Program-made: the position numbers and the translations under genes
Notes under the pieces: model-generated
What the model saw: the letters and a program-made list of their open reading frames with translations, nothing else
What the model was told of the DNA's origin: nothing
Databases searched by the model: none
Shown: piece after piece, positions 1 to 64,000 of the stretch
How the letters are laid out: the number at the start of each line of letters is the position of its first letter
Position numbering within the stretch: position 1 is the stretch's first letter
Assembly: GCF_024158035.1 (NCBI RefSeq)
Contig: NZ_JAMZEK010000002.1
Span: forward strand, 496,001 to 560,000
DNA from: Dyella lutea
GTDB lineage: Bacteria > Pseudomonadota > Gammaproteobacteria > Xanthomonadales > Rhodanobacteraceae
Reading direction: 5' to 3'
DNA: 64,000 nucleotides

Positions 1-1008
1 GGTTTGTGCGGCGCTGTCCCGGGTCGTCGAGAGCGACTCGCGGATAGCGCGCAACGGCCCGTAACGCTGGATCGCTGTCTCGGTTTCCGGGGCCAGCACG
101 CCGATCACCCAGTTCGAGGGCTGGCCTTCGAGGGACTCCTGGCGAGCGATGACGGTGAGGGGAACCTGCCGACCGTCGCGCTTTACCACAAAGGCCAGCG
201 AGGGTGACTTCGGGGCCTGCTCGCGGATGGCCTTTTGCAGGTCGTCATAGTTCGCCACCGGCTGGCCATCGACGCTGAGGACGAGGTCGCCGGCCTGCAT
301 GCCACCGAGCGCAGCGGGCTTGCCGGGCATGACCGAGCCGATCACCGGCGGCGCAGGGGCCAGCGAGAGTCCCAGCCGGTCGAGATACTGGCCTACATCC
401 TGGCCGGCGGGCAGGCGGTCGAGCGGCAAGGTCAGGTCGCGTTCCCGGCCATCGGTCCCGCGGACGTGCAGGGTGAGCGGATCGCGACCCAGCAGTGCAT
501 CGACCAGATCGTCGGTGACACCGGACCAGGTGGTCGTCTTGTGGCCGTCGATGGACAGGATGCGGTCGCCGTTATGCACGCCGGCCTCGGCAGCCATGCT
601 TTGGGGGGCGGCGACAACGACCGGCACCGCATCCGGGCGCCCGATCATGAACATTACCCAGAACGCCGCCACGGCGAAGATCAGGTTGAAGGCCGGGCCG
701 GCCGCGACGATCGCGATGCGCTTCCACACTGGCTTGCCAGTGAATTCCTCGCCCTGCATCTGCGGTTCCACGTCGCCCTCGCGGGCGTCGAGCATCTTCA
801 CGTAGCCGCCGAGCGGGATCATCGCGATCTGGTACTCGGTGCCGCCCCGGCCTACGCGCTTCCAGATCGCCTTACCGAAGCCGACCGAGAAACGCAGCAC
901 CTTCACGCCACAGCGGCGCGCGACCCAGAAATGGCCGAACTCATGAAAGGTCACCAGCACGCCGAGCGTGACCAGCAGCCAGAACACCGAGCCGAAAAAA
1001 GGATTCAT
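1..1008 (-). CDS. rseP: RseP site-2 intramembrane zinc protease (3' end beyond window)
   Basis: Inner-membrane metalloprotease that cuts the anti-sigma factor RseA (after DegS) and clears remnant signal peptides; releases sigma-E in the envelope stress response. The first 336 codons are present. The start ATG (1006-1008) opens MNPFFGSVFWLL, a membrane segment carrying the zinc motif H22-E-F-G-H26. A second membrane segment (WVMFMIGRP) lies near residue 117-125, followed by two periplasmic PDZ domains, recognisable from AGVHNGDRILSIDGH and MQAGDLVLSVDGQPV. The C-terminal zinc-ligand motif and the last membrane segments, about 115 residues, are off the left edge. It starts 13 bp after the dxr stop in the cdsA-dxr-rseP order typical of gammaproteobacteria, where bamA normally follows. 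Confidence 0.95.
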   Translation of the reverse strand, partial: MNPFFGSVFWLLVTLGVLVTFHEFGHFWVARRCGVKVLRFSVGFGKAIWKRVGRGGTEYQIAMIPLGGYVKMLDAREGDVEPQMQGEEFTGKPVWKRIAIVAAGPAFNLIFAVAAFWVMFMIGRPDAVPVVVAAPQSMAAEAGVHNGDRILSIDGHKTTTWSGVTDDLVDALLGRDPLTLHVRGTDGRERDLTLPLDRLPAGQDVGQYLDRLGLSLAPAPPVIGSVMPGKPAALGGMQAGDLVLSVDGQPVANYDDLQKAIREQAPKSPSLAFVVKRDGRQVPLTVIARQESLEGQPSNWVIGVLAPETETAIQRYGPLRAIRESLSTTRDSAAQT

Positions 1009-1021
1009 CGATAAGAGCTTA

Positions 1022-2197
1022 TCAGCATGCGTGACGGAGGACGCGGCGTGCGGCAGCGCGCGCCACGCGGTCCCGATCCACCAGGGTCTGGACATCGACC
1101 ACGGCTTCGGCCGGCAGTTCCGCCAGCACGCTCTCCACCACGTTGGCGATATCGAGAAAACCCAGTGCGCCGGCCAGGAAGGCTTCCACCGCTACCTCGT
1201 TGGCGGCGTTCAGGATGGCCGGTGCGTCTCCGCCTGCGCGCAGCGCCTGGAAGGCCAGGGCAAGGCAGCGGAACGTGTCGGTATCTGGCCGTTCGAACTG
1301 CAGTGGCGCCAGCGCGGCCAGGTCCAGCGGGGCGACGGCGGTGTCGATCCGCTCCGGCCAGGCCAGCGCGTGGCCGATCGCCGTGCGCATGTCCGGGTTG
1401 CCGAGCTGGGCCAGTACCGAGCCGTCCAGGTAGTCGACCATGGAATGGACCAGGCTTTGCGGGTGCACCAGCACTTCGATGGCGTCGGCCGGGGCGCCGA
1501 ACAGGTGGTGCGCCTCGATCACTTCCAGACCCTTGTTCATCAGGGTGGCCGAGTCGACAGAGATCTTCCGGCCCATCACCCAGTTCGGGTGGGCGCAGGC
1601 CTGGTCGGGCGTGATATGGGCCAGTTCGGCGCGGCGACGGCCGCGGAACGGGCCGCCGGAGGCAGTGAGGATCAGCCGGCGGACGCCACTCCTGGCGAGG
1701 TCCGGGCGGCCGCCCGGCAGGCACTGGAAGATCGCGTTGTGCTCGGAGTCGACCGGGATCAGCTCGCCACCACCCTCGTCCAGCGCGGCCAGCAGCAGCG
1801 GGCCGGCCATCACGATCGACTCCTTGTTGGCCAGCAGCAGGCGCTTGCCGGCCCTCGCGGCAGCCAGGGTGGATTCCAGTCCGGCGGCGCCGACGATGGC
1901 GGCCACCACGGTGTCGCATAGCGGACCGGCCGCGGCCTCCGCCACGGCCTGGGGGCCGCTGGCCACCTCGCAACGTACGCCAGCCGCAGCCAGGCTCCTG
2001 GCCAGTGCCGGCTCCAGCGATGGATCGGCGATCACGGCCAGATCCGGACGATGCCTGGTGCACAGCGCCACCAGTGCGTCGACCTGTCGGTGCGCCACCA
2101 GCACGCTGGCGCGGAAGCGCTCCGGATGGCGCGCGATGACGTCGAGGGTGCTGCCGCCGATGGAGCCAGTGGCGCCGAGGACTCCGACCTGCCTCAT
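1022..2197 (-). CDS. dxr: 1-deoxy-D-xylulose 5-phosphate reductoisomerase
   Basis: Second enzyme of the MEP isoprenoid pathway: NADPH- and metal-dependent rearrangement and reduction of DXP to 2-C-methyl-D-erythritol 4-phosphate in the cytosol. 391 residues, normal for the family. The N-terminal dinucleotide fold shows GATGSIG at residues 8-14, and the metal/substrate site is recognisable from [11 protein letters not shown]. The start at 2197 is chosen over an ATG nine codons upstream because it forms an ATGA overlap with the cdsA stop (2194-2196), implying translational coupling. With uppS upstream in the same operon it places isoprenoid supply beside lipid-carrier synthesis. Confidence 0.97.
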
Positions 2198-3024
2198 GAC
2201 AGCTGCACGACGCCGAGCAACCACAAGCCGAGCGCGAATACCGGCATCGCGGCGAACACGCTGTCGAGCCGGTCGAGCAGGCCGCCGTGGCCGGGGAACA
2301 GATGGCCGGAATCCTTCACCTGCGCGTGGCGCTTCATCAGGCTCTCGACCAGGTCGCCAACGATCGACACCGCCACGGTAACCGCGGCCAGCGCGACCAG
2401 GCCGGCCAGCCGCGCGTCATGCACGCCCAGCAGCCAGCCGCCGATCGCCACCACCAGGCCGGCCGCGACGAACGCGCCGTAGACGCCGGCCCAGGTCTTG
2501 CCGGGGCTGATCTGCGGCGCCAGCTTGCGCTTGCCCAGGAAGCGGCCGGCGAAGTAGGCGCCGATGTCGGCGGCCCATACGATCGCCAGGCCGAGGAAGG
2601 TCCACCAGTGGCCGTGCGGCATGGTGCGATGGATCAGCACCAGGCCGGCCCACGCCGGCACCATCACGAACGCGCCGGCCAGCAGCTTCAGGCGCCGGTT
2701 CTCCGGCGTCGGCGCGGCACCGAAGGAGAAATGGCGCAGCCAGGCCGACGCGACCACCCACCAGGCCACGCCCAGCAGCGCCATCACCGCCCACAGCCGC
2801 GGATCGCGGCTCCAGCCAGCGGCGGCGTAGACCAGCGCCAGTGCGAGCAGCACGGCGATGCGGGCGGCCATGTTGTTCAGTCCGCTCAGGCGCATCCATT
2901 CCCAGGCGCTAGCGAGGAACGCGATGGCCACGATCACCGCGAACACCGGCGTCGCCGGCCCGAGGATGATGAACAGGGCCAAGGGGAGCAGCAGCAGGGC
3001 GGTGAGGATGCGCTGGAGCAGCAT
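2194..3024 (-). CDS. cdsA: Phosphatidate cytidylyltransferase
   Basis: Integral inner-membrane enzyme making CDP-diacylglycerol from phosphatidate and CTP, the branch point to all phospholipids. 276 residues beginning [18 protein letters not shown], with many hydrophobic helices. The C-terminal CDP-alcohol transfer signature is visible as [18 protein letters not shown] followed by DRLDS. A longer open frame upstream is ignored because its residues are not membrane-like and would run into uppS. It follows uppS by 17 bp and overlaps dxr by 4 bp. Confidence 0.95.
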
Positions 3025-3041
3025 GAAGGTCCTTGGGTTCG

Positions 3042-3782
3042 TCAGGGCGGAGGTGCTGCAGCGACCTGGTCGCTGGTGCGCCCATAGCGGCGCTCGCGGC
3101 GGGCGAAGTCGTCGATGGCCTGCGCCAGGCTGGCCTGGTCGAAGTCCGGCCACAGGGTATCGGTGAAGTACAGCTCGGCGTAGGCGGCCTGCCACAGCAG
3201 GAAGTTGCTGATGCGCTGTTCGCCGCCGGTGCGGATGAACAGGTCCAGCGGGGGCAGTTCGGCCAGGCACATCCATCGGCCCAGCGCCGCCTCGTCGAGG
3301 GTCTCGGCGGTCAGCTCGCCGCGACCGATTGCCTGGGCGGCCTGGCGCGCGGCCTGCACGATGTCCCAGCGGCCGCCGTAGTTGACCGCGATGTTCAGTT
3401 GCAGCCGCGTGTTGCCGGCGGTGCGCTCCATCGCACCGCGCATGCGTTGCTGCAGGTCCGCGCCGAAGCCCGACAGCTCGCCGATGAATCGTAGGCGCAC
3501 TCCCTGCGCATGCAGCTCGTCCACTTCCTTGTCCAGCGCGCGCAGGAACAGCGACATCAATGCGCTGACCTCGTCCTCAGGGCGTTGCCAGTTCTCGCTG
3601 GAAAAGGCGAACAGCGTCAGCGCCTCCACGCCCTGCCGGACACAGCCCTCGATCACGTCGCGCACTGCCTTGCGCCCGGCGTTGTGGCCGAAACTGCGCG
3701 GCTGGAAGCGGGCCCTGGCCCAGCGGCCGTTGCCGTCCATCACGATGGCGATGTGGCGGGGCACCCGCGCCGGCGCGCTCAT
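3042..3782 (-). CDS. uppS: Undecaprenyl diphosphate synthase (cis-prenyltransferase)
   Basis: Adds isopentenyl units in cis to farnesyl diphosphate to make the C55 carrier lipid for peptidoglycan and O-antigen. 246 residues. The catalytic signature IVMDGNGRWA lies near the N-terminus, with the metal-binding Asp in MDGNG. GRWDIVQAA and the C-terminal RTGGEQRISNFLLWQ motif of the family are also present. It sits between frr and cdsA in the usual gammaproteobacterial order, 17 bp before cdsA, so it is probably on the pyrH-frr transcript. Confidence 0.97.
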   Translation of the reverse strand: MSAPARVPRHIAIVMDGNGRWARARFQPRSFGHNAGRKAVRDVIEGCVRQGVEALTLFAFSSENWQRPEDEVSALMSLFLRALDKEVDELHAQGVRLRFIGELSGFGADLQQRMRGAMERTAGNTRLQLNIAVNYGGRWDIVQAARQAAQAIGRGELTAETLDEAALGRWMCLAELPPLDLFIRTGGEQRISNFLLWQAAYAELYFTDTLWPDFDQASLAQAIDDFARRERRYGRTSDQVAAAPPP

Positions 3783-3825
3783 GCGCGATGACGCCGGCCG
3801 GGCGGGGCGGACGAGCGCGGCATCG

Positions 3826-4383
3826 TCAGACGCTCAGCAGCTCTTCTTCCTTGTGCTTGACCACCGCATCGACTTCCTTGACGAAACGATCGGTGATCTT
3901 CTGGATCTCCTCGTCCGCCTTGCGCTCGTCGTCCTCGGTGATCTGCTTGTCCTTGCCGAGGTCCTTGATCTGCTGCAGGGCGTCGCGACGGATGTTGCGG
4001 ATCGCGATCTTGGCGTTCTCGCCCTCGTGGCCCACGTGCTTGGCCAGCTCGCGGCGGCGCTCCTCGGTGAGCGGCGGCATGTTGAGGCGGATCACGGTGC
4101 CGGCAGTGGTCGGCGTGATGCCGATGTCTGAGGCCATCAGCGCCTTCTCGATGGTCGCCACCAGGCTCTTCTCGAACGGGGTGATGATGATCGAGCGCGA
4201 GTCACCCAGCGCCACCGAGGCCACCTGGTTCAGCGGCATGTCCGAGCCGTAGTAGGACACCTTGATGTTGTCCACCAGTGCGGTGCTCGCACGGCCGGTG
4301 CGCAGGCGCGTCAGGTCGTGCTTGAGCGCGTCGATGGTCTTGCCCATGCGGGTCTGGGCATCGGTCTTGATGTCGTTGATCAT
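3826..4383 (-). CDS. frr: Ribosome recycling factor
   Basis: Cytosolic tRNA-mimic that, with EF-G, splits post-termination ribosomes. 185 residues, exactly the family size. It starts MINDIKTDAQTRM and carries the three-helix bundle with the conserved LRTGRAS and the C-terminal AVVKHKEEELLSV. It lies 83 bp after pyrH and 43 bp before uppS on the same strand, consistent with one pyrH-frr-uppS-cdsA-dxr-rseP operon. Confidence 0.97.
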   Translation of the reverse strand: MINDIKTDAQTRMGKTIDALKHDLTRLRTGRASTALVDNIKVSYYGSDMPLNQVASVALGDSRSIIITPFEKSLVATIEKALMASDIGITPTTAGTVIRLNMPPLTEERRRELAKHVGHEGENAKIAIRNIRRDALQQIKDLGKDKQITEDDERKADEEIQKITDRFVKEVDAVVKHKEEELLSV

Positions 4384-4466
4384 GGGACGTCTTCCGGTGG
4401 ATCAGGCGAGCCGCCAAGTATACCAGCGAGGCGGAGCCGCCCTTGGGGCGGCGCAGCAAGCCCGGG

Positions 4467-5189
4467 TCAGTGGGTGCCGACGGTGGTGCCGATAGACTCG
4501 CCGCGCATCACCCGCATCAGGTTGCCCGGCACGGTCATGTCGTAGATCACCATCGGCAGGCGGTGGTCGCGGCACAGCGCGATCGCGGCGGTATCCATCA
4601 CCGCCAGCTTGCGCTCGATCACCTGGTCGTAGGTGAGGTGGTCGTAGCGGGTGGCGTCGGCGTGCTTGGCCGGGTCGGCGGTGTAGATGCCGTCCACCTT
4701 GGTTGCCTTCAGCAGCAGGTCCGCGCCCACTTCCACGGCGCGCAGCGCGGCGGCCGAGTCGGTGGTGAAGAACGGATTGCCGATGCCCGCGGCGAACAGC
4801 ACGATGCGGCCCTTCTCTATGTGGCGGATGGCGCGGCGGCGGATGAAGTCCTCTGCCACGTCGTGGATCGGCAGTGCGCTCATCACGCGGGCGAAGCCGC
4901 CACGCTTCTCGATCGCGTCCTGCATCGCCAGCGCGTTCATCACTGTGGCCAGCATGCCCATGTGGTCGCCGGTGACCCGGTCCATCCCGGCCGCGGCCAG
5001 GCCGGCACCGCGGAAGATGTTGCCGCCGCCGATCACCACGCCGATCTCGACGCCGGCCTTGCGCACTTCGAGGATTTCGTCGGCGAGGCGGCCGATCACC
5101 TTCGGATCGATGCCGTAGTCCTCGTCGCCCATCAGGGCTTCACCGGAGAGTTTGAGCAGGATGCGGCGGTACTTAAGCGGTTCGCTCAT
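4467..5189 (-). CDS. pyrH: UMP kinase
   Basis: Hexameric amino-acid-kinase-fold enzyme phosphorylating UMP to UDP; essential for pyrimidine nucleotides. 240 residues from [27 protein letters not shown] and the C-terminal nucleotide-binding loop are visible. This start is preferred to one 11 codons upstream because GGAG stands 8 nt before it and the extra residues are unlike the family. First gene of the operon that runs through frr to rseP; a good promoter is present just upstream at 5223-5251. Confidence 0.97.
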
Positions 5190-5222
5190 GGGGTCTCCGG
5201 ATTGTGTGGGGCAAACCGCCAT

Positions 5223-5251
5223 ATTGTAGCGGGCGGCGGGCCGGCGGTTAA
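5223..5251 (-). promoter_or_regulatory. Sigma-70-type promoter for the pyrH-frr-uppS-cdsA-dxr-rseP operon
   Basis: On the minus strand: -35 TTAACC (5246-5251), 17-nt spacer, -10 TACAAT (5223-5228). The predicted transcript starts near 5216, about 27 nt before the pyrH ATG. Called by eye from consensus match and spacing. Confidence 0.55.
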
Positions 5252-5294
5252 GCTGAGAATTGATCCGTCGGCGCCATGGAAGGAGAAAGACCGC

Positions 5295-5906
5295 GTGGGA
5301 TGGCGCAAGATCTATTTCGGGGTGGCGGCGCCGTCGCGGCGCAGGCAGCTAGTGGTGCATGCGTGCTACGCGACCCTCGCACTGGCTGTTTATGGCTTGC
5401 TGGTGCCCTTCGTGCAGGCTCCTGCGGTTCGTCGCTGGGGTTTTCCGGCAGCGTTCGGTATCGCATTGATCGCAGCATTCTCGATGGTCCGCCAGGCGCG
5501 ACGCCGGGAACTATCGAGCCCACCGGCGGGCAAGGTCGGCTCGCTGGAGCTCCTGGTGTTGCTGCCAGTATGGTTGCCGCTGCTGGCATGGCTGGTCTGG
5601 CTCGCCTCGGCTCGTGGCTTGCCGGCGTTGGCTACCAGTGTGGCGGGAAAGCCGGGGGTGCTCTCGCCGGTGACCATGCGGGTCGTGCATGTATCGCGTC
5701 GGCGATCGTGCGAGAACCGGCTGGTGGGAGGTCCGCTCCGGTCGTCCCGGGTGTCGGTGGATTACCTGTGCGTCGATCCCGCCTATGCGGCTCGTTATCG
5801 CGGACACCGGGTCGAGGTGGCGCTGCACGTGCGCCGGGGGACCTGGGGCACGGTGTTCACGGGATACCGTCACCTGCGCGATCTGAGCGCAGAGTCGTCC
5901 CCCTGA
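5295..5906 (+). CDS. Small membrane protein of unknown function
   Basis: 203 residues, starting with GTG 5295 because GGAG stands 9 nt upstream (5282-5285); no family recognised. Three hydrophobic segments are predicted at about residues 19-41, 48-66 and 84-104, separated by Arg-rich loops (RRRQ, QARRRE). A soluble C-terminal tail of roughly 75 residues with two cysteines follows (RRRSCENR and DYLCVDPAY). It lies on the plus strand between two minus-strand housekeeping operons and ends at a shared bidirectional terminator, so it is a single-gene unit. The frame is continuously open and its membrane pattern is coherent, which supports a real gene. Confidence 0.6.
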
Positions 5907-5912
5907 AAAAGG

Positions 5913-5938
5913 AAAAGCCGCGGTTTCCCGCGGCTTTT
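5913..5938. terminator. Bidirectional intrinsic terminator between the membrane gene and tsf
   Basis: Perfect 11-bp stem AAAAGCCGCGG / CCGCGGCTTTT with a 4-nt loop. It has A-run and T-run on both sides, so it can terminate the plus-strand membrane gene and the minus-strand rpsB-tsf transcript. Confidence 0.9.
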
Positions 5939-5960
5939 TCGTTTCGCCGGGCGGCGAGGA

Positions 5961-6839
5961 TCAGACCTGCATCGCCTTCGCCACTTCGGCGGCGTAGTCT
6001 TCCTGCACCTTCTCGATGCCTTCGCCGACAGCTAGGCGGGCCACCGCCACCACTTCGGCGCCGTCCTTCTTCAGGGCGTCGCCGACGGTCACGTTGGTGT
6101 CCAGCACGTAGGCCTGGCCGAGCAGGGTCACCTCGGACACGATCTTGTTGATCTTGCCGGAGATGATCTTCTCCAGGATCTCGGCCGGCTTGGCCTTGTC
6201 CTTGTCGGACATCTGGCTCAGCGCGATGTCCTTTTCCTTCTGCACGAAGTCGGCCGGGACGTCCTCGGCCTTCACGTACTGCGGGTTCATCGCGGCCACG
6301 TGCATGGCTACACCCTTGGCCAGCTCCTCGGAGCCGCCCTTCAGGGCCACCAGCACGCCGATGCGGCCGCCGTGGATGTAGCTGCCGATCACGCCGTCGG
6401 TCTCGACGCGCGCCATGCGGCGCACTTCGATCTTCTCGCCGATGGTGGCGATCAGCGCCTTGGCGCCTTCCTCGACGTTGCTGGCACCCGGGAAGGCGGC
6501 GGCCTTCAGCGCGTCGATGTCGGCGGCGCCGGACTCCAGCGCGACCGTGGCGACGGTGTCGCTGAACTTCACGAAGTCGGGGTTCTTGGTGACGAAGTCG
6601 GTCTCGCAGTTGACCTCGACCAGCACCGCCTTGCCGGCGGACTGGGCGGTCACGATGCGACCTTCGGCAGCGACGCGGTCGGCCTTCTTGTCGGCCTTGG
6701 CCAGGCCGTTCTTGCGCAGCCACTCGATGGCGACTTCGATGTCACCGTTGTTCTCGACCAGGGCCTTCTTGCATTCCATCATGCCGGCGCCGGACCGCTC
6801 GCGCAGTTCCTTCACCAGCTGGGCGGAGATGTTGCTCAT
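5961..6839 (-). CDS. tsf: Translation elongation factor Ts
   Basis: Guanine-nucleotide exchange factor for EF-Tu. 292 residues, full length. The N-terminal UBA-like segment is clear ([16 protein letters not shown]), followed by the conserved [11 protein letters not shown] stretch that contacts EF-Tu and the two alpha/beta core subdomains. It follows rpsB by 68 bp and is closed by the hairpin at 5913-5938, giving the usual rpsB-tsf unit. Confidence 0.98.
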
Positions 6840-6907
6840 GTCAGTTCCTCGAATGCTTTGGAGCCCGACGACCGGCGCGCGGCCATCGGGTGGGTGAAGC
6901 GGCGGGC

Positions 6908-7774
6908 TTACTCGGCGTCGGCCGACTCGCGGCGGCCACGGCCACCGTCACGACCACCGTCACGGCGCGGCGCGCCCTTCTTGGCCGGGGCGCGGCGCGG
7001 GGCGGCCTTGCGCTCCTCGTCCTTGGCGACCGGGTTGCCTTCCTCGTCGAGCTCGACGAACTCGTCGGCGTCGCCCTGGGCGGCGTTCGGCGCGGCGGCC
7101 TTGCCTTCCAGGATGGCGTCGGCGGCGGCGCGGGCGTACAGCTGGATCGCGCGGATCGCGTCGTCGTTGCCCGGGATGGCGTAGTCCACCAGCTCCGGGT
7201 TGTAGTTGGTGTCGACCACCGCGATCACCGGGATGCCGAGCTTCTTGGCTTCCTGCACGGCGATGTCTTCGTGGCCGATGTCGATGATGAACAGCGCGTC
7301 GGGCAGGCGGTTCATGTTCTTGATGCCGCCCAGCGAGTTCTCCAGCTTCTCGCGCTCGCGGCGCAGCGACAGCACCTCGTGCTTGACCAGCTTGTCGAAC
7401 GAGCCGTCGGTCTCGGCTGCTTCCAGCTCCTTCAGGCGGGCGACCGACTGCTTCACGGTGCGGAAGTTGGTCAGCATGCCGCCGAGCCAGCGGGCGGTGA
7501 CGAAGGGCATGCCGGCGCGGGCGGCCTCTTCGGCCAGCGGCTCACGGGCGGAGCGCTTGGTGCCGACGAACAGGATGGTGCCGCGCTTCTGCGCCAGACC
7601 CGACAGGAAGTTCATCGCATCGGTGAACAGCGGCAGGGTCTTTTCGAGGTTGATGATGTGGATCTTGCCGCGCGCGCCGAAGATGTACGGCGCCATCTTG
7701 GGGTTCCAGTAACGGGTCTGGTGACCGAAATGGACGCCCGCTTCGAGCATCTGGCGCATGGTGACTTGGGCCAT
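6908..7774 (-). CDS. rpsB: 30S ribosomal protein S2 with Arg/Gly-rich C-terminal tail
   Basis: Component of the small ribosomal subunit, needed to bring S1 to the 30S. 288 residues from [29 protein letters not shown] and the GNDDAIRAI motif are typical of S2. The start at 7774 is chosen over a frame about 99 codons longer because it matches the family N-terminus. After about residue 230 there is an acidic stretch ([11 protein letters not shown]) and then a basic tail rich in Arg, Gly, Ala and Lys, about 45 residues more than the 240-residue enterobacterial protein. First gene of rpsB-tsf, with a long leader. Confidence 0.97.
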
Positions 7775-7794
7775 GGGTGTAACTCCGAATTGTC

Positions 7795-7812
7795 GGTTCC
7801 GCGAACGGAACC
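7795..7812 (-). promoter_or_regulatory. UUCG hairpin in the rpsB leader, candidate autoregulatory element
   Basis: On the minus strand, GGTTCCG - TTCG - CGGAACC forms a 7-bp stem with a stable UUCG tetraloop, ending 20 nt before the rpsB start. S2 is known to repress its own leader in gammaproteobacteria; whether this hairpin is that element is inference. Confidence 0.35.
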
Positions 7813-7922
7813 TGGGGGTTGGGACCTCCACGCATCCCCGGCTTCGACCGCGGCGTTTCCTGGGATTGGCGGAAACGGACGCGGCACCCCGAAGACGGTG
7901 CCGATGCGTGTGTGGCGTTGGT

Positions 7923-7951
7923 TTGGGCTTGTTCCGGCAGCCGGTTACAAT
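7923..7951 (+). promoter_or_regulatory. Sigma-70-type promoter upstream of map
   Basis: -35 TTGGGC (7923-7928), 17-nt spacer, -10 TACAAT (7946-7951). Predicted transcript start near 7958, leaving about 137 nt before the map ATG. Confidence 0.5.
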
Positions 7952-8012
7952 GCCCGCTCGCTGTGCAGGGAGGCGGGCCGGAAAGCCCTGATCTGCCCTG
8001 CAAAACTCACGA

Positions 8013-8042
8013 ATTGTAGCCGGTACGCCGGCAAGGCGGCAA
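8013..8042 (-). promoter_or_regulatory. Candidate promoter for rpsB-tsf
   Basis: On the minus strand: -35 TTGCCG (8037-8042), 18-nt spacer, -10 TACAAT (8013-8018). Start near 8006, giving a leader of about 230 nt before rpsB. It would transcribe across the map promoter, so the two 5' leaders overlap in antisense. Confidence 0.4.
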
Positions 8043-8094
8043 GTTGGGCCCGGATATTGACCCCGGGTCACGCCGCCGCCATCTGGGTGGAACC

Positions 8095-8859
8095 ATGGCC
8101 ATTACCCTCAAGACCCCCGAAGACCTGGCCGCCATGCGCGTGGCCGGCCAGCTCGCCGCCGAAGTGCTGGCGATGCTGAAAGAACACGTCAAGCCCGGTG
8201 TCACTACCGAAGACCTGGACCGCCTCGCCTACGAGCACATCGTCAACAGGCAGAAGGCGATCCCGGCCAACGTCGGCTACCACGGCTTCCCCAAGACGCT
8301 GTGCACCTCGGTCAACCACGTGATCTGCCACGGCATCCCGACCGGAGCCAAGGTGCTCAAGGACGGCGACATCATCAATCTCGACGTCACCGTCATCAAG
8401 GACGGCTGGCACGGCGACACCAGCCGCATGTACTTCGTCGGCACCCCGTCGGTGCTGGCCAAGCGCTTGGTGGACACCACCCACGAGGCGATGATGCGCG
8501 GCATCCAGGCGGTGCGTCCGGGCGCCACGCTGGGCGACGTCGGTGCCGCCATCCAGAAGCACGCCGAGGCGGCCGGTTTCAGCGTGGTGCGCGAGTACTG
8601 CGGCCACGGCATCGGCAAGGTCTACCACGACGAGCCGCAGGTGCTGCATTACGGCAAGCCCGGCACCGGCATCGAGCTGAAGAAGGGCATGACCTTCACC
8701 GTCGAGCCGATGATCAACGCCGGCAAACCGCACACCAAGCAGCTGCCCGACGGCTGGACCGTGGTCACCAAGGACCACTCGCTCTCGGCCCAGTGGGAGC
8801 ACACTATCGCCGTGACCGACGACGGCTTCGAGATCCTCACGCCCTGGCCGGATGCCTGA
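8095..8859 (+). CDS. map: Type I methionine aminopeptidase
   Basis: Cytosolic dinuclear-metal peptidase removing initiator methionine from nascent chains. 254 residues from [14 protein letters not shown]. The metal-site segments are recognisable: [18 protein letters not shown] (two Asp), [14 protein letters not shown] (His), TVEPMI (Glu) and [11 protein letters not shown] (Glu). The start at 8095 fits family length and has GGTGG upstream. Divergent from rpsB, a common arrangement; closed by an intrinsic terminator at 8899-8931. Confidence 0.98.
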
Positions 8860-8871
8860 AGGGCGAGAAGC

Positions 8872-8895
8872 GAGTGAACAGGAGTGAGAAGTGAG
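8872..8895 (+). repeat. Left arm of a 24-nt inverted repeat (partner 9016-9039)
   Basis: The arm is rich in GAGTGA/GTGAGAAG units. Its reverse complement recurs at 9016-9039 with 23 of 24 positions matching. The arms flank the map terminator and end just before glnD. Confidence 0.8.
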
Positions 8896-8898
8896 AGA

Positions 8899-8931
8899 GG
8901 GCGCCCGGTTGACGTGGCGCCCTTTCTTTTT
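8899..8931 (+). terminator. Intrinsic terminator of map
   Basis: GGGCGCC (8899-8905) pairs with GGCGCCC (8916-8922), followed by TTTCTTTTT. Confidence 0.85.
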
Positions 8932-9015
8932 GATCAACGGCTCGCGGTGAGGGGCGTTCCCGCGCCTTCGAGCCGTCGTTGCAGGCCTCAGCACAGGGCT
9001 TGCCCGGGCTCTACA

Positions 9016-9039
9016 CTCACTTCTCACTCCTCTTCACTC
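9016..9039 (-). repeat. Right arm of the 24-nt inverted repeat (partner 8872-8895)
   Basis: Pyrimidine-rich on the plus strand and ends 10 nt before the glnD ATG, occupying the position where a Shine-Dalgarno sequence would be expected. Confidence 0.8.
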
Positions 9040-9049
9040 ACTCCTACTC

Positions 9050-11692
9050 ATGACTCCCCCTTCCGTTCCGCTGCCGCCACTGCCCCGCCTGCCGATCGCG
9101 GTGCCCCGCTCGGGCGTCTCGACCGAGGCGCGCAAGGCGCTGCGCCAGCTGCTGGGCGACATGGACCGGGCGCTGGCCACCGCGTTCCGCGACGGTGCCG
9201 ACGCCACCGCGCTGGCCGCGCGGCGCGGCGAGTCGGTGGAGCGCATCGTGGTCCACGTGTGGAACGCCTGCCTGGGCGAGGTGGCGGATACCGCGCTGTT
9301 CGCGGTCGGCGGTTTCGGCCGCGGCCTGCTGTTCCCGCAGTCGGACGTCGACCTGCTGGTGCTGACCACCCGTGACGACCCGACCCTGCGCCGTGCGCTG
9401 GAACAGTGCTTTGCGACCTTCTGGGACATCGGCCTGAAGGTCGGCCACGCGGTGCGCGAGCCGGCCCAGTGCAGGGCGCTGGCGGCGGAAGAGGCGAGCG
9501 TGTTCACCAGCCTGCTGGACGCGCGCCGACTGGCCGGCGACCCGGCCCTGGACGCGGTGCTGCGCGACATCGTCGACGATCCCGCGCTGTGGCCGCCGCG
9601 TGCCTACCTGGCGGCCCGGCTGGCCGAGCGCGATGCCCGCCACGCCCGCTTCGACGACACCGCCTACAACCTCGAACCCAACCTCAAGGACGGCCCCGGC
9701 GGACTGCGCACGCTCGACTCGTTGCGCTGGCTGGGTCTGCGCCTCGCGCATGCCGACGGCTTCGACGCGATGGTCGCCGAGGGTCTGCTCGATCCGGCCG
9801 AGCGCGCCACCCTGGCTGACGCCGAGGCCACGTTGCGGCGCTATCGCTTTGCCCTGCACCTGGAGGCGGGGCGGCCCGAGGAGCGGCTGCTGTTCGACTT
9901 CCAGCGCGGGCTGGCCGCGCGCATGGGCTTCGTCGACCAGCACGAGAAGAACCTCGGCGTCGAGCAGTTCATGCAGGGCTACTACCGCGCCGCCAGCCAG
10001 GTCGAGCGGCTGGGTGTGCAGATCGTCGAGCGCTTCGAGGAAATGCTCGAACCGGACAGCCCGATGACACCGATCGGTGGCGGCTTCGTGCAGCACGGCC
10101 GGCGCATCGCCGCGGCCGACCCCGAGCTGTTCATGACGCGGCCGGCGGCGCTGGTGGAGATTTTCCTGGCGCGACTGGACCACCCCGAGCTGATCGGCTT
10201 CAGCGCCGAGACCATGCGGCGGATCCACCAGGCCACCGCCCGGCACGGGACGGCGCTGACCGACGACCCGGCCGCGCTGGCCGCGTTCCTGAAGCTGCTG
10301 CAGCGTGGCGCACCGGCGGTGGACGCGCTGTGGCGGATGAACCGGCACGGGCTGCTGGCGGCGATCCTGCCGGCGTTCGGCAAGGTGTTCGGGCGCATGC
10401 AGTACGACCTGTTTCACGTCTACACGGTGGACGAGCACACGCTGCGCGTGCTGCGCAACCTGGCGCGCTTCGCCGATCCGGCGGCGGTGAAGGAGTTCCC
10501 GCTCGGCTGCCAGATCTGGGCCTCGCTGGAAAAGCCCGAGCTGCTGCTGCTGGCCGGCCTGTTCCACGACATCGCCAAGGGCCGCGGCGGCGACCACTCG
10601 GTGCTGGGCGAGGACGACGCACGCGTGTTCTGCACCCGGCTGGGGCTGGCGCCCGAGCACGTGGACACGGTGGCCTGGCTGGTGCGCTGGCACCTACTGA
10701 TGAGCACCACCGCGCAGCGCCAGGACATCACCGACCCGGAGGTGGTGAACCGTTTCGCCGAGGCGGTCGGCGATCGCCTGCGACTCGACCGGCTCTACCT
10801 GCTCACCATCGCCGACATCATCGGCACCAGCCCGCGGCTGTGGAACGCGTGGAAGGACCGCCTGCTGGCCGATCTCTACACCGCCACCCGCTACGCGCTG
10901 CGCAGCGACACCGAGCTGCCGCGCGACGCCAGTGCCAGCATCGCCGAATGCCGTGCCAGCGCGTTGGCGCTGCTGGCTTCGGAGGGCTTCGCCGCCGAGG
11001 CGGTGGAGGCGGTGTGGCGCGATTTCCCCGAGCGCAGCTTCCTCCGCCACCGGCCCGAGCAGGTGGCCTGGCAGACTGCGGCGATCCTGCGGGCGGACAA
11101 GGCGCTGCCGCTGGTGGAGGTGCATCCGTTCTCGGTGCGCGGCAGCACGGAGCTGTTCGTCTATGCGCCGGACCGCGACGGCTTGTTCGCCAGCGTCACC
11201 GCGATGCTCGACCGCATGCATTTCTCGGTGATGGAGGCGCGCGTGCTCAGCTCGCCCAGCGGGCTGGCGATGGACACCTTCCTGCTGCTGGAAGCCGACA
11301 GCCAGATGCCGGCCACGCCGCAGCGCGCCGACGAGCTGCGCCAGCGCCTGTTGCGCGCGCTGGCCGAGACCAAGCCGGTGCTGCCGGCGCGGCGCGGACT
11401 GCACCGGCACCTGAAGCACTTCCAGATGGCGCCGCGGATCGCCTTCACCGCCACCGGCGGGCGCACCCAGATGGCGCTGGTGTGCAGCGACCGCCCGGGC
11501 CTGCTGGCCGCGGTGGCGCAGGTGATGCTGGAAGTGGGCGTGCGCGTGCACGACGCGCGCATCGCCACCTTCGGCGAGCGGGTGGAGGATTTCTTCCAGC
11601 TCACCGACCGCCACGACGCGCCCCTGGACGGTGACCTGCAGGAACGGCTGCGGCAGGCGCTGCTGGAGCGGCTCGCGCCCGCGACGGCCTGA
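9050..11692 (+). CDS. glnD: Bifunctional PII uridylyltransferase / uridylyl-removing enzyme
   Basis: Glutamine sensor of the nitrogen cascade: uridylylates PII when glutamine is low and removes UMP when it is high. 880 residues, full length. Order of domains: nucleotidyltransferase with GGFGRG near residue 86 and the catalytic SDVDLLV, helical linker, HD hydrolase domain with LFHDIAKGRGGDHS near residue 505, then two C-terminal ACT domains (about 700-775 and 810-880). All catalytic motifs are intact. The region before the ATG is pyrimidine-rich with no clear Shine-Dalgarno. A GTG at about codon 18 is a possible alternative start. Confidence 0.96.
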   Translation: MTPPSVPLPPLPRLPIAVPRSGVSTEARKALRQLLGDMDRALATAFRDGADATALAARRGESVERIVVHVWNACLGEVADTALFAVGGFGRGLLFPQSDVDLLVLTTRDDPTLRRALEQCFATFWDIGLKVGHAVREPAQCRALAAEEASVFTSLLDARRLAGDPALDAVLRDIVDDPALWPPRAYLAARLAERDARHARFDDTAYNLEPNLKDGPGGLRTLDSLRWLGLRLAHADGFDAMVAEGLLDPAERATLADAEATLRRYRFALHLEAGRPEERLLFDFQRGLAARMGFVDQHEKNLGVEQFMQGYYRAASQVERLGVQIVERFEEMLEPDSPMTPIGGGFVQHGRRIAAADPELFMTRPAALVEIFLARLDHPELIGFSAETMRRIHQATARHGTALTDDPAALAAFLKLLQRGAPAVDALWRMNRHGLLAAILPAFGKVFGRMQYDLFHVYTVDEHTLRVLRNLARFADPAAVKEFPLGCQIWASLEKPELLLLAGLFHDIAKGRGGDHSVLGEDDARVFCTRLGLAPEHVDTVAWLVRWHLLMSTTAQRQDITDPEVVNRFAEAVGDRLRLDRLYLLTIADIIGTSPRLWNAWKDRLLADLYTATRYALRSDTELPRDASASIAECRASALALLASEGFAAEAVEAVWRDFPERSFLRHRPEQVAWQTAAILRADKALPLVEVHPFSVRGSTELFVYAPDRDGLFASVTAMLDRMHFSVMEARVLSSPSGLAMDTFLLLEADSQMPATPQRADELRQRLLRALAETKPVLPARRGLHRHLKHFQMAPRIAFTATGGRTQMALVCSDRPGLLAAVAQVMLEVGVRVHDARIATFGERVEDFFQLTDRHDAPLDGDLQERLRQALLERLAPATA

Positions 11693-11767
11693 GTCCGGAG
11701 ACCGGGAGCGGGGGCGCGGAGTATCGTTCCGGCCTTCGCCCATGCGGCCGTTGCCGGAGGAACACCC

Positions 11768-12355
11768 ATGAACACCAGGCTTGCCCTTGTCGCCTTCGCG
11801 CTGGGCGCCGCGATCCCGGCCTCCGGCGCGTTCGCCGCCGCCGCGACGCCGGCGGTCAAGGCCGCGCCCGCGGTCACCTGGGTGTATCCGCTGGTGCCGA
11901 AGTTCGGTGGCGTGCACCCGCGGCCGGACGTGGACATGCAGCTGGATCCGAAGGCCGACTACAAGGTGTTCGTCGACGTGGTCTCGGCCGATCCCGGTTC
12001 GGACCAGCCTTACCACTCGCTGCAGCGGCTGGCCCGGCTGGTCAACCTGATGGGCTACGCGAAGATGCCGCCTTCGCACGTGCACATCGTCGCGCTGCTG
12101 GACCGCGAGGCCGGGCTCGCCGCGCTCACCGATGCCGCCTACCGCCGCTACGACAAGAAGTCGTCAAGCAATCCCAATCTGCCGCTGCTGCACGCGCTGC
12201 AGAAGGCCGGCGTGAAGCTGATGGTGTGCAGCCAGGCGATGGCCGGGATGGGGCTGAAGGACGGCGACATCGATCCCAGTGTCACCGTCACGTTGTCGGG
12301 CCTGACCGATCCGGTGATCTACGGCCAGCGCGGTTACACCTTCATGCAACTCTAG
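11768..12355 (+). CDS. Periplasmic DsrE-superfamily-like protein
   Basis: 195 residues with a signal peptide (MNTRLALVAFALGAAIPASGAFAAA), so probably periplasmic. The mature part resembles DsrE/DsrF-like sulfur-relay folds: KVFVDVVSADPG, HVHIVALLD and a single cysteine in LHALQKAGVKLMVCSQAM near residue 153, the position where DsrE-like proteins carry a reactive cysteine. GGAGG precedes the ATG by 7 nt. Nothing nearby suggests dissimilatory sulfur metabolism, so the function is unknown; assignment to the superfamily is by pattern only. Confidence 0.7.
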   Translation: MNTRLALVAFALGAAIPASGAFAAAATPAVKAAPAVTWVYPLVPKFGGVHPRPDVDMQLDPKADYKVFVDVVSADPGSDQPYHSLQRLARLVNLMGYAKMPPSHVHIVALLDREAGLAALTDAAYRRYDKKSSSNPNLPLLHALQKAGVKLMVCSQAMAGMGLKDGDIDPSVTVTLSGLTDPVIYGQRGYTFMQL

Positions 12356-12453
12356 CCCGTCGCCAAGGGCCGTCTGGACGGCCATCCGTGTTGACGGACT
12401 GGCGTCCATTCGAGGGGCGGGCGGGTGCCGGCCGGGCCGTTGCGTGTACTCTT

Positions 12454-12485
12454 GGGGGCTTGTCCCGAGCACGACGGAAGCCCCC
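12454..12485 (+). promoter_or_regulatory. Hairpin overlapping the dapD ribosome-binding site
   Basis: GGGGGCTT (12454-12461) pairs with AAGCCCCC (12478-12485). The dapD Shine-Dalgarno GGAAG (12476-12480) lies partly inside the right arm, 7 nt before the ATG. It could limit translation initiation; no ligand or regulator is apparent. Confidence 0.4.
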
Positions 12486-12487
12486 GC

Positions 12488-13311
<824 letters not shown>

Positions 13312-13315
<4 letters not shown>

Positions 13316-13662
13316 GCGTCGATCTGTATGGCCTGGCCAAGTGCGGCACCTGCGACAAGGCGCGCGCCTGGCTGGATGCGCACAAGGTCAAGCACAGCTT
13401 CACCGACTACCGCGACGAGCCGATCGCCCCGGCCACGCTGAAGGCGTGGGCGAAGGAGCTGACCTGGGAGAAGCTGGTCAACCGCGCCAGCTACACCTGG
13501 CGCGATCTCACCGAGCAGCAGAAGGCCGCCTCCAGCGACGCGCAGTGGCTCGCCCTGATCAAGGAATTCCCCGCGCTGGTGAAGCGCCCGGTGGTGGTGA
13601 AGGACGGCGCGGTGAGCGTCGGTTTCACCGAGAAGAAATTCAAGGAGCTGTTCGGTGGCTGA
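13312..13662 (+). CDS. ArsC/Spx-family thioredoxin-fold protein (YffB-like)
   Basis: 116 residues. The N-terminal [17 protein letters not shown] matches the YffB branch of the arsenate-reductase family, with the expected catalytic cysteine C11, a second cysteine C14 and the conserved Arg of LVKRPVVV near residue 91. YffB-like genes commonly sit beside dapE, as here. A glutathione-dependent thiol reductase role is known for relatives, but the physiological substrate is unclear and arsenate reduction should not be assumed. Overlaps dapD by 4 bp and the next gene by 8 bp. Confidence 0.85.
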
Positions 13663-14032
13663 AGCCGCCGTGCTTTACGGACTGGCCGGCACCGATGCGT
13701 GCCGCAAGGCCTGCGCGTGGCTGGACCGCTTCGGCCACGCGTACCGCTTCGTCGACACCGGGCGCGAACGGCCCGCGCCCGAGGCGCTGACGGCCTGGGC
13801 GCAGGCCGCCGGCGGCTGGGATGCGCTGGCCGACCGCAGCGGCCGCGCCTGGAAGAACCTGCTGCCGCAGCGGCGCAACCCGGAGAGCGATCCGGAATGG
13901 ACGCTGCTGATCCGCGAGCATCCCGGCGTGCTGCGCCAGCCGCTGGCGGTGCTCGCCGATGGCACGCTGCTGGTGGGCTTCACCGGCGGGCAGTACGAAA
14001 AGCGATTCGGCAAGGGCAGGGCCACCGCATGA
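13655..14032 (+). CDS. Second ArsC/Spx-like paralogue lacking the catalytic cysteine
   Basis: 125 residues, GTG start inside the previous gene (8-bp overlap). It aligns without gaps to its neighbour at the N-terminus: [17 protein letters not shown] against [17 protein letters not shown]. The first cysteine is replaced by Thr13; the second is kept (C16) and a new one appears (C20). The C-terminal KRP motif is RQP (Arg to Gln). A tandem duplicate of the upstream gene, probably not a classical ArsC-type reductase. The stop overlaps the dapE start (ATGA), so it is coupled to dapE. Confidence 0.8.
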
Positions 14033-15162
14033 GCGACGTCTTCGACCTCACCGGCGACCTGATCCGCCGCGCCTCGGTCACCCCCGAGGACGCCGGCTGC
14101 CAGGCGATGATCGCCGCGCGACTGGCGAAGGCCGGCTTCCGCGTGCGCCACCTGCGCTTCGGCGAGGTCGACAATCTCTGGGCCACGCACGGCGAGGGCG
14201 GCCCCACGCTGGCCTTCCTCGGCCACACCGACGTGGTGCCGACCGGGCCGGTCGAGGCGTGGCGCTTCGATCCGTTCGAGCCGACCCTGGTCGACGGCGT
14301 GCTGTATGGCCGCGGCGCGGCCGACATGAAGGGTTCGGTGGCGGCGATGGTGGTTGCGCTGGAGGCCTTCGTCGCCGCGCATCCGGACCACGCCGGTCGC
14401 GTGGGCCTGCTGCTGACCAGCGACGAGGAAGGGCCGACCAACCTCGACGGCGTGCGTCGGGTCGCCGAGGTGTTCCGCTCCGAGAGCGAGCGCATCGACT
14501 GGTGCGTGGTCGGCGAGCCGTCATCCACCACGCGCCTCGGCGACCTGATCCGCGTGGGCCGGCGCGGCTCGCTCAGCGGCACGCTGACCGTGCGCGGCGT
14601 GCAGGGACACGTGGCGTATCCGGAGAAGGCGAAGAACCCGATCCACGCCTTCGCCCCCGCACTGGCCGAACTGGCCGCCGAGCGCTGGGACGAGGGCAAC
14701 GCCGATTTCCCGCCGACCTCGTTCCAGGTGTCCAACCTCAACGCGGGCACCGGCGCCACCAATGTCATCCCGGGCACGCTCACCGCGCTGTTCAACTTCC
14801 GCTACAGCACCGCCAGCACGGCCGAGGGGCTGAAGGCCCGCACCGAGGCGATCCTCGCGCGCCACGGGCTGGACTGCACGCTGGACTGGAACCTTTCCGG
14901 CGAGCCGTTCCTCACCCCGCCGGGCGGACGCCTGCGCGGGGTGGTGGCGTCGGTCTGCCGCGAGCTGGCCGGCGTGTCTCCGGTGGAGAGCACCGGCGGA
15001 GGCACCTCCGACGGCCGCTTCATCGCCCCGCTGGGGGCCGAGGTGGTGGAGCTGGGGCCGGTGAATGCCACCATCCACAAGGTGGACGAGTGCGTAGCGA
15101 TTGCCGATCTGGAGTGTTTGTCCGTCCTATACAGGGCAGTTTGCGAGCGATTGTTTCCCTGA
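14029..15162 (+). CDS. dapE: Succinyl-diaminopimelate desuccinylase
   Basis: Di-zinc M20 hydrolase releasing LL-diaminopimelate from its N-succinyl form, the step before meso-DAP and lysine. 377 residues from [16 protein letters not shown]. Metal ligands are recognisable in [11 protein letters not shown] (His), [10 protein letters not shown] (bridging Asp), TSDEEGPT (catalytic Glu plus ligand) and the C-terminal NATIHKVDE (His). The start at 14029 makes an ATGA overlap with the upstream gene, much better than the longer frame. Last gene of the dapD-arsC-arsC'-dapE block. Confidence 0.97.
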
Positions 15163-15171
15163 TTGACCCGT

Positions 15172-15193
15172 AAATGTGATTTGCATCACATTT
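15172..15193. promoter_or_regulatory. CRP/Clp-type binding site
   Basis: AAATGTGA-TTTGCA-TCACATTT, an almost ideal CRP consensus with both TGTGA/TCACA half-sites and flanking A/T runs. In Xanthomonadales the factor would be Clp or another CRP-family protein. Centre 15182.5. With a -10 like TATGCT at 15208-15213 it would sit about 40 bp before the start, a class II activator position for the secreted-protein gene at 15316. Confidence 0.75.
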
Positions 15194-15207
15194 TTTGGGG
15201 ACCGGCG

Positions 15208-15213
15208 TATGCT
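15208..15213 (+). promoter_or_regulatory. Candidate -10 box of the CRP/Clp-dependent promoter
   Basis: TATGCT, downstream of the CRP-like site by the spacing expected for class II activation. No good -35 hexamer is present, which fits activator dependence. Confidence 0.4.
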
Positions 15214-15315
15214 GCCGGTCCTTCGCCTTTGGCGGAGCCCTTCGCGCGTTGCGGAGAGAGTTTGGGGCCCTATTCCACATCTGTGCAGGGCGATCCGCCC
15301 TGAAGGGAGACTCTC

Positions 15316-16092
15316 ATGAAGCGCATCACCGCGTGGCTGGCCCTGGTGGCCGGCCTGTTCTGTGTCACCGGCGTGCAGGCTGCCGACGAAGGCAGCCCGC
15401 GCGTCATCCGCAGCTACACGGACTGGGTGGCGCCTGCGGACCAGCAGGCCTACGAGGCGGGCATCAAGGCCTACAACCAGTGCCTGCGCGAGCATGGATT
15501 CAAGTACGCATGGAAGGCGCTGAACCACGAAACGGGCGACGTCTACACCTATTCGTACGTCAGCGATCCGCTGGCCTGGGCGGATTACGACGCCATGCGC
15601 GACAGCGGCAAGTCGTGCGACGCGTCATTCCGGCAGAACGTCAATCCGCACTTGAAGCGCGAGACCAGCGGCTTCATGAAGCCGATGCCGGAGATGAGCC
15701 ACATGCCGGCGGGCACCGACATGGGACACGCCTATGTCGGCGTGACGTTGTTCAAGCTCAAGCCCGGCCACGACGCCAACGAGAGCTTCATGACCACGGT
15801 CAAGAAGATCACCGCAGCTGCCCGGAAGGCCAAATGGCCGCAGCCGTACCAGGTCATGCAGGTGGTCGACAGCGGCGAGGACGCGCCGGACTACATCCTG
15901 GCCGGCCCCGCCAAGAGCTGGGCGGACTACGGTACCGAACCCGACCCCGCGTTCTGGAAGATGGTGGCCAACGTGTACGGCGAGGCGCAGGCCAAGTCGC
16001 TGCGCAAGACGCTGGGCGATGCGATCGACCGGGCCTCGGCGCACGTCGACCGCTACAACGAAGAACTCACCTACCGGCCGTCCGGCAAGTAA
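15316..16092 (+). CDS. Secreted protein of unknown function under a CRP/Clp-type site
   Basis: 258 residues with a signal peptide (MKRITAWLALVAGLFCVTGVQA, cleavage after about residue 22). The mature protein is soluble, with two cysteines that could form a disulfide (NQCLREHG and GKSCDASF) and many aromatic residues; no family is recognised. GGGAG lies 7-11 nt before the ATG. The 5' region carries a strong CRP/Clp-like operator and the gene ends at an intrinsic terminator, so it is a monocistronic, probably nutrient- or c-di-GMP-responsive gene. The regulatory reading is inference. Confidence 0.75.
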   Translation: MKRITAWLALVAGLFCVTGVQAADEGSPRVIRSYTDWVAPADQQAYEAGIKAYNQCLREHGFKYAWKALNHETGDVYTYSYVSDPLAWADYDAMRDSGKSCDASFRQNVNPHLKRETSGFMKPMPEMSHMPAGTDMGHAYVGVTLFKLKPGHDANESFMTTVKKITAAARKAKWPQPYQVMQVVDSGEDAPDYILAGPAKSWADYGTEPDPAFWKMVANVYGEAQAKSLRKTLGDAIDRASAHVDRYNEELTYRPSGK

Positions 16093-16117
16093 CGGACGCT
16101 CCACGCATGGCCCCCCC

Positions 16118-16141
16118 GGCCCGCCTGGCGGGCCTTTTTTT
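16118..16141 (+). terminator. Intrinsic terminator after the secreted-protein gene
   Basis: GGCCCGCC / GGCGGGCC stem with a tight loop followed by seven T. Confidence 0.9.
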
Positions 16142-16220
16142 GGTTCGCGGATTTCCATTGAGCCTCCAGCGTCGCATCGGCGACGTCCGCCTCACGCGGG
16201 AAGCCTGCCGGATTCACCCC

Positions 16221-16483
16221 CGCTTGCCGCTGGATCAGCTGAAGATCGACCGCGCCTTCGTCAGCCGGCTGCCCGGGGGCGGCGGTGCGATGGTGGCGCA
16301 GACCAGTATCGCGATGGGCCGTGGGCTGGGCATGAAGGTGGTCGCAGAGGGCGTGGAAACTGAGGCCCGGTGGGCGTTCCTGATGGAACGGGACTGAGAC
16401 GTACTCCAAGGTCACCCGTTCGGTCGCCGATGCCGGCGGACCGGCTTGAGACCCTGCTGGCCAAGCTGCAGGGAGCCGGCTGA
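16221..16483 (+). pseudogene. Remnant of an EAL-domain (c-di-GMP phosphodiesterase) gene
   Basis: Reads RLPLDQLKIDRAFVSRLP, then MVAQTSIAMGRGLGMKVVAEGVETEARWAFLMERD, the last third of an EAL domain. A TGA at 16395-16397 stands where the family has Cys in R-G-C-D. The same frame continues DVLQGHPFGR; a frameshift is then needed to reach PMPADRLETLLAKLQGAG and a stop at 16481-16483, the normal EAL C-terminus. The first two thirds, including the EAL signature itself, are absent. A degraded, truncated copy with at least one nonsense and one frameshift mutation. Confidence 0.85.
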
Positions 16484-16487
16484 GCGC

Positions 16488-17753
16488 TCAGTCGGCAGTG
16501 CCTTCCAGCCTCGCGATCCGCGCCTGCAACACTTCCCGCTCGCCCGCGTTGGCGGTGAGTTCGGTTGCCCGGCGGAACGCGGCCCGTGCCTCGTCGTGCC
16601 GGCCCAGTTGCTCAAGCAGATCGCCAAGCACCGCCGGCAACGGCGCATAGCGGGACAGTGCCGGCGCATCGGCGATCGCCTCGACCAGCGCCAGCCCCGC
16701 GGCCGGGCCTTGTGCCCGCGACACCGCCACGGCGCGGTTGAGCTCGACTACCGGCGAGGGCGACACCTGCGCCAGTGCTGCGTAGAGGGCGGCGATGCGT
16801 GGCCAGTCGGTGGCCGCGGCCGTCGGTGCGCCGGCGTGGCAGGCGGCGATCGCCGCTTGCAGCGTGTACGGGCCCGCGCCATCCGGATGGCGGATGGCGC
16901 GGGCCAGCAGCGCCTGGCCGCGGGCGATCGCCAGCCGGTCCCAGCGCGTGCGGTCCTGCTGGTCCAGCAGGACCGGCCGCCCGGTCGCGTCGATCCGCGC
17001 GTGGGTGCGCGACGCCTGCAGTTCCATCAGCGCCAGCAGGCCGAGCACTTCCGGCTCGTGCGGTTCCAGCGCCGCCAGCATGCGACCCAGCCGCAGCGCC
17101 TCCTCGCACAGTGCGGGGCGCATCCAGTCCTCGCCGGCGGTGGCGGCATAGCCCTCGTTGAAGATCAGGTAGACCACGCCGAGCACGCTGGCCAGCCGTT
17201 CGCCGCGCTCCTCGCCCCGTGGCATGTCGTACGGCACCCGCTTCTCGGCGAGCGTCCGCTTGGCGCGCACGATGCGCTGCGCCACGGTGGGCTCGGGCTG
17301 CAGGAAGGCGCGCGCGATCTCGGCGGTGGTGAGGCCGCCGAGCAGGCGCAGGGTCAGCGCGATGCGCGCCTCATGCGGCAGCACCGGGTGGCAGGCGGTG
17401 AAGATCAGCCGCAGGCGGTCGTCGCCGATGTCGTCGTCGAGGGTGTCGAAGTCGGGCATCACGTGTGGCTCAAAGTCCGGATCGCCACCGAGCATCGCGT
17501 GCTTGCGCTCGGCAAGCTGGCGGTGGCGCAGCAGGTCGATGCCGCGGTTGCGCGCGGTGGTCATCAGCCAGGCGCCGGGGTTGTCCGGGATACCGTTGTC
17601 CGGCCAGCGCTCGAGCGCACTGACCAGGGCGTCCTGGGCCAGTTCCTCGGCCAGGTCGATGTCCCGCACCACGCGCACCAGGGCGCCGATCAGCTTCGGT
17701 GCCTCCAGTCGCCATACGGCATCGATGCGGCGATGCAGTTCGGCCGTTTCCAT
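16488..17753 (-). CDS. ECF42-type RNA polymerase sigma factor with C-terminal DUF6596/TPR extension
   Basis: 421 residues from METAELHRRIDAVWRLE. The sigma-2 region (AEELAQDALVSALERW, NPGAWLMTTARNRGIDLLR) and sigma-4 helix-turn-helix (GGLTTAEIARAFLQPEPTVAQRI) fill the first 180 residues. A long helical C-terminal part follows, including YLIFNEGYAA of DUF6596 and TPR-like repeats. This architecture, plus an upstream DGPF/YCII gene, defines the ECF42 group. Those factors have no classical anti-sigma factor; the C-terminal extension is thought to control activity. Separated from the partner by 50 bp. Confidence 0.9.
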   Translation of the reverse strand: METAELHRRIDAVWRLEAPKLIGALVRVVRDIDLAEELAQDALVSALERWPDNGIPDNPGAWLMTTARNRGIDLLRHRQLAERKHAMLGGDPDFEPHVMPDFDTLDDDIGDDRLRLIFTACHPVLPHEARIALTLRLLGGLTTAEIARAFLQPEPTVAQRIVRAKRTLAEKRVPYDMPRGEERGERLASVLGVVYLIFNEGYAATAGEDWMRPALCEEALRLGRMLAALEPHEPEVLGLLALMELQASRTHARIDATGRPVLLDQQDRTRWDRLAIARGQALLARAIRHPDGAGPYTLQAAIAACHAGAPTAAATDWPRIAALYAALAQVSPSPVVELNRAVAVSRAQGPAAGLALVEAIADAPALSRYAPLPAVLGDLLEQLGRHDEARAAFRRATELTANAGEREVLQARIARLEGTAD

Positions 17754-17803
17754 AGGGCCGATCACAGCACTGCCTGGCGTTCGCGGCAAGCACGCTGGCG
17801 GCA

Positions 17804-18238
17804 TCAGCGCGTCCGTTCGGCAATCTGTCCGCGCAGCCGGGCCTCGGACTCGCGCAGTTCGGGAGACATGATTTCGGCGAAGTCGGCCTCCTCGTACAGC
17901 GGCCGGATCTCGATCTCGCACTCGCCCACGAACGGGGCCGGGCAGCGGCGTGCCCACTCCAGCGCCTCGTCCATCGAACGCACCTGCCAGAGCCAGAATC
18001 CGGCGATCAACTCCCGGGTCTCGGCAAACGGACCGTCGACCACCTGTTGCCGGCCGCCTGCGAAACGCACGCGCTTGCCGTCGCGGCTGGGCTTGAGCCC
18101 CTCGCCGGCCAGCATCACGCCGGCCTGCACCAGTTCCTCGTTGAAGCGATTCATCGCCGCCATGATCTCGGCGTTCGGCATCGCCTGGGTTTCGCTTTCG
18201 GACTCGTCGGTGGCCCGCACCATCACCATGCATCGCAT
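17804..18238 (-). CDS. DGPF/YCII-domain protein, partner of the ECF42 sigma factor
   Basis: 144 residues, starting MRCMVMVRATDESESE. It carries the signature VVDGPFAETRELIAGFWLW (DGPF) and ends in a short helical tail. Members are small dimeric alpha/beta-barrel proteins of unknown catalytic role, almost always encoded with ECF42 sigma factors and among their main targets. GGAG lies upstream of the ATG. A promoter with the ECF42 signature stands 55-80 bp upstream, supporting an autoregulated two-gene unit. Confidence 0.88.
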   Translation of the reverse strand: MRCMVMVRATDESESETQAMPNAEIMAAMNRFNEELVQAGVMLAGEGLKPSRDGKRVRFAGGRQQVVDGPFAETRELIAGFWLWQVRSMDEALEWARRCPAPFVGECEIEIRPLYEEADFAEIMSPELRESEARLRGQIAERTR

Positions 18239-18292
18239 CGCTGTTCTCCTTCACCGGGACATCGGGCCGGCACATGCCGGGCTTGTCCTGAC

Positions 18293-18319
18293 GACGAACC
18301 GTCCGGCGCGAATTCGACA
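18293..18319 (-). promoter_or_regulatory. ECF42-type promoter for the DGPF-sigma operon
   Basis: On the minus strand: TGTCGA (18314-18319), 17-nt spacer, CGTC (18293-18296), placed 55 nt before the DGPF start. From family knowledge, ECF42 targets carry a TGTCGA -35 and a short CGTC/CGAC -10. Confidence 0.6.
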
Positions 18320-18478
18320 TGCTTCGCCTCCGGCGACGGCGCCGGCTGTATCACGGGTCGGCGGCGCGCGTCGGGCCTCGCCAAATGTGCCGATGCGGCC
18401 TGTGCTTGAATGCGCCCGGGGCAGGGCCGGCGATGCTGGCGCGCTGCCGGGGACATGGCGTGAGCGAGGGCGGGGCAG

Positions 18479-18868
18479 ATGCAGGCGAACGGCACATTCG
18501 AGGTCACGCGGGAGTCGCAGCCACTGGCGGCGGTCAGTGCACCGGCCAACCTGGGGCGGCACACCATCGACAAGCGCTTCGAGGGCGATCTGCAGGCCCA
18601 CAGCGTGGGTGAGATGCTTTCCGCTGGCGGCGACGTCGCCGGCTCGGCGGGCTATGTCGCGCTGGAGCGGGTGACCGGGCGGCTCGATGGTCGTGAAGGC
18701 AGCTTCGTGCTGCAGCACAGCGGCACGATGGATCGCGGTACCGCCGCGCTCACCGTGCGCGTGGTGCCGGACACCGGCACCGGCGAGCTGACCGGCCTGG
18801 CCGGCAGCATGACGATCCGCATCGCCTCGGGGCGGCACGAGTACACGTTCGACTACACCCTCGGCTGA
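18479..18868 (+). CDS. DUF3224-domain protein
   Basis: 129 residues, cytosolic, no signal peptide. It shows the DUF3224 pattern: GYVALERVTGRLDGREGSF, LQHSGTMDRG, VVPDTGTGELTGLAGSM and a C-terminal HEYTFDYTL. These small beta-barrel proteins have no proven activity. Divergent from the DGPF-ECF42 pair across 240 bp; DUF3224 genes are often found near stress-type sigma factors, but no ECF42-type promoter is visible on its own strand. Confidence 0.8.
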   Translation: MQANGTFEVTRESQPLAAVSAPANLGRHTIDKRFEGDLQAHSVGEMLSAGGDVAGSAGYVALERVTGRLDGREGSFVLQHSGTMDRGTAALTVRVVPDTGTGELTGLAGSMTIRIASGRHEYTFDYTLG

Positions 18869-18881
18869 GCGAGCCGGCGCC

Positions 18882-21293
18882 TCACCCGGCCGCCGGTTCC
18901 AGCGTCAGCGTGTGCCGGGCCGGCCCCGGCAGCAGCGGGGTCGGGCGGCCGTGCACCCAGTCCTCGTGGCCGGCGCCGAAGAACGGCGACAGCGGGTTGT
19001 CGCTCTGCCCACCGGGCATGTGGAAGAGGCCGCGGTCCTCGTGGCCGGGCGAGACGTCCAGCCGCTCGGAGGCACCGAAGCCGGGTGCGGCCACGCGCGG
19101 CATGTTGCTGTCGCCGGGCACTGGCTGGTCGGGCATGTCGATCAGGCGGGCCAGCCAGCCGGGCAGAGCCCGCGCCAGCGGGTGGTTCACCGCATCGCGG
19201 TTGCGTTCGCCCCAGGTGCGGGCGGCGAGGCCGCCGGATTGCTTGCCGAGGGTGTCGACCACCTGCGTCGCCGAGGCGAGCAGCAGGGCGTGCCAGTCGG
19301 CATAGCGCGGGTCGAGTAGGTGCTTCGGCTGCTGCTGCACCAGCGCCCACACGGCGGCTTCCGGGTCACCGAGGCCGGGCCAGGCGAAGTCGGGAAAGCG
19401 TGCCTGCACGCGGGCGGCGAACGGCGCCAGCACCGCCTGGTGGACCTGCTGGCGGAACGCGCGCACCAGCCGGTAGGCGACGCTGTTCACGTCGGCCCGG
19501 CCGTTCCACGAACGGGTCAGCTCGCGCAGCTGCACCAGCGACGGGTCGGTGGCGCCGGCCAGGGTCTGCTGCAGCAGGTGCTGCCAGCGGCCCAGCAGCA
19601 CGCTGCGGTCGTCGAGCTGGATGTCCAGCAGGTCGCCGGGCGAGAACGCCGCGTGGGTGCGCAGGTCGTCGCGGATCGCCTGCGCACGGGCGCCGAGGTC
19701 GTGGCCGCCGTTGCCGAGCAGGGCCAGCCAGTCGCCACCCACCGTGCGGTTGTTGGCGGTCCACAGCCGGCCGCCGGGTGGATTCTCGATGCGCGGGTAC
19801 TGCGCCGGGGTGGCCCAGCCGGTCCAGCCGGTGCCGGGCTGGGACCAGTCGGCGGGCACCTGCGGGTCGAAGCCGTGGCGCAGCGGGATGCTGTTGCTGG
19901 CGATGGTCCAGCCGATGTGGCCCTGGTTGTCGGCGGCGAGCAGGTTCTGCGCGGGCATGCCCAGGGTGGGGGCGAGGTCGAGGGCCTGGTCCACGTCGGT
20001 GGCGCGCTCGAGCTGCATCAGCGCGAGGTTGTAGCCGCGCGGGCGATCGCCGGTCCAGGCCAGCGCCAGCGGCGTGGCGTCGGTGTCGGTCGCGGTGATC
20101 GGGCCCCAGCGGGTGTCCTGCACCGTGATCACGCGGTCGGGTGCGCCCTTCACGTGGATCGTCTCGCGGTGGTTGGCGATCGTGGCCCAGCCATCGGGCG
20201 TGCGGTAGCGTGTGGGATCGGCCGGGTCGCGCAGCACCCGCACCCAGTCCTCCCAGTCGCCGTAGCTGTTGGTGAAACCCCAGGCTACCTGGCCGTTGGA
20301 GCCGACCACCAGCGCCGGCGTGCCGGGCAAGGTCACGCCGCTGGCGTCGCGCGTGCCGTTCGGCGCAGTGGAGTCGGGGTAGCGCAGGCGTGCGCGGAAC
20401 CACAGGTTCGGCACGCGCAGGCCCAGGTGCATGTCGTTGGCCAGCATCGCCGCGCCGGTGCCGGTGAGCACGCCGGCCACGGCGAAGTTGTTGCTGCCGG
20501 GGCGGGCGTCGTCCAGCGCGGGGGCGAGCACGGAGGCGAGGTCGTGGCCGGCCGCTGGCGCGGCGGCGCGCAGGTCGAGCACAGCCGCGCCCGGTACCAC
20601 CGGATCACGCGACAGCGGTCCGGCCAGCGGCGCCTCCCAGAACGGGTCAGGTGCGAGCAGGAAATCCACCACCGGCGCCGGCAGCGCCGCGCGCATCTGG
20701 GCGATGCGCAGTTCGCGGGTATTGCGGCCGTCGCTGTTGAGGTCCAGGTACATCGCGGCGATCACCAGCAGACTGTCTTCCGAACGCCAGGGCTTCGGCT
20801 TCGTACCGAGCAGGAAGTATTCCCAGGGACGGGCCTTCATCGCGGCCAGCCCGGCGTTCACGCCGTCGCGGTAGCGGTCCAGCGTGTGCCGCTGGTCCGG
20901 CGGCAGCTGCGCGTAGGCCTGTTCGGCCACCGCGCGCAGGCGCAGGCGGCGGTGGGCCTCGTCGGTCTTGAGCGCTGCGGGACCGACCAGCGCCGACAGC
21001 TCGCCGGCCGGCAGCCGGCGCATCAGGTCCATGTCGAAGTAGCGCTCCTGTGCGTGGACGTAGCCCATCGCGTAGCTGATGTCGCCGCGCGTCCTGCCGT
21101 CGAAGGTGGCGGTGCCCAGCGCGTCGCGCGTCACGGTGACCGGGGCGGTCAGTCCGCTTGCGGCGACCTGGCCGTCCAGTCGAGCGCGGCCCGATGCCAG
21201 CAGGCTCCAGGCGGCGACGAGGGCGACGAACAGCAGCAGGGCGAGTGCGATCAGGCTGCGGCGCAGCCAGCGCCGGCGGGGAGGAGTCGTCAT
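18882..21293 (-). CDS. Penicillin acylase family (S45) N-terminal-nucleophile hydrolase
   Basis: 803 residues. A signal/anchor lies at residues 12-32 (SLIALALLLFVALVAAW), then an alpha-chain region, a spacer and the predicted catalytic N-terminal Ser267 of the beta chain in PGSNNFAVAG, with NDMHLGLRVPNLW downstream as in the family. Autocatalytic cleavage before Ser267 is expected. Substrates in the family include beta-lactams, acyl-homoserine lactones and other amides; which applies cannot be read from sequence. The start at 21293 forms an ATGA overlap with the upstream lipoprotein gene. Confidence 0.92.
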   Translation of the reverse strand: MTTPPRRRWLRRSLIALALLLFVALVAAWSLLASGRARLDGQVAASGLTAPVTVTRDALGTATFDGRTRGDISYAMGYVHAQERYFDMDLMRRLPAGELSALVGPAALKTDEAHRRLRLRAVAEQAYAQLPPDQRHTLDRYRDGVNAGLAAMKARPWEYFLLGTKPKPWRSEDSLLVIAAMYLDLNSDGRNTRELRIAQMRAALPAPVVDFLLAPDPFWEAPLAGPLSRDPVVPGAAVLDLRAAAPAAGHDLASVLAPALDDARPGSNNFAVAGVLTGTGAAMLANDMHLGLRVPNLWFRARLRYPDSTAPNGTRDASGVTLPGTPALVVGSNGQVAWGFTNSYGDWEDWVRVLRDPADPTRYRTPDGWATIANHRETIHVKGAPDRVITVQDTRWGPITATDTDATPLALAWTGDRPRGYNLALMQLERATDVDQALDLAPTLGMPAQNLLAADNQGHIGWTIASNSIPLRHGFDPQVPADWSQPGTGWTGWATPAQYPRIENPPGGRLWTANNRTVGGDWLALLGNGGHDLGARAQAIRDDLRTHAAFSPGDLLDIQLDDRSVLLGRWQHLLQQTLAGATDPSLVQLRELTRSWNGRADVNSVAYRLVRAFRQQVHQAVLAPFAARVQARFPDFAWPGLGDPEAAVWALVQQQPKHLLDPRYADWHALLLASATQVVDTLGKQSGGLAARTWGERNRDAVNHPLARALPGWLARLIDMPDQPVPGDSNMPRVAAPGFGASERLDVSPGHEDRGLFHMPGGQSDNPLSPFFGAGHEDWVHGRPTPLLPGPARHTLTLEPAAG

Positions 21294-22099
21294 GGGTTGT
21301 CGAATACCGCGAAGATGCCCGCATAGGGCTTGAGCATGAAGGCCGGCGCGCCGCTGTAGCCCTCGCCGTCCACGTACATCTGCGAGATGGTGCCGTCCAG
21401 GTACAGCGCATCGCGGCAGCCGAGGCCGTCGCGGAACAGGCGTGCGAAGGTGTGGAAGTTCACCGGCGTCTCGCTGACCGCGAACACCACCTTGTGCGGC
21501 GTCACCGCGCACACGCCGCTGCGCCATTTCACGCTGGCCGACTCATCCTCGAACTGCGGATTGAGCCGGTCGCCGATCACCAGCATCGGGCCGGACTGGG
21601 TGGCCAGCGTCACCGGCTTGCCCTCGGCCTTGAACGCCTCGCTGGTGCGTACCGCGGCATGGCCGTCCGGATACACCGCGAACACCCCGTTGGGGCGCAG
21701 CGAGAAATTGCCGGCGGCCGGATTGCCATGCGCCATGTTCAGCGGCACGCGGACGTGGCCGTCCTCGACGAACAGTCCCAGTGGCGCGTTGCGGCGGTCG
21801 TAGATGCCGGCGTTGGCGGCGAACAGCAGCCGCCGGCCGTGCCGCTCGCCCCAGTGCTGCAGGTTCTCGATGCTGCCGAAGGCGACGCCGTTGTCCGGAT
21901 CGCGCCAGTGCAGCGAGAGCGTCTGGCGGGCGAGGTCGATGGTCACCACGTGGAAGCGCTGGCCGTCGAACTCGCGCTCGGCGCTGTCCACGGCGCGCGC
22001 GCGCGGGGCGCAGGCGGCGAGCAGCGGCAGCAGCACGGCGGCACCCAGCAGGGCGGGCCAGCGGCGGGAGCGGGGAAGGGAGGAAAAAAGGCGCGGCAT
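21290..22099 (-). CDS. Lipoprotein of the phosphodiester glycosidase (NAGPA/DUF2233) family
   Basis: 269 residues from MPRLFSSLPRSRRW. A lipoprotein signal with lipobox LLAAC (Cys around 30) suggests membrane anchoring. The body shows family features: FAANAGIYDRRNAPLGLFV, NFSLRPNGVFAVY, TQSGPMLVIGDRLNP and the C-terminal LYLDGTISQMYVDG. Relatives remove GlcNAc from phosphodiesters or are uncharacterised cell-wall proteins. A GTG ten codons upstream is a possible start; the ATG is preferred for the compact signal peptide. Its stop overlaps the penicillin-acylase start. Confidence 0.85.
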   Translation of the reverse strand: MPRLFSSLPRSRRWPALLGAAVLLPLLAACAPRARAVDSAEREFDGQRFHVVTIDLARQTLSLHWRDPDNGVAFGSIENLQHWGERHGRRLLFAANAGIYDRRNAPLGLFVEDGHVRVPLNMAHGNPAAGNFSLRPNGVFAVYPDGHAAVRTSEAFKAEGKPVTLATQSGPMLVIGDRLNPQFEDESASVKWRSGVCAVTPHKVVFAVSETPVNFHTFARLFRDGLGCRDALYLDGTISQMYVDGEGYSGAPAFMLKPYAGIFAVFDNP

Positions 22100-22205
22100 C
22101 CCCCCGATGGTCGCCGCCCCGCGGCCCACGGTGCAAGCACGGCCGGCGGCGCGGTTCAGCCGGCCCGCGCCGGGACGCTACACTGCGCTTTTTGCCGGCC
22201 GCGCC

Positions 22206-22694
22206 ATGCCTTACTGCCCCATTGTCGCCACGCTCGGATACGTGCTGTCGCCCGACCGCCGCCGGGTGCTGATGATCCACCGCAACGCCCGCCCCGACGA
22301 CCAGCACCTGGGCAAGTACAATGGCCTGGGCGGCAAGATGGAGCCGGGCGAGGACATCGCCGCCTGCATGCGTCGCGAGATCCGCGAGGAGGCAGGCATC
22401 GAGTGCACCTCGATGCAGCTGCGCGGCACCCTCAACTGGCCCGGCTTCGGCAAGCAGGGCGAGGACTGGCTGGGTTTCATCTTCATCATCGACGGTTACG
22501 CCGGCACGCCGCTGGAGCGCAATCCGGAAGGCACGCTGGAGTGGGTCGAGCGCGCGCGCCTGATGGACCTGCCGATGTGGGAGGGCGATCGCCACTTCCT
22601 GCCGCTGGTGTTCGACGACGACCCGCGGCCGTTCCACGGCGTGATGCCGTACAAGGACGGGCGCATGCAGTCCTGGTCGTACAGCCGGCTGTGA
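22206..22694 (+). CDS. Nudix hydrolase, 8-oxo-dGTP diphosphatase-like
   Basis: 162 residues from MPYCPIVATLGYVLSPD. A complete Nudix box is present at about residues 39-61: GLGGKMEPGEDIAACMRREI then REEAGIE. The downstream sequence (GFIFIIDGYAGTPLERNPEG, MWEGDRHFLPLVF) matches the MutT/MTH1-like branch that sanitises oxidised nucleotides. Divergent from the lipoprotein gene; its stop overlaps the next gene's GTG (GTGA). Confidence 0.88.
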   Translation: MPYCPIVATLGYVLSPDRRRVLMIHRNARPDDQHLGKYNGLGGKMEPGEDIAACMRREIREEAGIECTSMQLRGTLNWPGFGKQGEDWLGFIFIIDGYAGTPLERNPEGTLEWVERARLMDLPMWEGDRHFLPLVFDDDPRPFHGVMPYKDGRMQSWSYSRL

Positions 22695-23092
22695 GCGACT
22701 TGCGAAAGTTGATCCGCATCGTCGTGGCGGTGATCCGTGACGAGGCGGGCCGCGTGCTGCTGGTGCGCAAGCGCGGCGCCACGGTGTTCCAGCAACCCGG
22801 CGGCAAGCGCGATCCGGGCGATGCCGATGATCTCGCCACGCTGGCGCGCGAGCTGCGCGAGGAACTGGGCGTGGCGCTGGTGTCCGGGTCCGCGCGCCAC
22901 CTGTGGCGGGCCAGCGCGCCGGCGGCGAACGAGCCGGGGCACGTGGTGGAGGGCGAGGTGTACGCCGTGGCGATCGAGGGGCTCCCCTCCGCCTGCGCCG
23001 AGATCGAGACGCTGCGCTGGATCGATCCGGCCGATCCCGGCGACCTGCCGATCGCCCGACTGAGTCGCGAACACATCCTGCCGCGCCTCTGA
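22691..23092 (+). CDS. Nudix-domain protein with an altered Nudix box
   Basis: 133 residues, GTG start overlapping the stop of the upstream Nudix gene. The Nudix helix ends normally (RELREELGV), but the loop GGKRDPGDADDLATLA is one residue longer than GX5EX7 and has Asp/Ala rather than Glu at the upstream position. The REXXEE core that binds metal is intact, so activity remains possible. Substrate unknown. The two Nudix genes are translationally coupled. Confidence 0.8.
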   Translation: MSDLRKLIRIVVAVIRDEAGRVLLVRKRGATVFQQPGGKRDPGDADDLATLARELREELGVALVSGSARHLWRASAPAANEPGHVVEGEVYAVAIEGLPSACAEIETLRWIDPADPGDLPIARLSREHILPRL

Positions 23093-23196
23093 ACGGACAA
23101 TGGCGTCGCGCTTGACGCCGGCACGGGCGCGCGCGGACGATGCCGGCGCCCGCAGGCCGCAGTGGCCTGCGTTCCACCCGTCAGGAGCAGGTTTTC

Positions 23197-23589
23197 ATGG
23201 ATCGATTTTCGACGCGCGTCATCGGCCTGGTTGCCTTCGGTGCCGCCTCCACCGCCGCGATCGCCGGCGCCCCGGCCAAGCCGCACTGGCTGAGCTTTCC
23301 CGCCGATGCGCCGCTGCGCGCGACGATTACCCTGCTGCCGAAACAGGGCGACGTGGGTCGCGAAACGCCGATCTACACCGGCTACGCGCCCGTGCTGGCG
23401 TTCCATCCGGGCAGCGACGACGTGAGTTGCCGGCTCGATCTGGGTGGGCATGATGCCCACCTCGACCCGGGCGCCACGCGCACGGTGGGCGTGGACTGTT
23501 TCGAGGTACTCAAGGTGCGAGACGACAAGCTGTCGTTCGTGGTGCTCGAGGGTGGGCGCAAGGTCGGCGAGGGTGTGCTGCTGCGCTGA
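23197..23589 (+). CDS. Small secreted protein of unknown function
   Basis: 130 residues from MDRFSTRVIGLVAFG, with AGGAG 9 nt upstream, which sets this start over a frame 19 codons longer. The signal peptide ends near AIAGA. The mature protein is predicted all-beta, with two cysteines (DVSCRLDLG and VDCFEVLK) that may form a disulfide and repeated short strands; no family recognised. Followed by 226 bp without features before SURF1. Confidence 0.65.
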   Translation: MDRFSTRVIGLVAFGAASTAAIAGAPAKPHWLSFPADAPLRATITLLPKQGDVGRETPIYTGYAPVLAFHPGSDDVSCRLDLGGHDAHLDPGATRTVGVDCFEVLKVRDDKLSFVVLEGGRKVGEGVLLR

Positions 23590-23815
23590 TCCGGCTGGGG
23601 GGATTGGGCCGGCTCAGCTGGGCCGGCCAGATGACGCTGCCGCATCAGCGCCCGGCCGTCGGCCTGCCGCTCCGGCCGGACGTCATGGTTCAGCTGGCGC
23701 TCGCCGCAGGACTGGGGCGGAGCACCTTCCGGACCTTCCGGGCGCATCGTCGCGCGCGCAGGGCGTGGTGCATGCGGGGCAATAGAATCGCTGTCTCCGA
23801 CATGAGGATCGCCCG
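23590..23815. other. Intergenic stretch with no recognised feature
   Basis: 226 bp between the small secreted protein and the SURF1-family gene. No hairpin with a T-run and no strong promoter was identified by eye. Confidence 0.5.
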
Positions 23816-24592
23816 ATGACCGATGAATCCTCCAGCCCCGCGGCGAAAGATCAGCCGCGCGGCCCGCTCGCGCTTGCCATGCTGGCGCTGCTCGGCCTGG
23901 TGCTGTTCGCCGGCTTCATCGCGCTGGGTACCTGGCAGGTCCACCGGCTGGGGTGGAAGCGGGCGCTGATCGCCCACGTCGACGCGCGCGTGCATGCGCC
24001 GCCGGTGGACGCGCCCGGCCCCGCACAGTGGCCGCGCGTGACCGCGGCCACCGATGAGTACCGGCACGTGCGGTTGCACGGCACCTTCCTGTACGACCGC
24101 TCGACCTACGTGTGGGCGGCGACGGCCGAGGGCAGCGGACTCTGGGTGATGACCCCGCTGCGCCGCGACGATGGCTCGCTGGTGCTGGTCAACCGCGGCT
24201 TCGTGACGCCGGAATGGTGTGGCCGCAGCGGCAGCTGCGCGCCCGGTGCCGCCGGGGAGGTGACCGTGACCGGCCTGCTGCGGCTCAGCGAGCCGCCGGG
24301 CTTCCTGCGCCACAACGACCCGGCGAAGGACGACTGGTACACCCGTGACGTGGCTGCCATCGCTGCGCGGCGGGCGCTGCAAGACGTGGCACCGTACTTC
24401 GTGGACGAGGACGCGGCCTCGGAAGCCCGCGTGCCGCATGCACCGAAGGGCGGGCTGACCGTCATCCACTTTCCCAACAACCACCTCAGCTACCTGATCA
24501 CCTGGTATGGGATGGCGCTGATGGTGCTGCTGGCGGGCTTCTTCGTCGGACACTCGGAACTGCGCCGACGGCGTGCGGTGGGGTCGGACTGA
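23816..24592 (+). CDS. SURF1-family cytochrome oxidase biogenesis protein
   Basis: 258 residues with an N-terminal membrane helix (LALAMLALLGLVLFAGFIALG) directly followed by TWQVHRLGWK, the SURF1 signature. A periplasmic domain (GTFLYDRSTYVW, VLVNRGFVTPEW) and a C-terminal helix (YLITWYGMALMVLLAGFF) follow. SURF1 helps insert haem a into subunit I of aa3/caa3 oxidases. It usually sits within a cox operon; here it is isolated, although CtaG and SCO genes lie about 25 kb away. Confidence 0.9.
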   Translation: MTDESSSPAAKDQPRGPLALAMLALLGLVLFAGFIALGTWQVHRLGWKRALIAHVDARVHAPPVDAPGPAQWPRVTAATDEYRHVRLHGTFLYDRSTYVWAATAEGSGLWVMTPLRRDDGSLVLVNRGFVTPEWCGRSGSCAPGAAGEVTVTGLLRLSEPPGFLRHNDPAKDDWYTRDVAAIAARRALQDVAPYFVDEDAASEARVPHAPKGGLTVIHFPNNHLSYLITWYGMALMVLLAGFFVGHSELRRRRAVGSD

Positions 24593-24627
24593 GGTTTTCG
24601 GCTGGTCGTGATTGCGCGGGTGCGGCT

Positions 24628-25065
24628 TCAGTGACCGAAGCGATGGTCGTTGAAATGACCTTGGCCGCCGCTGATCGTGAAGCTCATGCCGCCGGACGGA
24701 TGGTCGCAGTCACCGAACGCCTTGGTGACGCTCACCGTACCGGTCTGGTAGTTGCCGCTGAGGTGGTTGCCGGCCACCACGCCCATGCCCACGCTGCCAT
24801 GCACCTGGGGCTGGTTGTAGGTGGCGTCGTCGCAGGTATCGGCCGGGGCATTGGCGGCGAGGCTGGCGTCGGTGGTGCCGCTGGTGTCGCCGTAGTAGAC
24901 ACCCGGTGCCGTGCTGGCGCTGGCGGGCCTGGCGGCGCTGCTGCTGGCGGCGGGAACGGCGCCCGGCGGGAGCTTCAGATTGAGTGGCTGGCTTGCGCTC
25001 TGTGCTGCGGCAGAGGTTGCTAGCGCACTGGCAAGGAGCAGGCAGAGGGGTCGATGGATGGTCAT
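24628..25065 (-). CDS. Secreted low-complexity protein of unknown function
   Basis: 145 residues. Signal peptide MTIHRPLCLLLASALATSAAAQ, then a Pro/Ala/Ser-rich linker (about 28-55) and a Gly/Asn/Thr-rich C-terminal part with two cysteines (ADTCDDATY and FGDCDHPSGG) ending in His-rich GHFNDHRFGH. The composition suggests an extracytoplasmic protein rather than an enzyme. Convergent with SURF1. Not recognised. Confidence 0.6.
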   Translation of the reverse strand: MTIHRPLCLLLASALATSAAAQSASQPLNLKLPPGAVPAASSSAARPASASTAPGVYYGDTSGTTDASLAANAPADTCDDATYNQPQVHGSVGMGVVAGNHLSGNYQTGTVSVTKAFGDCDHPSGGMSFTISGGQGHFNDHRFGH

Positions 25066-25191
25066 GTGCGCTCCGCGGGTAGGGCTGTGTCAACGCGCGG
25101 GGACGCGTGACGTGCACAGCCATGCTTTGGGTGCCGCGGTGGTCGGAAGTTCCTGCCGCCGCGACAACGTGGCCAATCCGTTCAACTGTCC

Positions 25192-25272
25192 GTAGGAGCC
25201 CGCTCGCGGGCGATGCTCTTGCTCCTGATCCACATCGAAGCAGAAGAGCATCGCCCGCGAGCGCGCTCCTGC
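25192..25272. repeat. REPIN-like inverted pair of REP sequences
   Basis: Two copies of a GTAGGAGC..CGCTCGCGGGCGATGCTCTT-type element in opposite orientation (25192-25220 and 25244-25272), 27 of 29 positions matching, separated by a 23-nt loop. Each copy has its own internal GC palindrome. Resembles REP/BIME elements of Pseudomonas and Xanthomonadales, mobilised by TnpA-REP (RAYT) proteins encoded elsewhere. Confidence 0.8.
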
Positions 25273-25291
25273 AGGGTAGCGCGGTGCCGGC

Positions 25292-27529
25292 TCAGCTGGT
25301 GGTCTCGATCCGCTCGACGCGGCGCAGGCCGCGCGGCAGCACGCCGCCGCGGGTGGCGCGGTTGCCGCCGTACTCGACCAGGTCGGCCCACTTCAGCGTG
25401 AGCTTGCGCTGGCCGGCGTACAGCGTGACCTCGCCCTTGCCCTCGGCGACCACCGCTACGCCCACCACGCGCTCGCCTTCCGCCATCTGCTTCTTCGGAA
25501 TGTCGATCAGCTTGTTGCCCTTGCCCTTGTCCAGTTCCGGCAGCTCGGCGACGGAGAACATCAGCAGATGGCCTTCGGAGGTGACCACCACGATGCGGTC
25601 GCGCGACGGATCGGCGCTGACCTGCGGCGCCAGCACCTTGGCACCGTCGCTGAGGCTGATGATCTGCTTGCCGGCCTTGTTGCGGCCGGTGAGCGCCTCG
25701 AAGCGGGTGACGAAGCCGTAGCCGAAATCGGTGGCGAGGATCAGTCGCGTGTCGTTGTCGCCGGCGGCGAGCGCGTCGAAGCTGGCGCCGGCCGGCGGGG
25801 TGAAGCGGCCGGTCAGCGGCTCGCCGTTGCCGCGCGCCGAGGGCAGCGTGTGCGCCGCGGTGGAATAGCTGCGCCCAGTGGAATCGATCACCGCGATCTG
25901 CTGCGTGGTGCGCGCCTTCACCGCGGCGAGCAGGCCGTCGCCTTCGCGATAGTTCAGCCCCTCGGCATCCACGTCGTGGCCCTTGCCGGCGCGGATCCAG
26001 CCCTTCTGGCTGAGCACCACGGTGACCGGTTCGCTGGCCACCAGCGCGCTCTCGTCCAGCGCCTGCGCGGTTTCACGCTGCACCAGCGGCGAGCGGCGGT
26101 CGTCGCCATACTTGGCCGCGTCGGCGCGCAGCTCTTCCTTGATCAGGCCCTTGAGCTTGGCCGGCGACTTCAGCAGCACGTTGATGCGCGCGCGCTCCTC
26201 CTCGAGCTGGTTGGCCTCGGCGGTGATCTTCATTTCCTCAAGGCGCGCCAGCTGGCGCAGCTTGGTTTCGAGGATGTAGTCGGTCTGCTCTTCGCTGAGC
26301 CGGAAGCGGCTCATCAGCACCGGCTTGGGCTCGTCCTCGGTGCGGACGATGCGGATCACCTCGTCCAGGTTGAGGTAGGCGATGCGCAGGCCTTCCAACA
26401 GGTGCAGGCGGCGCTCGACCTTGCCCAGGCGGTGCTCCAGGCGGCGGGTGACCGTGGCGGTGCGGAAGCTCAGCCACTCGGTGAGGATCTTCTTCAGATC
26501 CTTCACCTGCGGCCGGCCGTCCATGCCGATCATGTTGAGGTTGACGCGGAAGCTCTTCTCCAGATCGGTGGTGGCGAAGAGGTGCTGCATCATCTCGTCG
26601 GTGTCCACGCGATTGGAGCGCGGCACGATCACCAGCCGGATCGGGTTCTCGTGGTCGGACTCGTCGCGCAGGTCCTCGATCATCGGCAGCTTCTTGGCGC
26701 GCATCTGCGCGGCGATCTGCTCGAGGATCTTCGACGGGCTCACCTGGTGCGGCAGCGCGGTGATCACCACGTTGCCGTCTTCCACGCCGTACACCGCGCG
26801 GGCGCGCAGCGAGCCGTTGCCGGTGGTGTAGATGGCCAGCAGCTCCTTGCGCGGCGTGATGATCTCCGCCTCGGTCGGGTAGTCCGGGCCGAGCACGTGT
26901 TCGCACAGGTCTGCCACGGTGGCGTCCGGGTCATCCAGCAGGCGGATGCAGGCGCTCACCACTTCGCGCAGGTTGTGCGGCGGGATGTCGGTGGCCATGC
27001 CCACGGCGATGCCCATCGAGCCGTTCAGCAGCACGTGTGGCACGCGCGCGGGCAGCCAGCTGGGTTCGTCCATGGTGCCGTCGAAGTTCGGCACCCAGTC
27101 CACCGTGCCGTGCGCCAGCTCGCCCAGCAGCGCCTCGGCGATCGGGCTGAGCTTGCTCTCGGTGTAGCGCATCGCCGCGAAGCTCTTGGGGTCGTCCGGC
27201 GAGCCGAAGTTGCCCTGGCCGTCGACCAGCGGGTAGCGGTACGAGAACGGCTGCGCCATCAGCACCATCGCCTCGTAGCACGAGCTGTCGCCGTGCGGAT
27301 GGAACTTGCCGATCACGTCGCCAATGGTGCGCGCCGATTTCTTCGGCTTGGCGGTGGCCGCCAGGCCCAGCTCGCTCATCGCGTAGATGATGCGCCGCTG
27401 CACGGGCTTGAGGCCGTCGCCGACGAAGGGCAGGGCGCGGTCCAGCACCACGTACATGGAGTAGTCCAGGTACGCGCGCTCGGCGTATTCCTTGAGCGGG
27501 ATCTGTTCGAAATTGGCTTGCAGGTTCAT
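25292..27529 (-). CDS. parC: DNA topoisomerase IV subunit A
   Basis: Catalytic subunit of topoisomerase IV, which decatenates daughter chromosomes. 745 residues. The breakage-reunion domain has the active-site Tyr122 in [11 protein letters not shown]; the quinolone-determining stretch [12 protein letters not shown] keeps Ser82 and Glu86, the residues of susceptible enzymes. A coiled-coil stretch and a C-terminal beta-pinwheel of ParC rather than GyrA type follow. parE is not in the window. Preceded by the REPIN pair on its 3' side. Confidence 0.96.
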
Positions 27530-27717
27530 TTTCTTCGATCAATCGGTTGGCGCGCCGGGAGCGCGAATAGCCGGCCGATGGTGCCAGAACGGACTGGGGG
27601 CGGACAGCTTGCGCAGTGCAGTCTGCCGTGCTGCCGTCGCAGAATCTGCGCCGGGGGCTGGCCGCGGCCCGGGGGCGGACGTATCGTGACGCGCACGTTT
27701 CCGGTCACTCCCCATCC

Positions 27718-28518
27718 ATGCCATCGCTCAGCCTGCTCGGCCCCCGAGATCCCGCCCCCTTCTCCGTCCACCGGCTCGCAGGGCGCTCGCCGTTCTTGCT
27801 CACCTGCGACCACGCCGGCCGCGCGGTACCCGCCGCGCTGGGCGACCTCGGCGTGCCGGCGCCGGAGTGGGATCGCCACATCGCCTGGGACATCGGCGCG
27901 GCCGGCCTGGCGCGGGCGATGGCCGAGGCACTGGATGCCTGGCTGATCTGCCAGACCTATTCGCGGCTGGTGATCGACTGCAACCGCCCGCTGGATGCCC
28001 CCGGTTCGATCGTCACGACGAGCGAGCGCACCGAGGTGCCCGGCAACCGTGGTCTTTCCGGCGCGGCGATCGCCGCGCGACGCGAGGAAATCTTCATGCC
28101 CTACCACCGGCGCACGGTGGAGGAGCTGGACCGGCGCGCCGCCGAAGGCCGTTCCACGATCCTGGTCACCGTGCACAGTTTCACGCCGGTTTTCATGGAC
28201 CAGGCCCGCGCGTGGGAGCTGGGGGTGCTGTACCAGCGCGACGCGCGGCTGGCCCGGCCGCTGCTGGAGGTCATGCGGGCCGACGGCTGGTGCGTGGGCG
28301 ACAACCAGCCGTATGCGGTGAGCGACGCCACCGACTACGCGATCCCCGTGTATGGCGAGCAGCGCGGTCTGCCACACGTGGAGCTGGAAGTGCGCCAGGA
28401 CCTGATTGCCGACGAGGCCGGCCAGCGCGCGTGGGGCGAGCGCATCGCCGGCTGGCTGGTGCAGGCTGCCGATGCCGCCGGATTGCCGTCGGTGTGCGGG
28501 CAGGTGGCCGCGGCCTGA
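27718..28518 (+). CDS. N-formylglutamate amidohydrolase family protein
   Basis: 266 residues from MPSLSLLGPRDPAP. Family motifs: LLTCDHAGRAVP (metal ligands Asp and His), HIAWDIGA, YSRLVIDCNRP, TVHSFTPVF and VELEVRQDLI. Founding members hydrolyse N-formyl-L-glutamate in histidine degradation; no hut genes are nearby, so the substrate here is uncertain. Divergent from parC across 188 bp. Confidence 0.85.
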   Translation: MPSLSLLGPRDPAPFSVHRLAGRSPFLLTCDHAGRAVPAALGDLGVPAPEWDRHIAWDIGAAGLARAMAEALDAWLICQTYSRLVIDCNRPLDAPGSIVTTSERTEVPGNRGLSGAAIAARREEIFMPYHRRTVEELDRRAAEGRSTILVTVHSFTPVFMDQARAWELGVLYQRDARLARPLLEVMRADGWCVGDNQPYAVSDATDYAIPVYGEQRGLPHVELEVRQDLIADEAGQRAWGERIAGWLVQAADAAGLPSVCGQVAAA

Positions 28519-28533
28519 AGCGCCAGCGGGTGC

Positions 28534-29424
28534 TCAGGGCGTGTCGACGCGCGTGGCGTCCACGCCCAGCTTGTGGAGTTGCGCCTGCACGCTGTCCGGG
28601 CCCGCCAGATGCGCGGCCCCGACGGCGATGAACACCGTGCCGGGGGTGTCGAGCATCGCCCTGATCTTCCCTGCCCAGGTCGCGTTGCGCGTCACCAGCA
28701 GGCGTTGGTAAAGCGCCGGGGTCTCGCGCTTCATCAGGCTGTTCTCGAGTCGCGCGATGGCCTCGACGTCGCCCTTGTCCCAGGCCTCGACCAGCTCTTT
28801 GAACTCGAGCTTCGACGCGTCGGTCTCGTGCAGGGTCTGGCGCAGCATGTCCAGTTGCAGCGCGCTGGGCATGTCGGCGAGGAAGCGGATTTGCTCCTCG
28901 GCGGTCTCCAGCGCACGCACCGGCTTGCCGGCCCTGGTCATCTCGTCGCGCAGCAGGTGGTCGACGCCTTGCTGCGGATCCAGTCCGGCCTTGGCCAGCG
29001 GGGCCATGGCGATGGTCAGCGCGGCCAGCCAGGGACGCATCGCGTCGAGCGCTCCCATGCCGGGCAGGCCGGCCAGCCGCGCGGCGCGCTCCAGCCGGTG
29101 ATAGTCGCCGGCCGACAGCAGCGAGGACAGCGGATGCGCGGGATCCATGCCCAGTCGCAGCACCAGGGCGGTGATGTTGGCTGGACTGTCGTCGGTGATC
29201 TCCACCACCAGGGCGTCGCTGCTGGCGAGCGCCTGATCCAGGGCCGGGTAGCGCCACGGCGTGTTGCCGGGAAGCAGGTGAACCGTGCCGAACAGGTAGA
29301 TCGTGGTGTCGGCGCCCCGCACCACCCACAGCGCCGGGTGGGCGATGGCGCCAGCCGGAAACAGCAGGGCGACCGCGACCAGCACGCGCGCGCCAAGGCG
29401 CCGGAACCGGGTGAGGGTATTCAA
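28534..29424 (-). CDS. TraB/GumN-family secreted protein
   Basis: 296 residues. The TTG start is chosen because it forms a TTGA overlap with the cupin stop (29421-29424) and gives a clean signal peptide (FRRLGARVLVAVALLFPAGAIA). The mature part shows the TraB/GumN pattern: TTIYLFGTVHLLPG near the N-terminus and FIAVGAAHLAGPDSV near the C-terminus, the two conserved GxxH regions linked to the Tiki/EreA-like hydrolase fold. Function unproven in bacteria; peptidase activity is proposed for relatives. Coupled to the upstream cupin. Confidence 0.85.
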   Translation of the reverse strand: MNTLTRFRRLGARVLVAVALLFPAGAIAHPALWVVRGADTTIYLFGTVHLLPGNTPWRYPALDQALASSDALVVEITDDSPANITALVLRLGMDPAHPLSSLLSAGDYHRLERAARLAGLPGMGALDAMRPWLAALTIAMAPLAKAGLDPQQGVDHLLRDEMTRAGKPVRALETAEEQIRFLADMPSALQLDMLRQTLHETDASKLEFKELVEAWDKGDVEAIARLENSLMKRETPALYQRLLVTRNATWAGKIRAMLDTPGTVFIAVGAAHLAGPDSVQAQLHKLGVDATRVDTP

Positions 29425-29792
29425 AGTGGTCGCCGCTGCTCGCCGATCGAGCGGGTGAGCGCGGTGACCTCGTCGCCGGTGTGACGGGTGGATTTGCGTT
29501 CGATCAGCAGCAGGTGGCACTCCTGCTCGGCCACCGGGTTGTGCCGCACGCCTTTGGGCACCACGCACATCTGGCCTTCGCCGAGTTCGACCACGCCGTC
29601 CTCCAGCTCGATCCGCAGCGCGCCCTTGAGCACATAGAACAGTTCGTCCTCGTCGGCATGGCTGTGCCAGGCCAGGGTGCCCTGCACCCTGGCGACCTTC
29701 ACGTAGGCATCGTCCACCTCGGCCAGCACCCGCGGCGACCACCATTCGTCGAGCCGGGCGGCGGCATCGGTCGGGGAGAGGGGCTTGATCAT
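29421..29792 (-). CDS. Small cupin-domain protein
   Basis: 123 residues. Single cupin barrel: motif 1 WHSHADEDELFYVLKG gives His, His, Glu metal ligands, and motif 2 PKGVRHNPVAEQE supplies the last His. N-terminal MIKPLSPTDAAARLDEWWSP is typical of small stand-alone cupins. The enzymatic or sensor role cannot be read from sequence. Its stop overlaps the TTG start of the TraB/GumN gene, so the two are made together. Confidence 0.85.
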   Translation of the reverse strand: MIKPLSPTDAAARLDEWWSPRVLAEVDDAYVKVARVQGTLAWHSHADEDELFYVLKGALRIELEDGVVELGEGQMCVVPKGVRHNPVAEQECHLLLIERKSTRHTGDEVTALTRSIGEQRRPL

Positions 29793-29839
29793 GCCGCGAC
29801 CGTACGGTCGTCGGCGACACTGCGCAAGCGGCCCGGGCG

Positions 29840-31297
29840 TCAGGTAACGGTCTCGTCGGCAGGGTGCGGACTCCGCTTGGCCGCGAGCAGGCGCTCGTCG
29901 GCGCGGCGGAACGCCTCCATGATGCTCTCGCCGTCGCCGATCGCGGCCACGCCGAAGCTGACCGAGAAGCCGAGCCCCGGTCCCGGCATGCGCAGTTCGG
30001 TCAGCGCTCGCCGCAGCCGCTCGGCGGTGGCTTCGGCGCGATCCAGTGCCAGCCCGGGCAGCAGCACCATGAACTCGTCGCCACCAAAGCGGCCGATCAG
30101 GTCGGACTGGCGCAACTGGTGGCGCAATGTGCGGACCAGGTTCAGCAGGATCTGGTCGCCGGCGGCGTGGCCGTAGCCGTCATTGATGGCCTTGAACCGG
30201 TCGATATCCATCACCAGCAGCGAGACCGGCAGACCCTGGCTGTGCGCGTCGGCCAGCTCGCGCTCGCTGCACTCGAAGAAGTGCGTCTTGGTGGCCGCGC
30301 CGGTGAGGCCGTCGGTGGCAGCCAGTTCGCTCAGGTGGCGGTTCTGCGCCACCAGTGCGGGTACGGCGAAGCCAAAGTAGGCGCTGGCCGCGATCACGCA
30401 GATCGCGAACTGGTAGACCAGTGCGTCGCGAGTGATGCCGAACAGCGCCACCAGCACGGCGATCGCGGTACTCACCAGGGCGATGCTCAGGGCGCCGCGG
30501 AACGGGCTCTCGGTGTAGACCACCCACATCTGCGGCAGGATCAGGAAGAACATCGCGAAGGCGGCTTCGGGGGTGCCCAGGTAGGCATTGGCGGCCAGCA
30601 CGACGATCACCACCAGCATCTCCAGCGCCAGCTTGCCGGCGTACGTGCCGCTGCCGCGGCTCTGCGGCAGGAAGGACAGACCGCCCAGCCACGGCTCGAT
30701 CTGCGGATAGCGCCAGCTGAGCAGGCCGACGAACAACGGCGTGAGCACCAGCGCCCCGGCCAGGTCTCCGATCCACCAGGGTAGCCACAGTGGCGGGGCG
30801 GATGCGGCGATCAGGCCGGTCGCTTCCAGCCCGCGGATGCCGAGCACGGTCGCGCTGAGCGACGCCAGCGCGCTGACCAGCAGGAAGGCCGTCACCACCA
30901 CCGGCGTGGACGGACTGGTGCTGCGCCGGATGGCCCGCCGCATCACCAGCGCGCCCAGTCCGTAGGACAGGCAATGCGCCAGCGCAAAGACGATTCCCGA
31001 GACCAGCAGCGCGCGCGCGGGCAGGCCGGTACCGTAGATCCGGTCGATCCAGAACGTGGCGACGATCGCGCAGGGCACCAGCACCGGAATCGCCCGCCAG
31101 CCCATCACCAGCATGGCCGCGAGGGTGAGCCCGGCCGGTGGAAACCACAGGCTGGCATGCGGGTCGTACTGCATCACGGCGGACAGGCGCCACAGCGCCA
31201 GCCAGGCAACGGCCAGGGCGCCGTACCGGAACGCTCCGCTGCGATCGGCGCCCATGTGGGCCAGGGCGCGCAGGCGCCCGAAGTGGTAATGCTCCAT
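29840..31297 (-). CDS. Membrane diguanylate cyclase (MASE1-GGDEF)
   Basis: 485 residues. An N-terminal MASE1 sensor of about eight transmembrane helices (WFPPAGLTLAAMLV, LPWWIGDLAGALVLTP) fills residues 20-310. A GGDEF domain follows, with DGLTGAATKTHFFE and the active site RFGGDEF near residue 411. The product-inhibition I-site RQSD stands five residues before it, so both synthesis of c-di-GMP and feedback are expected. The signal sensed by MASE1 is unknown. Monocistronic; c-di-GMP is also the ligand of the Xanthomonadales regulator Clp. Confidence 0.93.
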   Translation of the reverse strand: MEHYHFGRLRALAHMGADRSGAFRYGALAVAWLALWRLSAVMQYDPHASLWFPPAGLTLAAMLVMGWRAIPVLVPCAIVATFWIDRIYGTGLPARALLVSGIVFALAHCLSYGLGALVMRRAIRRSTSPSTPVVVTAFLLVSALASLSATVLGIRGLEATGLIAASAPPLWLPWWIGDLAGALVLTPLFVGLLSWRYPQIEPWLGGLSFLPQSRGSGTYAGKLALEMLVVIVVLAANAYLGTPEAAFAMFFLILPQMWVVYTESPFRGALSIALVSTAIAVLVALFGITRDALVYQFAICVIAASAYFGFAVPALVAQNRHLSELAATDGLTGAATKTHFFECSERELADAHSQGLPVSLLVMDIDRFKAINDGYGHAAGDQILLNLVRTLRHQLRQSDLIGRFGGDEFMVLLPGLALDRAEATAERLRRALTELRMPGPGLGFSVSFGVAAIGDGESIMEAFRRADERLLAAKRSPHPADETVT

Positions 31298-31409
31298 GCC
31301 CGTCCCCCTTCCCGATGTGCGGTCGACGGACCGGATCGGCGACGTGACTATGCCAGTGCCCGGTGGCCGCTGGCAAAGCCCTCCGGCGGAGCGGCGCGTC
31401 GCCGTACGG

Positions 31410-32435
31410 TCAGCGGTTTTCCACGCCCTTGAGGAACTTCACCAGTCCCGTGAAGTAGGTCTTCTGGTCGTCGTACATGTCCATGTGGCTGCCCTTCCTG
31501 CACAGCAGCAGCTGGCCGTGCGGCAGCTTCTTCGCCATGTCGGCCATGTACGCCGGATTCATGGTGTCGTAGGTACCGGCGATGACCAGGGTCGGCACGG
31601 TGATCGTGTGCAGGTCCCTGCTGCGGTCCCAGTGTTCGAGCACTCCGCTGGCACCCAGCTCGCTGGGGCCCTGCATCAGCGTGTAGATGTGTTCGTTGAC
31701 GTGGCTCATCGAACGCAGCACCGGCTCCGGCCACTGGTCGGCCGGCATGCGCAGCACGTGCTTCTCGTAGTGCATGCGCATCAGGATCTGCATGTAGCGC
31801 GGATCGTCGGTGCGATGCCCGGCCTCCATCGCCTTCACTTCGGCCAGCTCCTTCGGGTCCATCGCCGGTTCGAGCACGTGCTTGGCGTAGTCGTTGTACT
31901 CGGGGATCGAGTCGACCATGTTGGAGATCACCAGGCACTTGAGGTGCTGCTGGTACTTGAGCGCGTACTCCATGGCGAGGATGCCGCCCCAGGAGTGGCC
32001 GAGCAGGCAGAAGTTGTTCCTGTCCAGGTGCAGCGCCCGGCGCACCTGCTCGACCTCCTCGACGAAGCGGTCGGTGGTCCACAGTGCGTCCGTGCCCGGC
32101 CCCTTGGGCTGGTCCGAGTAGGCCGAGCCGAGCTGGTCGTAGTAGATGTATTCGATGCCCGCCGCCGGCAGGTAGCTGTCGAAGGCCTCGAAGTACTCGT
32201 GGGTCATGCCCGGGCCGCCGTGCAGCAACAGCACGGCCAGCTTCGGGTTGTTGCCCACTCGCTTGGTCCAGACCCGGAATTTTCCGAGCGGGGTGGTGAT
32301 CGGGACCATCTTGACCCCGCCGGAGAGCACGTCGTCGTGGCCGACGTGGCTGTAGTAGCTGGCCGGCGGCGCGCTCTGCGCGGCGGCGGCGAACGGCAGC
32401 AGCAAGACTGCCAGCAGGGCGGCAAGCTTGTTCAT
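31410..32435 (-). CDS. Secreted proline-iminopeptidase-type alpha/beta hydrolase
   Basis: 341 residues with a signal peptide (MNKLAALLAVLLLPFAAAAQ), so exported. S33 family fold: oxyanion motif LLLHGGPGMTHEYF, nucleophile Ser148 in LLGHSWGG, Asp in IAGTYDTMNP and His in GSHMDMY. DQLGSAYSDQP is the proline-iminopeptidase signature near the active site. Likely releases N-terminal proline or acts on similar peptides in the periplasm. Start at 32435 by signal peptide; a much longer frame overlapping the methyltransferase gene was rejected. Confidence 0.9.
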   Translation of the reverse strand: MNKLAALLAVLLLPFAAAAQSAPPASYYSHVGHDDVLSGGVKMVPITTPLGKFRVWTKRVGNNPKLAVLLLHGGPGMTHEYFEAFDSYLPAAGIEYIYYDQLGSAYSDQPKGPGTDALWTTDRFVEEVEQVRRALHLDRNNFCLLGHSWGGILAMEYALKYQQHLKCLVISNMVDSIPEYNDYAKHVLEPAMDPKELAEVKAMEAGHRTDDPRYMQILMRMHYEKHVLRMPADQWPEPVLRSMSHVNEHIYTLMQGPSELGASGVLEHWDRSRDLHTITVPTLVIAGTYDTMNPAYMADMAKKLPHGQLLLCRKGSHMDMYDDQKTYFTGLVKFLKGVENR

Positions 32436-32509
32436 TGGATATCTCCCCCAGAGCGTGCGGGGGACTATCCCTCGCCGGACCACGGCCCGCAAGATCGACC
32501 AAAGGCGCC

Positions 32510-33628
32510 TCAGCGCGGCGACCGGTAGCCGCCGGGGACGCCGTCGGGGCTGAGCACCAGCTGCCACAGCTGGTCCCGGCGACTGCGGAACACCGCGGCA
32601 GAGCAGGCCAGGTAGAAGTGCCACATGCGGCGGAAGCGTTCGTCGTAGTGCGCCGCCAGGTCCGACCAGGCGCGATCGAAGTTCTCCCGCCAGGCGGTCA
32701 GGGTGCGGTCGTAGTCGGTGCCGAAGTTGTGCCAGTCCTCCACCACGAACAGCCCTTCCAGCGCGGCGGTGACCTGGCTGGCCGCCGGGATCATCGAGTT
32801 CGGGAAGATGTACTTTTCGATCCACGGATCGGTCTGCGCCGGCGCGCCGTTGCTGCCGATGCAATGCAGCAGCGACAGGCCGTCCGGGCGCAGGCACCGA
32901 CGCACGGTCTCGAAGTAGGTGCGGTAGTTGCGTCCACCGACATGCTCGAACATGCCGATGGACCAGATCGCATCGAAGCGGTCCTCGATCTCGCGGTAGT
33001 CCTGCAGGCGGATCTCGATCGGCAGGCCTGCGCACAGCCCCCGAGCGTAGTCGGCCTGCTCGCTGGAGACGGTCACGCCGACGCCCTCCACCCCATAGCG
33101 CTCGGCGGCGAACTTCAGCGCCTCGCCCCAGCCGCAGCCGATGTCCAGCACGCGCTGGCCTGGCTGGAGCTGCAGTTTGCGGCAGACCAGGTCGAGCTTG
33201 GCCGCCTGCGCGTCGTCCAGGTTGTCCACCTGCGCCCAGTAGCCGCAGGAGTAGACCAGCCGCCTGCCGAGCATGGCGCGGAACAGGTCGTTGCCGAGGT
33301 TGTAGTGGGTCTCGGCTACCTCGTAGGCGTGCTCGCCGCGCTGCAGGTTGAGGAAGCGGGCCTTGAGGTGGGCGAGCAGGGTGTCGAGGGTCTTCAGCTC
33401 CTGGTCCAGCTGCGCGCCCAGGATGCGGGTGAAGAAGCCGGGCAGGTCGGCCACGTCCCACCAACCGTCCATGTAGGCCTCGCCCAGGCCCAGCGAACCG
33501 TGCGAGAACACCCGGGCGTACAGCCTGTCGTCGTGTACCCGCAGGTCGCAGGGCCGGTCACCGTCGATGCGGATGCCGGCCAGGGCCAGCAACTGCTCGG
33601 CCCTCTGTCGCAGCGAGTAGGAACTCAT
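32510..33628 (-). CDS. Cyclopropane-fatty-acyl-phospholipid synthase family methyltransferase
   Basis: 372 residues. SAM-binding motif VLDIGCGWGEALKFAA near residue 162, GVTVSSEQADYA and MFEHVGGRNYRTYFETV of the Cfa family, and a C-terminal YDRTLTAWRENF segment. It converts unsaturated acyl chains of phospholipids to cyclopropane rings, a stationary-phase and acid-stress adaptation. Lies 90 bp downstream of the DUF190 gene; whether it shares the fluoride-controlled transcript is uncertain. Confidence 0.9.
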   Translation of the reverse strand: MSSYSLRQRAEQLLALAGIRIDGDRPCDLRVHDDRLYARVFSHGSLGLGEAYMDGWWDVADLPGFFTRILGAQLDQELKTLDTLLAHLKARFLNLQRGEHAYEVAETHYNLGNDLFRAMLGRRLVYSCGYWAQVDNLDDAQAAKLDLVCRKLQLQPGQRVLDIGCGWGEALKFAAERYGVEGVGVTVSSEQADYARGLCAGLPIEIRLQDYREIEDRFDAIWSIGMFEHVGGRNYRTYFETVRRCLRPDGLSLLHCIGSNGAPAQTDPWIEKYIFPNSMIPAASQVTAALEGLFVVEDWHNFGTDYDRTLTAWRENFDRAWSDLAAHYDERFRRMWHFYLACSAAVFRSRRDQLWQLVLSPDGVPGGYRSPR

Positions 33629-33718
33629 GGCGCCTCCTTCGCGATCGGAGCGGCCCCCGGGGCGGGCGCCCGCGTCGAGGGGATGCTACCGCGGCGCGTC
33701 GTGACGACGGCGTGCCGG

Positions 33719-34039
33719 TCAGTCGGTGCCGGCGACGCCGAATTCCACCGGGAAGCGCGCCCAGAACAGTGGCGCCTTGTCCTCGCGCACCAGGGCAGTC
33801 AGCGTGTCGGCCTCGGCCGCGCTGACCAGGAACTCGACCAGCACGGTCTGCTCACCCGCCGACTCGAAGAAGGTCGCCTCGTGAATGCGGCCGTGCCGGC
33901 CGTAGCCGGCGATCGCCTTGAACGCCGAGCCACCATGCACCCCCTGCTTGCGGGCCGCTTCCAGCAGCCATTCGTAAAGCAGCTTGCCGTGGTGCTTCTG
34001 GTTTTCGTGCATGTAGAAGCGCAGTGAGTAGCCGTTCAT
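33719..34039 (-). CDS. DUF190-domain protein partnered with crcB
   Basis: 106 residues from MNGYSLRFYMHENQKH. GGAG 9 nt upstream fixes this start over one five codons earlier. DUF190 proteins are small PII-like ferredoxin-fold trimers; the GYGRHGRIHEA stretch resembles the PII T-loop region. Members are commonly encoded with CrcB fluoride exporters, as here (26 bp after crcB), and are part of many fluoride riboswitch regulons. Biochemical role unknown. Confidence 0.88.
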   Translation of the reverse strand: MNGYSLRFYMHENQKHHGKLLYEWLLEAARKQGVHGGSAFKAIAGYGRHGRIHEATFFESAGEQTVLVEFLVSAAEADTLTALVREDKAPLFWARFPVEFGVAGTD

Positions 34040-34065
34040 CGTCGGGTTCTCCAATCAGGTTCCGG

Positions 34066-34455
34066 TCAGCGCGTCAGCACGCGCACGAGGCTGAGGCCCG
34101 CCACGGTCATGGCCAGCGTGCCGAACAGGTGGGCGCTGATGATCGCCACCGTCCAGGCGTACTGCTGGCGCAGCAGCAGGGTGATGGTCTCGCTCGAGAA
34201 GGTGGAGAACGTGGTGAGGCCACCCAGGAATCCGGTGCCGATGAACAGCCGGGTCGCCGGAGAGAGCGCGCCATATTGCGCGAACACGCCCATCGCGATG
34301 CCCATCAGCAGGCCGCCGAGCAGGTTCGCGCTCAGCGTGCCCAGCGGCAGGGTTGGGAACAGCGGGTTGAGCATCAGGCCCAGGGCCCAGCGCAGCAAGG
34401 CACCGAGGAAGGCACCGAGGCCGACGGCCAGCAATGAGATCAGATCCATGCGCAT
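34066..34455 (-). CDS. crcB: Fluoride exporter CrcB/Fluc
   Basis: 129 residues, four predicted transmembrane helices. The family motif GTLSANLLGGLLMG and the fluoride-coordinating GGLTTFSTFSSE are present. Works as a dual-topology dimer forming a fluoride channel in the inner membrane. ATG 34455 or, two codons later, 34449 may be the start. Preceded by a fluoride riboswitch and terminator (34510-34590), so expression is induced by fluoride at the level of transcription elongation. Confidence 0.95.
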   Translation of the reverse strand: MRMDLISLLAVGLGAFLGALLRWALGLMLNPLFPTLPLGTLSANLLGGLLMGIAMGVFAQYGALSPATRLFIGTGFLGGLTTFSTFSSETITLLLRQQYAWTVAIISAHLFGTLAMTVAGLSLVRVLTR

Positions 34456-34509
34456 CCGGATTCCAGTAAGGGTGGAGCGGGTGCGGCGGGCATCGTCGGG
34501 GATCGCCCG

Positions 34510-34550
34510 AAAAAATGCCCGGCCACCCCGCGAGGGGTTCGACCAGGCAT
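34510..34550 (-). terminator. Riboswitch-controlled intrinsic terminator before crcB
   Basis: On the minus strand, ATGCCTGGTC (34541-34550) pairs with GGCCGGGCAT (34515-34524) around an inner CCCC/GGGG hairpin, followed by a T-run. The first five bases are also the 3' pseudoknot strand of the aptamer, so aptamer and terminator are mutually exclusive. Confidence 0.85.
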
Positions 34551-34590
34551 CATCAGCCTTGCGGCGGTTCGGGGAGGCATGCCATCTCCC
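34545..34590 (-). promoter_or_regulatory. Fluoride riboswitch (crcB motif)
   Basis: On the minus strand: P1 GGGAG / CTCCC enclosing ATGGCATGC, then GAACC, a GCC-GCAA-GGC hairpin and TGATGATGCCT. Loop GGCAT can pair with ATGCC to form the pseudoknot that encloses the fluoride-Mg2+ cluster. Every block of the crcB motif consensus is present and the downstream genes are crcB and DUF190. Confidence 0.92.
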
Positions 34591-34602
34591 TTGCGTCCCA
34601 CG

Positions 34603-34611
34603 ATGTTAGCA
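34603..34611 (-). promoter_or_regulatory. Extended -10 promoter of the crcB operon
   Basis: TGC-TAACAT on the minus strand, with start expected a few nucleotides before the riboswitch P1. A TTGACC at 34629-34634 is 20 nt away, too far to be an ideal -35. Confidence 0.4.
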
Positions 34612-34689
34612 AACAGCCGGTCGGACCGGTCAAGCGCGGCCCTGCAGGCGATATGCTGGCCGCCCCTGACGATACCCGCCTGTCGCCCC

Positions 34690-35949
34690 ATGACCGATGC
34701 CGCCCCCACCGTTCCGCGCAGCCTGCCGTGGCTGCTGGCGGGGTTGTCGATGATCGGCCCATTCTCGATCGACGCGGTGTTCCCGGCCTTCCCGCTGATC
34801 GGTGGCCACTTCGCCGTGGACGACACCGCGCTGCAGCAGCTGATCAGCGTGTACCTGGTGACGTACGGTTCCATGAGCCTGTTTCACGGCGCGATCTCCG
34901 ATGCGATCGGGCGCAAGCCGGTGATCGTCGGCGGCATGCTGCTTTACGCGCTGGCCTCCGCCGGCGCGGCGCTGTCGACCTCGTTCGCCATGCTGCTCGG
35001 CTGTCGCGCCCTGCAGGGCGCCTGTGCCGGCGCCGGCCTGGTGGTGGGGCGCGCGGTGGTGCGCGACTGCCTGCAGGGCGCCGCCGCGCAGAGACTGATG
35101 TCGCGGGTAATGATGATCTTCGGCATCGCGCCGGTGATCGCGCCGATGGTCGGCGCGCAGCTGCTGTGGCTGGACGGCTGGCACGGCATCTTCTGGCTGC
35201 TCACCGCGTTCACCGTGTTCATGGCGGTGGCGTTGATCGCCCTGCTCAGGGAAACCCATCCTGTGGCGAGCCGGACCGCGTTCGTGCCGCGCGAGCTGGT
35301 GGCGACCTACCTCTCGTTCGGGCGCGACCGGCCGTTCCTGCCGTTGCTGATCTCCAGCACGATCAACTTCTGCGGGCTGTTCCTGTTCATCGCCTCGGCA
35401 CCGCGCATCGTGCGCGAGTTGCTGCACCTGTCGGCGCAGGGGTTTCCCTGGCTGTTCCTGCCGGTGGTGGTGGGGCTGGTGTTCGGTGCCTGGCTGTCCG
35501 GACGCCTGGCCGAGCGGCACAGCGTGGCGTTCACGGTGAATCTGGGCTACGCCTCGATGGGGGCAGCGTGCGTGCTGCATCTGGCGGGTGGGCTGCTGGC
35601 GCCGCGCGGCGTGCTGCCCTGGTCGATGCTGCCGCTGGTGCTGCACGGCATCGGCGTGCAGCTCGCGTTCCCCACCCTGACGCTGCTGCTGCTGGATCGC
35701 TTTCCGCATCGTCGCGGCGGCGCCTCCTCGGTGCAGGCCTTCGTCAGCCTGCTGCTCAATGCCGGTGTGGCCGGTGTGTTGTCGCCGCTGCTGTCGACCA
35801 GCCTGCTGCCGCTGGCCCTGGGCAGCTGCGTGCTCACGGCGATCGGCTGGCTGGCCTGGCACTGGTACCACGTGACCCTGCGCGAGGAGCCGCCTTCGCC
35901 ACCGCTGCGCGACGTGGAGCTGCAGGCGCAGATCGCCGAGCCGCGCTGA
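34690..35949 (+). CDS. MFS multidrug transporter, Bcr/CflA type
   Basis: 419 residues from MTDAAPTVPRSLPWLLAG, twelve predicted membrane helices. Family motifs: FPAFPLIGGHFAVDD, QQLISVYLVTYGSMSLFHG and GAISDAIGRKPVIVGGM (motif A loop), ALQGACAGAGLVVGRAVVRD in helix 5. Drug/proton antiport of the DHA1 Bcr/CflA branch is expected; substrate unknown. Divergent from the fluoride operon, whose promoter lies in the same 100 bp. A start 37 codons upstream was rejected: the extra residues are not family-like. Confidence 0.92.
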   Translation: MTDAAPTVPRSLPWLLAGLSMIGPFSIDAVFPAFPLIGGHFAVDDTALQQLISVYLVTYGSMSLFHGAISDAIGRKPVIVGGMLLYALASAGAALSTSFAMLLGCRALQGACAGAGLVVGRAVVRDCLQGAAAQRLMSRVMMIFGIAPVIAPMVGAQLLWLDGWHGIFWLLTAFTVFMAVALIALLRETHPVASRTAFVPRELVATYLSFGRDRPFLPLLISSTINFCGLFLFIASAPRIVRELLHLSAQGFPWLFLPVVVGLVFGAWLSGRLAERHSVAFTVNLGYASMGAACVLHLAGGLLAPRGVLPWSMLPLVLHGIGVQLAFPTLTLLLLDRFPHRRGGASSVQAFVSLLLNAGVAGVLSPLLSTSLLPLALGSCVLTAIGWLAWHWYHVTLREEPPSPPLRDVELQAQIAEPR

Positions 35950-36137
35950 CGCCGGGTAGTTGCTGAAGATGAATGGCGGCGGCGCCGATCTTTGACATGC
36001 ATGGCACCGCTTGCGAGGCTGAAAAGCTCCCGTCTCTGGCGGGTTCAGCCGCCGCCCCGCCGAGGGCGGAGCCACTCCCCGCGGAACGGCACGGCGCCTC
36101 GGCGTCCCGTGTTCCGCCTCCACGCAGGAGACTTTGC

Positions 36138-36635
36138 ATGTCCTCCCCGATCCGTTCGATTCTCGTTTCACTTCCCGTCGCGCTGGGTGTCGGCGCCGTA
36201 TCGGCGCAGAGCGCCAAGCCGCCTGCCGCACCGCCGGCACCGCGGGTGCAACCGGCCGATCCGGCCGCGGCAGCCCAGTGCACGCACACCGCCAAGTCGA
36301 TGATCGGAGCGCTCGATCACGGCGACGTCGCCACCGCCACTCGTGCTTTCGATCCCAAGCTGCACAAGCAGCTCACCGACGACGCCCTGCGGAAGGGCTG
36401 GTCGTCCCTGGCCGACAAGTTCGGCAAGCGTGCCGGCTTCGGTGCCGCGCAGAGCCAGAAGGTCAACGGTGTGACCGTGGTGCTGCTTCCCATGACCTAC
36501 GCCCGCGGCGAGCTTGGTGCCGAGGTTGCCTGCGACGCCAAGGGCGCGGTGGTGGCGGTGCACGTGGGCCAGATGCCGCCGGCCCAGGGCAAGGCGAGCC
36601 CCGGCATGGCGTCGCCGCCGCCGACGGGTGGCTGA
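36138..36635 (+). CDS. Secreted stand-alone DUF3887 protein
   Basis: 165 residues with a signal peptide (MSSPIRSILVSLPVALGVGAVSAQ). Pro/Ala linker, then a single DUF3887-like domain: MIGALDHGDVATATRAFDPK, LRKGWSSLADKFGKRAGF and a C-terminal strand-rich part with one Cys. The same domain is fused to a hydrolase at 52652-53992. Role unknown, perhaps a small-ligand or substrate-binding NTF2-like fold. AGGAG precedes the ATG. Ends in a low-complexity Pro/Gly tail. Confidence 0.7.
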   Translation: MSSPIRSILVSLPVALGVGAVSAQSAKPPAAPPAPRVQPADPAAAAQCTHTAKSMIGALDHGDVATATRAFDPKLHKQLTDDALRKGWSSLADKFGKRAGFGAAQSQKVNGVTVVLLPMTYARGELGAEVACDAKGAVVAVHVGQMPPAQGKASPGMASPPPTGG

Positions 36636-36735
36636 GGGGGCGTCGGTAGGTTGCTCCCGGGTGGGCCCGCCGCTGTGGGCCCGCCCTCCTCGCCGATTCC
36701 CGTGCGGGTTGCGACGCATGTGGCATCCCCGCGGT

Positions 36736-36751
36736 TGGCATGACTTCTGCC
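36736..36751 (+). promoter_or_regulatory. Sigma-54-like promoter or inverted repeat upstream of the DUF5916 gene
   Basis: TGGCATGACTTCTGCC has the invariant GG and GC of a -24/-12 promoter at the correct 10-bp separation, 60-75 bp before the gene. It is also an inverted repeat TGGCA-N7-TGCCA, so an operator is an equally possible reading. Confidence 0.35.
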
Positions 36752-36809
36752 ATTCGGCCGTGGCGAACGGGCCGCTTAGGCTGCGTGCTCCCCACGTTGC
36801 GCCCACGCC

Positions 36810-39074
36810 ATGCCCCGACAACCCTCCATGTCATGCGACCGAAGTCGCCTGCCGGTCATCGTGCCCCTGCTGCTTGCGGCGAATGCGGCAGCCGCTCCGC
36901 TGCCGGTCAAGGTGGATGGCCACATCGATCCGGACGAGTGGCGCGGTGCCAGGCACATCACCGATTTCCGCAAGGTGCAGCCGCTCAACGGCGAGCCGGG
37001 CAGCCTGCCGACGGAAGCCTGGGTGCTGTCCACGCCGAAGGGCCTGGCGATCGCCTTCCGTTGCACCCAGCCGCCCGGCGTGCCGCGCACCCGGCAGCGG
37101 ATCCGCCGCGACGAGAACGCCCAGGTGGACCGGGTCAACCTGATGATCGATTTCAACGGGGATGGCCGTACCGGCTACGACTTCACCGTCACCCTGAGCA
37201 ACGACATCGACGATGGAGTGATCACCGGCGAGACCACGTTCAACAACGACTGGGACGGCAACTGGAAGCACGCGGTGAGCGAGGACGCGCAGGGCTGGAG
37301 CGTGGAGATGCTCATTCCCTGGTACATCGCGCCGATGAAGGCGGCCGATGGCGGCGAGCGTACCGTGCACATGTACCTGGACCGGGTGATCGGCGCCACC
37401 GGCGAACGCGATGCCTGGCCGGTGGCCAGCTTCACCCGGGCCCGCTTCCTGTCCGATTTCACCCCGGTGACGCTGCCGGCCTACAACCAGCCATTGCTGG
37501 CGATCACGCCGTATGTCGTGGGCGTGCGCGACCAGGTGGCCGGGCGCAACCACGGCAATGCGGGTGCGGACATCTTCTGGAAGCCGAACGGGCAGACCCA
37601 GCTCACCGCCACCATCAATCCGGATTTCGGCCAGGTCGAGAGCGACGACCTGGTGGTGAACTTCGGTGCCGAGGAAACCTTCTTCACCGACAAGCGGCCG
37701 TTCTTCACCGAGAACCAGGGCATCTTCGATTTCAGCCTGCTGATCGACAACAGCCAGCTGATCTATACCCGTCGCGTCGGCGGTCCGTCGGACGATGGCC
37801 ACGGCGCGGCCGACGTGGCGGGAGCAGTCAAGCTCAACGGCAGCGTCGGCGCCACGGAGTACGGCGTGCTGGCGGCGCAGGAGAACGGCGATGCCGGGCG
37901 CAGTTTCGGCGCGCTGCGGGTGGAGCATGACTTTGGCACGCAATCGCTCGGGCTGCTGGCCACCCGCGTGGACCGGCCGTTCCTCGATCGCCAGGCCAAC
38001 GTGCTCGGCATCGACCACCGCTGGCAACCGAACGACAAGCTCACCGTCACCAGCAACGTGGTCGGCAGCCACATCGACGAGCAGGGCCATCTGGTCACCG
38101 GGATGGGGGCCACCAGCGTCGTCGAGTACGAGATGAACGAGCGGTGGACACAACAATGGCTGGCGATGCATTTCGATGACCGGCTCGACATCAACGACTT
38201 CGGCTACCTGCCGCGCAACAGCCTGAACTACCTGCACTGGGAGGTGCAGCGTCGCTACAGTAACTTGCCGGCTGACTCCAGGTATGCCTCGCATCGCTGG
38301 CGCTTCCGCATCATCGGCATCGACGACGACCGCGGCGTCAAGCTGGAGCGGCAGCTGCGGATCATCCGCCAGAGCCAGCTGCGCGACGGCGGCGAGGAAG
38401 ACATCCAGCTCAACCTCAATACCCCGGCCTACGACGACCTGCTCACCCGTGGCCACGGCGTGCTGCGCACGCCGGCGATCCACGTGCTGGACTGGCAGCG
38501 CACCAGCCCGCGCAAGGGCGACTGGGCCTGGAAGAGCGAACTGACTGCCGCCGGCAGCGATTTCGCCGGCATGCGCCGGATCGGCTACGAGGTGATGTTT
38601 GAGCCGACCTATTTCTTCAGCGACGAATTGAGCTTCTTCGGTGGGCCGGACTGCAAGTTCCAGCCCGGGTGGCTGGTGTGGCAGCACGACAACCTGATCG
38701 GCAGCTTCGACAGCCACTCGATCCTGCTCGACGCGGGGGTGAACTGGAACATCAGCGGTCACCAGGAGCTGCGGGTGAAGCTGCAGGCGCTCGGTCTGGA
38801 TGCGCACCTGCGCGGCGCCTACCGCGTGATGCCGGACACCCGTGCCGTGCGCACGAACGATCCGGTCAACGATTTCAGCGTGCGCAACCTCGGCTTCCAG
38901 GTGCGCTACCGCTACGAACTGGCGCCGCTGTCCGATCTCTATGTGGTCTACGCGCGCGGCGGCTACCTGCTCGACCCGCGCTACGAAGAGGCCGGTTCGC
39001 AATTCCGCCAGAGCTTCGACCTGCGCGACAGCGAGCAGTTGCTGGTCAAGCTCTCGTATCGCTTCGAGCTTTGA
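36810..39074 (+). CDS. DUF5916 protein: carbohydrate-binding-like domain plus outer-membrane beta-barrel
   Basis: 754 residues. Signal peptide LPVIVPLLLAANAAAAPLP. A CBM9/DOMON-like sandwich at about 30-225 (VDGHIDPDEWRGARHI, NLMIDFNGDGRTGYDF, WSVEMLIPWYIAPM), then the DUF5916 region (FGQVESDDLVVNFGAEETFF, KRPFFTENQGIF) and repeated amphipathic strands to the C-terminal LSYRFEL. The pattern suggests an outer-membrane barrel with a periplasmic or surface binding domain. Substrate unknown; often found in bacteria that use polymers. An internal ATG at 36828 is an alternative start. Confidence 0.85.
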   Translation: MPRQPSMSCDRSRLPVIVPLLLAANAAAAPLPVKVDGHIDPDEWRGARHITDFRKVQPLNGEPGSLPTEAWVLSTPKGLAIAFRCTQPPGVPRTRQRIRRDENAQVDRVNLMIDFNGDGRTGYDFTVTLSNDIDDGVITGETTFNNDWDGNWKHAVSEDAQGWSVEMLIPWYIAPMKAADGGERTVHMYLDRVIGATGERDAWPVASFTRARFLSDFTPVTLPAYNQPLLAITPYVVGVRDQVAGRNHGNAGADIFWKPNGQTQLTATINPDFGQVESDDLVVNFGAEETFFTDKRPFFTENQGIFDFSLLIDNSQLIYTRRVGGPSDDGHGAADVAGAVKLNGSVGATEYGVLAAQENGDAGRSFGALRVEHDFGTQSLGLLATRVDRPFLDRQANVLGIDHRWQPNDKLTVTSNVVGSHIDEQGHLVTGMGATSVVEYEMNERWTQQWLAMHFDDRLDINDFGYLPRNSLNYLHWEVQRRYSNLPADSRYASHRWRFRIIGIDDDRGVKLERQLRIIRQSQLRDGGEEDIQLNLNTPAYDDLLTRGHGVLRTPAIHVLDWQRTSPRKGDWAWKSELTAAGSDFAGMRRIGYEVMFEPTYFFSDELSFFGGPDCKFQPGWLVWQHDNLIGSFDSHSILLDAGVNWNISGHQELRVKLQALGLDAHLRGAYRVMPDTRAVRTNDPVNDFSVRNLGFQVRYRYELAPLSDLYVVYARGGYLLDPRYEEAGSQFRQSFDLRDSEQLLVKLSYRFEL

Positions 39075-39087
39075 AGCGGCGCCGGGC

Positions 39088-39585
39088 TCAGCCGCGCAGG
39101 TCGACCGGCAGGCCGCGATCGAGCAGGAAGCGGCGCGCGTTCTCGGCGTCGCGCTCGAACCACGCGCGCGACGAGCCGAGGCGGAAGGTGTAGCCCCAGG
39201 CATCCATGTCGGCCATCAGCCGGTCGCGCCCGACGCCGGGCAGGGCGTCGGCGAGCACGATCTGCAGGTAGCAGGTGGCGTCCTCTTCGTCGACCGAATC
39301 GGTGGCGTCGGTATGCACCTGGGCGCGTCGCTCGGCAGGCAGCACGATCAGGTGGCCGGCCTCGTGCAGCAGCGAGTGCACCGGCGTGTCGCCGCGGGCG
39401 TAGACGGTGGTGCCGATGATGCCGGCCTCCTCGTCGCCCCAGAAGCTGCCGGGAATCGGCTCGCCGTCGGGGACCGGCGCGAGCATGAGGCCGAAACGCG
39501 CAAGCAGCGAACGCGGAGCGTCCTCACCGATGTCGGCCAGGCGCAGCACGCTGCCGGGGTCGGGAGCGGGATGTTCGGAATGCAT
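39088..39585 (-). CDS. Putative small zincin-like protein with HEAGH motif
   Basis: 165 residues, soluble, no signal peptide. Central HSLLHEAGHLIVLPAERR matches the HEXXH metalloprotease core. DEEDATCYLQIVLAD, with its acidic cluster, and YTFRLGSSRAWFERDAE follow. No named family recognised. Convergent arrangement with DUF5916 and 40 bp downstream of minE on the same strand, so it may be cotranscribed with the min genes; a link to division is only inference from position. Confidence 0.7.
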   Translation of the reverse strand: MHSEHPAPDPGSVLRLADIGEDAPRSLLARFGLMLAPVPDGEPIPGSFWGDEEAGIIGTTVYARGDTPVHSLLHEAGHLIVLPAERRAQVHTDATDSVDEEDATCYLQIVLADALPGVGRDRLMADMDAWGYTFRLGSSRAWFERDAENARRFLLDRGLPVDLRG

Positions 39586-39625
39586 GGGGAGTAACGCGCC
39601 CGGCAGGACCGGGCGATGGGTCGGA

Positions 39626-39895
39626 TCAGGCCGCGGGGCCGGGCTTGCCGTCGGGCAGGGCCACGGACAGCTCGAGCACTTCGTGTCCGCTGTCGTGCTC
39701 GAGATTGATCGAGATCGCCTCGATATCGACCTGCACGTACTTCTTGATCACCTCGAGCAGCTCGTTGCGCATCATCGGCAGGTAATCCGGCGCGCCCCGG
39801 GTGGAGCGTTCCTGGGCGACGATGATGCGCAGGCGCTCCTTGGCGACGCTGGCGCTGGCTTCCGGTTTGCGCTTGAGGAAATCGAGGATACCCAT
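39626..39895 (-). CDS. minE: Cell division topological specificity factor MinE
   Basis: Stimulates MinD ATPase and drives pole-to-pole oscillation that confines MinCD. 89 residues from [16 protein letters not shown], an amphipathic membrane-targeting helix. [13 protein letters not shown] is the MinD-binding segment, followed by the dimer domain. Starts 5 bp after minD. Confidence 0.97.
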
Positions 39896-39900
39896 GCCGA

Positions 39901-40716
39901 TCAGCTCCCGAACACGCGCTGGAAGAAGCCCTTCTTGGTTACTTCGGTGAAGCGCAGCGGGCGTTCCTCGCCAAGGATGCGCGCCACGGTATCGCCGTAG
40001 GCCTGGCCGGCGATCGAGTTGTCGTCGAGGATCACCGGCACGCCGGCGTTGGACGCGGCCAGCACGTTCTCCGACTCGGGGATCACGCCGATCACGCTGA
40101 TGCCGAGGATCTCTTCGACGTCCTTCACGCTGAGCATTTCCTGCGCGGCCACACGGGTCGGGTTGTAGCGGGTCAGCAGCAGGTGCTGGGTGATCGCGCC
40201 GTCGCCGCGCTCGGCGCGCCGGGTCTTGCTCGCCAGCAGGCCGAGGATGCGGTCCGAGTCGCGCACCGAGGAGACCTCGGGGTTGACCACCACCACCGCC
40301 TGGTCGGCGAAGTACATCGCCAGGTGCGCGCCCTTCTCGATGCCGGCAGGGGAGTCGCACACCACGTAGTCGAAGCCGTCCTCGGACAGGCCGTCGAGCA
40401 CCTTCTCCACGCCTTCCTGGGTGAGCGCGTCCTTGTCGCGGGTCTGGCTGGCGGCCAGCACGAACAGGTTGTCGTGGCGCTTGTCCTTGATCAGCGCCTG
40501 CTTCAGCGTCGCCTCGCCGTGCACCACGTTGACGAAGTCGTACACCACGCGGCGCTCGCAGCCCATGATCAGGTCGAGGTTGCGCAGGCCGACGTCGAAA
40601 TCGATCACCGCGACTTTCTTGCCGGCCATGGCCAGGCCGGTGGCCAGCGAGGCGCTGGTGGTGGTCTTGCCCACGCCGCCTTTGCCGGACGTGACAACGA
40701 TGATCTGTGCAGTCAA
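39901..40716 (-). CDS. minD: Septum-site determining ATPase MinD
   Basis: Deviant-Walker ATPase that binds the membrane with ATP and recruits MinC. 271 residues. The signature [17 protein letters not shown] is at residues 9-25, with [15 protein letters not shown] next and [12 protein letters not shown] downstream. The C-terminal amphipathic membrane-targeting helix is [13 protein letters not shown]. Between minC (46 bp) and minE (5 bp). Confidence 0.98.
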
Positions 40717-40762
40717 GGGTTCATCTCCCGGGAAATCGTTCTTGTAGTAATGGATCGCGCGC

Positions 40763-41530
40763 TCAGAGGCGCGCGATCATCAATTTTTCACCATCGAGCC
40801 AGCATTGCACAGGGTGGCCTTCCAGTTCCTTGGGGATCTGTTCAAACACCCGGTAGTGCCCGGCGATCGCCACCAGTTCGGCGCGGAAGTCCGACACGTA
40901 GATGCGCACCTTCTCGTCGCCCTGGGCGCCGGCCATGGCGCGGCCGCGCAGGCTGCCGTAGACGTGGATATGGCCATCGGCGATCACCTCGGCGCCGTTG
41001 GCGATGGCGCCGGTGACGATCAGGTCGCGGTCGCGCGCATAGACCTGCTGGCCCGAACGCACGGCGCCTTCGTGGTGCTGCGCGCCCAGCGCAGGGGACG
41101 CCGGTGGTGCGATCTGGGCGGGTGCACTGGCCGCCGGCGCCGGGCGGGCCGGTTCGGCCGCGGCCGGCGGCGCCACGTTGCCGTGTTCCGGCTCGTAGGC
41201 GGCGCGGAACTTGGCGATCAGCGGCAAACCCATTCGGGTCGCCAGTGCCTCGGTCTCGCTGGTGCCGTAGGCCAGGCCGACCGGCAGCATGCCTGCACTG
41301 CGCACGGCTTCGAGCAGGGCATCGACCGTGCCGTCGTCGGGAAGGTCCAGCAGGTGACTGAGGTCGAGCACGACGGCAGCGCGGGAGAACAGTTGCGGCG
41401 CGGAGCGCACGCGGCGCTCCAGTTCGTCGCACAGCGCCGCGGCGTCGGGTCGGCGCACGCGCACGCAGGCGATGCCGACCTGGCCAAAGCGCAGGTCGCA
41501 GGCGTCGGAGGTTTCCATCTTGGCGTTCAT
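40763..41530 (-). CDS. minC: Septum-site determining protein MinC
   Basis: Inhibitor of FtsZ assembly recruited by MinD. 255 residues. N-terminal FtsZ-interacting domain, an Ala/Pro-rich linker around residues 110-150, then the C-terminal beta-helix that binds MinD (GQQVYARDRDLIVTGAIANG, DGHIHVYGSLRGRAMAG). The start at 41530 is fixed by an ATGA overlap with the upstream GNAT gene (41527-41530); an ATG four codons later is possible. First of minC-minD-minE. Confidence 0.95.
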   Translation of the reverse strand: MNAKMETSDACDLRFGQVGIACVRVRRPDAAALCDELERRVRSAPQLFSRAAVVLDLSHLLDLPDDGTVDALLEAVRSAGMLPVGLAYGTSETEALATRMGLPLIAKFRAAYEPEHGNVAPPAAAEPARPAPAASAPAQIAPPASPALGAQHHEGAVRSGQQVYARDRDLIVTGAIANGAEVIADGHIHVYGSLRGRAMAGAQGDEKVRIYVSDFRAELVAIAGHYRVFEQIPKELEGHPVQCWLDGEKLMIARL

Positions 41531-42117
41531 GCAGGTGATTGAGAGGGGCGGGCCAGGCGTTCGGCCAGCCATGGAACGTCCGGCAGCCCGCCGTGCTCCA
41601 GGTAGGTGTCGCGCACGTAGCCGAAGCTGGGCAGCTCGCGGGCCAGCAGGCTGACCTGCGGGCCGTCCTCGCCCATGCGCTGCTGGCCGACCTCCTGGAA
41701 GCCATAGGTGCCATGGAACAGCACCACCACGTCGTCGCGCGGCTCCAGGAACACCTCGCAGGCCAGCAGCGGCACCCGCACTTCGGCATAGCTGATGACG
41801 TCGCAATAGAAGATGCGTCCCAGGCCGTGGCGGCGAAAGGCGTTGGCGATGACGATGCGGTCGATGTAGACGAACTGCGGGTAGCGCCCGGAGAACCAGC
41901 GATAGTTCGGGCTGCCGTAGGCGCCGCCTTCGCGCATGGCGATCAGGAAGCCGGCGATCTGGCCGTCGATCTCGGCGACGCGGAAATAATCCGCGTGGTC
42001 GTAGAAGTAGCGCAGTTGCGCCGCGTCGATGGCGAGGATGGAGCGGCCGGCGGTGTTGTTCAATGCCAGCACGGCATCCAGGTCGTGCTCGCGCACGTCG
42101 CGGATGGCAAGGGCCAT
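41527..42117 (-). CDS. GNAT-family N-acetyltransferase
   Basis: 196 residues from MALAIRDVREHDLDAVLAL. The acetyl-CoA-binding region is visible as IDRIVIANAFRRHGLGRI (R/Q-x-x-G-x-G/A type). FHGTYGFQEVGQQRM near the C-terminus is typical of the family. Substrate unknown. The stop overlaps the minC start, so it is translated with the min genes; in this lineage it is a plausible fixed member of the operon, but no functional link is established. Confidence 0.85.
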   Translation of the reverse strand: MALAIRDVREHDLDAVLALNNTAGRSILAIDAAQLRYFYDHADYFRVAEIDGQIAGFLIAMREGGAYGSPNYRWFSGRYPQFVYIDRIVIANAFRRHGLGRIFYCDVISYAEVRVPLLACEVFLEPRDDVVVLFHGTYGFQEVGQQRMGEDGPQVSLLARELPSFGYVRDTYLEHGGLPDVPWLAERLARPSQSPA

Positions 42118-42298
42118 TCGTTGCTCCGCTTGGGTGTCGAATCGATTGCCGCGCCGGTCGGCGGGCAGGGCGGCGCATTATGGCACGGGGCGCCGTCCCC
42201 CACACGCCCGGCGCATCAATGTAAAGCGGTTGTAAATGCGGCGGCGGCATGACTTCCCGCGCATTGCAGCGGGCCGGGCGCGGCCTATGATGCGGGGC

Positions 42299-43531
42299 AT
42301 GCCCTGGTTCCAGTTCAACCATATCCGCGTGCTCCGTTTCACGGGGCTGTTCACGTACCTGTGTGTCAGCCTGCCGCTGTGGCCGGGCAACTGGGGGCTG
42401 GGACAGGCCAACGTGTGGTGGTGGAGCAACCCGAAGCTGTCGGGATGGGTCGTTTCCTACCTGGTCTACGGGGTCGCCTACGTCCTGCTCACCCGGCCCA
42501 GCCAGCTCGAGCCGGGGCGCACCCGGCTGTCCGCGACCAAGCTGCTGCTGGTCACCCTGATCACGCTGGCGGCGGTGGCGGTGGGCTGGTTCAGCCAGAG
42601 CGGACTGTCGGCGATGCTGATGCTGGTGATCGCCGTGGTTCTGCCGTGGCACCTGCCGGTGGTCGCCGGCCTGGTCTGGATGCTGGGGCAGAATCTGCTG
42701 CTGATCCCGGTGATCGCCAGCTACCAGGGCTGGACAGTCGGCATGGCGATCATGCAGGTCTGCATGTACCTGGGCCTGTCCGCGCTGGTGTTCATCACCT
42801 CGACCGTAGCGACCCAGCAGGCCGAGGAGCGCGAGGTGCAGCGCCGGCTCAATTCCGAACTGCGCGCGACCCGGGCGCTGCTGGCCGAGTCCACTCGCAT
42901 CGCCGAGCGCATGCGCATCGCCCGCGAGCTGCACGACCTGATCGGCCACCATCTCACCGCCCTGAGCCTCAACCTCGAGGTCGCCAGTCATCTGGCCGAC
43001 GCCAAGGCCGGCGAGCACGTGCGCAAGGCCCAGGCCACCGCCAAGCATCTGCTCTCGGACGTGCGCGAGGCGGTCAGCGAGTTGCGCCAGGACGATGCGG
43101 TCGACCTGACCCAGGCCCTGCGCAGCCTGATCGAGGGCGTGCCGGGACTGGCCGTGCACGTACAGACGCCACCCCGGTTCAGCGTGGAGGATCCGCGCCG
43201 GGCGCAGGTGCTGTTGCGCTGTGCGCAGGAAATCATCACCAACACCGCGCGTCACGCCGGGGCACGCAACCTGTGGCTGCATTTCGCCTACGCCGAGGAC
43301 GGCATGCTCGGCCTGCACGCCCGCGACGATGGCCGTGGAGCCAGCAACTACTCTCCCGGCAACGGGATGAGCGGCATGCGCGAGCGCCTGGCCGAGTTCG
43401 GCGGCAGCGTGATGGTGGATACGGCGCCGATGCAGGGCTTTTCGCTGACCGTGCGCCTGCCGCTGGGCGAGGCCAGTGCCATTGCCCATGCCCCCAGCCG
43501 TTTCGAACCACCGGCCCTGAGCCTGCCGTGA
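42299..43531 (+). CDS. Membrane sensor histidine kinase, NarL/DesK-type (HisKA_3)
   Basis: 410 residues from MPWFQFNHIRVL; ATGs three codons and more upstream are possible. About five to six transmembrane helices fill residues 10-165. A coiled coil (EEREVQRRLNSELRATRALL) leads to the HisKA_3 box with phosphorylatable His212 in IARELHDLIGHHLT, then HATPase_c with the N-box EIITNTARHA and GNGMSGMRERL. Signal unknown. Forms a two-component system with the LuxR-type regulator 123 bp downstream. Confidence 0.92.
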   Translation: MPWFQFNHIRVLRFTGLFTYLCVSLPLWPGNWGLGQANVWWWSNPKLSGWVVSYLVYGVAYVLLTRPSQLEPGRTRLSATKLLLVTLITLAAVAVGWFSQSGLSAMLMLVIAVVLPWHLPVVAGLVWMLGQNLLLIPVIASYQGWTVGMAIMQVCMYLGLSALVFITSTVATQQAEEREVQRRLNSELRATRALLAESTRIAERMRIARELHDLIGHHLTALSLNLEVASHLADAKAGEHVRKAQATAKHLLSDVREAVSELRQDDAVDLTQALRSLIEGVPGLAVHVQTPPRFSVEDPRRAQVLLRCAQEIITNTARHAGARNLWLHFAYAEDGMLGLHARDDGRGASNYSPGNGMSGMRERLAEFGGSVMVDTAPMQGFSLTVRLPLGEASAIAHAPSRFEPPALSLP

Positions 43532-43654
43532 GGCGGTCGCGCCCCTGCTTCAAAGCACCATGCCAGAATGGCCACGGCAAGGGGCCGTGGTGCGTCCGCC
43601 GCGCCGGTCCGCAGGAGCGGGCCGGCATCGTCATCCACGCGTTGAGGATCCGCA

Positions 43655-44296
43655 ATGATTTCCGTCTGTCTCGTTGACGACCAGAACCTGGTGCGCCAGG
43701 GCGTGCGCTCGCTGCTGGACCTGGCCGAGGACATCCGCGTGGTGGCCGAGTGCGCCGACGGTGCCCAGGCGGTGCTGGAGATTCCCCGGATCAAGCCGGA
43801 CGTGGTACTGCTTGACCTGCGCATGCCCAACATGAGCGGGCTGGAAGTGCTGCAGGCGCTGTCGGCCCGCAACGAGCTGCCGCCCACCATCATCCTGACC
43901 ACCTTCGACGACGACCAGCTGGTGTTGCAGGGTCTGAAAGCCGGTGCGCGCGGCTACCTGCTCAAGGACGTCTCGCTGGAGCAGCTGGTCGAGGCGGTCC
44001 GCACCGTCGCCGCCGGTGGCTCGCTGGTGGCGCCGATGGTCACCCAGCGCCTGCTGGCCGGAGTGGGGCGGATCCAGAACCAGTTCACCAGCCTGGAACA
44101 GCCGGACCCGCTGACCGAGCGCGAGACCGAGATCCTCCGCCTGCTCTCCGGTGGCTACTCTAACAAGGAGATCGCCAACTCGCTCAAGGTGGCCGAGGGC
44201 ACGGTCAAGAACCACGTGTCCAACATCCTCTCCAAGCTGGGTGTGCGCGATCGCACGCGGGCCGTGCTCAAGGCACTGGAGCTGGGGATCGTCTGA
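43655..44296 (+). CDS. NarL/LuxR-family response regulator
   Basis: 213 residues. Receiver domain with acidic pocket VDD (8-9), phosphoacceptor Asp54 in VVLLDLRMPNMSG, Thr of ILTTFDDD and the LLKD lysine. C-terminal LuxR helix-turn-helix: LTERETEILRLLSGGYSNKE and VAEGTVKNHVSNIL. Cognate partner of the upstream histidine kinase by position and type. Targets unknown. Confidence 0.95.
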   Translation: MISVCLVDDQNLVRQGVRSLLDLAEDIRVVAECADGAQAVLEIPRIKPDVVLLDLRMPNMSGLEVLQALSARNELPPTIILTTFDDDQLVLQGLKAGARGYLLKDVSLEQLVEAVRTVAAGGSLVAPMVTQRLLAGVGRIQNQFTSLEQPDPLTERETEILRLLSGGYSNKEIANSLKVAEGTVKNHVSNILSKLGVRDRTRAVLKALELGIV

Positions 44297-44550
44297 GCGG
44301 TTCGGGCGTCCGGCCGTCCATCCGGCAACGCATGTTGGCGGTCCGGGCATGGGCCGCAGAGGCCCGCTGCGCCTCGTTTTCGGCCATGGCGCGGGTGCTG
44401 CGGGTGCGGATGGCGTTCCTCCGCGCGAGCAAGTAACATCCGTCGCTTCGGCATATGCCTCCCCCCCACGGCCGGTTTCCCCGGGAAGTCTTCTTGGCGG
44501 AGACGGCGATGCTTTCAAGTGCTGCGTAGAGACGCTCGGAGAACCCTGGA

Positions 44551-45948
44551 ATGATGCGTGTTCTTGAATTACTTATGGCCCTGGTCATCGTGGCCGTGCT
44601 GGCCGTGGTGGTGGGCATTGCGATGCCCGGCAGCGGCCATGTGGAGAGGTCGCTGGTCATCGGCAAGGACATCCGTCAGGTCTATGACGTGCTGAACAAC
44701 TTCCGCCGCTTCCCGGACTACTCCGAGTTGAACGGCAGCGATCCGAGCATCAAGTACCAGTTCGCCGGCAAGGCCTACGGCCCGGGCGCCGAGATCGACT
44801 GGACCGGCGACCCGAAGAAGGCCGGCGACGGCAAGCTGACCGTGGCCAGCGCCGAACCTGGCTTCGCCAAGATCGACGCCTCGGTGAACACTGCCAAGAT
44901 CGTCTGGAACCTGGACAGCGACTGGCGCGGTGCCGACAAGCACTTCACCCTCGACCTGTCGCGCGAGGGCCGCACGCACAAGCTGACCCGCGTGAACTGG
45001 GCTTATGACGTGCAGTACGGCTGGAACCTGATCGACCGCTACTCCAACCTGTACATTCACGGTGCGCCCGACGCGTTCATCGAGTACAGCCTGAGCGGCC
45101 TGCAGAACATGATGGCCTCGGTGAAGAACGTCGACTATTCCGACCTCATTCCCTACATCGTGCAGACCAAGCCGACGCCGGTGCTGATGGTGTCGACCCA
45201 GATCGAGCGCAAGGGCGGTCTGGATGCGCTGAACGAGACCACCAACGACGCAGTCAAGCTGCTGACCGACACCGCCAAGAAGCTGGGCGTCAACGTCACC
45301 GGTCCGCGCATCCTCGTGGTGAGCAACTACGGTGACCAGACCTTCACCTTCGACATTGCACTGCCGATCGACACGACCACGATCACCGTTGCCGGCCAGA
45401 GCCATGACCTGACTGCCGCGGCCCAGCCGCAGCTGCCGAACGCCGCTCCGGCAGCCGCCGGCAGTGCGGCCGCCCCGGCTTCGTCTTCGTCCGCCGCCGC
45501 GCCGGCCGACGTGGCCGTCAATACCCCGGGCAGCAACGACAAGTACGGCCGCCTGATCATCGACCAGGATGTCCGCGCCACCATGCTGCCCGGTGGCCCG
45601 GCACTGAAGGGCGAGTGGAATGGCACCTACGCTGGCGTGCCGCAGACCCGCGATGAGCTGGAAGCGTATGCGCAGACCCACGGTTACAAGTACGACACCG
45701 TGGTGAACCGCTTCTACGACATCCTGGCCCGCCCGGAACAGATCGATACCAACAACAACATCACCCAGTACGCGCGCTACGACGTCTACCTGCCGCTGAG
45801 CGACGCGCCGGAGCAGACCCCGGAGCAGGAAGCCGGCATGCAGCCGCCGAGCCTCGACGCGCCGGCCTCCTCGGGCACCGCCGCCGCCCCGGCCTCGTCG
45901 TCGACCGCCACCGCGCCGGCGGACTCGTCCAGCGCAGCGTCGAACTGA
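44551..45948 (+). CDS. Membrane-anchored SRPBCC protein with C-terminal GyrI-like domain
   Basis: 465 residues. N-terminal helix VLELLMALVIVAVLAVVVGIAM anchors a polyketide-cyclase/SRPBCC domain (about 30-185: IGKDIRQVYDVLNNFRRFPD). A second part follows (about 200-410) resembling AraC-effector/GyrI-like ligand-binding folds, interrupted by an Ala/Pro/Ser linker (290-325) and ended by a similar linker (425-465). The two low-complexity stretches look related. Likely binds a hydrophobic ligand at the periplasmic face; function unknown. GGAG lies 9 nt before the ATG. Ends at a strong terminator. Confidence 0.75.
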   Translation: MMRVLELLMALVIVAVLAVVVGIAMPGSGHVERSLVIGKDIRQVYDVLNNFRRFPDYSELNGSDPSIKYQFAGKAYGPGAEIDWTGDPKKAGDGKLTVASAEPGFAKIDASVNTAKIVWNLDSDWRGADKHFTLDLSREGRTHKLTRVNWAYDVQYGWNLIDRYSNLYIHGAPDAFIEYSLSGLQNMMASVKNVDYSDLIPYIVQTKPTPVLMVSTQIERKGGLDALNETTNDAVKLLTDTAKKLGVNVTGPRILVVSNYGDQTFTFDIALPIDTTTITVAGQSHDLTAAAQPQLPNAAPAAAGSAAAPASSSSAAAPADVAVNTPGSNDKYGRLIIDQDVRATMLPGGPALKGEWNGTYAGVPQTRDELEAYAQTHGYKYDTVVNRFYDILARPEQIDTNNNITQYARYDVYLPLSDAPEQTPEQEAGMQPPSLDAPASSGTAAAPASSSTATAPADSSSAASN

Positions 45949-45970
45949 TCCGCGCGTTGCCGGTCAAACG

Positions 45971-46000
45971 AACCCCGTCCGTTCGCGGACGGGGTTTTTT
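45971..46000 (+). terminator. Intrinsic terminator of the SRPBCC gene
   Basis: AACCCCGTCCG / CGGACGGGGTT, 11-bp stem with a TTCG loop and a T-run. Confidence 0.93.
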
Positions 46001-46128
46001 GTTGTCCGCGTTGCCTCCGTCGATCTTTTCGTTCGCGGCGGCGCTTGCGCTACATTGATTCGCCACGCGCGCCTGCCGCCGGATATTCCGGGACAGGGCG
46101 CGCAACCGCCCGCTTTCCTGGCCCTTCG

Positions 46129-47061
46129 ATGATCGAGACCGACCAGCTCACCCGACGCTACGGCAGGTTCACCGCAGTCGATGCCCTGAGCATCCGTGCC
46201 GAGCCCGGGCAGGTGCTCGGCCTGCTCGGCCCCAACGGCGCCGGCAAAACCACCGCGATGCGGATGATCTCCGGGTTCCTCACGCCGACCTCGGGCACCG
46301 CGCGGGTGTGCGGACATGACGTGCAGGCCGATCCGATCGCCGCCAAGCGTGCGCTGGGCTACCTGCCTGAAGGTGCGCCCAGCTACGGCGAACTGACGGT
46401 GCGCGAGTTCCTGGTGTTCATCGCCCGCATGCGCGGGCTGAAGGGCGCGGCCGGCCGTCGCCGCTTCGAGGACGTGGTGGGACGACTTCAGCTCGAAGAG
46501 GTGCTCGACCAGTGCATCGACACCCTGTCCAAGGGTCTGCGTCGGCGCGTGGGGCTCGCCCAGGCGATCCTGCACGACCCGCCGGTGCTGATGCTGGACG
46601 AGCCCACCGATGGCCTGGACCCCAACCAGAAGCATGCCGTGCGCCAGTTGATCGACGCGATGGCGCGCGAGCGCACGATCCTGGTGTCCACCCACCTGCT
46701 CGAGGAAGTGCACGCACTGTGCAACCGGGTGGTGATCGTCGCGCGCGGCCGCCTGCTGGCCGATGCCACGCCGGCAGAACTGGAGGCCCGTTCGCGGTAC
46801 CACGGCGCGGTGTCGTTCAGTGCGCCAGGTAGCGCCGTCTCCCAGGAGATGCTCGGCCGGCTGCCGCAGGTGGCGGCGATCGAGGTCGACCCGCTCGACG
46901 GGCGCATTACTGCGTTTCCGCGGCCGGGCGAGCGGATTCTCGAGCCGGTGGAACAGCTGCTGCGGGCACAGGGACTGGAGGTGTCCGAGATCCAGCTCGA
47001 GCGCGGTCGCCTGGACGAGGTGTTCCGGCAGATCACCACGGCGCCGGAGGTGCAGTCATGA
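46129..47061 (+). CDS. ABC transporter ATP-binding protein, GldA-like
   Basis: 310 residues from MIETDQLTRRYGRF. Walker A GPNGAGKTTAMRM, Q-loop region LGYLPEGAPSYGELT, signature LSKGLRRRVGLAQ, Walker B VLMLDEPTDGLDPNQK and H-loop VSTHLLEE are all intact. First of three overlapping or adjacent genes encoding ATPase, permease and a GldG-like protein, the arrangement named after Bacteroidetes gliding genes but widespread in non-gliding bacteria. Substrate unknown. Start placed 28 codons inside a longer frame at the family N-terminus. Confidence 0.92.
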   Translation: MIETDQLTRRYGRFTAVDALSIRAEPGQVLGLLGPNGAGKTTAMRMISGFLTPTSGTARVCGHDVQADPIAAKRALGYLPEGAPSYGELTVREFLVFIARMRGLKGAAGRRRFEDVVGRLQLEEVLDQCIDTLSKGLRRRVGLAQAILHDPPVLMLDEPTDGLDPNQKHAVRQLIDAMARERTILVSTHLLEEVHALCNRVVIVARGRLLADATPAELEARSRYHGAVSFSAPGSAVSQEMLGRLPQVAAIEVDPLDGRITAFPRPGERILEPVEQLLRAQGLEVSEIQLERGRLDEVFRQITTAPEVQS

Positions 47062-47792
47062 GCCCGCTCCAGGCCATCGTGCGGCGCGAGCTGCGCAGCT
47101 ATTTCGTCACCCCGGTGGCGTACGTGTTCCTGGTGATCTTCCTGGCGCTGGCCGGGATCCTGACGTTCTATGCCGGCGATTTCTACGAGCGGCGGCAGGC
47201 CGATCTTCAGCCGTTCTTCGCCATGCATCCGTGGCTGTACCTGATCCTGGTGCCGGCGGTATCGATGCGACTGTGGGCGGAGGAGGCCAAGGCGGGCAGC
47301 CTGGAACTGCTGCTGACCCTGCCGGTACGGCTGTGGCAGGCGATGCTCGGCAAGTTCCTCGCTGCATGGCTGTTCGTCGGGCTGGCGCTGGCGTTGACCT
47401 TTCCGATCTGGCTTACGGTGAACTACCTCGGGCATCCTGACAACGGGGTGATCCTCGCCGGCTACCTCGGCAGCTGGCTGATGGCCGGCGCGTTCCTCGC
47501 CATCGGGGCATGCCTCTCGACGGTGACCCAGAGCCAGGTGGTGGCGTTCATCCTGAGCGCGCTGGTGTGCGTGCTGCTGCTGCTCGCCGGTCAGGCCCAG
47601 GTTGTGGATTTCTTCCAGGAGGCGCTGCCGCGGCGTCTGGTGAACGCGGTGGCGCACCTGAGCCTGCTGCGTCATTTCGAGGCGATCGCCCGTGGCGTGC
47701 TGGACGTACGCGATCTGGCCTACTTCGTGCTCAGCATCGTGGCCTGGCTGTTCGCCGGCGCGCTGCTGCTCGACCTGCGCCGGAGTCGCTGA
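47058..47792 (+). CDS. ABC-2 type permease, GldF-like
   Basis: 244 residues, six predicted helices; starts MSPLQAIVRRELRSYFVTPVAYVF, the cytoplasmic amphipathic start typical of ABC-2 permeases. AEEAKAGSLELLLTLPVRLW is the conserved loop that contacts the ATPase. ATGA overlap with the ATPase gene; the next gene begins 2 bp after its stop. Confidence 0.92.
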   Translation: MSPLQAIVRRELRSYFVTPVAYVFLVIFLALAGILTFYAGDFYERRQADLQPFFAMHPWLYLILVPAVSMRLWAEEAKAGSLELLLTLPVRLWQAMLGKFLAAWLFVGLALALTFPIWLTVNYLGHPDNGVILAGYLGSWLMAGAFLAIGACLSTVTQSQVVAFILSALVCVLLLLAGQAQVVDFFQEALPRRLVNAVAHLSLLRHFEAIARGVLDVRDLAYFVLSIVAWLFAGALLLDLRRSR

Positions 47793-47794
47793 GC

Positions 47795-49672
47795 ATGTCG
47801 CGTCGGTCGCCTTCCCGCCGCAGCCGCCTGCGCCTCGCGCTCGCGGCCCTGATCGTGCTGTTCGTGGCGCTCACGCTCGCCCTGAGCCGCTGGGTGCATG
47901 TGCCGCGGGTGGATCTGACCGCCGACGGCCTCTACACGCTGTCTCCCGGCACGGTACAGATCGTCGGCACCCTGCACCGGCCGCTGCGGTTGACGCTGTA
48001 CTTCTCCGATCACGCCGCGCGCGACCTGCCGCAGCTGCGGAGCTACGAGCAGCGGGTGCGCGAGATGCTGCAGGAGATGGTGGCTCGCTCCTCGGGCAAG
48101 CTGCGCCTGCAGATCGTCGACCCGGTGCCCTACTCGGACGACGAGGCCAGTGCCGAGGGCAACGGACTCACTCCGCTCAGCGGCGGCAGCAACGGGGAGC
48201 GGGTGTTCTTCGGCCTGGTCGGTACGACGCTGCCGGCCGATGCCGCACCCGGCAGCGCGGGCGGCAAGACCCTTTCGGTGCCGTTTTTCGATCCGGCTCG
48301 CGAAACCTTCCTCGAATACGACATCGCCAAGCTGCTGTACGAGCTCAACGAGACCAGCAAGCCGAAGATCGGGCTGATCAGTTCGCTGCCGATCGCCGGC
48401 AACCCGGTCATCGGCGAGCCGGCCTGGACGGTGCTGGCCCAGCTGCAGCAGCTGTTCTCGGTGCAGACGATCGATCCGGCCACGCTCAAGCACGTGGACG
48501 GAAGCCTGAAAGTCCTGCTGCTGGTGCACCCGAAGCACCTGTCCGACGACGCGCAGTACGCGCTTGACCAGTACGTGCTGGGGGGCGGCCACCTGGTGGT
48601 GTTCGTCGATCCCGATGCCGAGCTGGACAACGCGCCGTTCGTCGACGCATCCACCGGCGTCACCGACGACCACAACTCCGATCTGCCGCGGCTGTTCAAG
48701 GCCTGGGGCGTGGTCTACGACGACCACAAGGTGGTGCTGGACCGCTCGCGCGCGCTGAAGATCGAGCTGGGCGACACCAGCTTCAGTCATCCGGCGATGC
48801 TGGGACTCGGTGCGCAGGAGCTCAACCGCAATGACGCGGTGACCGCCAGCCTGCAGCAGGTGGATGTGTCCTCGGCTGGGTATTTCGACTTGGCGCAGGA
48901 CGCCACCACGCGGCTGATTCCCCTGCTGCAGACCAGTGCCGAAGCACACGTGGTGCCGGTGCAGCGGGTGCTCGAGGCCAATAGCGATCCCTCGCTGCTG
49001 CTGCGTGGCTACACGCCGGACAACACCCGCTACGTGCTGGCGGCGCGGCTGCGCGGGCCGTTCGCCAGCGCCTTTCCCGAGCGCACCTCGCCGGGGCATC
49101 TGGCTGAGTCGGCGGCGAATGCGGAAGTGATCCTGGTCGCCGACACCGACCTGCTCAGCGACCGCCTGTGGGTGGACACGCAGAGTTTCCTCGGCCAGCC
49201 GATGCTGAACGCGTTCGCCAGCAATGGCGACTTCGTCGCCAACCTGGTGGACAACCTCAGCGGATCGTCGGCGCTGCTGTCGATTCGCGGACGCTCGACC
49301 TCGCAGCGGCCGTTCACCCGTGTGCAGGCCCTGCAGAGCGCCGCCGACCAGAAATTCCTGCTCAAGAAGCAGGAGCTGGAGCGCGAGCTGGCCGAGACGC
49401 GCAGCCGGCTGGACGAGCTGCAGCCCGCACGCGGCTCGCGCGAGGGGCAGGCGTCGGCCGAGCAGAAGCGCGAGATCGAACAGTTCCTGCAGCGCAAGCT
49501 GGCGATCAGCAAGGAGCTGCGCGACGTGCAGCACCAGCTCAACGCCGAGATCGACGCGCTCGGCCTGAAGGTGAAGTTCATCAACATCGTGGTGATGCCT
49601 GCGCTGGTGACGCTGTTCGGGCTGCTCTACGGGTGGCGGCGCACGCGCCGCAGCCGACGTCGCAGGGGCTGA
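47795..49672 (+). CDS. GldG-like auxiliary subunit of the ABC system
   Basis: 625 residues. N-terminal helix LALAALIVLFVALTLALS, a long periplasmic region (VDLTADGLYTLSPGTVQIV; IGLISSLPIAGNPVIGEPAW; VHPKHLSDDAQYALDQYVLG), a coiled coil near 525-590 and a C-terminal helix (FINIVVMPALVTLFGLLYGW) with a basic end. ABC-type uncharacterised transport family (Gldg/DUF4350-like). It probably forms the periplasmic part of the transporter; exact role unknown outside gliding bacteria. Confidence 0.88.
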   Translation: MSRRSPSRRSRLRLALAALIVLFVALTLALSRWVHVPRVDLTADGLYTLSPGTVQIVGTLHRPLRLTLYFSDHAARDLPQLRSYEQRVREMLQEMVARSSGKLRLQIVDPVPYSDDEASAEGNGLTPLSGGSNGERVFFGLVGTTLPADAAPGSAGGKTLSVPFFDPARETFLEYDIAKLLYELNETSKPKIGLISSLPIAGNPVIGEPAWTVLAQLQQLFSVQTIDPATLKHVDGSLKVLLLVHPKHLSDDAQYALDQYVLGGGHLVVFVDPDAELDNAPFVDASTGVTDDHNSDLPRLFKAWGVVYDDHKVVLDRSRALKIELGDTSFSHPAMLGLGAQELNRNDAVTASLQQVDVSSAGYFDLAQDATTRLIPLLQTSAEAHVVPVQRVLEANSDPSLLLRGYTPDNTRYVLAARLRGPFASAFPERTSPGHLAESAANAEVILVADTDLLSDRLWVDTQSFLGQPMLNAFASNGDFVANLVDNLSGSSALLSIRGRSTSQRPFTRVQALQSAADQKFLLKKQELERELAETRSRLDELQPARGSREGQASAEQKREIEQFLQRKLAISKELRDVQHQLNAEIDALGLKVKFINIVVMPALVTLFGLLYGWRRTRRSRRRRG

Positions 49673-49758
49673 GGGGTGGCAATCTGTCGCGCCGCCATCC
49701 GGGACCGGCTCGCTAAGCTGGCTGGCCTTGCCGGATGCCGGCCGGGACCGGAAGGGTG

Positions 49759-50628
49759 ATGTCGATACTGCTCAAATGGCTGGTGCCCTGGGAGTTCTCG
49801 TGGGTGTTCCTGGTCACCTTCGTGCTTGCCTGCACGCTGTACGTGCGCGGCACGCGGCGCCTTGCGGTGCCGCGCTCGCGGCAGCTGACGTTCTGGATCG
49901 GCATGGCGATGGTGTACGCCTCGCTGCACACCTATTTCGACTACTACGCGGAGCACGAGTTCTTCATGCACCGCATCCAGCAGGTGCTGCTGCATCACCT
50001 GGCACCGCTGCTCATCATCGCGGCCTATCCGGGCAGCGTGCTGCGCGCCGGGGTCCCATTGCGTGCGCGAATCTGGCTCCGCTGGCTGGCGCGGACCTGG
50101 CCGGTGCGACTGGTGGCGGCAGTACTGCTCAATCCCACCGTCGCCACGCTCACCTTCGTCGCCTTCATCCTGGTCTGGCTGATCCCGCACATGCAGACGC
50201 TGGCGATGCTGGACTGGCGCGTCTATCGCTTCATGAACTGGTCGATGGTGGTCAGCGGGCTGATCTACTGGTGGCTGGTGCTCGACCACCGGCCGCGTCC
50301 GCCGGGACGCATGATCCCGGGCATGCGGGTGCTGTCGCCGGGCATCACGATGACGCCGCAGATCGTCGCCGGTGCCATTGTCACGTTCTCCAAGACCGAT
50401 CTCTACCCGATCTTCGAGATCTGCGGCCGCGCCTTCACCTTCAACGTCCTCACCGGGCAGCTGATCGGTGGCGTGATCATGTGGGTGCCCGCGGCGATCA
50501 TCGAGTCGATCGGTGGACTGCTGGCCCTGCAGCAGTGGCTGCGGCTGTCACGCAGCGGGCGTATCCGGCGCGAGAGCGGGCAGCGCCGGCGCGCGGCGGC
50601 CGCGCGCGCGGCTCGTTCGGCGGGCTGA
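49759..50628 (+). CDS. CtaG-type cytochrome oxidase assembly membrane protein
   Basis: 289 residues, about seven predicted helices. Family motifs: HTYFDYYAEHEFFMHRIQQV with paired His, LLHHLAPLLIIAAYPG, and NWSMVVSGLIYWWLVLDHRP. The caa3_CtaG family supports assembly and metallation of haem-copper oxidases. GGAAGGG lies just upstream of the ATG chosen; an ATG eight codons earlier is an alternative. Convergent with the PCuAC and SCO genes, forming a copper-delivery cluster. Confidence 0.88.
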   Translation: MSILLKWLVPWEFSWVFLVTFVLACTLYVRGTRRLAVPRSRQLTFWIGMAMVYASLHTYFDYYAEHEFFMHRIQQVLLHHLAPLLIIAAYPGSVLRAGVPLRARIWLRWLARTWPVRLVAAVLLNPTVATLTFVAFILVWLIPHMQTLAMLDWRVYRFMNWSMVVSGLIYWWLVLDHRPRPPGRMIPGMRVLSPGITMTPQIVAGAIVTFSKTDLYPIFEICGRAFTFNVLTGQLIGGVIMWVPAAIIESIGGLLALQQWLRLSRSGRIRRESGQRRRAAAARAARSAG

Positions 50629-50640
50629 TCCCGCAACGAC

Positions 50641-51117
50641 TCAGTGGTCGTGGCCAGTTGCAGATTCCGGACCGGCATCGACCGCGTTGGCCGGGCGCGC
50701 CAGGAACGGCACGGTGGTTTTCGAGCCATCCGCGAACTGCAGAGTGACCGGCACCTGCACGCCGGGATGCACCTGCGCCGAGCCATGCATCAGCATCAGG
50801 TGGTAGCCGCCCGGCGCCAGGGCGACTTGGCCGTGGGCGGGGATCGCCAGCTTCCCGATCATCTTCATCCGGCCCATGCCGCCCTCGGTGGTGCTTTCGT
50901 GCAGCATCACGTGGCCGTACTCCGGGCTGCTGGCACCGGTCAGCGTGGCCGCTTCGTCGCCGCCGTTGCTCAGGGTGACGTAGCCACCGGCGGGCAGTCC
51001 GGCGGGCATGACGCGGATCCAGGCATGTTCGGCGCGGATCTGCGAGGCCTGGTCGGCATGGGCGGCACCGGCCAGGAGCAGGCCGGCGATCAGGGCGGCG
51101 TATGGGTGTGCCTTCAT
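50641..51117 (-). CDS. Periplasmic copper chaperone PCu(A)C
   Basis: 158 residues, signal peptide MKAHPYAALIAGLLLAGAAHA. Copper site Met/His motif: HVMLHESTTEGGMGRMK followed by GGYHLMLMHG, as in H(M)X10MX21HXM proteins that insert Cu(I) into CuA of subunit II. A C-terminal His-rich tail (TGHDH) may bind more copper. ATGA overlap with the upstream SCO gene, its known functional partner. Confidence 0.92.
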   Translation of the reverse strand: MKAHPYAALIAGLLLAGAAHADQASQIRAEHAWIRVMPAGLPAGGYVTLSNGGDEAATLTGASSPEYGHVMLHESTTEGGMGRMKMIGKLAIPAHGQVALAPGGYHLMLMHGSAQVHPGVQVPVTLQFADGSKTTVPFLARPANAVDAGPESATGHDH

Positions 51118-51731
51118 GATTTCACTCCGGGGGCAAGCAGCAGATGCAGGTCGTGGACCAGGGTGTCCTGCGAGTCGGCCGGGGTGGCGAGCAGGCGGGT
51201 ATGGCCCTGGGCATCGAAGATGTAGATGGCCGAGCTGTGGCTGACCTCGTAGTTGCCGTCGCCCTGGGCGGGCTCGCGGCTGAACGAGGCACGGTAGCGC
51301 TTGACCAGCGCTTCGACGTTGCCGGGAGAGCCGGTCAGGCCGACCGCGTGCTTGTCGAAGGCGTTGACGTAGGCATGCATCACCGCCGGCGTGTCGCGGG
51401 TCGGATCGACCGAAACGAACAGGATGCGCGCGCCGTCGGCCAGCGGTCCCAGGCGCTGCATCACCACGTGCAGGTGCGCCAGCGTCAGCGGGCAGACGTC
51501 CGGACAGTGGGTGTAGCCGAAGTACAGCAGGACGACCTTGCCGCGGTAGTCCGCTGCGGTCACCGGCTTGCCCTCGTCGTTGACCAGTTGGAAGTCCAGG
51601 TCGGGCATGTGCCCGGTCACCTGGGTCAGCCGGAACGGCAGGGGCTCGTCGTGCTGGCAGCCGGCGAGCAGCGCGGTCGTGGCGATGAGCATCGACAGGA
51701 GCAGCCAGCGGAAGAGTGCGGATGGCTTCAT
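51114..51731 (-). CDS. SCO1/SenC-family copper lipoprotein
   Basis: 205 residues. Lipobox LLAGC anchors it to the membrane. Thioredoxin fold with copper-binding YTHCPDVCPLTL (CPDVC) and the distal His in EVSHSSAIYIF. Delivers copper or reduces the CuA cysteines during oxidase assembly, together with PCuAC. An ATG seven codons upstream (51752) is an alternative start; the shorter form gives a compact signal peptide. Confidence 0.92.
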   Translation of the reverse strand: MKPSALFRWLLLSMLIATTALLAGCQHDEPLPFRLTQVTGHMPDLDFQLVNDEGKPVTAADYRGKVVLLYFGYTHCPDVCPLTLAHLHVVMQRLGPLADGARILFVSVDPTRDTPAVMHAYVNAFDKHAVGLTGSPGNVEALVKRYRASFSREPAQGDGNYEVSHSSAIYIFDAQGHTRLLATPADSQDTLVHDLHLLLAPGVKS

Positions 51732-51773
51732 GCGAGAATCGGAGATCGTCATCTTTCCAGCATACGCCAGCCC

Positions 51774-52193
51774 ATGAGCACTGACCCGCACGACGCCGGA
51801 AAACGCAGGAGCCTGCGACATCCTGTCGCCCGCGGCGCCGCCTGGTGGCTGGCGCTCGCTGGCGGTGGCGGAGTGCTGCTGGGTGCGTTTGGTGCGCATG
51901 CCCTGCGCGGTCGGCTCGACGCCGCGGCGATGGAATGGTGGCACACCGCGGTGGAATACCAGTTGTGGCACGCGCTCGCGCTGGCCCTTGCCGTTCATGC
52001 CGGACGCGGGCGCGCCGGGCGCATCGCCGAAGTGGCCTTCGCGATCGGCATCGTGCTGTTCAGCGGCAGTCTCTACGCGCTCGCCCTCGGTGCGCCGCGC
52101 TGGTGCGGTGCGATCACTCCGTTGGGCGGGATCGGTTTCGTCGTCGGCTGGATCGCGCTGGGCCGCTCGTTGAGCCTGTCCGAGCGGTCCTGA
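51774..52193 (+). CDS. DUF423 membrane protein
   Basis: 139 residues, four predicted helices: WLALAGGGGVLLGAFGAHAL, ALALALAVHAG, VAFAIGIVLFSGSLYALAL and GGIGFVVGWIALG. LGAFGAHALRGRL and FSGSLYALALGAP are the family hallmarks. No function is known for DUF423. Divergent from the SCO gene. Confidence 0.9.
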   Translation: MSTDPHDAGKRRSLRHPVARGAAWWLALAGGGGVLLGAFGAHALRGRLDAAAMEWWHTAVEYQLWHALALALAVHAGRGRAGRIAEVAFAIGIVLFSGSLYALALGAPRWCGAITPLGGIGFVVGWIALGRSLSLSERS

Positions 52194-52215
52194 CCGTCAT
52201 CGCCCTGTCACCGGG

Positions 52216-52629
52216 ATGGCGCACGCTTGCGCCATGGCTGCACTTGCCCACCCGCTCCCGACCGCGCGCGCATGGCGTGGCGCCCTGATGCCCGCGCTGG
52301 CCGTCCTGGCGGTGCTGGCCGGGCTCTGGCTGGCGTCAGCCGCTCCGACCGATGCGCCAACGCGCGACGATGTGCAGGTGAACCGGCTGGTCCATTGGCA
52401 GGACGCCCAGCGCGACTGGTTGCTGGTGGCGGATCGCTCGTCGCACGAGCTGGTGGTCTACGACGCTCGCACCGGCTCGCCGCTGCAGCGGCTGGGCGCC
52501 GACGATGGTCTGGGCGAGGTCGATTCGATCGCGCGTGCCGGCGATCGTCTGCTGGTGCAGGGGGGCGAGGGACCGGCAAAAGTGCTGATTCTTCCGGATC
52601 TGCACGCCGCGGGCCTGGCCGCGCGTTGA
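52216..52629 (+). CDS. Membrane-anchored protein of unknown function
   Basis: 137 residues with a hydrophobic N-terminal segment (MPALAVLAVLAGLWLAS) and a periplasmic C-terminal part with strand-turn repeats (DWLLVADRSSHELVVYDART, DSIARAGDRLLVQGGEG) like one or two beta-propeller blades. 22 bp after DUF423. The start could also be 52234 or 52288. Not assigned to a family. Confidence 0.55.
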   Translation: MAHACAMAALAHPLPTARAWRGALMPALAVLAVLAGLWLASAAPTDAPTRDDVQVNRLVHWQDAQRDWLLVADRSSHELVVYDARTGSPLQRLGADDGLGEVDSIARAGDRLLVQGGEGPAKVLILPDLHAAGLAAR

Positions 52630-52651
52630 TGCCGGGCAAGCGCCGGGCGCT

Positions 52652-53992
52652 TCAGCGCACGGCGTGCCGGGCGAGCATCCACGCCGCGATGTCGCGGATC
52701 ACCCCCGGCTCGACGTGTCCGGCTTTGCCGTAATCGGCCGGCGAGGGTGGCGTGCCAGCCGGCATGAACAAGTGGCTCAGCCCAGGATAGCCGCGCAGGC
52801 TCACGCGGTGGCTGCCGCGGAACGCCTGCTGCCACCGTGCGAAATCCGGCCCGACCTGGTAGTCGGCCAGTCCCTGCAGGACCAGCAGTGGCACGTGGAG
52901 GGCGCGGGCCGTGTCGATCGCATCGTAGTCGCGCAGGCTGAGCCAGTAGGCGGCCGGAGCATGGAAGTACAGACCCTTGGGAGGATGCCCGGAGTCGGCC
53001 TTGGCCATTGCGTCGCGTGCGGCTTCCGCCGCGGGGATCTGCTTGCCGGCCGCTGCGTAGGCGCCGCCGAGGCTTTCGATGTAGCGCATCTGGTGGATCA
53101 CCAGTTCCAGGTTCATGCGCTCGGGAGCAGCCAGCAGCACCGCGCCGGCGAGGTGGCCGTCCCGCCGCGCAATACGCGGTGCCATGAGCGCCCCCAGACT
53201 GTGGCCCACCACGAAGATGCGCGAGGGATCGACACGCGGCAGCGTGCGCAGCTGGTGCAGTGCGGCCAGCGCATCGTCGGTCACTTCCTGGTCGATGGTG
53301 ATCGGCTGGCCGGCCAGTTGCGGCCCGTAGGCATGGGTGCGCTTGTCGTAGCGGAGCGTGGCGATGCCGGCTTCGGCCAGGCCGAGCGCGATGTCGCGCA
53401 GCGGCTTGTTCGGGCCGATCGTCTCGTCCATGTCGTTCGGACCGGAGCCGGCCACCAGCACGGCGGCCGGGAACGGTCCCTCGCCCGCCGGAAGGGTGAG
53501 CACGCCCGGCAGCTTGCCGGGCGGCGAGGGCACGTCCACTGCCACCTCGCGGATGCCGTGCGACGGGGCGGCGGCGGGCGCCGCATCGGCTTCGGCGGGT
53601 AGCGGCGCGAAGAACAGGCCACCGATGCTGCCGTCTGCCTGGCAGGCGACCCGCATCATCAGCGCGCCCTGCGCGAAATGCAGCGGAGTCTGCACTACCG
53701 GCATGCCCCCGGCCTGGGTCACGCTCGGCGATCCGCCCGACACGAACCCGCCGGCCTTGGCCGGTAGCATCGTGCCCCATACTTCGGCCAGCTTCGAAGC
53801 GGGCAGGGCGGCGGACATGCGCGCGTCGAAATGGCGGGTGGCATCGGCATAGCGGCCATCGCGCAGTGCCTCGAGCACGGCGGCGCTCCGGGTGCGGCAC
53901 AGTGTGGCCGGGTCATCGACCCTGGCGTGGGCAGGGGCTCCCGCCAACGTGGCAATCATCAGCAGGCAAGCCTGCATTACTCGGTTCTGCAC
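52652..53992 (-). CDS. Secreted DUF3887 plus alpha/beta hydrolase (S9/S33-type) protein
   Basis: 446 residues. The GTG start is chosen because GGGAG stands 7 nt upstream and a signal peptide follows (LLMIATLAGAPAHA). An N-terminal DUF3887 domain (about 20-140; ALRDGRYADATRHFDARMSA) precedes a hydrolase domain with VLVAGSGPNDMDETIGPN, nucleophile in FVVGHSLGALMAP, Asp in LVLQGLADYQVG and His in PGLSHLFMP. Last gene of the SPFH - small peptide - Arc-like - hydrolase operon, 10 bp after the Arc gene. Substrate unknown; autolysin-resistance or esterase-like roles are known in relatives. Confidence 0.85.
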   Translation of the reverse strand: MQNRVMQACLLMIATLAGAPAHARVDDPATLCRTRSAAVLEALRDGRYADATRHFDARMSAALPASKLAEVWGTMLPAKAGGFVSGGSPSVTQAGGMPVVQTPLHFAQGALMMRVACQADGSIGGLFFAPLPAEADAAPAAAPSHGIREVAVDVPSPPGKLPGVLTLPAGEGPFPAAVLVAGSGPNDMDETIGPNKPLRDIALGLAEAGIATLRYDKRTHAYGPQLAGQPITIDQEVTDDALAALHQLRTLPRVDPSRIFVVGHSLGALMAPRIARRDGHLAGAVLLAAPERMNLELVIHQMRYIESLGGAYAAAGKQIPAAEAARDAMAKADSGHPPKGLYFHAPAAYWLSLRDYDAIDTARALHVPLLVLQGLADYQVGPDFARWQQAFRGSHRVSLRGYPGLSHLFMPAGTPPSPADYGKAGHVEPGVIRDIAAWMLARHAVR

Positions 53993-54002
53993 AGGAATCT
54001 CC

Positions 54003-54188
54003 CTATTCGTCGTCTTCCACCGGGTCGGGCCTGGCCGGCTTGAGCCGGCCGGCCTTGCGCAAGGCATCACGCAGCAGATACTCGATCTGCGCGTTGACGC
54101 TGCGCAGCTCGTCCTCGGACCAGCGCTGCACCGCTTCGAGCACGGCCGCGCTTATCCTCAGGGGATAGGCTTTTTTTTCCGCTGCCAT
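54003..54188 (-). CDS. Arc-family ribbon-helix-helix DNA-binding protein
   Basis: 61 residues. The beta-strand [16 protein letters not shown] is followed by two helices ([20 protein letters not shown]), the Arc/MetJ fold, plus an acidic tail. Such proteins bind operators as paired dimers through the strand. GAAGG lies upstream of the ATG, 6 bp after the 23-residue peptide gene. The best-placed candidate regulator for the GATATC pair in the promoter of this operon. Confidence 0.9.
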
Positions 54189-54194
54189 GCGCCT

Positions 54195-54266
54195 TCAGCG
54201 GGCGCGATGGCGCCGCGAAGCCGCCGCAGCGACGAACAGGACGATGAAGATGGCGATGGCGTACAT
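54195..54266 (-). CDS. 23-residue predicted single-pass membrane peptide
   Basis: MYAIAIFIVLFVAAAA then SRRHRAR: one hydrophobic helix of about 16 residues with a strongly basic end. ACGGAG stands 7 nt before the ATG, an excellent ribosome-binding site. It lies 15 bp after the SPFH stop and 6 bp before the Arc-like gene, on the same strand. Small size, tight spacing and a good RBS argue that it is translated; no homologue is recognised. Candidate partner of the SPFH protein. Confidence 0.65.
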   Translation of the reverse strand: MYAIAIFIVLFVAAAASRRHRAR

Positions 54267-54281
54267 GGTTGGCTCCGTCGA

Positions 54282-55151
54282 TTAGTTGTAGAGGCTGCCG
54301 GCGTTCACCACCGGCTGGGTCGCGCGATCGCCGCACAGCACCACCAAGAGGTTGCTGACCATGGCGGCCTTGCGCTCTTCGTCCAGCTCGACCACGCCCT
54401 GTTCGCGCAGCTTGTCCAAAGCCATCGCGACCATTCCCACGGCGCCCTCGACGATGCGCTCGCGCGCCGCCACGATGGCGTTGGCCTGCTGGCGCTGCAG
54501 CATCGCCTGGGCGATTTCCTGGGCGTAGGCCAGATGGCTGATGCGTGCCTCGATCACCTGCACGCCGGCCTTCTCCAGCCGCGCCTGGATCTCGTCGCGC
54601 AGGTGGTTGTTGATCACCTCGCCATGGCTGCGCAGCGAGGGTTTCTTGTCGTCGTGCGCGTCGTACGGGTAGTTCTGCGCCATCTGGCGCAGCGCCGACT
54701 CGCTCTGGATGTGCACGAAGTTCTCGTAGTCGTCCACGCAGAACACCGCCTCGGCCGTGTCCAGCACCTGCCACACCACTACCGCGGCGATCTCGATCGG
54801 GTTGCCATCGCTGTCGTTGACCTTCAGCTTGCCGCTCTCGAAGTTGCGCACGCGCAGCGAGACGCGGCGGCGGCTGTAGAACGGGTTGGTCCAGCGCAGG
54901 CCCTCGTCGCGCACGGTGCCGGCGTACTTGCCGAACAGCTGCAGCACCTGGCCCTCGTTCGGCGCGACCTGGAAGAAACCCTTCACCAGGAGGCCGTCCA
55001 GCACGAGCAGGCCGACGCCCACGAACAGCGGCGTCCCGGGGGCGCCGCCATCCTTCAGGCCGATCAGCTGGCTGATGCCGAAGCCGGCCAGTACCAGGCA
55101 CGCCACCACGAACGGAATGCCTGCTACGGAAAATCCCTGACGCTCGTTCAT
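54282..55151 (-). CDS. SPFH/Band 7 membrane protein
   Basis: 289 residues. Two N-terminal helices (about 8-28 and 42-60) precede an SPFH domain ([40 protein letters not shown]) and a helical region ([20 protein letters not shown]). SPFH proteins form oligomers at membrane microdomains and influence protease or lipid organisation. GGGAG precedes the ATG by 9 nt. First gene of the operon whose promoter contains the paired GATATC sites. Confidence 0.93.
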
Positions 55152-55179
55152 GACACTTGTCTCCCTCTGATTTAGGGGG

Positions 55180-55208
55180 ATTTGATATCAAAAAGATATC
55201 TATCGCAA
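55180..55208 (-). promoter_or_regulatory. Promoter of the SPFH operon with paired GATATC operator
   Basis: On the minus strand: -35 TTGCGA (55203-55208), 17-nt spacer, -10 TCAAAT (55180-55185). Two GATATC palindromes at 55184-55189 and 55195-55200 lie between and over them, centre to centre 11 bp. The spacing equals one helical turn, as for paired Arc dimers. Confidence 0.6.
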
Positions 55209-55211
55209 GTG

Positions 55212-56729
55212 CTAGCCGCGGCCCGTGGGCGTACCCGTCGTCGGTGGTGGGGCGGTCGGGGGCGACACCGGCGGATTGAACTCGTTGCTTGGGCGCACGC
55301 TTTCGATCTTCAGTTGCCCGAACAACTGGGTGGCACTGAAGTACCTCGACGGGTCGCCATCGCCGGTGGTGAGCGCGATGTGGGTCGAGTCGAACTGGCG
55401 CAGCGCAGCGTCGTAGCTCTCCCAGCGACCGTCCACCCAGGATTGCACCCACGCGTGCGGAACGAATACCCGCAAGGTACCCGCGTAGCGGTCGGCGTAG
55501 ACCATGCCGGTCACCACCCGGGTCGGAATGCCCTGCGCGCGCGCGAGTGCGGCGAGCAGCACGGCGAATTCCGTGCAGTCGCCCCGGCGGTTCTTCAGCA
55601 CCTCCAGCGCCGAGGCATAGCCCACGTCCAACCCGTGCTCGGTCACGTAGCCACTGACGAACATGCGCAGCCGGCGCATCTTGTCGCGCGGGTCTTGCAC
55701 ATGCCCGACCACTTTGGCCGCGAGGTCGGCAATCGCCGGTGCATCGGACTGCACCCAGGGATTGGCGGCGGTGTCCGCCGGTACCGGGCCAGCCTCCTTG
55801 CCAGCCTGCGCGCGATGGACGTCCAGGAACACCTCGCGGGCGTCGATCGGGCGGACGTCCTGTTCGTCGGTCTGGATGAGCAGTCTGGTGGCTGCCTTGC
55901 CCAGCCTGATCCGGTAGGTCAGCGGCACGGCGCGCAGGTTCACCGTGAGCGGTCGCGGCGACTCCACCATCGCCGTGCGGAACATGTCCACGCGCTGCAC
56001 CGGCGCCAGCGCGCATGCCTTGTCGCAGGCAAGCATGTCCAGTCGCTGGCCGAGCAGTTGCAGCTCGCCCTTCTGCGCGATGCCCTGGTCATCCAGCCAG
56101 AGGTCGACGACCTGGTCTCCATTCGGCAGGCGCAACCGCTGGCGCTGGTGGCTCAGCGTGCGCGAGCCGTCGGGCAGGTTCACGGTCTCCGGACCGATCA
56201 CCTGCATCTCCACCTGCATGATCTGCTGGCTGACCGGGTCGAACTGGCGCAGCTGGTAGGTGGTGCCTTTTTCTCCCTCGGCCGCCTCCATCGCACGGCG
56301 CTGCCCGTCGAACATCAGCGTGCCGGGCGGCAGCGTGACCTTGCCCACGTGGTGCTGTCCACCGACGCTCGTGGTGACCTCGAACGTGCCTGGACCCAGG
56401 CGTTCGGCCGCGACCGTGTTGTCGACCGAGGACAGTGCGCTGGTCGCGGAAAACCCCAGCGGCTCGCCGTCGATGCTCTCCGTGGTGCCGATCACGCTCT
56501 GCAGCCGCAGCGGCTTGCCGGCGCGAAGCAGCTCGATCGACAAAGTCTGCGTGGTGGTGATCCGTGCGCCGTCGAAGTCCCGGTCCACGCGCAGCGAGCC
56601 GATCTTGCGGCCGTCGATCAGCACAGTCATCCAGGTGGTCTGGTGCGGTGGACGCGTGTCGGCCGCGGAGTGGGCCAGGGACAGGCCGGCCAGGCCGATG
56701 TACAGCAGCATGACTGCAGTCGGGCGCAT
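55212..56729 (-). CDS. Secreted transglutaminase-like cysteine protease superfamily protein
   Basis: 505 residues. Signal peptide MRPTAVMLLYIGLAGLSLAHS, a beta-rich N-terminal half, then the transglutaminase core with Cys-His-Asp triad: LKNRRGDCTEFAVLLAALAR, VFVPHAWVQSWVDGRW and ESYDAAL. A Pro-rich C-terminal tail ends the protein. GGAG lies 7 nt before the ATG. It precedes the SPFH operon by 60 bp that contain a separate promoter, so it is probably its own unit. Protease or amidase substrate unknown. Confidence 0.9.
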   Translation of the reverse strand: MRPTAVMLLYIGLAGLSLAHSAADTRPPHQTTWMTVLIDGRKIGSLRVDRDFDGARITTTQTLSIELLRAGKPLRLQSVIGTTESIDGEPLGFSATSALSSVDNTVAAERLGPGTFEVTTSVGGQHHVGKVTLPPGTLMFDGQRRAMEAAEGEKGTTYQLRQFDPVSQQIMQVEMQVIGPETVNLPDGSRTLSHQRQRLRLPNGDQVVDLWLDDQGIAQKGELQLLGQRLDMLACDKACALAPVQRVDMFRTAMVESPRPLTVNLRAVPLTYRIRLGKAATRLLIQTDEQDVRPIDAREVFLDVHRAQAGKEAGPVPADTAANPWVQSDAPAIADLAAKVVGHVQDPRDKMRRLRMFVSGYVTEHGLDVGYASALEVLKNRRGDCTEFAVLLAALARAQGIPTRVVTGMVYADRYAGTLRVFVPHAWVQSWVDGRWESYDAALRQFDSTHIALTTGDGDPSRYFSATQLFGQLKIESVRPSNEFNPPVSPPTAPPPTTGTPTGRG

Positions 56730-56806
56730 GGATCGCTCCTGGGCCGAACGGTACGGCCAGTGGAGCGTGTCGTGCCGGATCCGTCAATGCGCGGTGCAGC
56801 GGGCAT

Positions 56807-56812
56807 TAGAAT
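56807..56812 (+). promoter_or_regulatory. Candidate -10 box of purT
   Basis: TAGAAT, 31-36 nt before the purT ATG; the expected -35 position holds only a weak TCAATG. Confidence 0.35.
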
Positions 56813-56842
56813 GCGGGGCCGCCCCTGCCTGGAGATCGCCCC

Positions 56843-58033
56843 ATGAAGCCGTTCGGTACACCTCTTTCCCGCCGCGCGCTGCGCGTGCTCCTGCTCGGTT
56901 CCGGTGAGCTGGGCAAGGAGGTGGCGATCGAACTGCAGCGTTTCGCGGTGGAGGTGATCGCGGTGGACCGCTACGCCGATGCGCCGGCGATGCAGGTGGC
57001 GCATCGCAGCCACGTGATCGACATGCTCGATGGTGCGGCCCTGCGTGCGGTGATCGAGGCCGAGCAGCCGGACCTGGTGGTGCCGGAGATCGAGGCGATC
57101 CACACGCCGACCCTGGTGGAACTGGAGCAGGGCGGGCTGAAGGTGATACCGACCGCGCGCGCGGCGTGGCTGACGATGGATCGCGAGGGCATCCGCCGGC
57201 TGGCCGCCGAAGAGCTGCAGCTGCCGACCTCGCCCTACCGTTTCTGCGACGACGAGGCGCAGTATCGCGCCGCCGCCGAGGCGCTGGGCTTTCCGTTCGT
57301 GGTCAAGCCGGTGATGAGCTCGTCCGGCAAGGGCCAGAGCGTGGTGCGCGACGCCCCGCAGCTGCAGGTCGCCTGGGACTATGCCCAGTCCGGCGGTCGC
57401 GCCGGCAAGGGTCGGGTGATCGTCGAGGGCTTCGTCGATTTCGACTACGAGATCACCCTGCTGACCGTGCGCCACCGCGACGGCACCAGTTTCTGCGCGC
57501 CGATCGGCCACCGCCAGGAAGACGGCGACTACCGCGAGTCCTGGCAGCCGCAGCCGATGAGCGACGCGGCACTGGCCGAGGCGCAGCGTCAGGCCGCGGC
57601 GATCACCGCCGCGCTGGGCGGTTGGGGCGTGTTCGGCGTGGAGTTCTTCGTCAAGGGCGACGCGGTGATCTTCTCCGAGGTCAGCCCGCGTCCGCACGAC
57701 ACCGGTCTGGTCACGCTGATCTCGCAGGATCTGTCCGAGTTCGCCCTGCATGCGCGCGCCATCCTCGGTCTGCCGGTGCCGGCGATTCGCCAGCTCGGTC
57801 CGTCCGCGTCCTGCGCGAAGCTGGTGGAGGGCGAAGGCGTGGCACCGCAATACTTCGGCGTGGCCGAGGCGCTGGCCGAGCCGGACACGCAACTGCGCCT
57901 GTTCGGCAAGCCGGCGGTGAAGGGCCGCCGGCGCATGGCGGTGACGCTGGCCTGCGACAAGAGCATCGAGGCGGCCAAGGCCAAGGCGATCCGTGCGGCC
58001 GCGGCGCTCAAGGTGGAGTTGCTGCAGGACTGA
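56843..58033 (+). CDS. purT: Formate-dependent phosphoribosylglycinamide formyltransferase
   Basis: ATP-grasp enzyme making formyl-GAR from GAR, formate and ATP in purine synthesis, an alternative to the folate-dependent PurN. 396 residues, full length. [18 protein letters not shown] at the N-terminus, [17 protein letters not shown] in the ATP-grasp, [16 protein letters not shown] and [10 protein letters not shown] with metal-binding Glu. Divergent from the transglutaminase-like gene. Confidence 0.97.
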
Positions 58034-58078
58034 TCGCACACACCCCACACAAACCCACGCAAGACAACGGAGGCAGGG

Positions 58079-59587
58079 ATGGAGACGTCTGGATTCGCGC
58101 ATTGGCTGGTCGTGGTGGTGGAGGTGTTCGCCGCGCTGACCCTGCTGCTGCTGGTGGCGGCGGTGCTGGTGGTGCTGGTGACCTGGTTCGTTGATCGCAA
58201 CCAGACGTCCAATTCGGTGTTGCGCAACTTCCCGGTGATCGGGCACTTCCGCTACGGCTTCCTGCGCCTGGGCGAGTTCTTCCGCCAGTACCTGTATTCC
58301 AGCGATCGCGAGGAGCTGCCGTTCAACCGCGCCGAGCGGGTGTGGGTGTATCGCGCGGCGAAGAACGCCGAGAACACCAACGCGTTCGGTTCCACCCGCG
58401 ACCTGCATGCCGAGGGCGTGCCGTTCTTCGTCAACGCGCCGTTTCCCGCGCTGGGCGACCGGCACATCAAGCCGAAGCCGCTGCGGATCGGCCCCTACGC
58501 CCGCGAGCCGTACGACCACGCGGCGTTCTTCAACATCTCGGCGATGAGCTTCGGCGCGCTGTCGGCGCCGGCGGTGCGTGCGCTGTCGCAGGGCGCGGCA
58601 CAGGCCGGCATCTGGATGGACACCGGCGAGGGCGGGCTGGCGCCTTACCACCTGGAGGGCGGCTGCGACATCGTCTTCGAGATCGGCACGGCCAAGTACG
58701 GCGTGCGCACACCGGACGGTCGGCTGGACGACGACAAGCTCAAGGTGGTGTGCGCCCACAGGCAGGTCAAGATGGTCTCGATCAAGCTCGGTCAGGGGGC
58801 CAAGCCCGGCATGGGCGGCCTGCTGCCGGCGGCCAAGGTGACGCCGGAGATCGCGGCGATCCGCGGCATCCCGGTCGGCACCGATTCGCAGAGCCCGAAC
58901 CGCCACCTGGACATCGGCAACGTCGCCGAACTGATGGACGCCACCGCGCACATCCGCGAACTCACCGGCAAGCCGACCGGCTTCAAGGCGGTGTTCGGAG
59001 GCATGGCCTGGATCGAGCAGCTGTGCGACGAGATCGATCGCCGCGGCATCGAGAGCGCGCCGGATTTCATCATCGTCGACGGCGCCGAGGGTGGCACCGG
59101 TGCGGCACCGCAGACCTTGATGGAGGGCGTCGGCCTGCCGCTGCGCGAGGCGCTGCCGGAGCTGGTCAACACGCTGATCGCGCGCGGCCTGCGCGAGCGC
59201 ATCAAGGTGATCTGCTCGGGCAAGTGCATCACCGCCTACGACGTGGCGTGGGCGCTGGCGATGGGCGCGGACTTCGTCAACTCGGCGCGCGGCTTCATGC
59301 TGTCGCTGGGCTGCATCCAGTCGCTGCAGTGCAACCGCAACACCTGCCCGACCGGCATCACCACGCAGAACCCGCGGCTGCAGCGCGGCCTGGTGGTGAC
59401 CGACAAGCGCGAGAAGGTGGCCAACTACGCGCGCAACGTGATGCATGAGGTCGGCATCATCGCGCACAGCTGCGGGCTGGACGATCCGCGCCAGCTCGAT
59501 CGCACGCACTGCCGCGTGATGGGCGACGATGGCGTCTCGGTGCCGCTGGTGAAGCTGTTCCCCTATCCGGCCGGTCACCGGCCCTGA
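58079..59587 (+). CDS. Membrane-associated FMN-binding glutamate-synthase-family protein
   Basis: 502 residues. N-terminal helix (ALTLLLLVAAVLVVLVTWF), then a domain like the FMN-binding synthase part of GltB: ISAMSFGALSAPAVRALSQG, GEGGLAPYHLEGGCD, QGAKPGMGGLLPA and DGAEGGTGAAP. The 3Fe-4S cysteines are present in GCIQSLQCNRNTCPTGI. No glutaminase or PurF-like domain, so glutamate synthase activity should not be assumed; an unidentified amidotransfer or oxidoreductase role is possible. GGAGG stands 5 nt before the ATG. 45 bp after purT. Confidence 0.9.
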   Translation: METSGFAHWLVVVVEVFAALTLLLLVAAVLVVLVTWFVDRNQTSNSVLRNFPVIGHFRYGFLRLGEFFRQYLYSSDREELPFNRAERVWVYRAAKNAENTNAFGSTRDLHAEGVPFFVNAPFPALGDRHIKPKPLRIGPYAREPYDHAAFFNISAMSFGALSAPAVRALSQGAAQAGIWMDTGEGGLAPYHLEGGCDIVFEIGTAKYGVRTPDGRLDDDKLKVVCAHRQVKMVSIKLGQGAKPGMGGLLPAAKVTPEIAAIRGIPVGTDSQSPNRHLDIGNVAELMDATAHIRELTGKPTGFKAVFGGMAWIEQLCDEIDRRGIESAPDFIIVDGAEGGTGAAPQTLMEGVGLPLREALPELVNTLIARGLRERIKVICSGKCITAYDVAWALAMGADFVNSARGFMLSLGCIQSLQCNRNTCPTGITTQNPRLQRGLVVTDKREKVANYARNVMHEVGIIAHSCGLDDPRQLDRTHCRVMGDDGVSVPLVKLFPYPAGHRP

Positions 59588-59607
59588 GCCAACGCCGGGA
59601 GGTCACC

Positions 59608-59910
59608 ATGGCCAGCTACCTTTTCCGGTTGCTCCCGCCGCGTCAGGACTTCGGTCACGGCGCCCTGACCGCGGCGGAAGCCGCGGCCATGCGGGAGCAC
59701 GTGGCGTACTGGAGCACCCTGCTGGCGGAGGGAAAAGTGGTCGCGTTCGGTCCGGTGGCCGATCCGCGGGGAGCCTACGGTATCGGTGTGGTCACCCTGG
59801 AAGACGGTGTCGACCCCCAGGCGCTGGCCGAACGCGACCCTGTCATGCAGGCGGGCATCGGCTTCAGCGTGGAGATCCTGCCCATGCCGCGCCTGGTCGC
59901 GCGTGGCTGA
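59608..59910 (+). CDS. YCII-domain protein
   Basis: 100 residues. Ferredoxin-like YCII pattern: MREHVAYWSTLLAEGKVVAF with the conserved His, GPVADPRGAYGIGVV and the C-terminal FSVEILPMP. Such proteins are small dimeric enzymes or ligand binders of unknown role. GGGAGG lies 6 nt before the ATG, 20 bp after the glutamate-synthase-like gene and likely in its operon. It differs from the DGPF-type YCII protein at 17.8 kb. Confidence 0.85.
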   Translation: MASYLFRLLPPRQDFGHGALTAAEAAAMREHVAYWSTLLAEGKVVAFGPVADPRGAYGIGVVTLEDGVDPQALAERDPVMQAGIGFSVEILPMPRLVARG

Positions 59911-59919
59911 GGTGGTCGT

Positions 59920-60633
59920 TCAGTCCTGCTCCGGCATCGGCTTCCAGCCGTCCGGCCCGCGGATCTGCAGCGGACGGAATCGCCGCTTGTAGTCCATCTT
60001 CGGGTGGCCTTCGATCCAGAAGCCTAGGTACAGCCAGGGAATGCCGCGCCGGCGCGCCAGGTCCACCTGCTGCAGGATGGCGAAGGTACCTAGGCTGCGC
60101 GCGGTCTCCTCGGGATCGAAAAACGTGTAGACGGCCGAGATGCCGGTCAGGCAGACGTCGGTCACCGCCACGCCGAGCAGCCGCGTGCCCTGGCGAAACT
60201 CCAGGAACAGGGTCGGGCTCCACGGTGCGGTGAGAAAGCGGCGGAAGTCGCTGGCCTCGGCCTCGTCCATGCCGCCGCCGGCGTGGCGGGTGCGCAGGTA
60301 GCGCTCGTACAGGGCGTGGCGCTCGGTGTTGTAGCCCGGGATCGACTCGGTGATGGCCAGATCCGCGTTGCGGCGCAGGCAGCGCTTCTGCGCGCGGTCC
60401 GGCCGGAAGCCCTCGACGTCGATGCGGCAGGGCGTGCAGGCCTGGCACTGCGGGCAACTGGGGTAGTACAGGTGCCCGCCCGCCCGGCGGAAGCCGCGCT
60501 CCAGCGCCGGCCCATACAGCTGGTCCAACTGCGGGGCAGCCGGGTCGATGACCAGGTTCTGCGCCGTGCGATCGGCGAAATAGCCGCAGGCATGGGGCAG
60601 GGTCTGGAACAGGCGGACGCGTTCGGAGCGCAT
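59920..60633 (-). CDS. bpt: Leucyl/arginyl-tRNA-protein transferase Bpt
   Basis: Transfers leucine from Leu-tRNA to N-terminal acidic residues of proteins, marking them for ClpS-ClpAP in the bacterial N-degron pathway. 237 residues. Cys cluster YPSCPQCQACTPCRIDVEGF and the C-terminal GNAT-like domain (VYTFFDPEETARSLGTFAIL, YKRRFRPLQI) identify the ATE/Bpt family. Start MRSERVRLFQTLPHACGY. Convergent with the YCII gene. Confidence 0.93.
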   Translation of the reverse strand: MRSERVRLFQTLPHACGYFADRTAQNLVIDPAAPQLDQLYGPALERGFRRAGGHLYYPSCPQCQACTPCRIDVEGFRPDRAQKRCLRRNADLAITESIPGYNTERHALYERYLRTRHAGGGMDEAEASDFRRFLTAPWSPTLFLEFRQGTRLLGVAVTDVCLTGISAVYTFFDPEETARSLGTFAILQQVDLARRRGIPWLYLGFWIEGHPKMDYKRRFRPLQIRGPDGWKPMPEQD

Positions 60634-60743
60634 GGCTCGATTCTATGCCGCGCCGCGGCATGCGGATCAACCGCCCCGGTGGCGGATTCGGCCGGGACGC
60701 CCCGGGTTTGCGCCGGGGCCTCGTCAGGAGGCCAGCATTGGCC

Positions 60744-61136
60744 TCAGAGCAGTCCCATGTAACGCAGCATCACCAGCAGGAAGGCGCCGGCTACCGCCAG
60801 CAGCACGATCCGGCGCACCCGGGTCACCGTGTCGCGGCGTTGCGCCACCGGCGAGGGATTGCGCGCCTCGGCCAACACGTCGCCGTGGCGGATCACCGGC
60901 TCCAGGCCGATCTCCTTCAGCAGTTCGCGCGCACGGGTGTAGTCGTCGGCATGGGTCACCCATACCTGTGGCCATTGTTCGCGGCTTTCGCGCTGTTGCT
61001 GGTAGCTGAAGCGCTGGTGGGCCCGCTTGTTCCAGCGTGAGAGGTTCTGTACCGAGCATTCGATGCCCTGCTCCCTGAGCAGGGCGACGAGGCGGTCGAT
61101 GTTGGCCTGGTGGGGCGAGGTGAACAGCTGGCGCAT
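60744..61136 (-). CDS. DUF2007-like signal-transducing protein with a C-terminal membrane helix
   Basis: 130 residues. The N-terminal half (ANIDRLVALLREQGIECSVQ; QVWVTHADDYTRARELLKEI) matches small PII-like DUF2007 domains. A C-terminal helix (RIVLLAVAGAFLLVMLRYMG) anchors it. Role unknown. It lies 13 bp downstream of tesB on the same strand, so the two may be cotranscribed. Confidence 0.75.
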   Translation of the reverse strand: MRQLFTSPHQANIDRLVALLREQGIECSVQNLSRWNKRAHQRFSYQQQRESREQWPQVWVTHADDYTRARELLKEIGLEPVIRHGDVLAEARNPSPVAQRRDTVTRVRRIVLLAVAGAFLLVMLRYMGLL

Positions 61137-61149
61137 GGAGGGACTCCGC

Positions 61150-62016
61150 TCAGTCGCCGTGAAGGCGGATCAGGCCTTCCTGCGCGGTCGAGGCGACCAG
61201 CCGGCCGTCGCGGGTGAAGATCTGTCCGCGCGCCAGGCCGCGCGCGCCCTGCGCCGTGGGGCTGTCGAAGGAGTACAGCAGCCACTCGTCCACGCGGAAT
61301 GGGCGGTGGAACCACAGCGCATGGTCGAGGCTGGCCATCTGCACGTTGTGGGTCATGTAAGAGATGCCGTGCGGCAGGGTGGCCGTGCCGATCAGATGGA
61401 AGTCAGAGGCGTAGGCCAGCAGCGCGCGATGCAGGATCGCCGCGTCGCTGATCGGCGCGGTCAGGCGGAACCAGATGTGCTGGATCGGCGGACGCTTGAC
61501 CGGGTGCAGGTCGTCGCGCGGCCACACCTGGCGGAACTCGAACGGCCCGTCGATGCCCAGCCACCGCTGCAGCTTCACCGGCAACTTGGCCAGTTCCTCC
61601 GGCGACAGGTGGCGCATCGGTTCGACGTCTTCCGGGGAGGGCACTTCCGGCATCGAGGTCTGGTGCTCGAAACCTTTCTCCGGCTCCTGGAAGGAAACCG
61701 AACCGTTGAGGATCGGCTGGCCGTGCTGGATCGCCACCACCCGGCGCGAGGAGAACGTGCCGCCGTCGCGGGTGCGCTCCACGTTGTAGACGATCGGCGC
61801 CTCGATGTCGCCGGCGCGCAGGAAGTAGGCGTGCAGCGAGTGCGCCTCGCGGCGCGGGTCCACCGTGCGCTGGGCGGCGGACAGCGCCTGGCCGAGCACC
61901 TGGCCACCGAACACGTAGCGGGTGCCGATGTCCCGGCTCTGGCCGCGGAACAGGTTGTCTTCGAGCCGTTCCAGTTCGAGCAGGTCGACCAGTTCCCGGA
62001 CGTGTTCCTCGCGCAT
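61150..62016 (-). CDS. tesB: Acyl-CoA thioesterase II
   Basis: Double hot-dog-fold hydrolase releasing free fatty acids from medium and long acyl-CoA. 288 residues from MREEHVRELVDLLELE. FGGQVLGQALSAAQRTV and HSLHAYFLRAGD are family motifs, and the catalytic Asp is in MASLDHALWFHRPF. The start at 62016 is preferred to a frame 24 codons longer by family length. A -10-like TATACT stands upstream at 62048-62053. Confidence 0.94.
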   Translation of the reverse strand: MREEHVRELVDLLELERLEDNLFRGQSRDIGTRYVFGGQVLGQALSAAQRTVDPRREAHSLHAYFLRAGDIEAPIVYNVERTRDGGTFSSRRVVAIQHGQPILNGSVSFQEPEKGFEHQTSMPEVPSPEDVEPMRHLSPEELAKLPVKLQRWLGIDGPFEFRQVWPRDDLHPVKRPPIQHIWFRLTAPISDAAILHRALLAYASDFHLIGTATLPHGISYMTHNVQMASLDHALWFHRPFRVDEWLLYSFDSPTAQGARGLARGQIFTRDGRLVASTAQEGLIRLHGD

Positions 62017-62047
62017 GTGACGCCTGTGCTTGCCGTGTGGGCCGACA

Positions 62048-62053
62048 AGTATA
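62048..62053 (-). promoter_or_regulatory. Candidate -10 box of tesB
   Basis: TATACT on the minus strand, about 32 nt before the tesB ATG. No convincing -35. Confidence 0.35.
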
Positions 62054-62054
62054 G

Positions 62055-63236
<1,182 letters not shown>

Positions 63237-63415
63237 CCGGCGCGGGGTCGGGGAACCAATCGGTGCCGCTGGCGCTCCATGGAGCGGCATGCCGGCGGCG
63301 AGGGGCTGTCGGCCGGTTCCGGTGCAGCCCCCCGGGGGGCATGGCATAATCCGGGATCTTTTACCGGGCGTTCAGCGGAAACAGCAGCTGGCGCCGTCAC
63401 TTACGGGACAACCAG

Positions 63416-63751
63416 ATGAGTTTTGCCATGACCTCCGTGATCGCCCAGGCCGCCCCGGCCGCCGGCCAGGCCGCGAACCCGCTGCTGACCTTCCTGCCGC
63501 TGATCGTGCTGTTCGGCGTGATGTACTTCCTGATGATCCGCCCGCAGATGAAGCGCCAGAAGGAGCATCGCCAGATGGTCTCGGCGCTGGCCAAGGGCGA
63601 CGAGGTGGTCACCAACGGCGGCATCGCCGGCCGGGTGGAAGAGGTGGGCGAGGCCTTCCTCACCGTCGAGATCGCGCCGAACGTCAAGGTGCGCGTGCAG
63701 AAGGGCTCGATCTCCCAAGTGCTGCCCAAGGGCTCGCTGAAGGCCTCCTGA
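63416..63751 (+). CDS. yajC: Preprotein translocase accessory subunit YajC
   Basis: Small inner-membrane partner of SecDF. 111 residues. A single helix (LLTFLPLIVLFGVMYFLMI) is followed by RPQMKRQKEHRQMVSAL and GDEVVTNGGIAGRVEEVG, both diagnostic. Lies 83 bp before secD. Confidence 0.96.
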   Translation: MSFAMTSVIAQAAPAAGQAANPLLTFLPLIVLFGVMYFLMIRPQMKRQKEHRQMVSALAKGDEVVTNGGIAGRVEEVGEAFLTVEIAPNVKVRVQKGSISQVLPKGSLKAS

Positions 63752-63758
63752 CGACAAG

Positions 63759-63785
63759 CGCGGCGCGCCCCTGGGGCGCGCCGCG
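63759..63785. other. 13-bp GC palindrome between yajC and secD
   Basis: CGCGGCGCGCCCC - T - GGGGCGCGCCGCG, a near-perfect hairpin without a T-run on either side, so not a classical terminator. Could be an mRNA-stability or attenuation hairpin. Confidence 0.6.
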
Positions 63786-63834
63786 TCCGTTTCCACGTTA
63801 CCGCCGCCGCAGGTGGCTTTGATGGATGCAAGGC

Positions 63835-64000
63835 ATGAGTGATTTCCCCCGCTGGAAATACGCGCTGGTCGCGCTGGCTTTGGTGTTCGGCATCATCTAC
63901 GCGCTGCCCAACGCCTTCCCGCCGGTACCGGCGGTGCAGGTGCAAGCGAACCACGGCGCACCGCTGGATGCCAGCGTGCAGCAGAAGGTGGCCGACGCAC
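63835..64000 (+). CDS. secD: Protein translocase subunit SecD (5' end only)
   Basis: First 55 codons. Starts MSDFPRWKYALVALALVF, the N-terminal membrane helix, followed by the start of the periplasmic domain (YALPNAFPPVPAVQVQA). SecD with SecF uses the proton gradient to complete export through SecYEG. The rest lies beyond the right edge. Confidence 0.93.
   Translation, partial: MSDFPRWKYALVALALVFGIIYALPNAFPPVPAVQVQANHGAPLDASVQQKVADA

Follow-up and report, generated by a model that had tools for sequence, protein, structure and literature searches.

Paired GATATC sites as the probable operator of an SPFH-Arc operon kept in many bacterial phyla

What are the two GATATC palindromes ahead of an SPFH gene of Dyella lutea for, and which protein reads them? 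In the window (the whole stretch of 64,000 nucleotides that was analysed) they occupy 55184-55189 and 55195-55200, 11 bp apart both start to start and centre to centre, just as the sequence-only reading had described, and that reading had proposed that they serve as the operator for an Arc-family protein encoded in the same operon. On the comparative evidence below, we consider it probable, at roughly 0.8, that the two sites serve the SPFH-Arc operon as its operator and are bound by the operon's own Arc-type autorepressor. The features involved are these:

54003..54188, minus strand: Arc-like ribbon-helix-helix protein of 61 aa, the proposed autorepressor (Pfam Arc above cutoff; family profile matching P22 Arc chains)
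54195..54266, minus strand: putative hydrophobic micro-ORF of 23 aa, MYAIAIFIVLFVAAAASRRHRAR, between SPFH and Arc (predicted)
54282..55151, minus strand: SPFH/Band 7 membrane protein of 289 aa (Pfam Band_7, E 2e-28)
55180..55185, minus strand: putative -10, TCAAAT, 17 bp from the -35 (weak match)
55184..55189, no strand assigned: SPFH-proximal GATATC, candidate half-operator overlapping the putative -10 (from sequence; conserved in SPFH-Arc loci)
55195..55200, no strand assigned: SPFH-distal GATATC, candidate half-operator between the putative -35 and -10 (from sequence; conserved in SPFH-Arc loci)
55203..55208, minus strand: putative -35, TTGCGA (TTG here or one base further upstream in 43/63 aligned loci)

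The identities of the two proteins were borne out by a Pfam scan, which recovered both the SPFH gene and the 61-residue ribbon-helix-helix protein of the Arc family. For the latter, Pfam Arc was the sole family above its own cutoff, by a narrow pass (21.2 bits against 20.4), and the scores for ParD_like (22.0 against 23) and RHH_5 (21.2 against 26) fell just under theirs. The NCBIfam scan of the SPFH protein returned HflK matches only, all below cutoff. No toxin family turned up in the Pfam and NCBIfam scans, which covered window proteins other than the 23-aa ORF, and the partner of the Arc-like protein is the SPFH/Band 7 protein. The profile of the Arc-like family matched the P22 Arc chains (E 6.5e-5), and the alignment of the Arc-like protein with P22 Arc ran without gaps over 43 residues. 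In P22 Arc, whose DNA complex is entry 1par, the strand residues that contact bases are Gln9, Asn11 and Arg13; the same positions in the window's protein hold Ala7, Pro9 and Arg11. K6, L10 and R11 are invariant in 24 diverse aligned Arc-like sequences and lie in or beside the expected DNA-contacting strand, with R11 aligned to the base-contacting strand arginine of P22 Arc. An AlphaFold model of the Arc-like monomer alone (mean pLDDT 78.8) showed a single long helix, with no strand, and was uninformative. On the opposite DNA strand, the codons that specify the expected DNA-contacting strand (54150-54170) also resemble a terminator, a stem with T residues after it, which is probably a coding coincidence. 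The notion, formed by eye, that residue 9 of the Arc strand (Pro or Leu) dictates the second half-site was abandoned, as proteins of the Leu type also come with perfect pairs.

Arc is the second or the third gene of the operon, depending on whether the 23-aa ORF is real. Short hydrophobic ORFs also lie between SPFH and Arc in three genomes of the same genus and in a few others, and a longer membrane protein stands there in some relatives (30/165 loci by a simple hydrophobicity screen). Arc-like proteins with 46-51% identity to the window's are encoded in three unannotated human faecal phage records (H21-H23). Whole-genome searches returned Arc matches with in-frame stops in three genomes (G054, G230 and G240).

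The sites had been placed between and over the best -35/-10 match of the SPFH gene, and this placement held, though the promoter match is weak. Both GATATC lie inside or overlap TTGCGA-17 bp-TCAAAT, with the operon on the minus strand, and a scan of 52500-56900 with the sigma-70 consensus reported no promoter. Among 63 aligned loci, made up of the window's relatives and the nearest named records, TCAAAT or TCTAAT stands at the putative -10 position in 23, and a TTG stands 8 or 9 bases ahead of the first site in 43, so that the candidate operator usually fills the -35/-10 spacer in those relatives. In Actinobacteria the sites can sit 70-400 bp upstream of the SPFH match, and this -35/-10 geometry is thus not universal.

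The most direct check of the proposed operator was whether both sites and their 11-bp spacing are kept where SPFH and Arc occur together, and the outcome was strongly positive. We compared 110 SPFH loci, of which 30 came from the window's genome and its relatives and 80, spanning many phyla, were the best of a larger list of named records. In 68 of them the region ahead of SPFH holds a perfect pair and in 25 more a pair with one mismatch (93/110 with at most one mismatch), and the linker between the sites is A/T-rich. When gaps from 0 to 30 were tested over about 250 bp upstream, exact pairs occurred at a gap of 5 only; with one mismatch allowed, gap 5 accounted for 93/110 loci and the runner-up, gap 16, for 10, and gap 16 is one extra 11-bp step. 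As controls, first-order Markov copies of the upstream regions (174 loci, 20 copies each) gave a pair with at most one mismatch in 0.06%, and within the first 450 bp inside the SPFH match the best pair in any of the 174 loci had three mismatches. The same phase recurs in additional half-sites: among 142 loci with Arc present and a pair of at most two mismatches, 11 have an extra half-site (at most one mismatch) at +22 and three have one at -11, both positions being in 11-bp phase, and each of the out-of-phase offsets tested showed one in at most 2 of the 142. One locus (L070) has one GATATC and no pair, and in a genome with two SPFH-Arc operons the pair is perfect at L226 and has one mismatch at L082. 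With variants included, the arrangement extends to Acidobacteriota, Actinomycetota, Deinococcota, Bacillota and Bacteroidota. The Bacteroidota operator (L284:1290-1306) has AATATC at both half-sites with the 11-bp spacing kept, as if the two had changed together.

Removal of four duplicates left 174 distinct loci, in 165 of which Arc lies downstream of SPFH on the same strand, at a distance of at most 100 bp in 139 and of about 1.1 kb in one. GATATC was found within 450 bp upstream at 154/165 loci with Arc as against 0/9 without it (Fisher p 5e-10, a value that overstates independence since the loci are related). The nine Arc-less loci comprise five SPFH relatives at 50-67% identity and four paralogs at 34%; one of these paralogs has 281 bp upstream only, and the Arc-less locus L128 has a marginal match to the Arc profile (E 0.012) on the opposite strand. 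At 11 of the 165 loci Arc is present and an exact GATATC is absent within 450 bp, and nine of these 11 are Actinobacterial and carry variants such as GCTATCACTTTGCTAGA.

The two genes are present or missing together in closer relatives as well. Searches of 60 relatives, with E below 1e-100 for the SPFH ortholog and below 1e-6 for Arc, located both genes in 49 genomes, with one Arc match per genome, and neither gene in the other 11. The exact pair stands at SPFH in 39 of the 49. Seven of the other ten (G007, G025, G032, G039, G041, G050 and G055) have one mismatch there, and of the remaining three, G042 and G052 have four mismatches and a single GATATC each, while the third, G054, has an operator with two mismatches and no exact GATATC besides the in-frame stop in its Arc match. 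Across the 60 relatives and the diverse genomes, no Arc gene was found apart from SPFH except for a fragment (G228:C78) at a contig end, where SPFH would fall off the contig. A class-wide sample of 143 genomes contained Arc in 2 and SPFH in 3, and SPFH-Arc is thus patchy among Gammaproteobacteria.

Plasmids and Actinobacteria provided further sets of loci. For the plasmids, SPFH matched 23 plasmid records, of which 20 were listed, and ten loci were taken from these. Five of the seven that have Arc contain a pair in phase and with no more than two mismatches: two from Deinococcus (two mismatches each) and one each from Qipengyuania (one), Acetoanaerobium (none) and Parabacteroides (two, with AATATC at both half-sites). 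The poor fits are Rhizobium, whose two GATATC are 25 bp apart and thus out of phase, and Bosea, where there is just one GATATC. No GATATC was found at the three Arc-less plasmid loci (Deinococcus radiophilus, D. proteolyticus and Pseudomonas sp. Leaf58), and the Deinococcus plasmids accordingly contrast with one another, two having both Arc and the pair and two having no Arc and no such pair. In a sample of the class of actinobacterium G237, SPFH was found in 44 of 148 genomes, and 41 among the 47 matches listed have Arc. Inspected by eye, all 41 show a version of GTGATATCACTTt next to a GATA- or GCTA-type half-site; some of these sites are loose, that of L235 most so, and six are found only beyond 330 bp. 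An earlier impression that six Actinobacterial Arc loci have no site was rejected, since their sites were found past the 330-bp limit. The six Arc-less loci of this class have no GATATC within 700 bp (for L276, within its 281 bp).

Where a genome has the operon, the pair is almost confined to it. A lone GATATC is ordinary in the 64-kb window (6 observed, 4.35 expected), and the exact GATATC-N5-GATATC occurs a single time in the whole 4.4-Mb genome. Of 30 diverse whole genomes carrying SPFH, 10 contain a pair with an A/T-only linker, once per genome, and it lies about 1 kb from the mapped Arc gene in nine and upstream of SPFH in the tenth (L081); in the remaining 20 the sites show mismatches or the linkers include G or C. 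The 60 relatives contain eight exact pairs away from the operon, and six of these were viewed in context: four fall within mechanical ORFs of at least 240 codons, and the other two (G046 and G059) fall within no ORF of at least 90 codons. In relative G046 (L231:570-652), a second identical pair lies 65 bp ahead of a gene for a Yip1-domain membrane protein, which the same Arc might also control. The 11 of the 60 relatives in which the operon is missing gave no A/T-only-linker pair. The class-wide sample contains the exact pair in 20 of its 143 genomes, including 18 of the 141 without Arc, as against 7/143 for a reversed control pattern. In 16 of these 18 the linkers all contain G or C, and these pairs are taken as chance; two (G193 and G110) have A/T-only linkers. 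In G193 (L135:364-1000), which gave no SPFH or Arc matches, two copies of GATATC-N5-GATATC separated by 76 bp precede an ORF of 114 aa. This ORF has no Pfam match, but it begins with MKRVQIPLRL, a sequence similar to a ribbon-helix-helix strand.

Because the pair and its spacing are kept in many phyla alongside Arc, they are very probably the switch through which Arc controls its own operon. The feedback loop put forward in the sequence-only reading can thus now be strongly inferred; Arc as the binder, repression as the outcome and the geometry of the dimers are likewise inferred. Two Arc-like dimers would sit side by side on the same face of the DNA, one per GATATC and 11 bp (about one helical turn) apart, with the two-stranded sheet of each lodged in the major groove; the A/T-rich linker of 5 bp may ease their packing. 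Once bound, the dimers would occlude the spacer between -35 and -10 and keep RNA polymerase out, and the operon would thereby repress itself.

Arc might instead bind these sites and activate the operon, or both activate and repress it, which we hold to be unlikely. The ribbon-helix-helix protein AmrZ does both (PMC3325190), and the Actinobacterial sites are often far upstream of the SPFH match; in the relatives, however, the sites usually fill the -35/-10 spacer and extend into the -10, where a bound protein should obstruct polymerase. A slightly smaller chance attaches to the sites binding another regulator, encoded elsewhere, with the Arc-like protein having some other target or partner. Exact pairs do occur in operon-free genomes as well, and the second pair of G046 before its Yip1-domain gene would fit such a regulator, but genomes that have the operon carry the pair almost only there, the Arc-less SPFH loci showed no GATATC (0/9, and 0/3 on plasmids), the 11 operon-free relatives among the 60 have no A/T-only-linker pair, and the 11-bp spacing suits adjacent ribbon-helix-helix dimers. 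A GntR/YtrA-type regulator known from Xanthomonas was considered and set aside, as nothing in one literature listing linked it to the operon and it is unnecessary given the evidence for Arc. It is very improbable that GATATC is kept merely as a promoter or structural DNA element of an A/T-rich -10 region, with no protein operator: the proximal site does overlap the putative -10, next to an A/T-rich linker, yet two exact hexamers at one fixed gap exceed what a promoter needs, the gap is fixed whereas the distance to the start codon varies, and SPFH genes without Arc do not have the site.

Binding by the operon's own Arc-like protein would have a precedent in phage P22, where the half-operators of Arc are about 11 bp apart and lie between the -10 and -35 of Pant. 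The two proteins are homologous and the half-sites are adjacent in both systems. The half-site here is a perfect GATATC palindrome, unlike that of P22 Arc, and the Arc-like gene adjoins SPFH in bacterial genomes, whereas P22 Arc is encoded in the immunity region of a phage. AmrZ of Pseudomonas aeruginosa is a ribbon-helix-helix autoregulator closest to Arc and Mnt, whose sheet enters the major groove with a sheet arginine contacting guanine; it shares with the SPFH-Arc system a linker rich in A/T (an A-tract in AmrZ) and a hydrophobic middle contact residue, but it acts on many genes through GGC half-sites, as opposed to essentially one operon, GATATC half-sites and an SPFH partner (PMC3325190). 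Cooperative binding of neighbouring dimers is described for RelB (PMC2812701). Like RelB and other type II antitoxins, the Arc-like protein is a small ribbon-helix-helix protein encoded in the operon that it is proposed to control; the partner of such antitoxins is a toxin, whereas here it is a membrane SPFH protein. In Qipengyuania the gene after SPFH is annotated as a HicB family antitoxin. Autoregulation by ribbon-helix-helix proteins is already known; what appears to be new is the SPFH-Arc pairing with its operator. Searches of open-licence PubMed Central papers listed no description of this pairing or of a GATATC-pair operator, and the whole word 'Arc' is absent from the main text of a survey, dated 2026, of the SPFH genes of Pseudomonas aeruginosa (PMC13086221).

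More speculatively, SPFH-Arc could be a membrane-coupled feedback switch used over many phyla, in which SPFH, or the small membrane proteins that some loci encode between the two genes, bind or release Arc according to the state of the membrane, as a toxin modulates its antitoxin, and synthesis of the scaffold would then track membrane need; we regard this as possible but doubtful at present. The joint retention of a dedicated regulator and its operator across many phyla gives a direct experimental handle on SPFH, and the paired GATATC is a DNA signature for this SPFH subfamily. The results also suggest that neighbours of SPFH annotated as 'hypothetical protein' or 'HicB family antitoxin' are its regulator, and finding what releases the Arc-like protein would reveal what the SPFH protein responds to.
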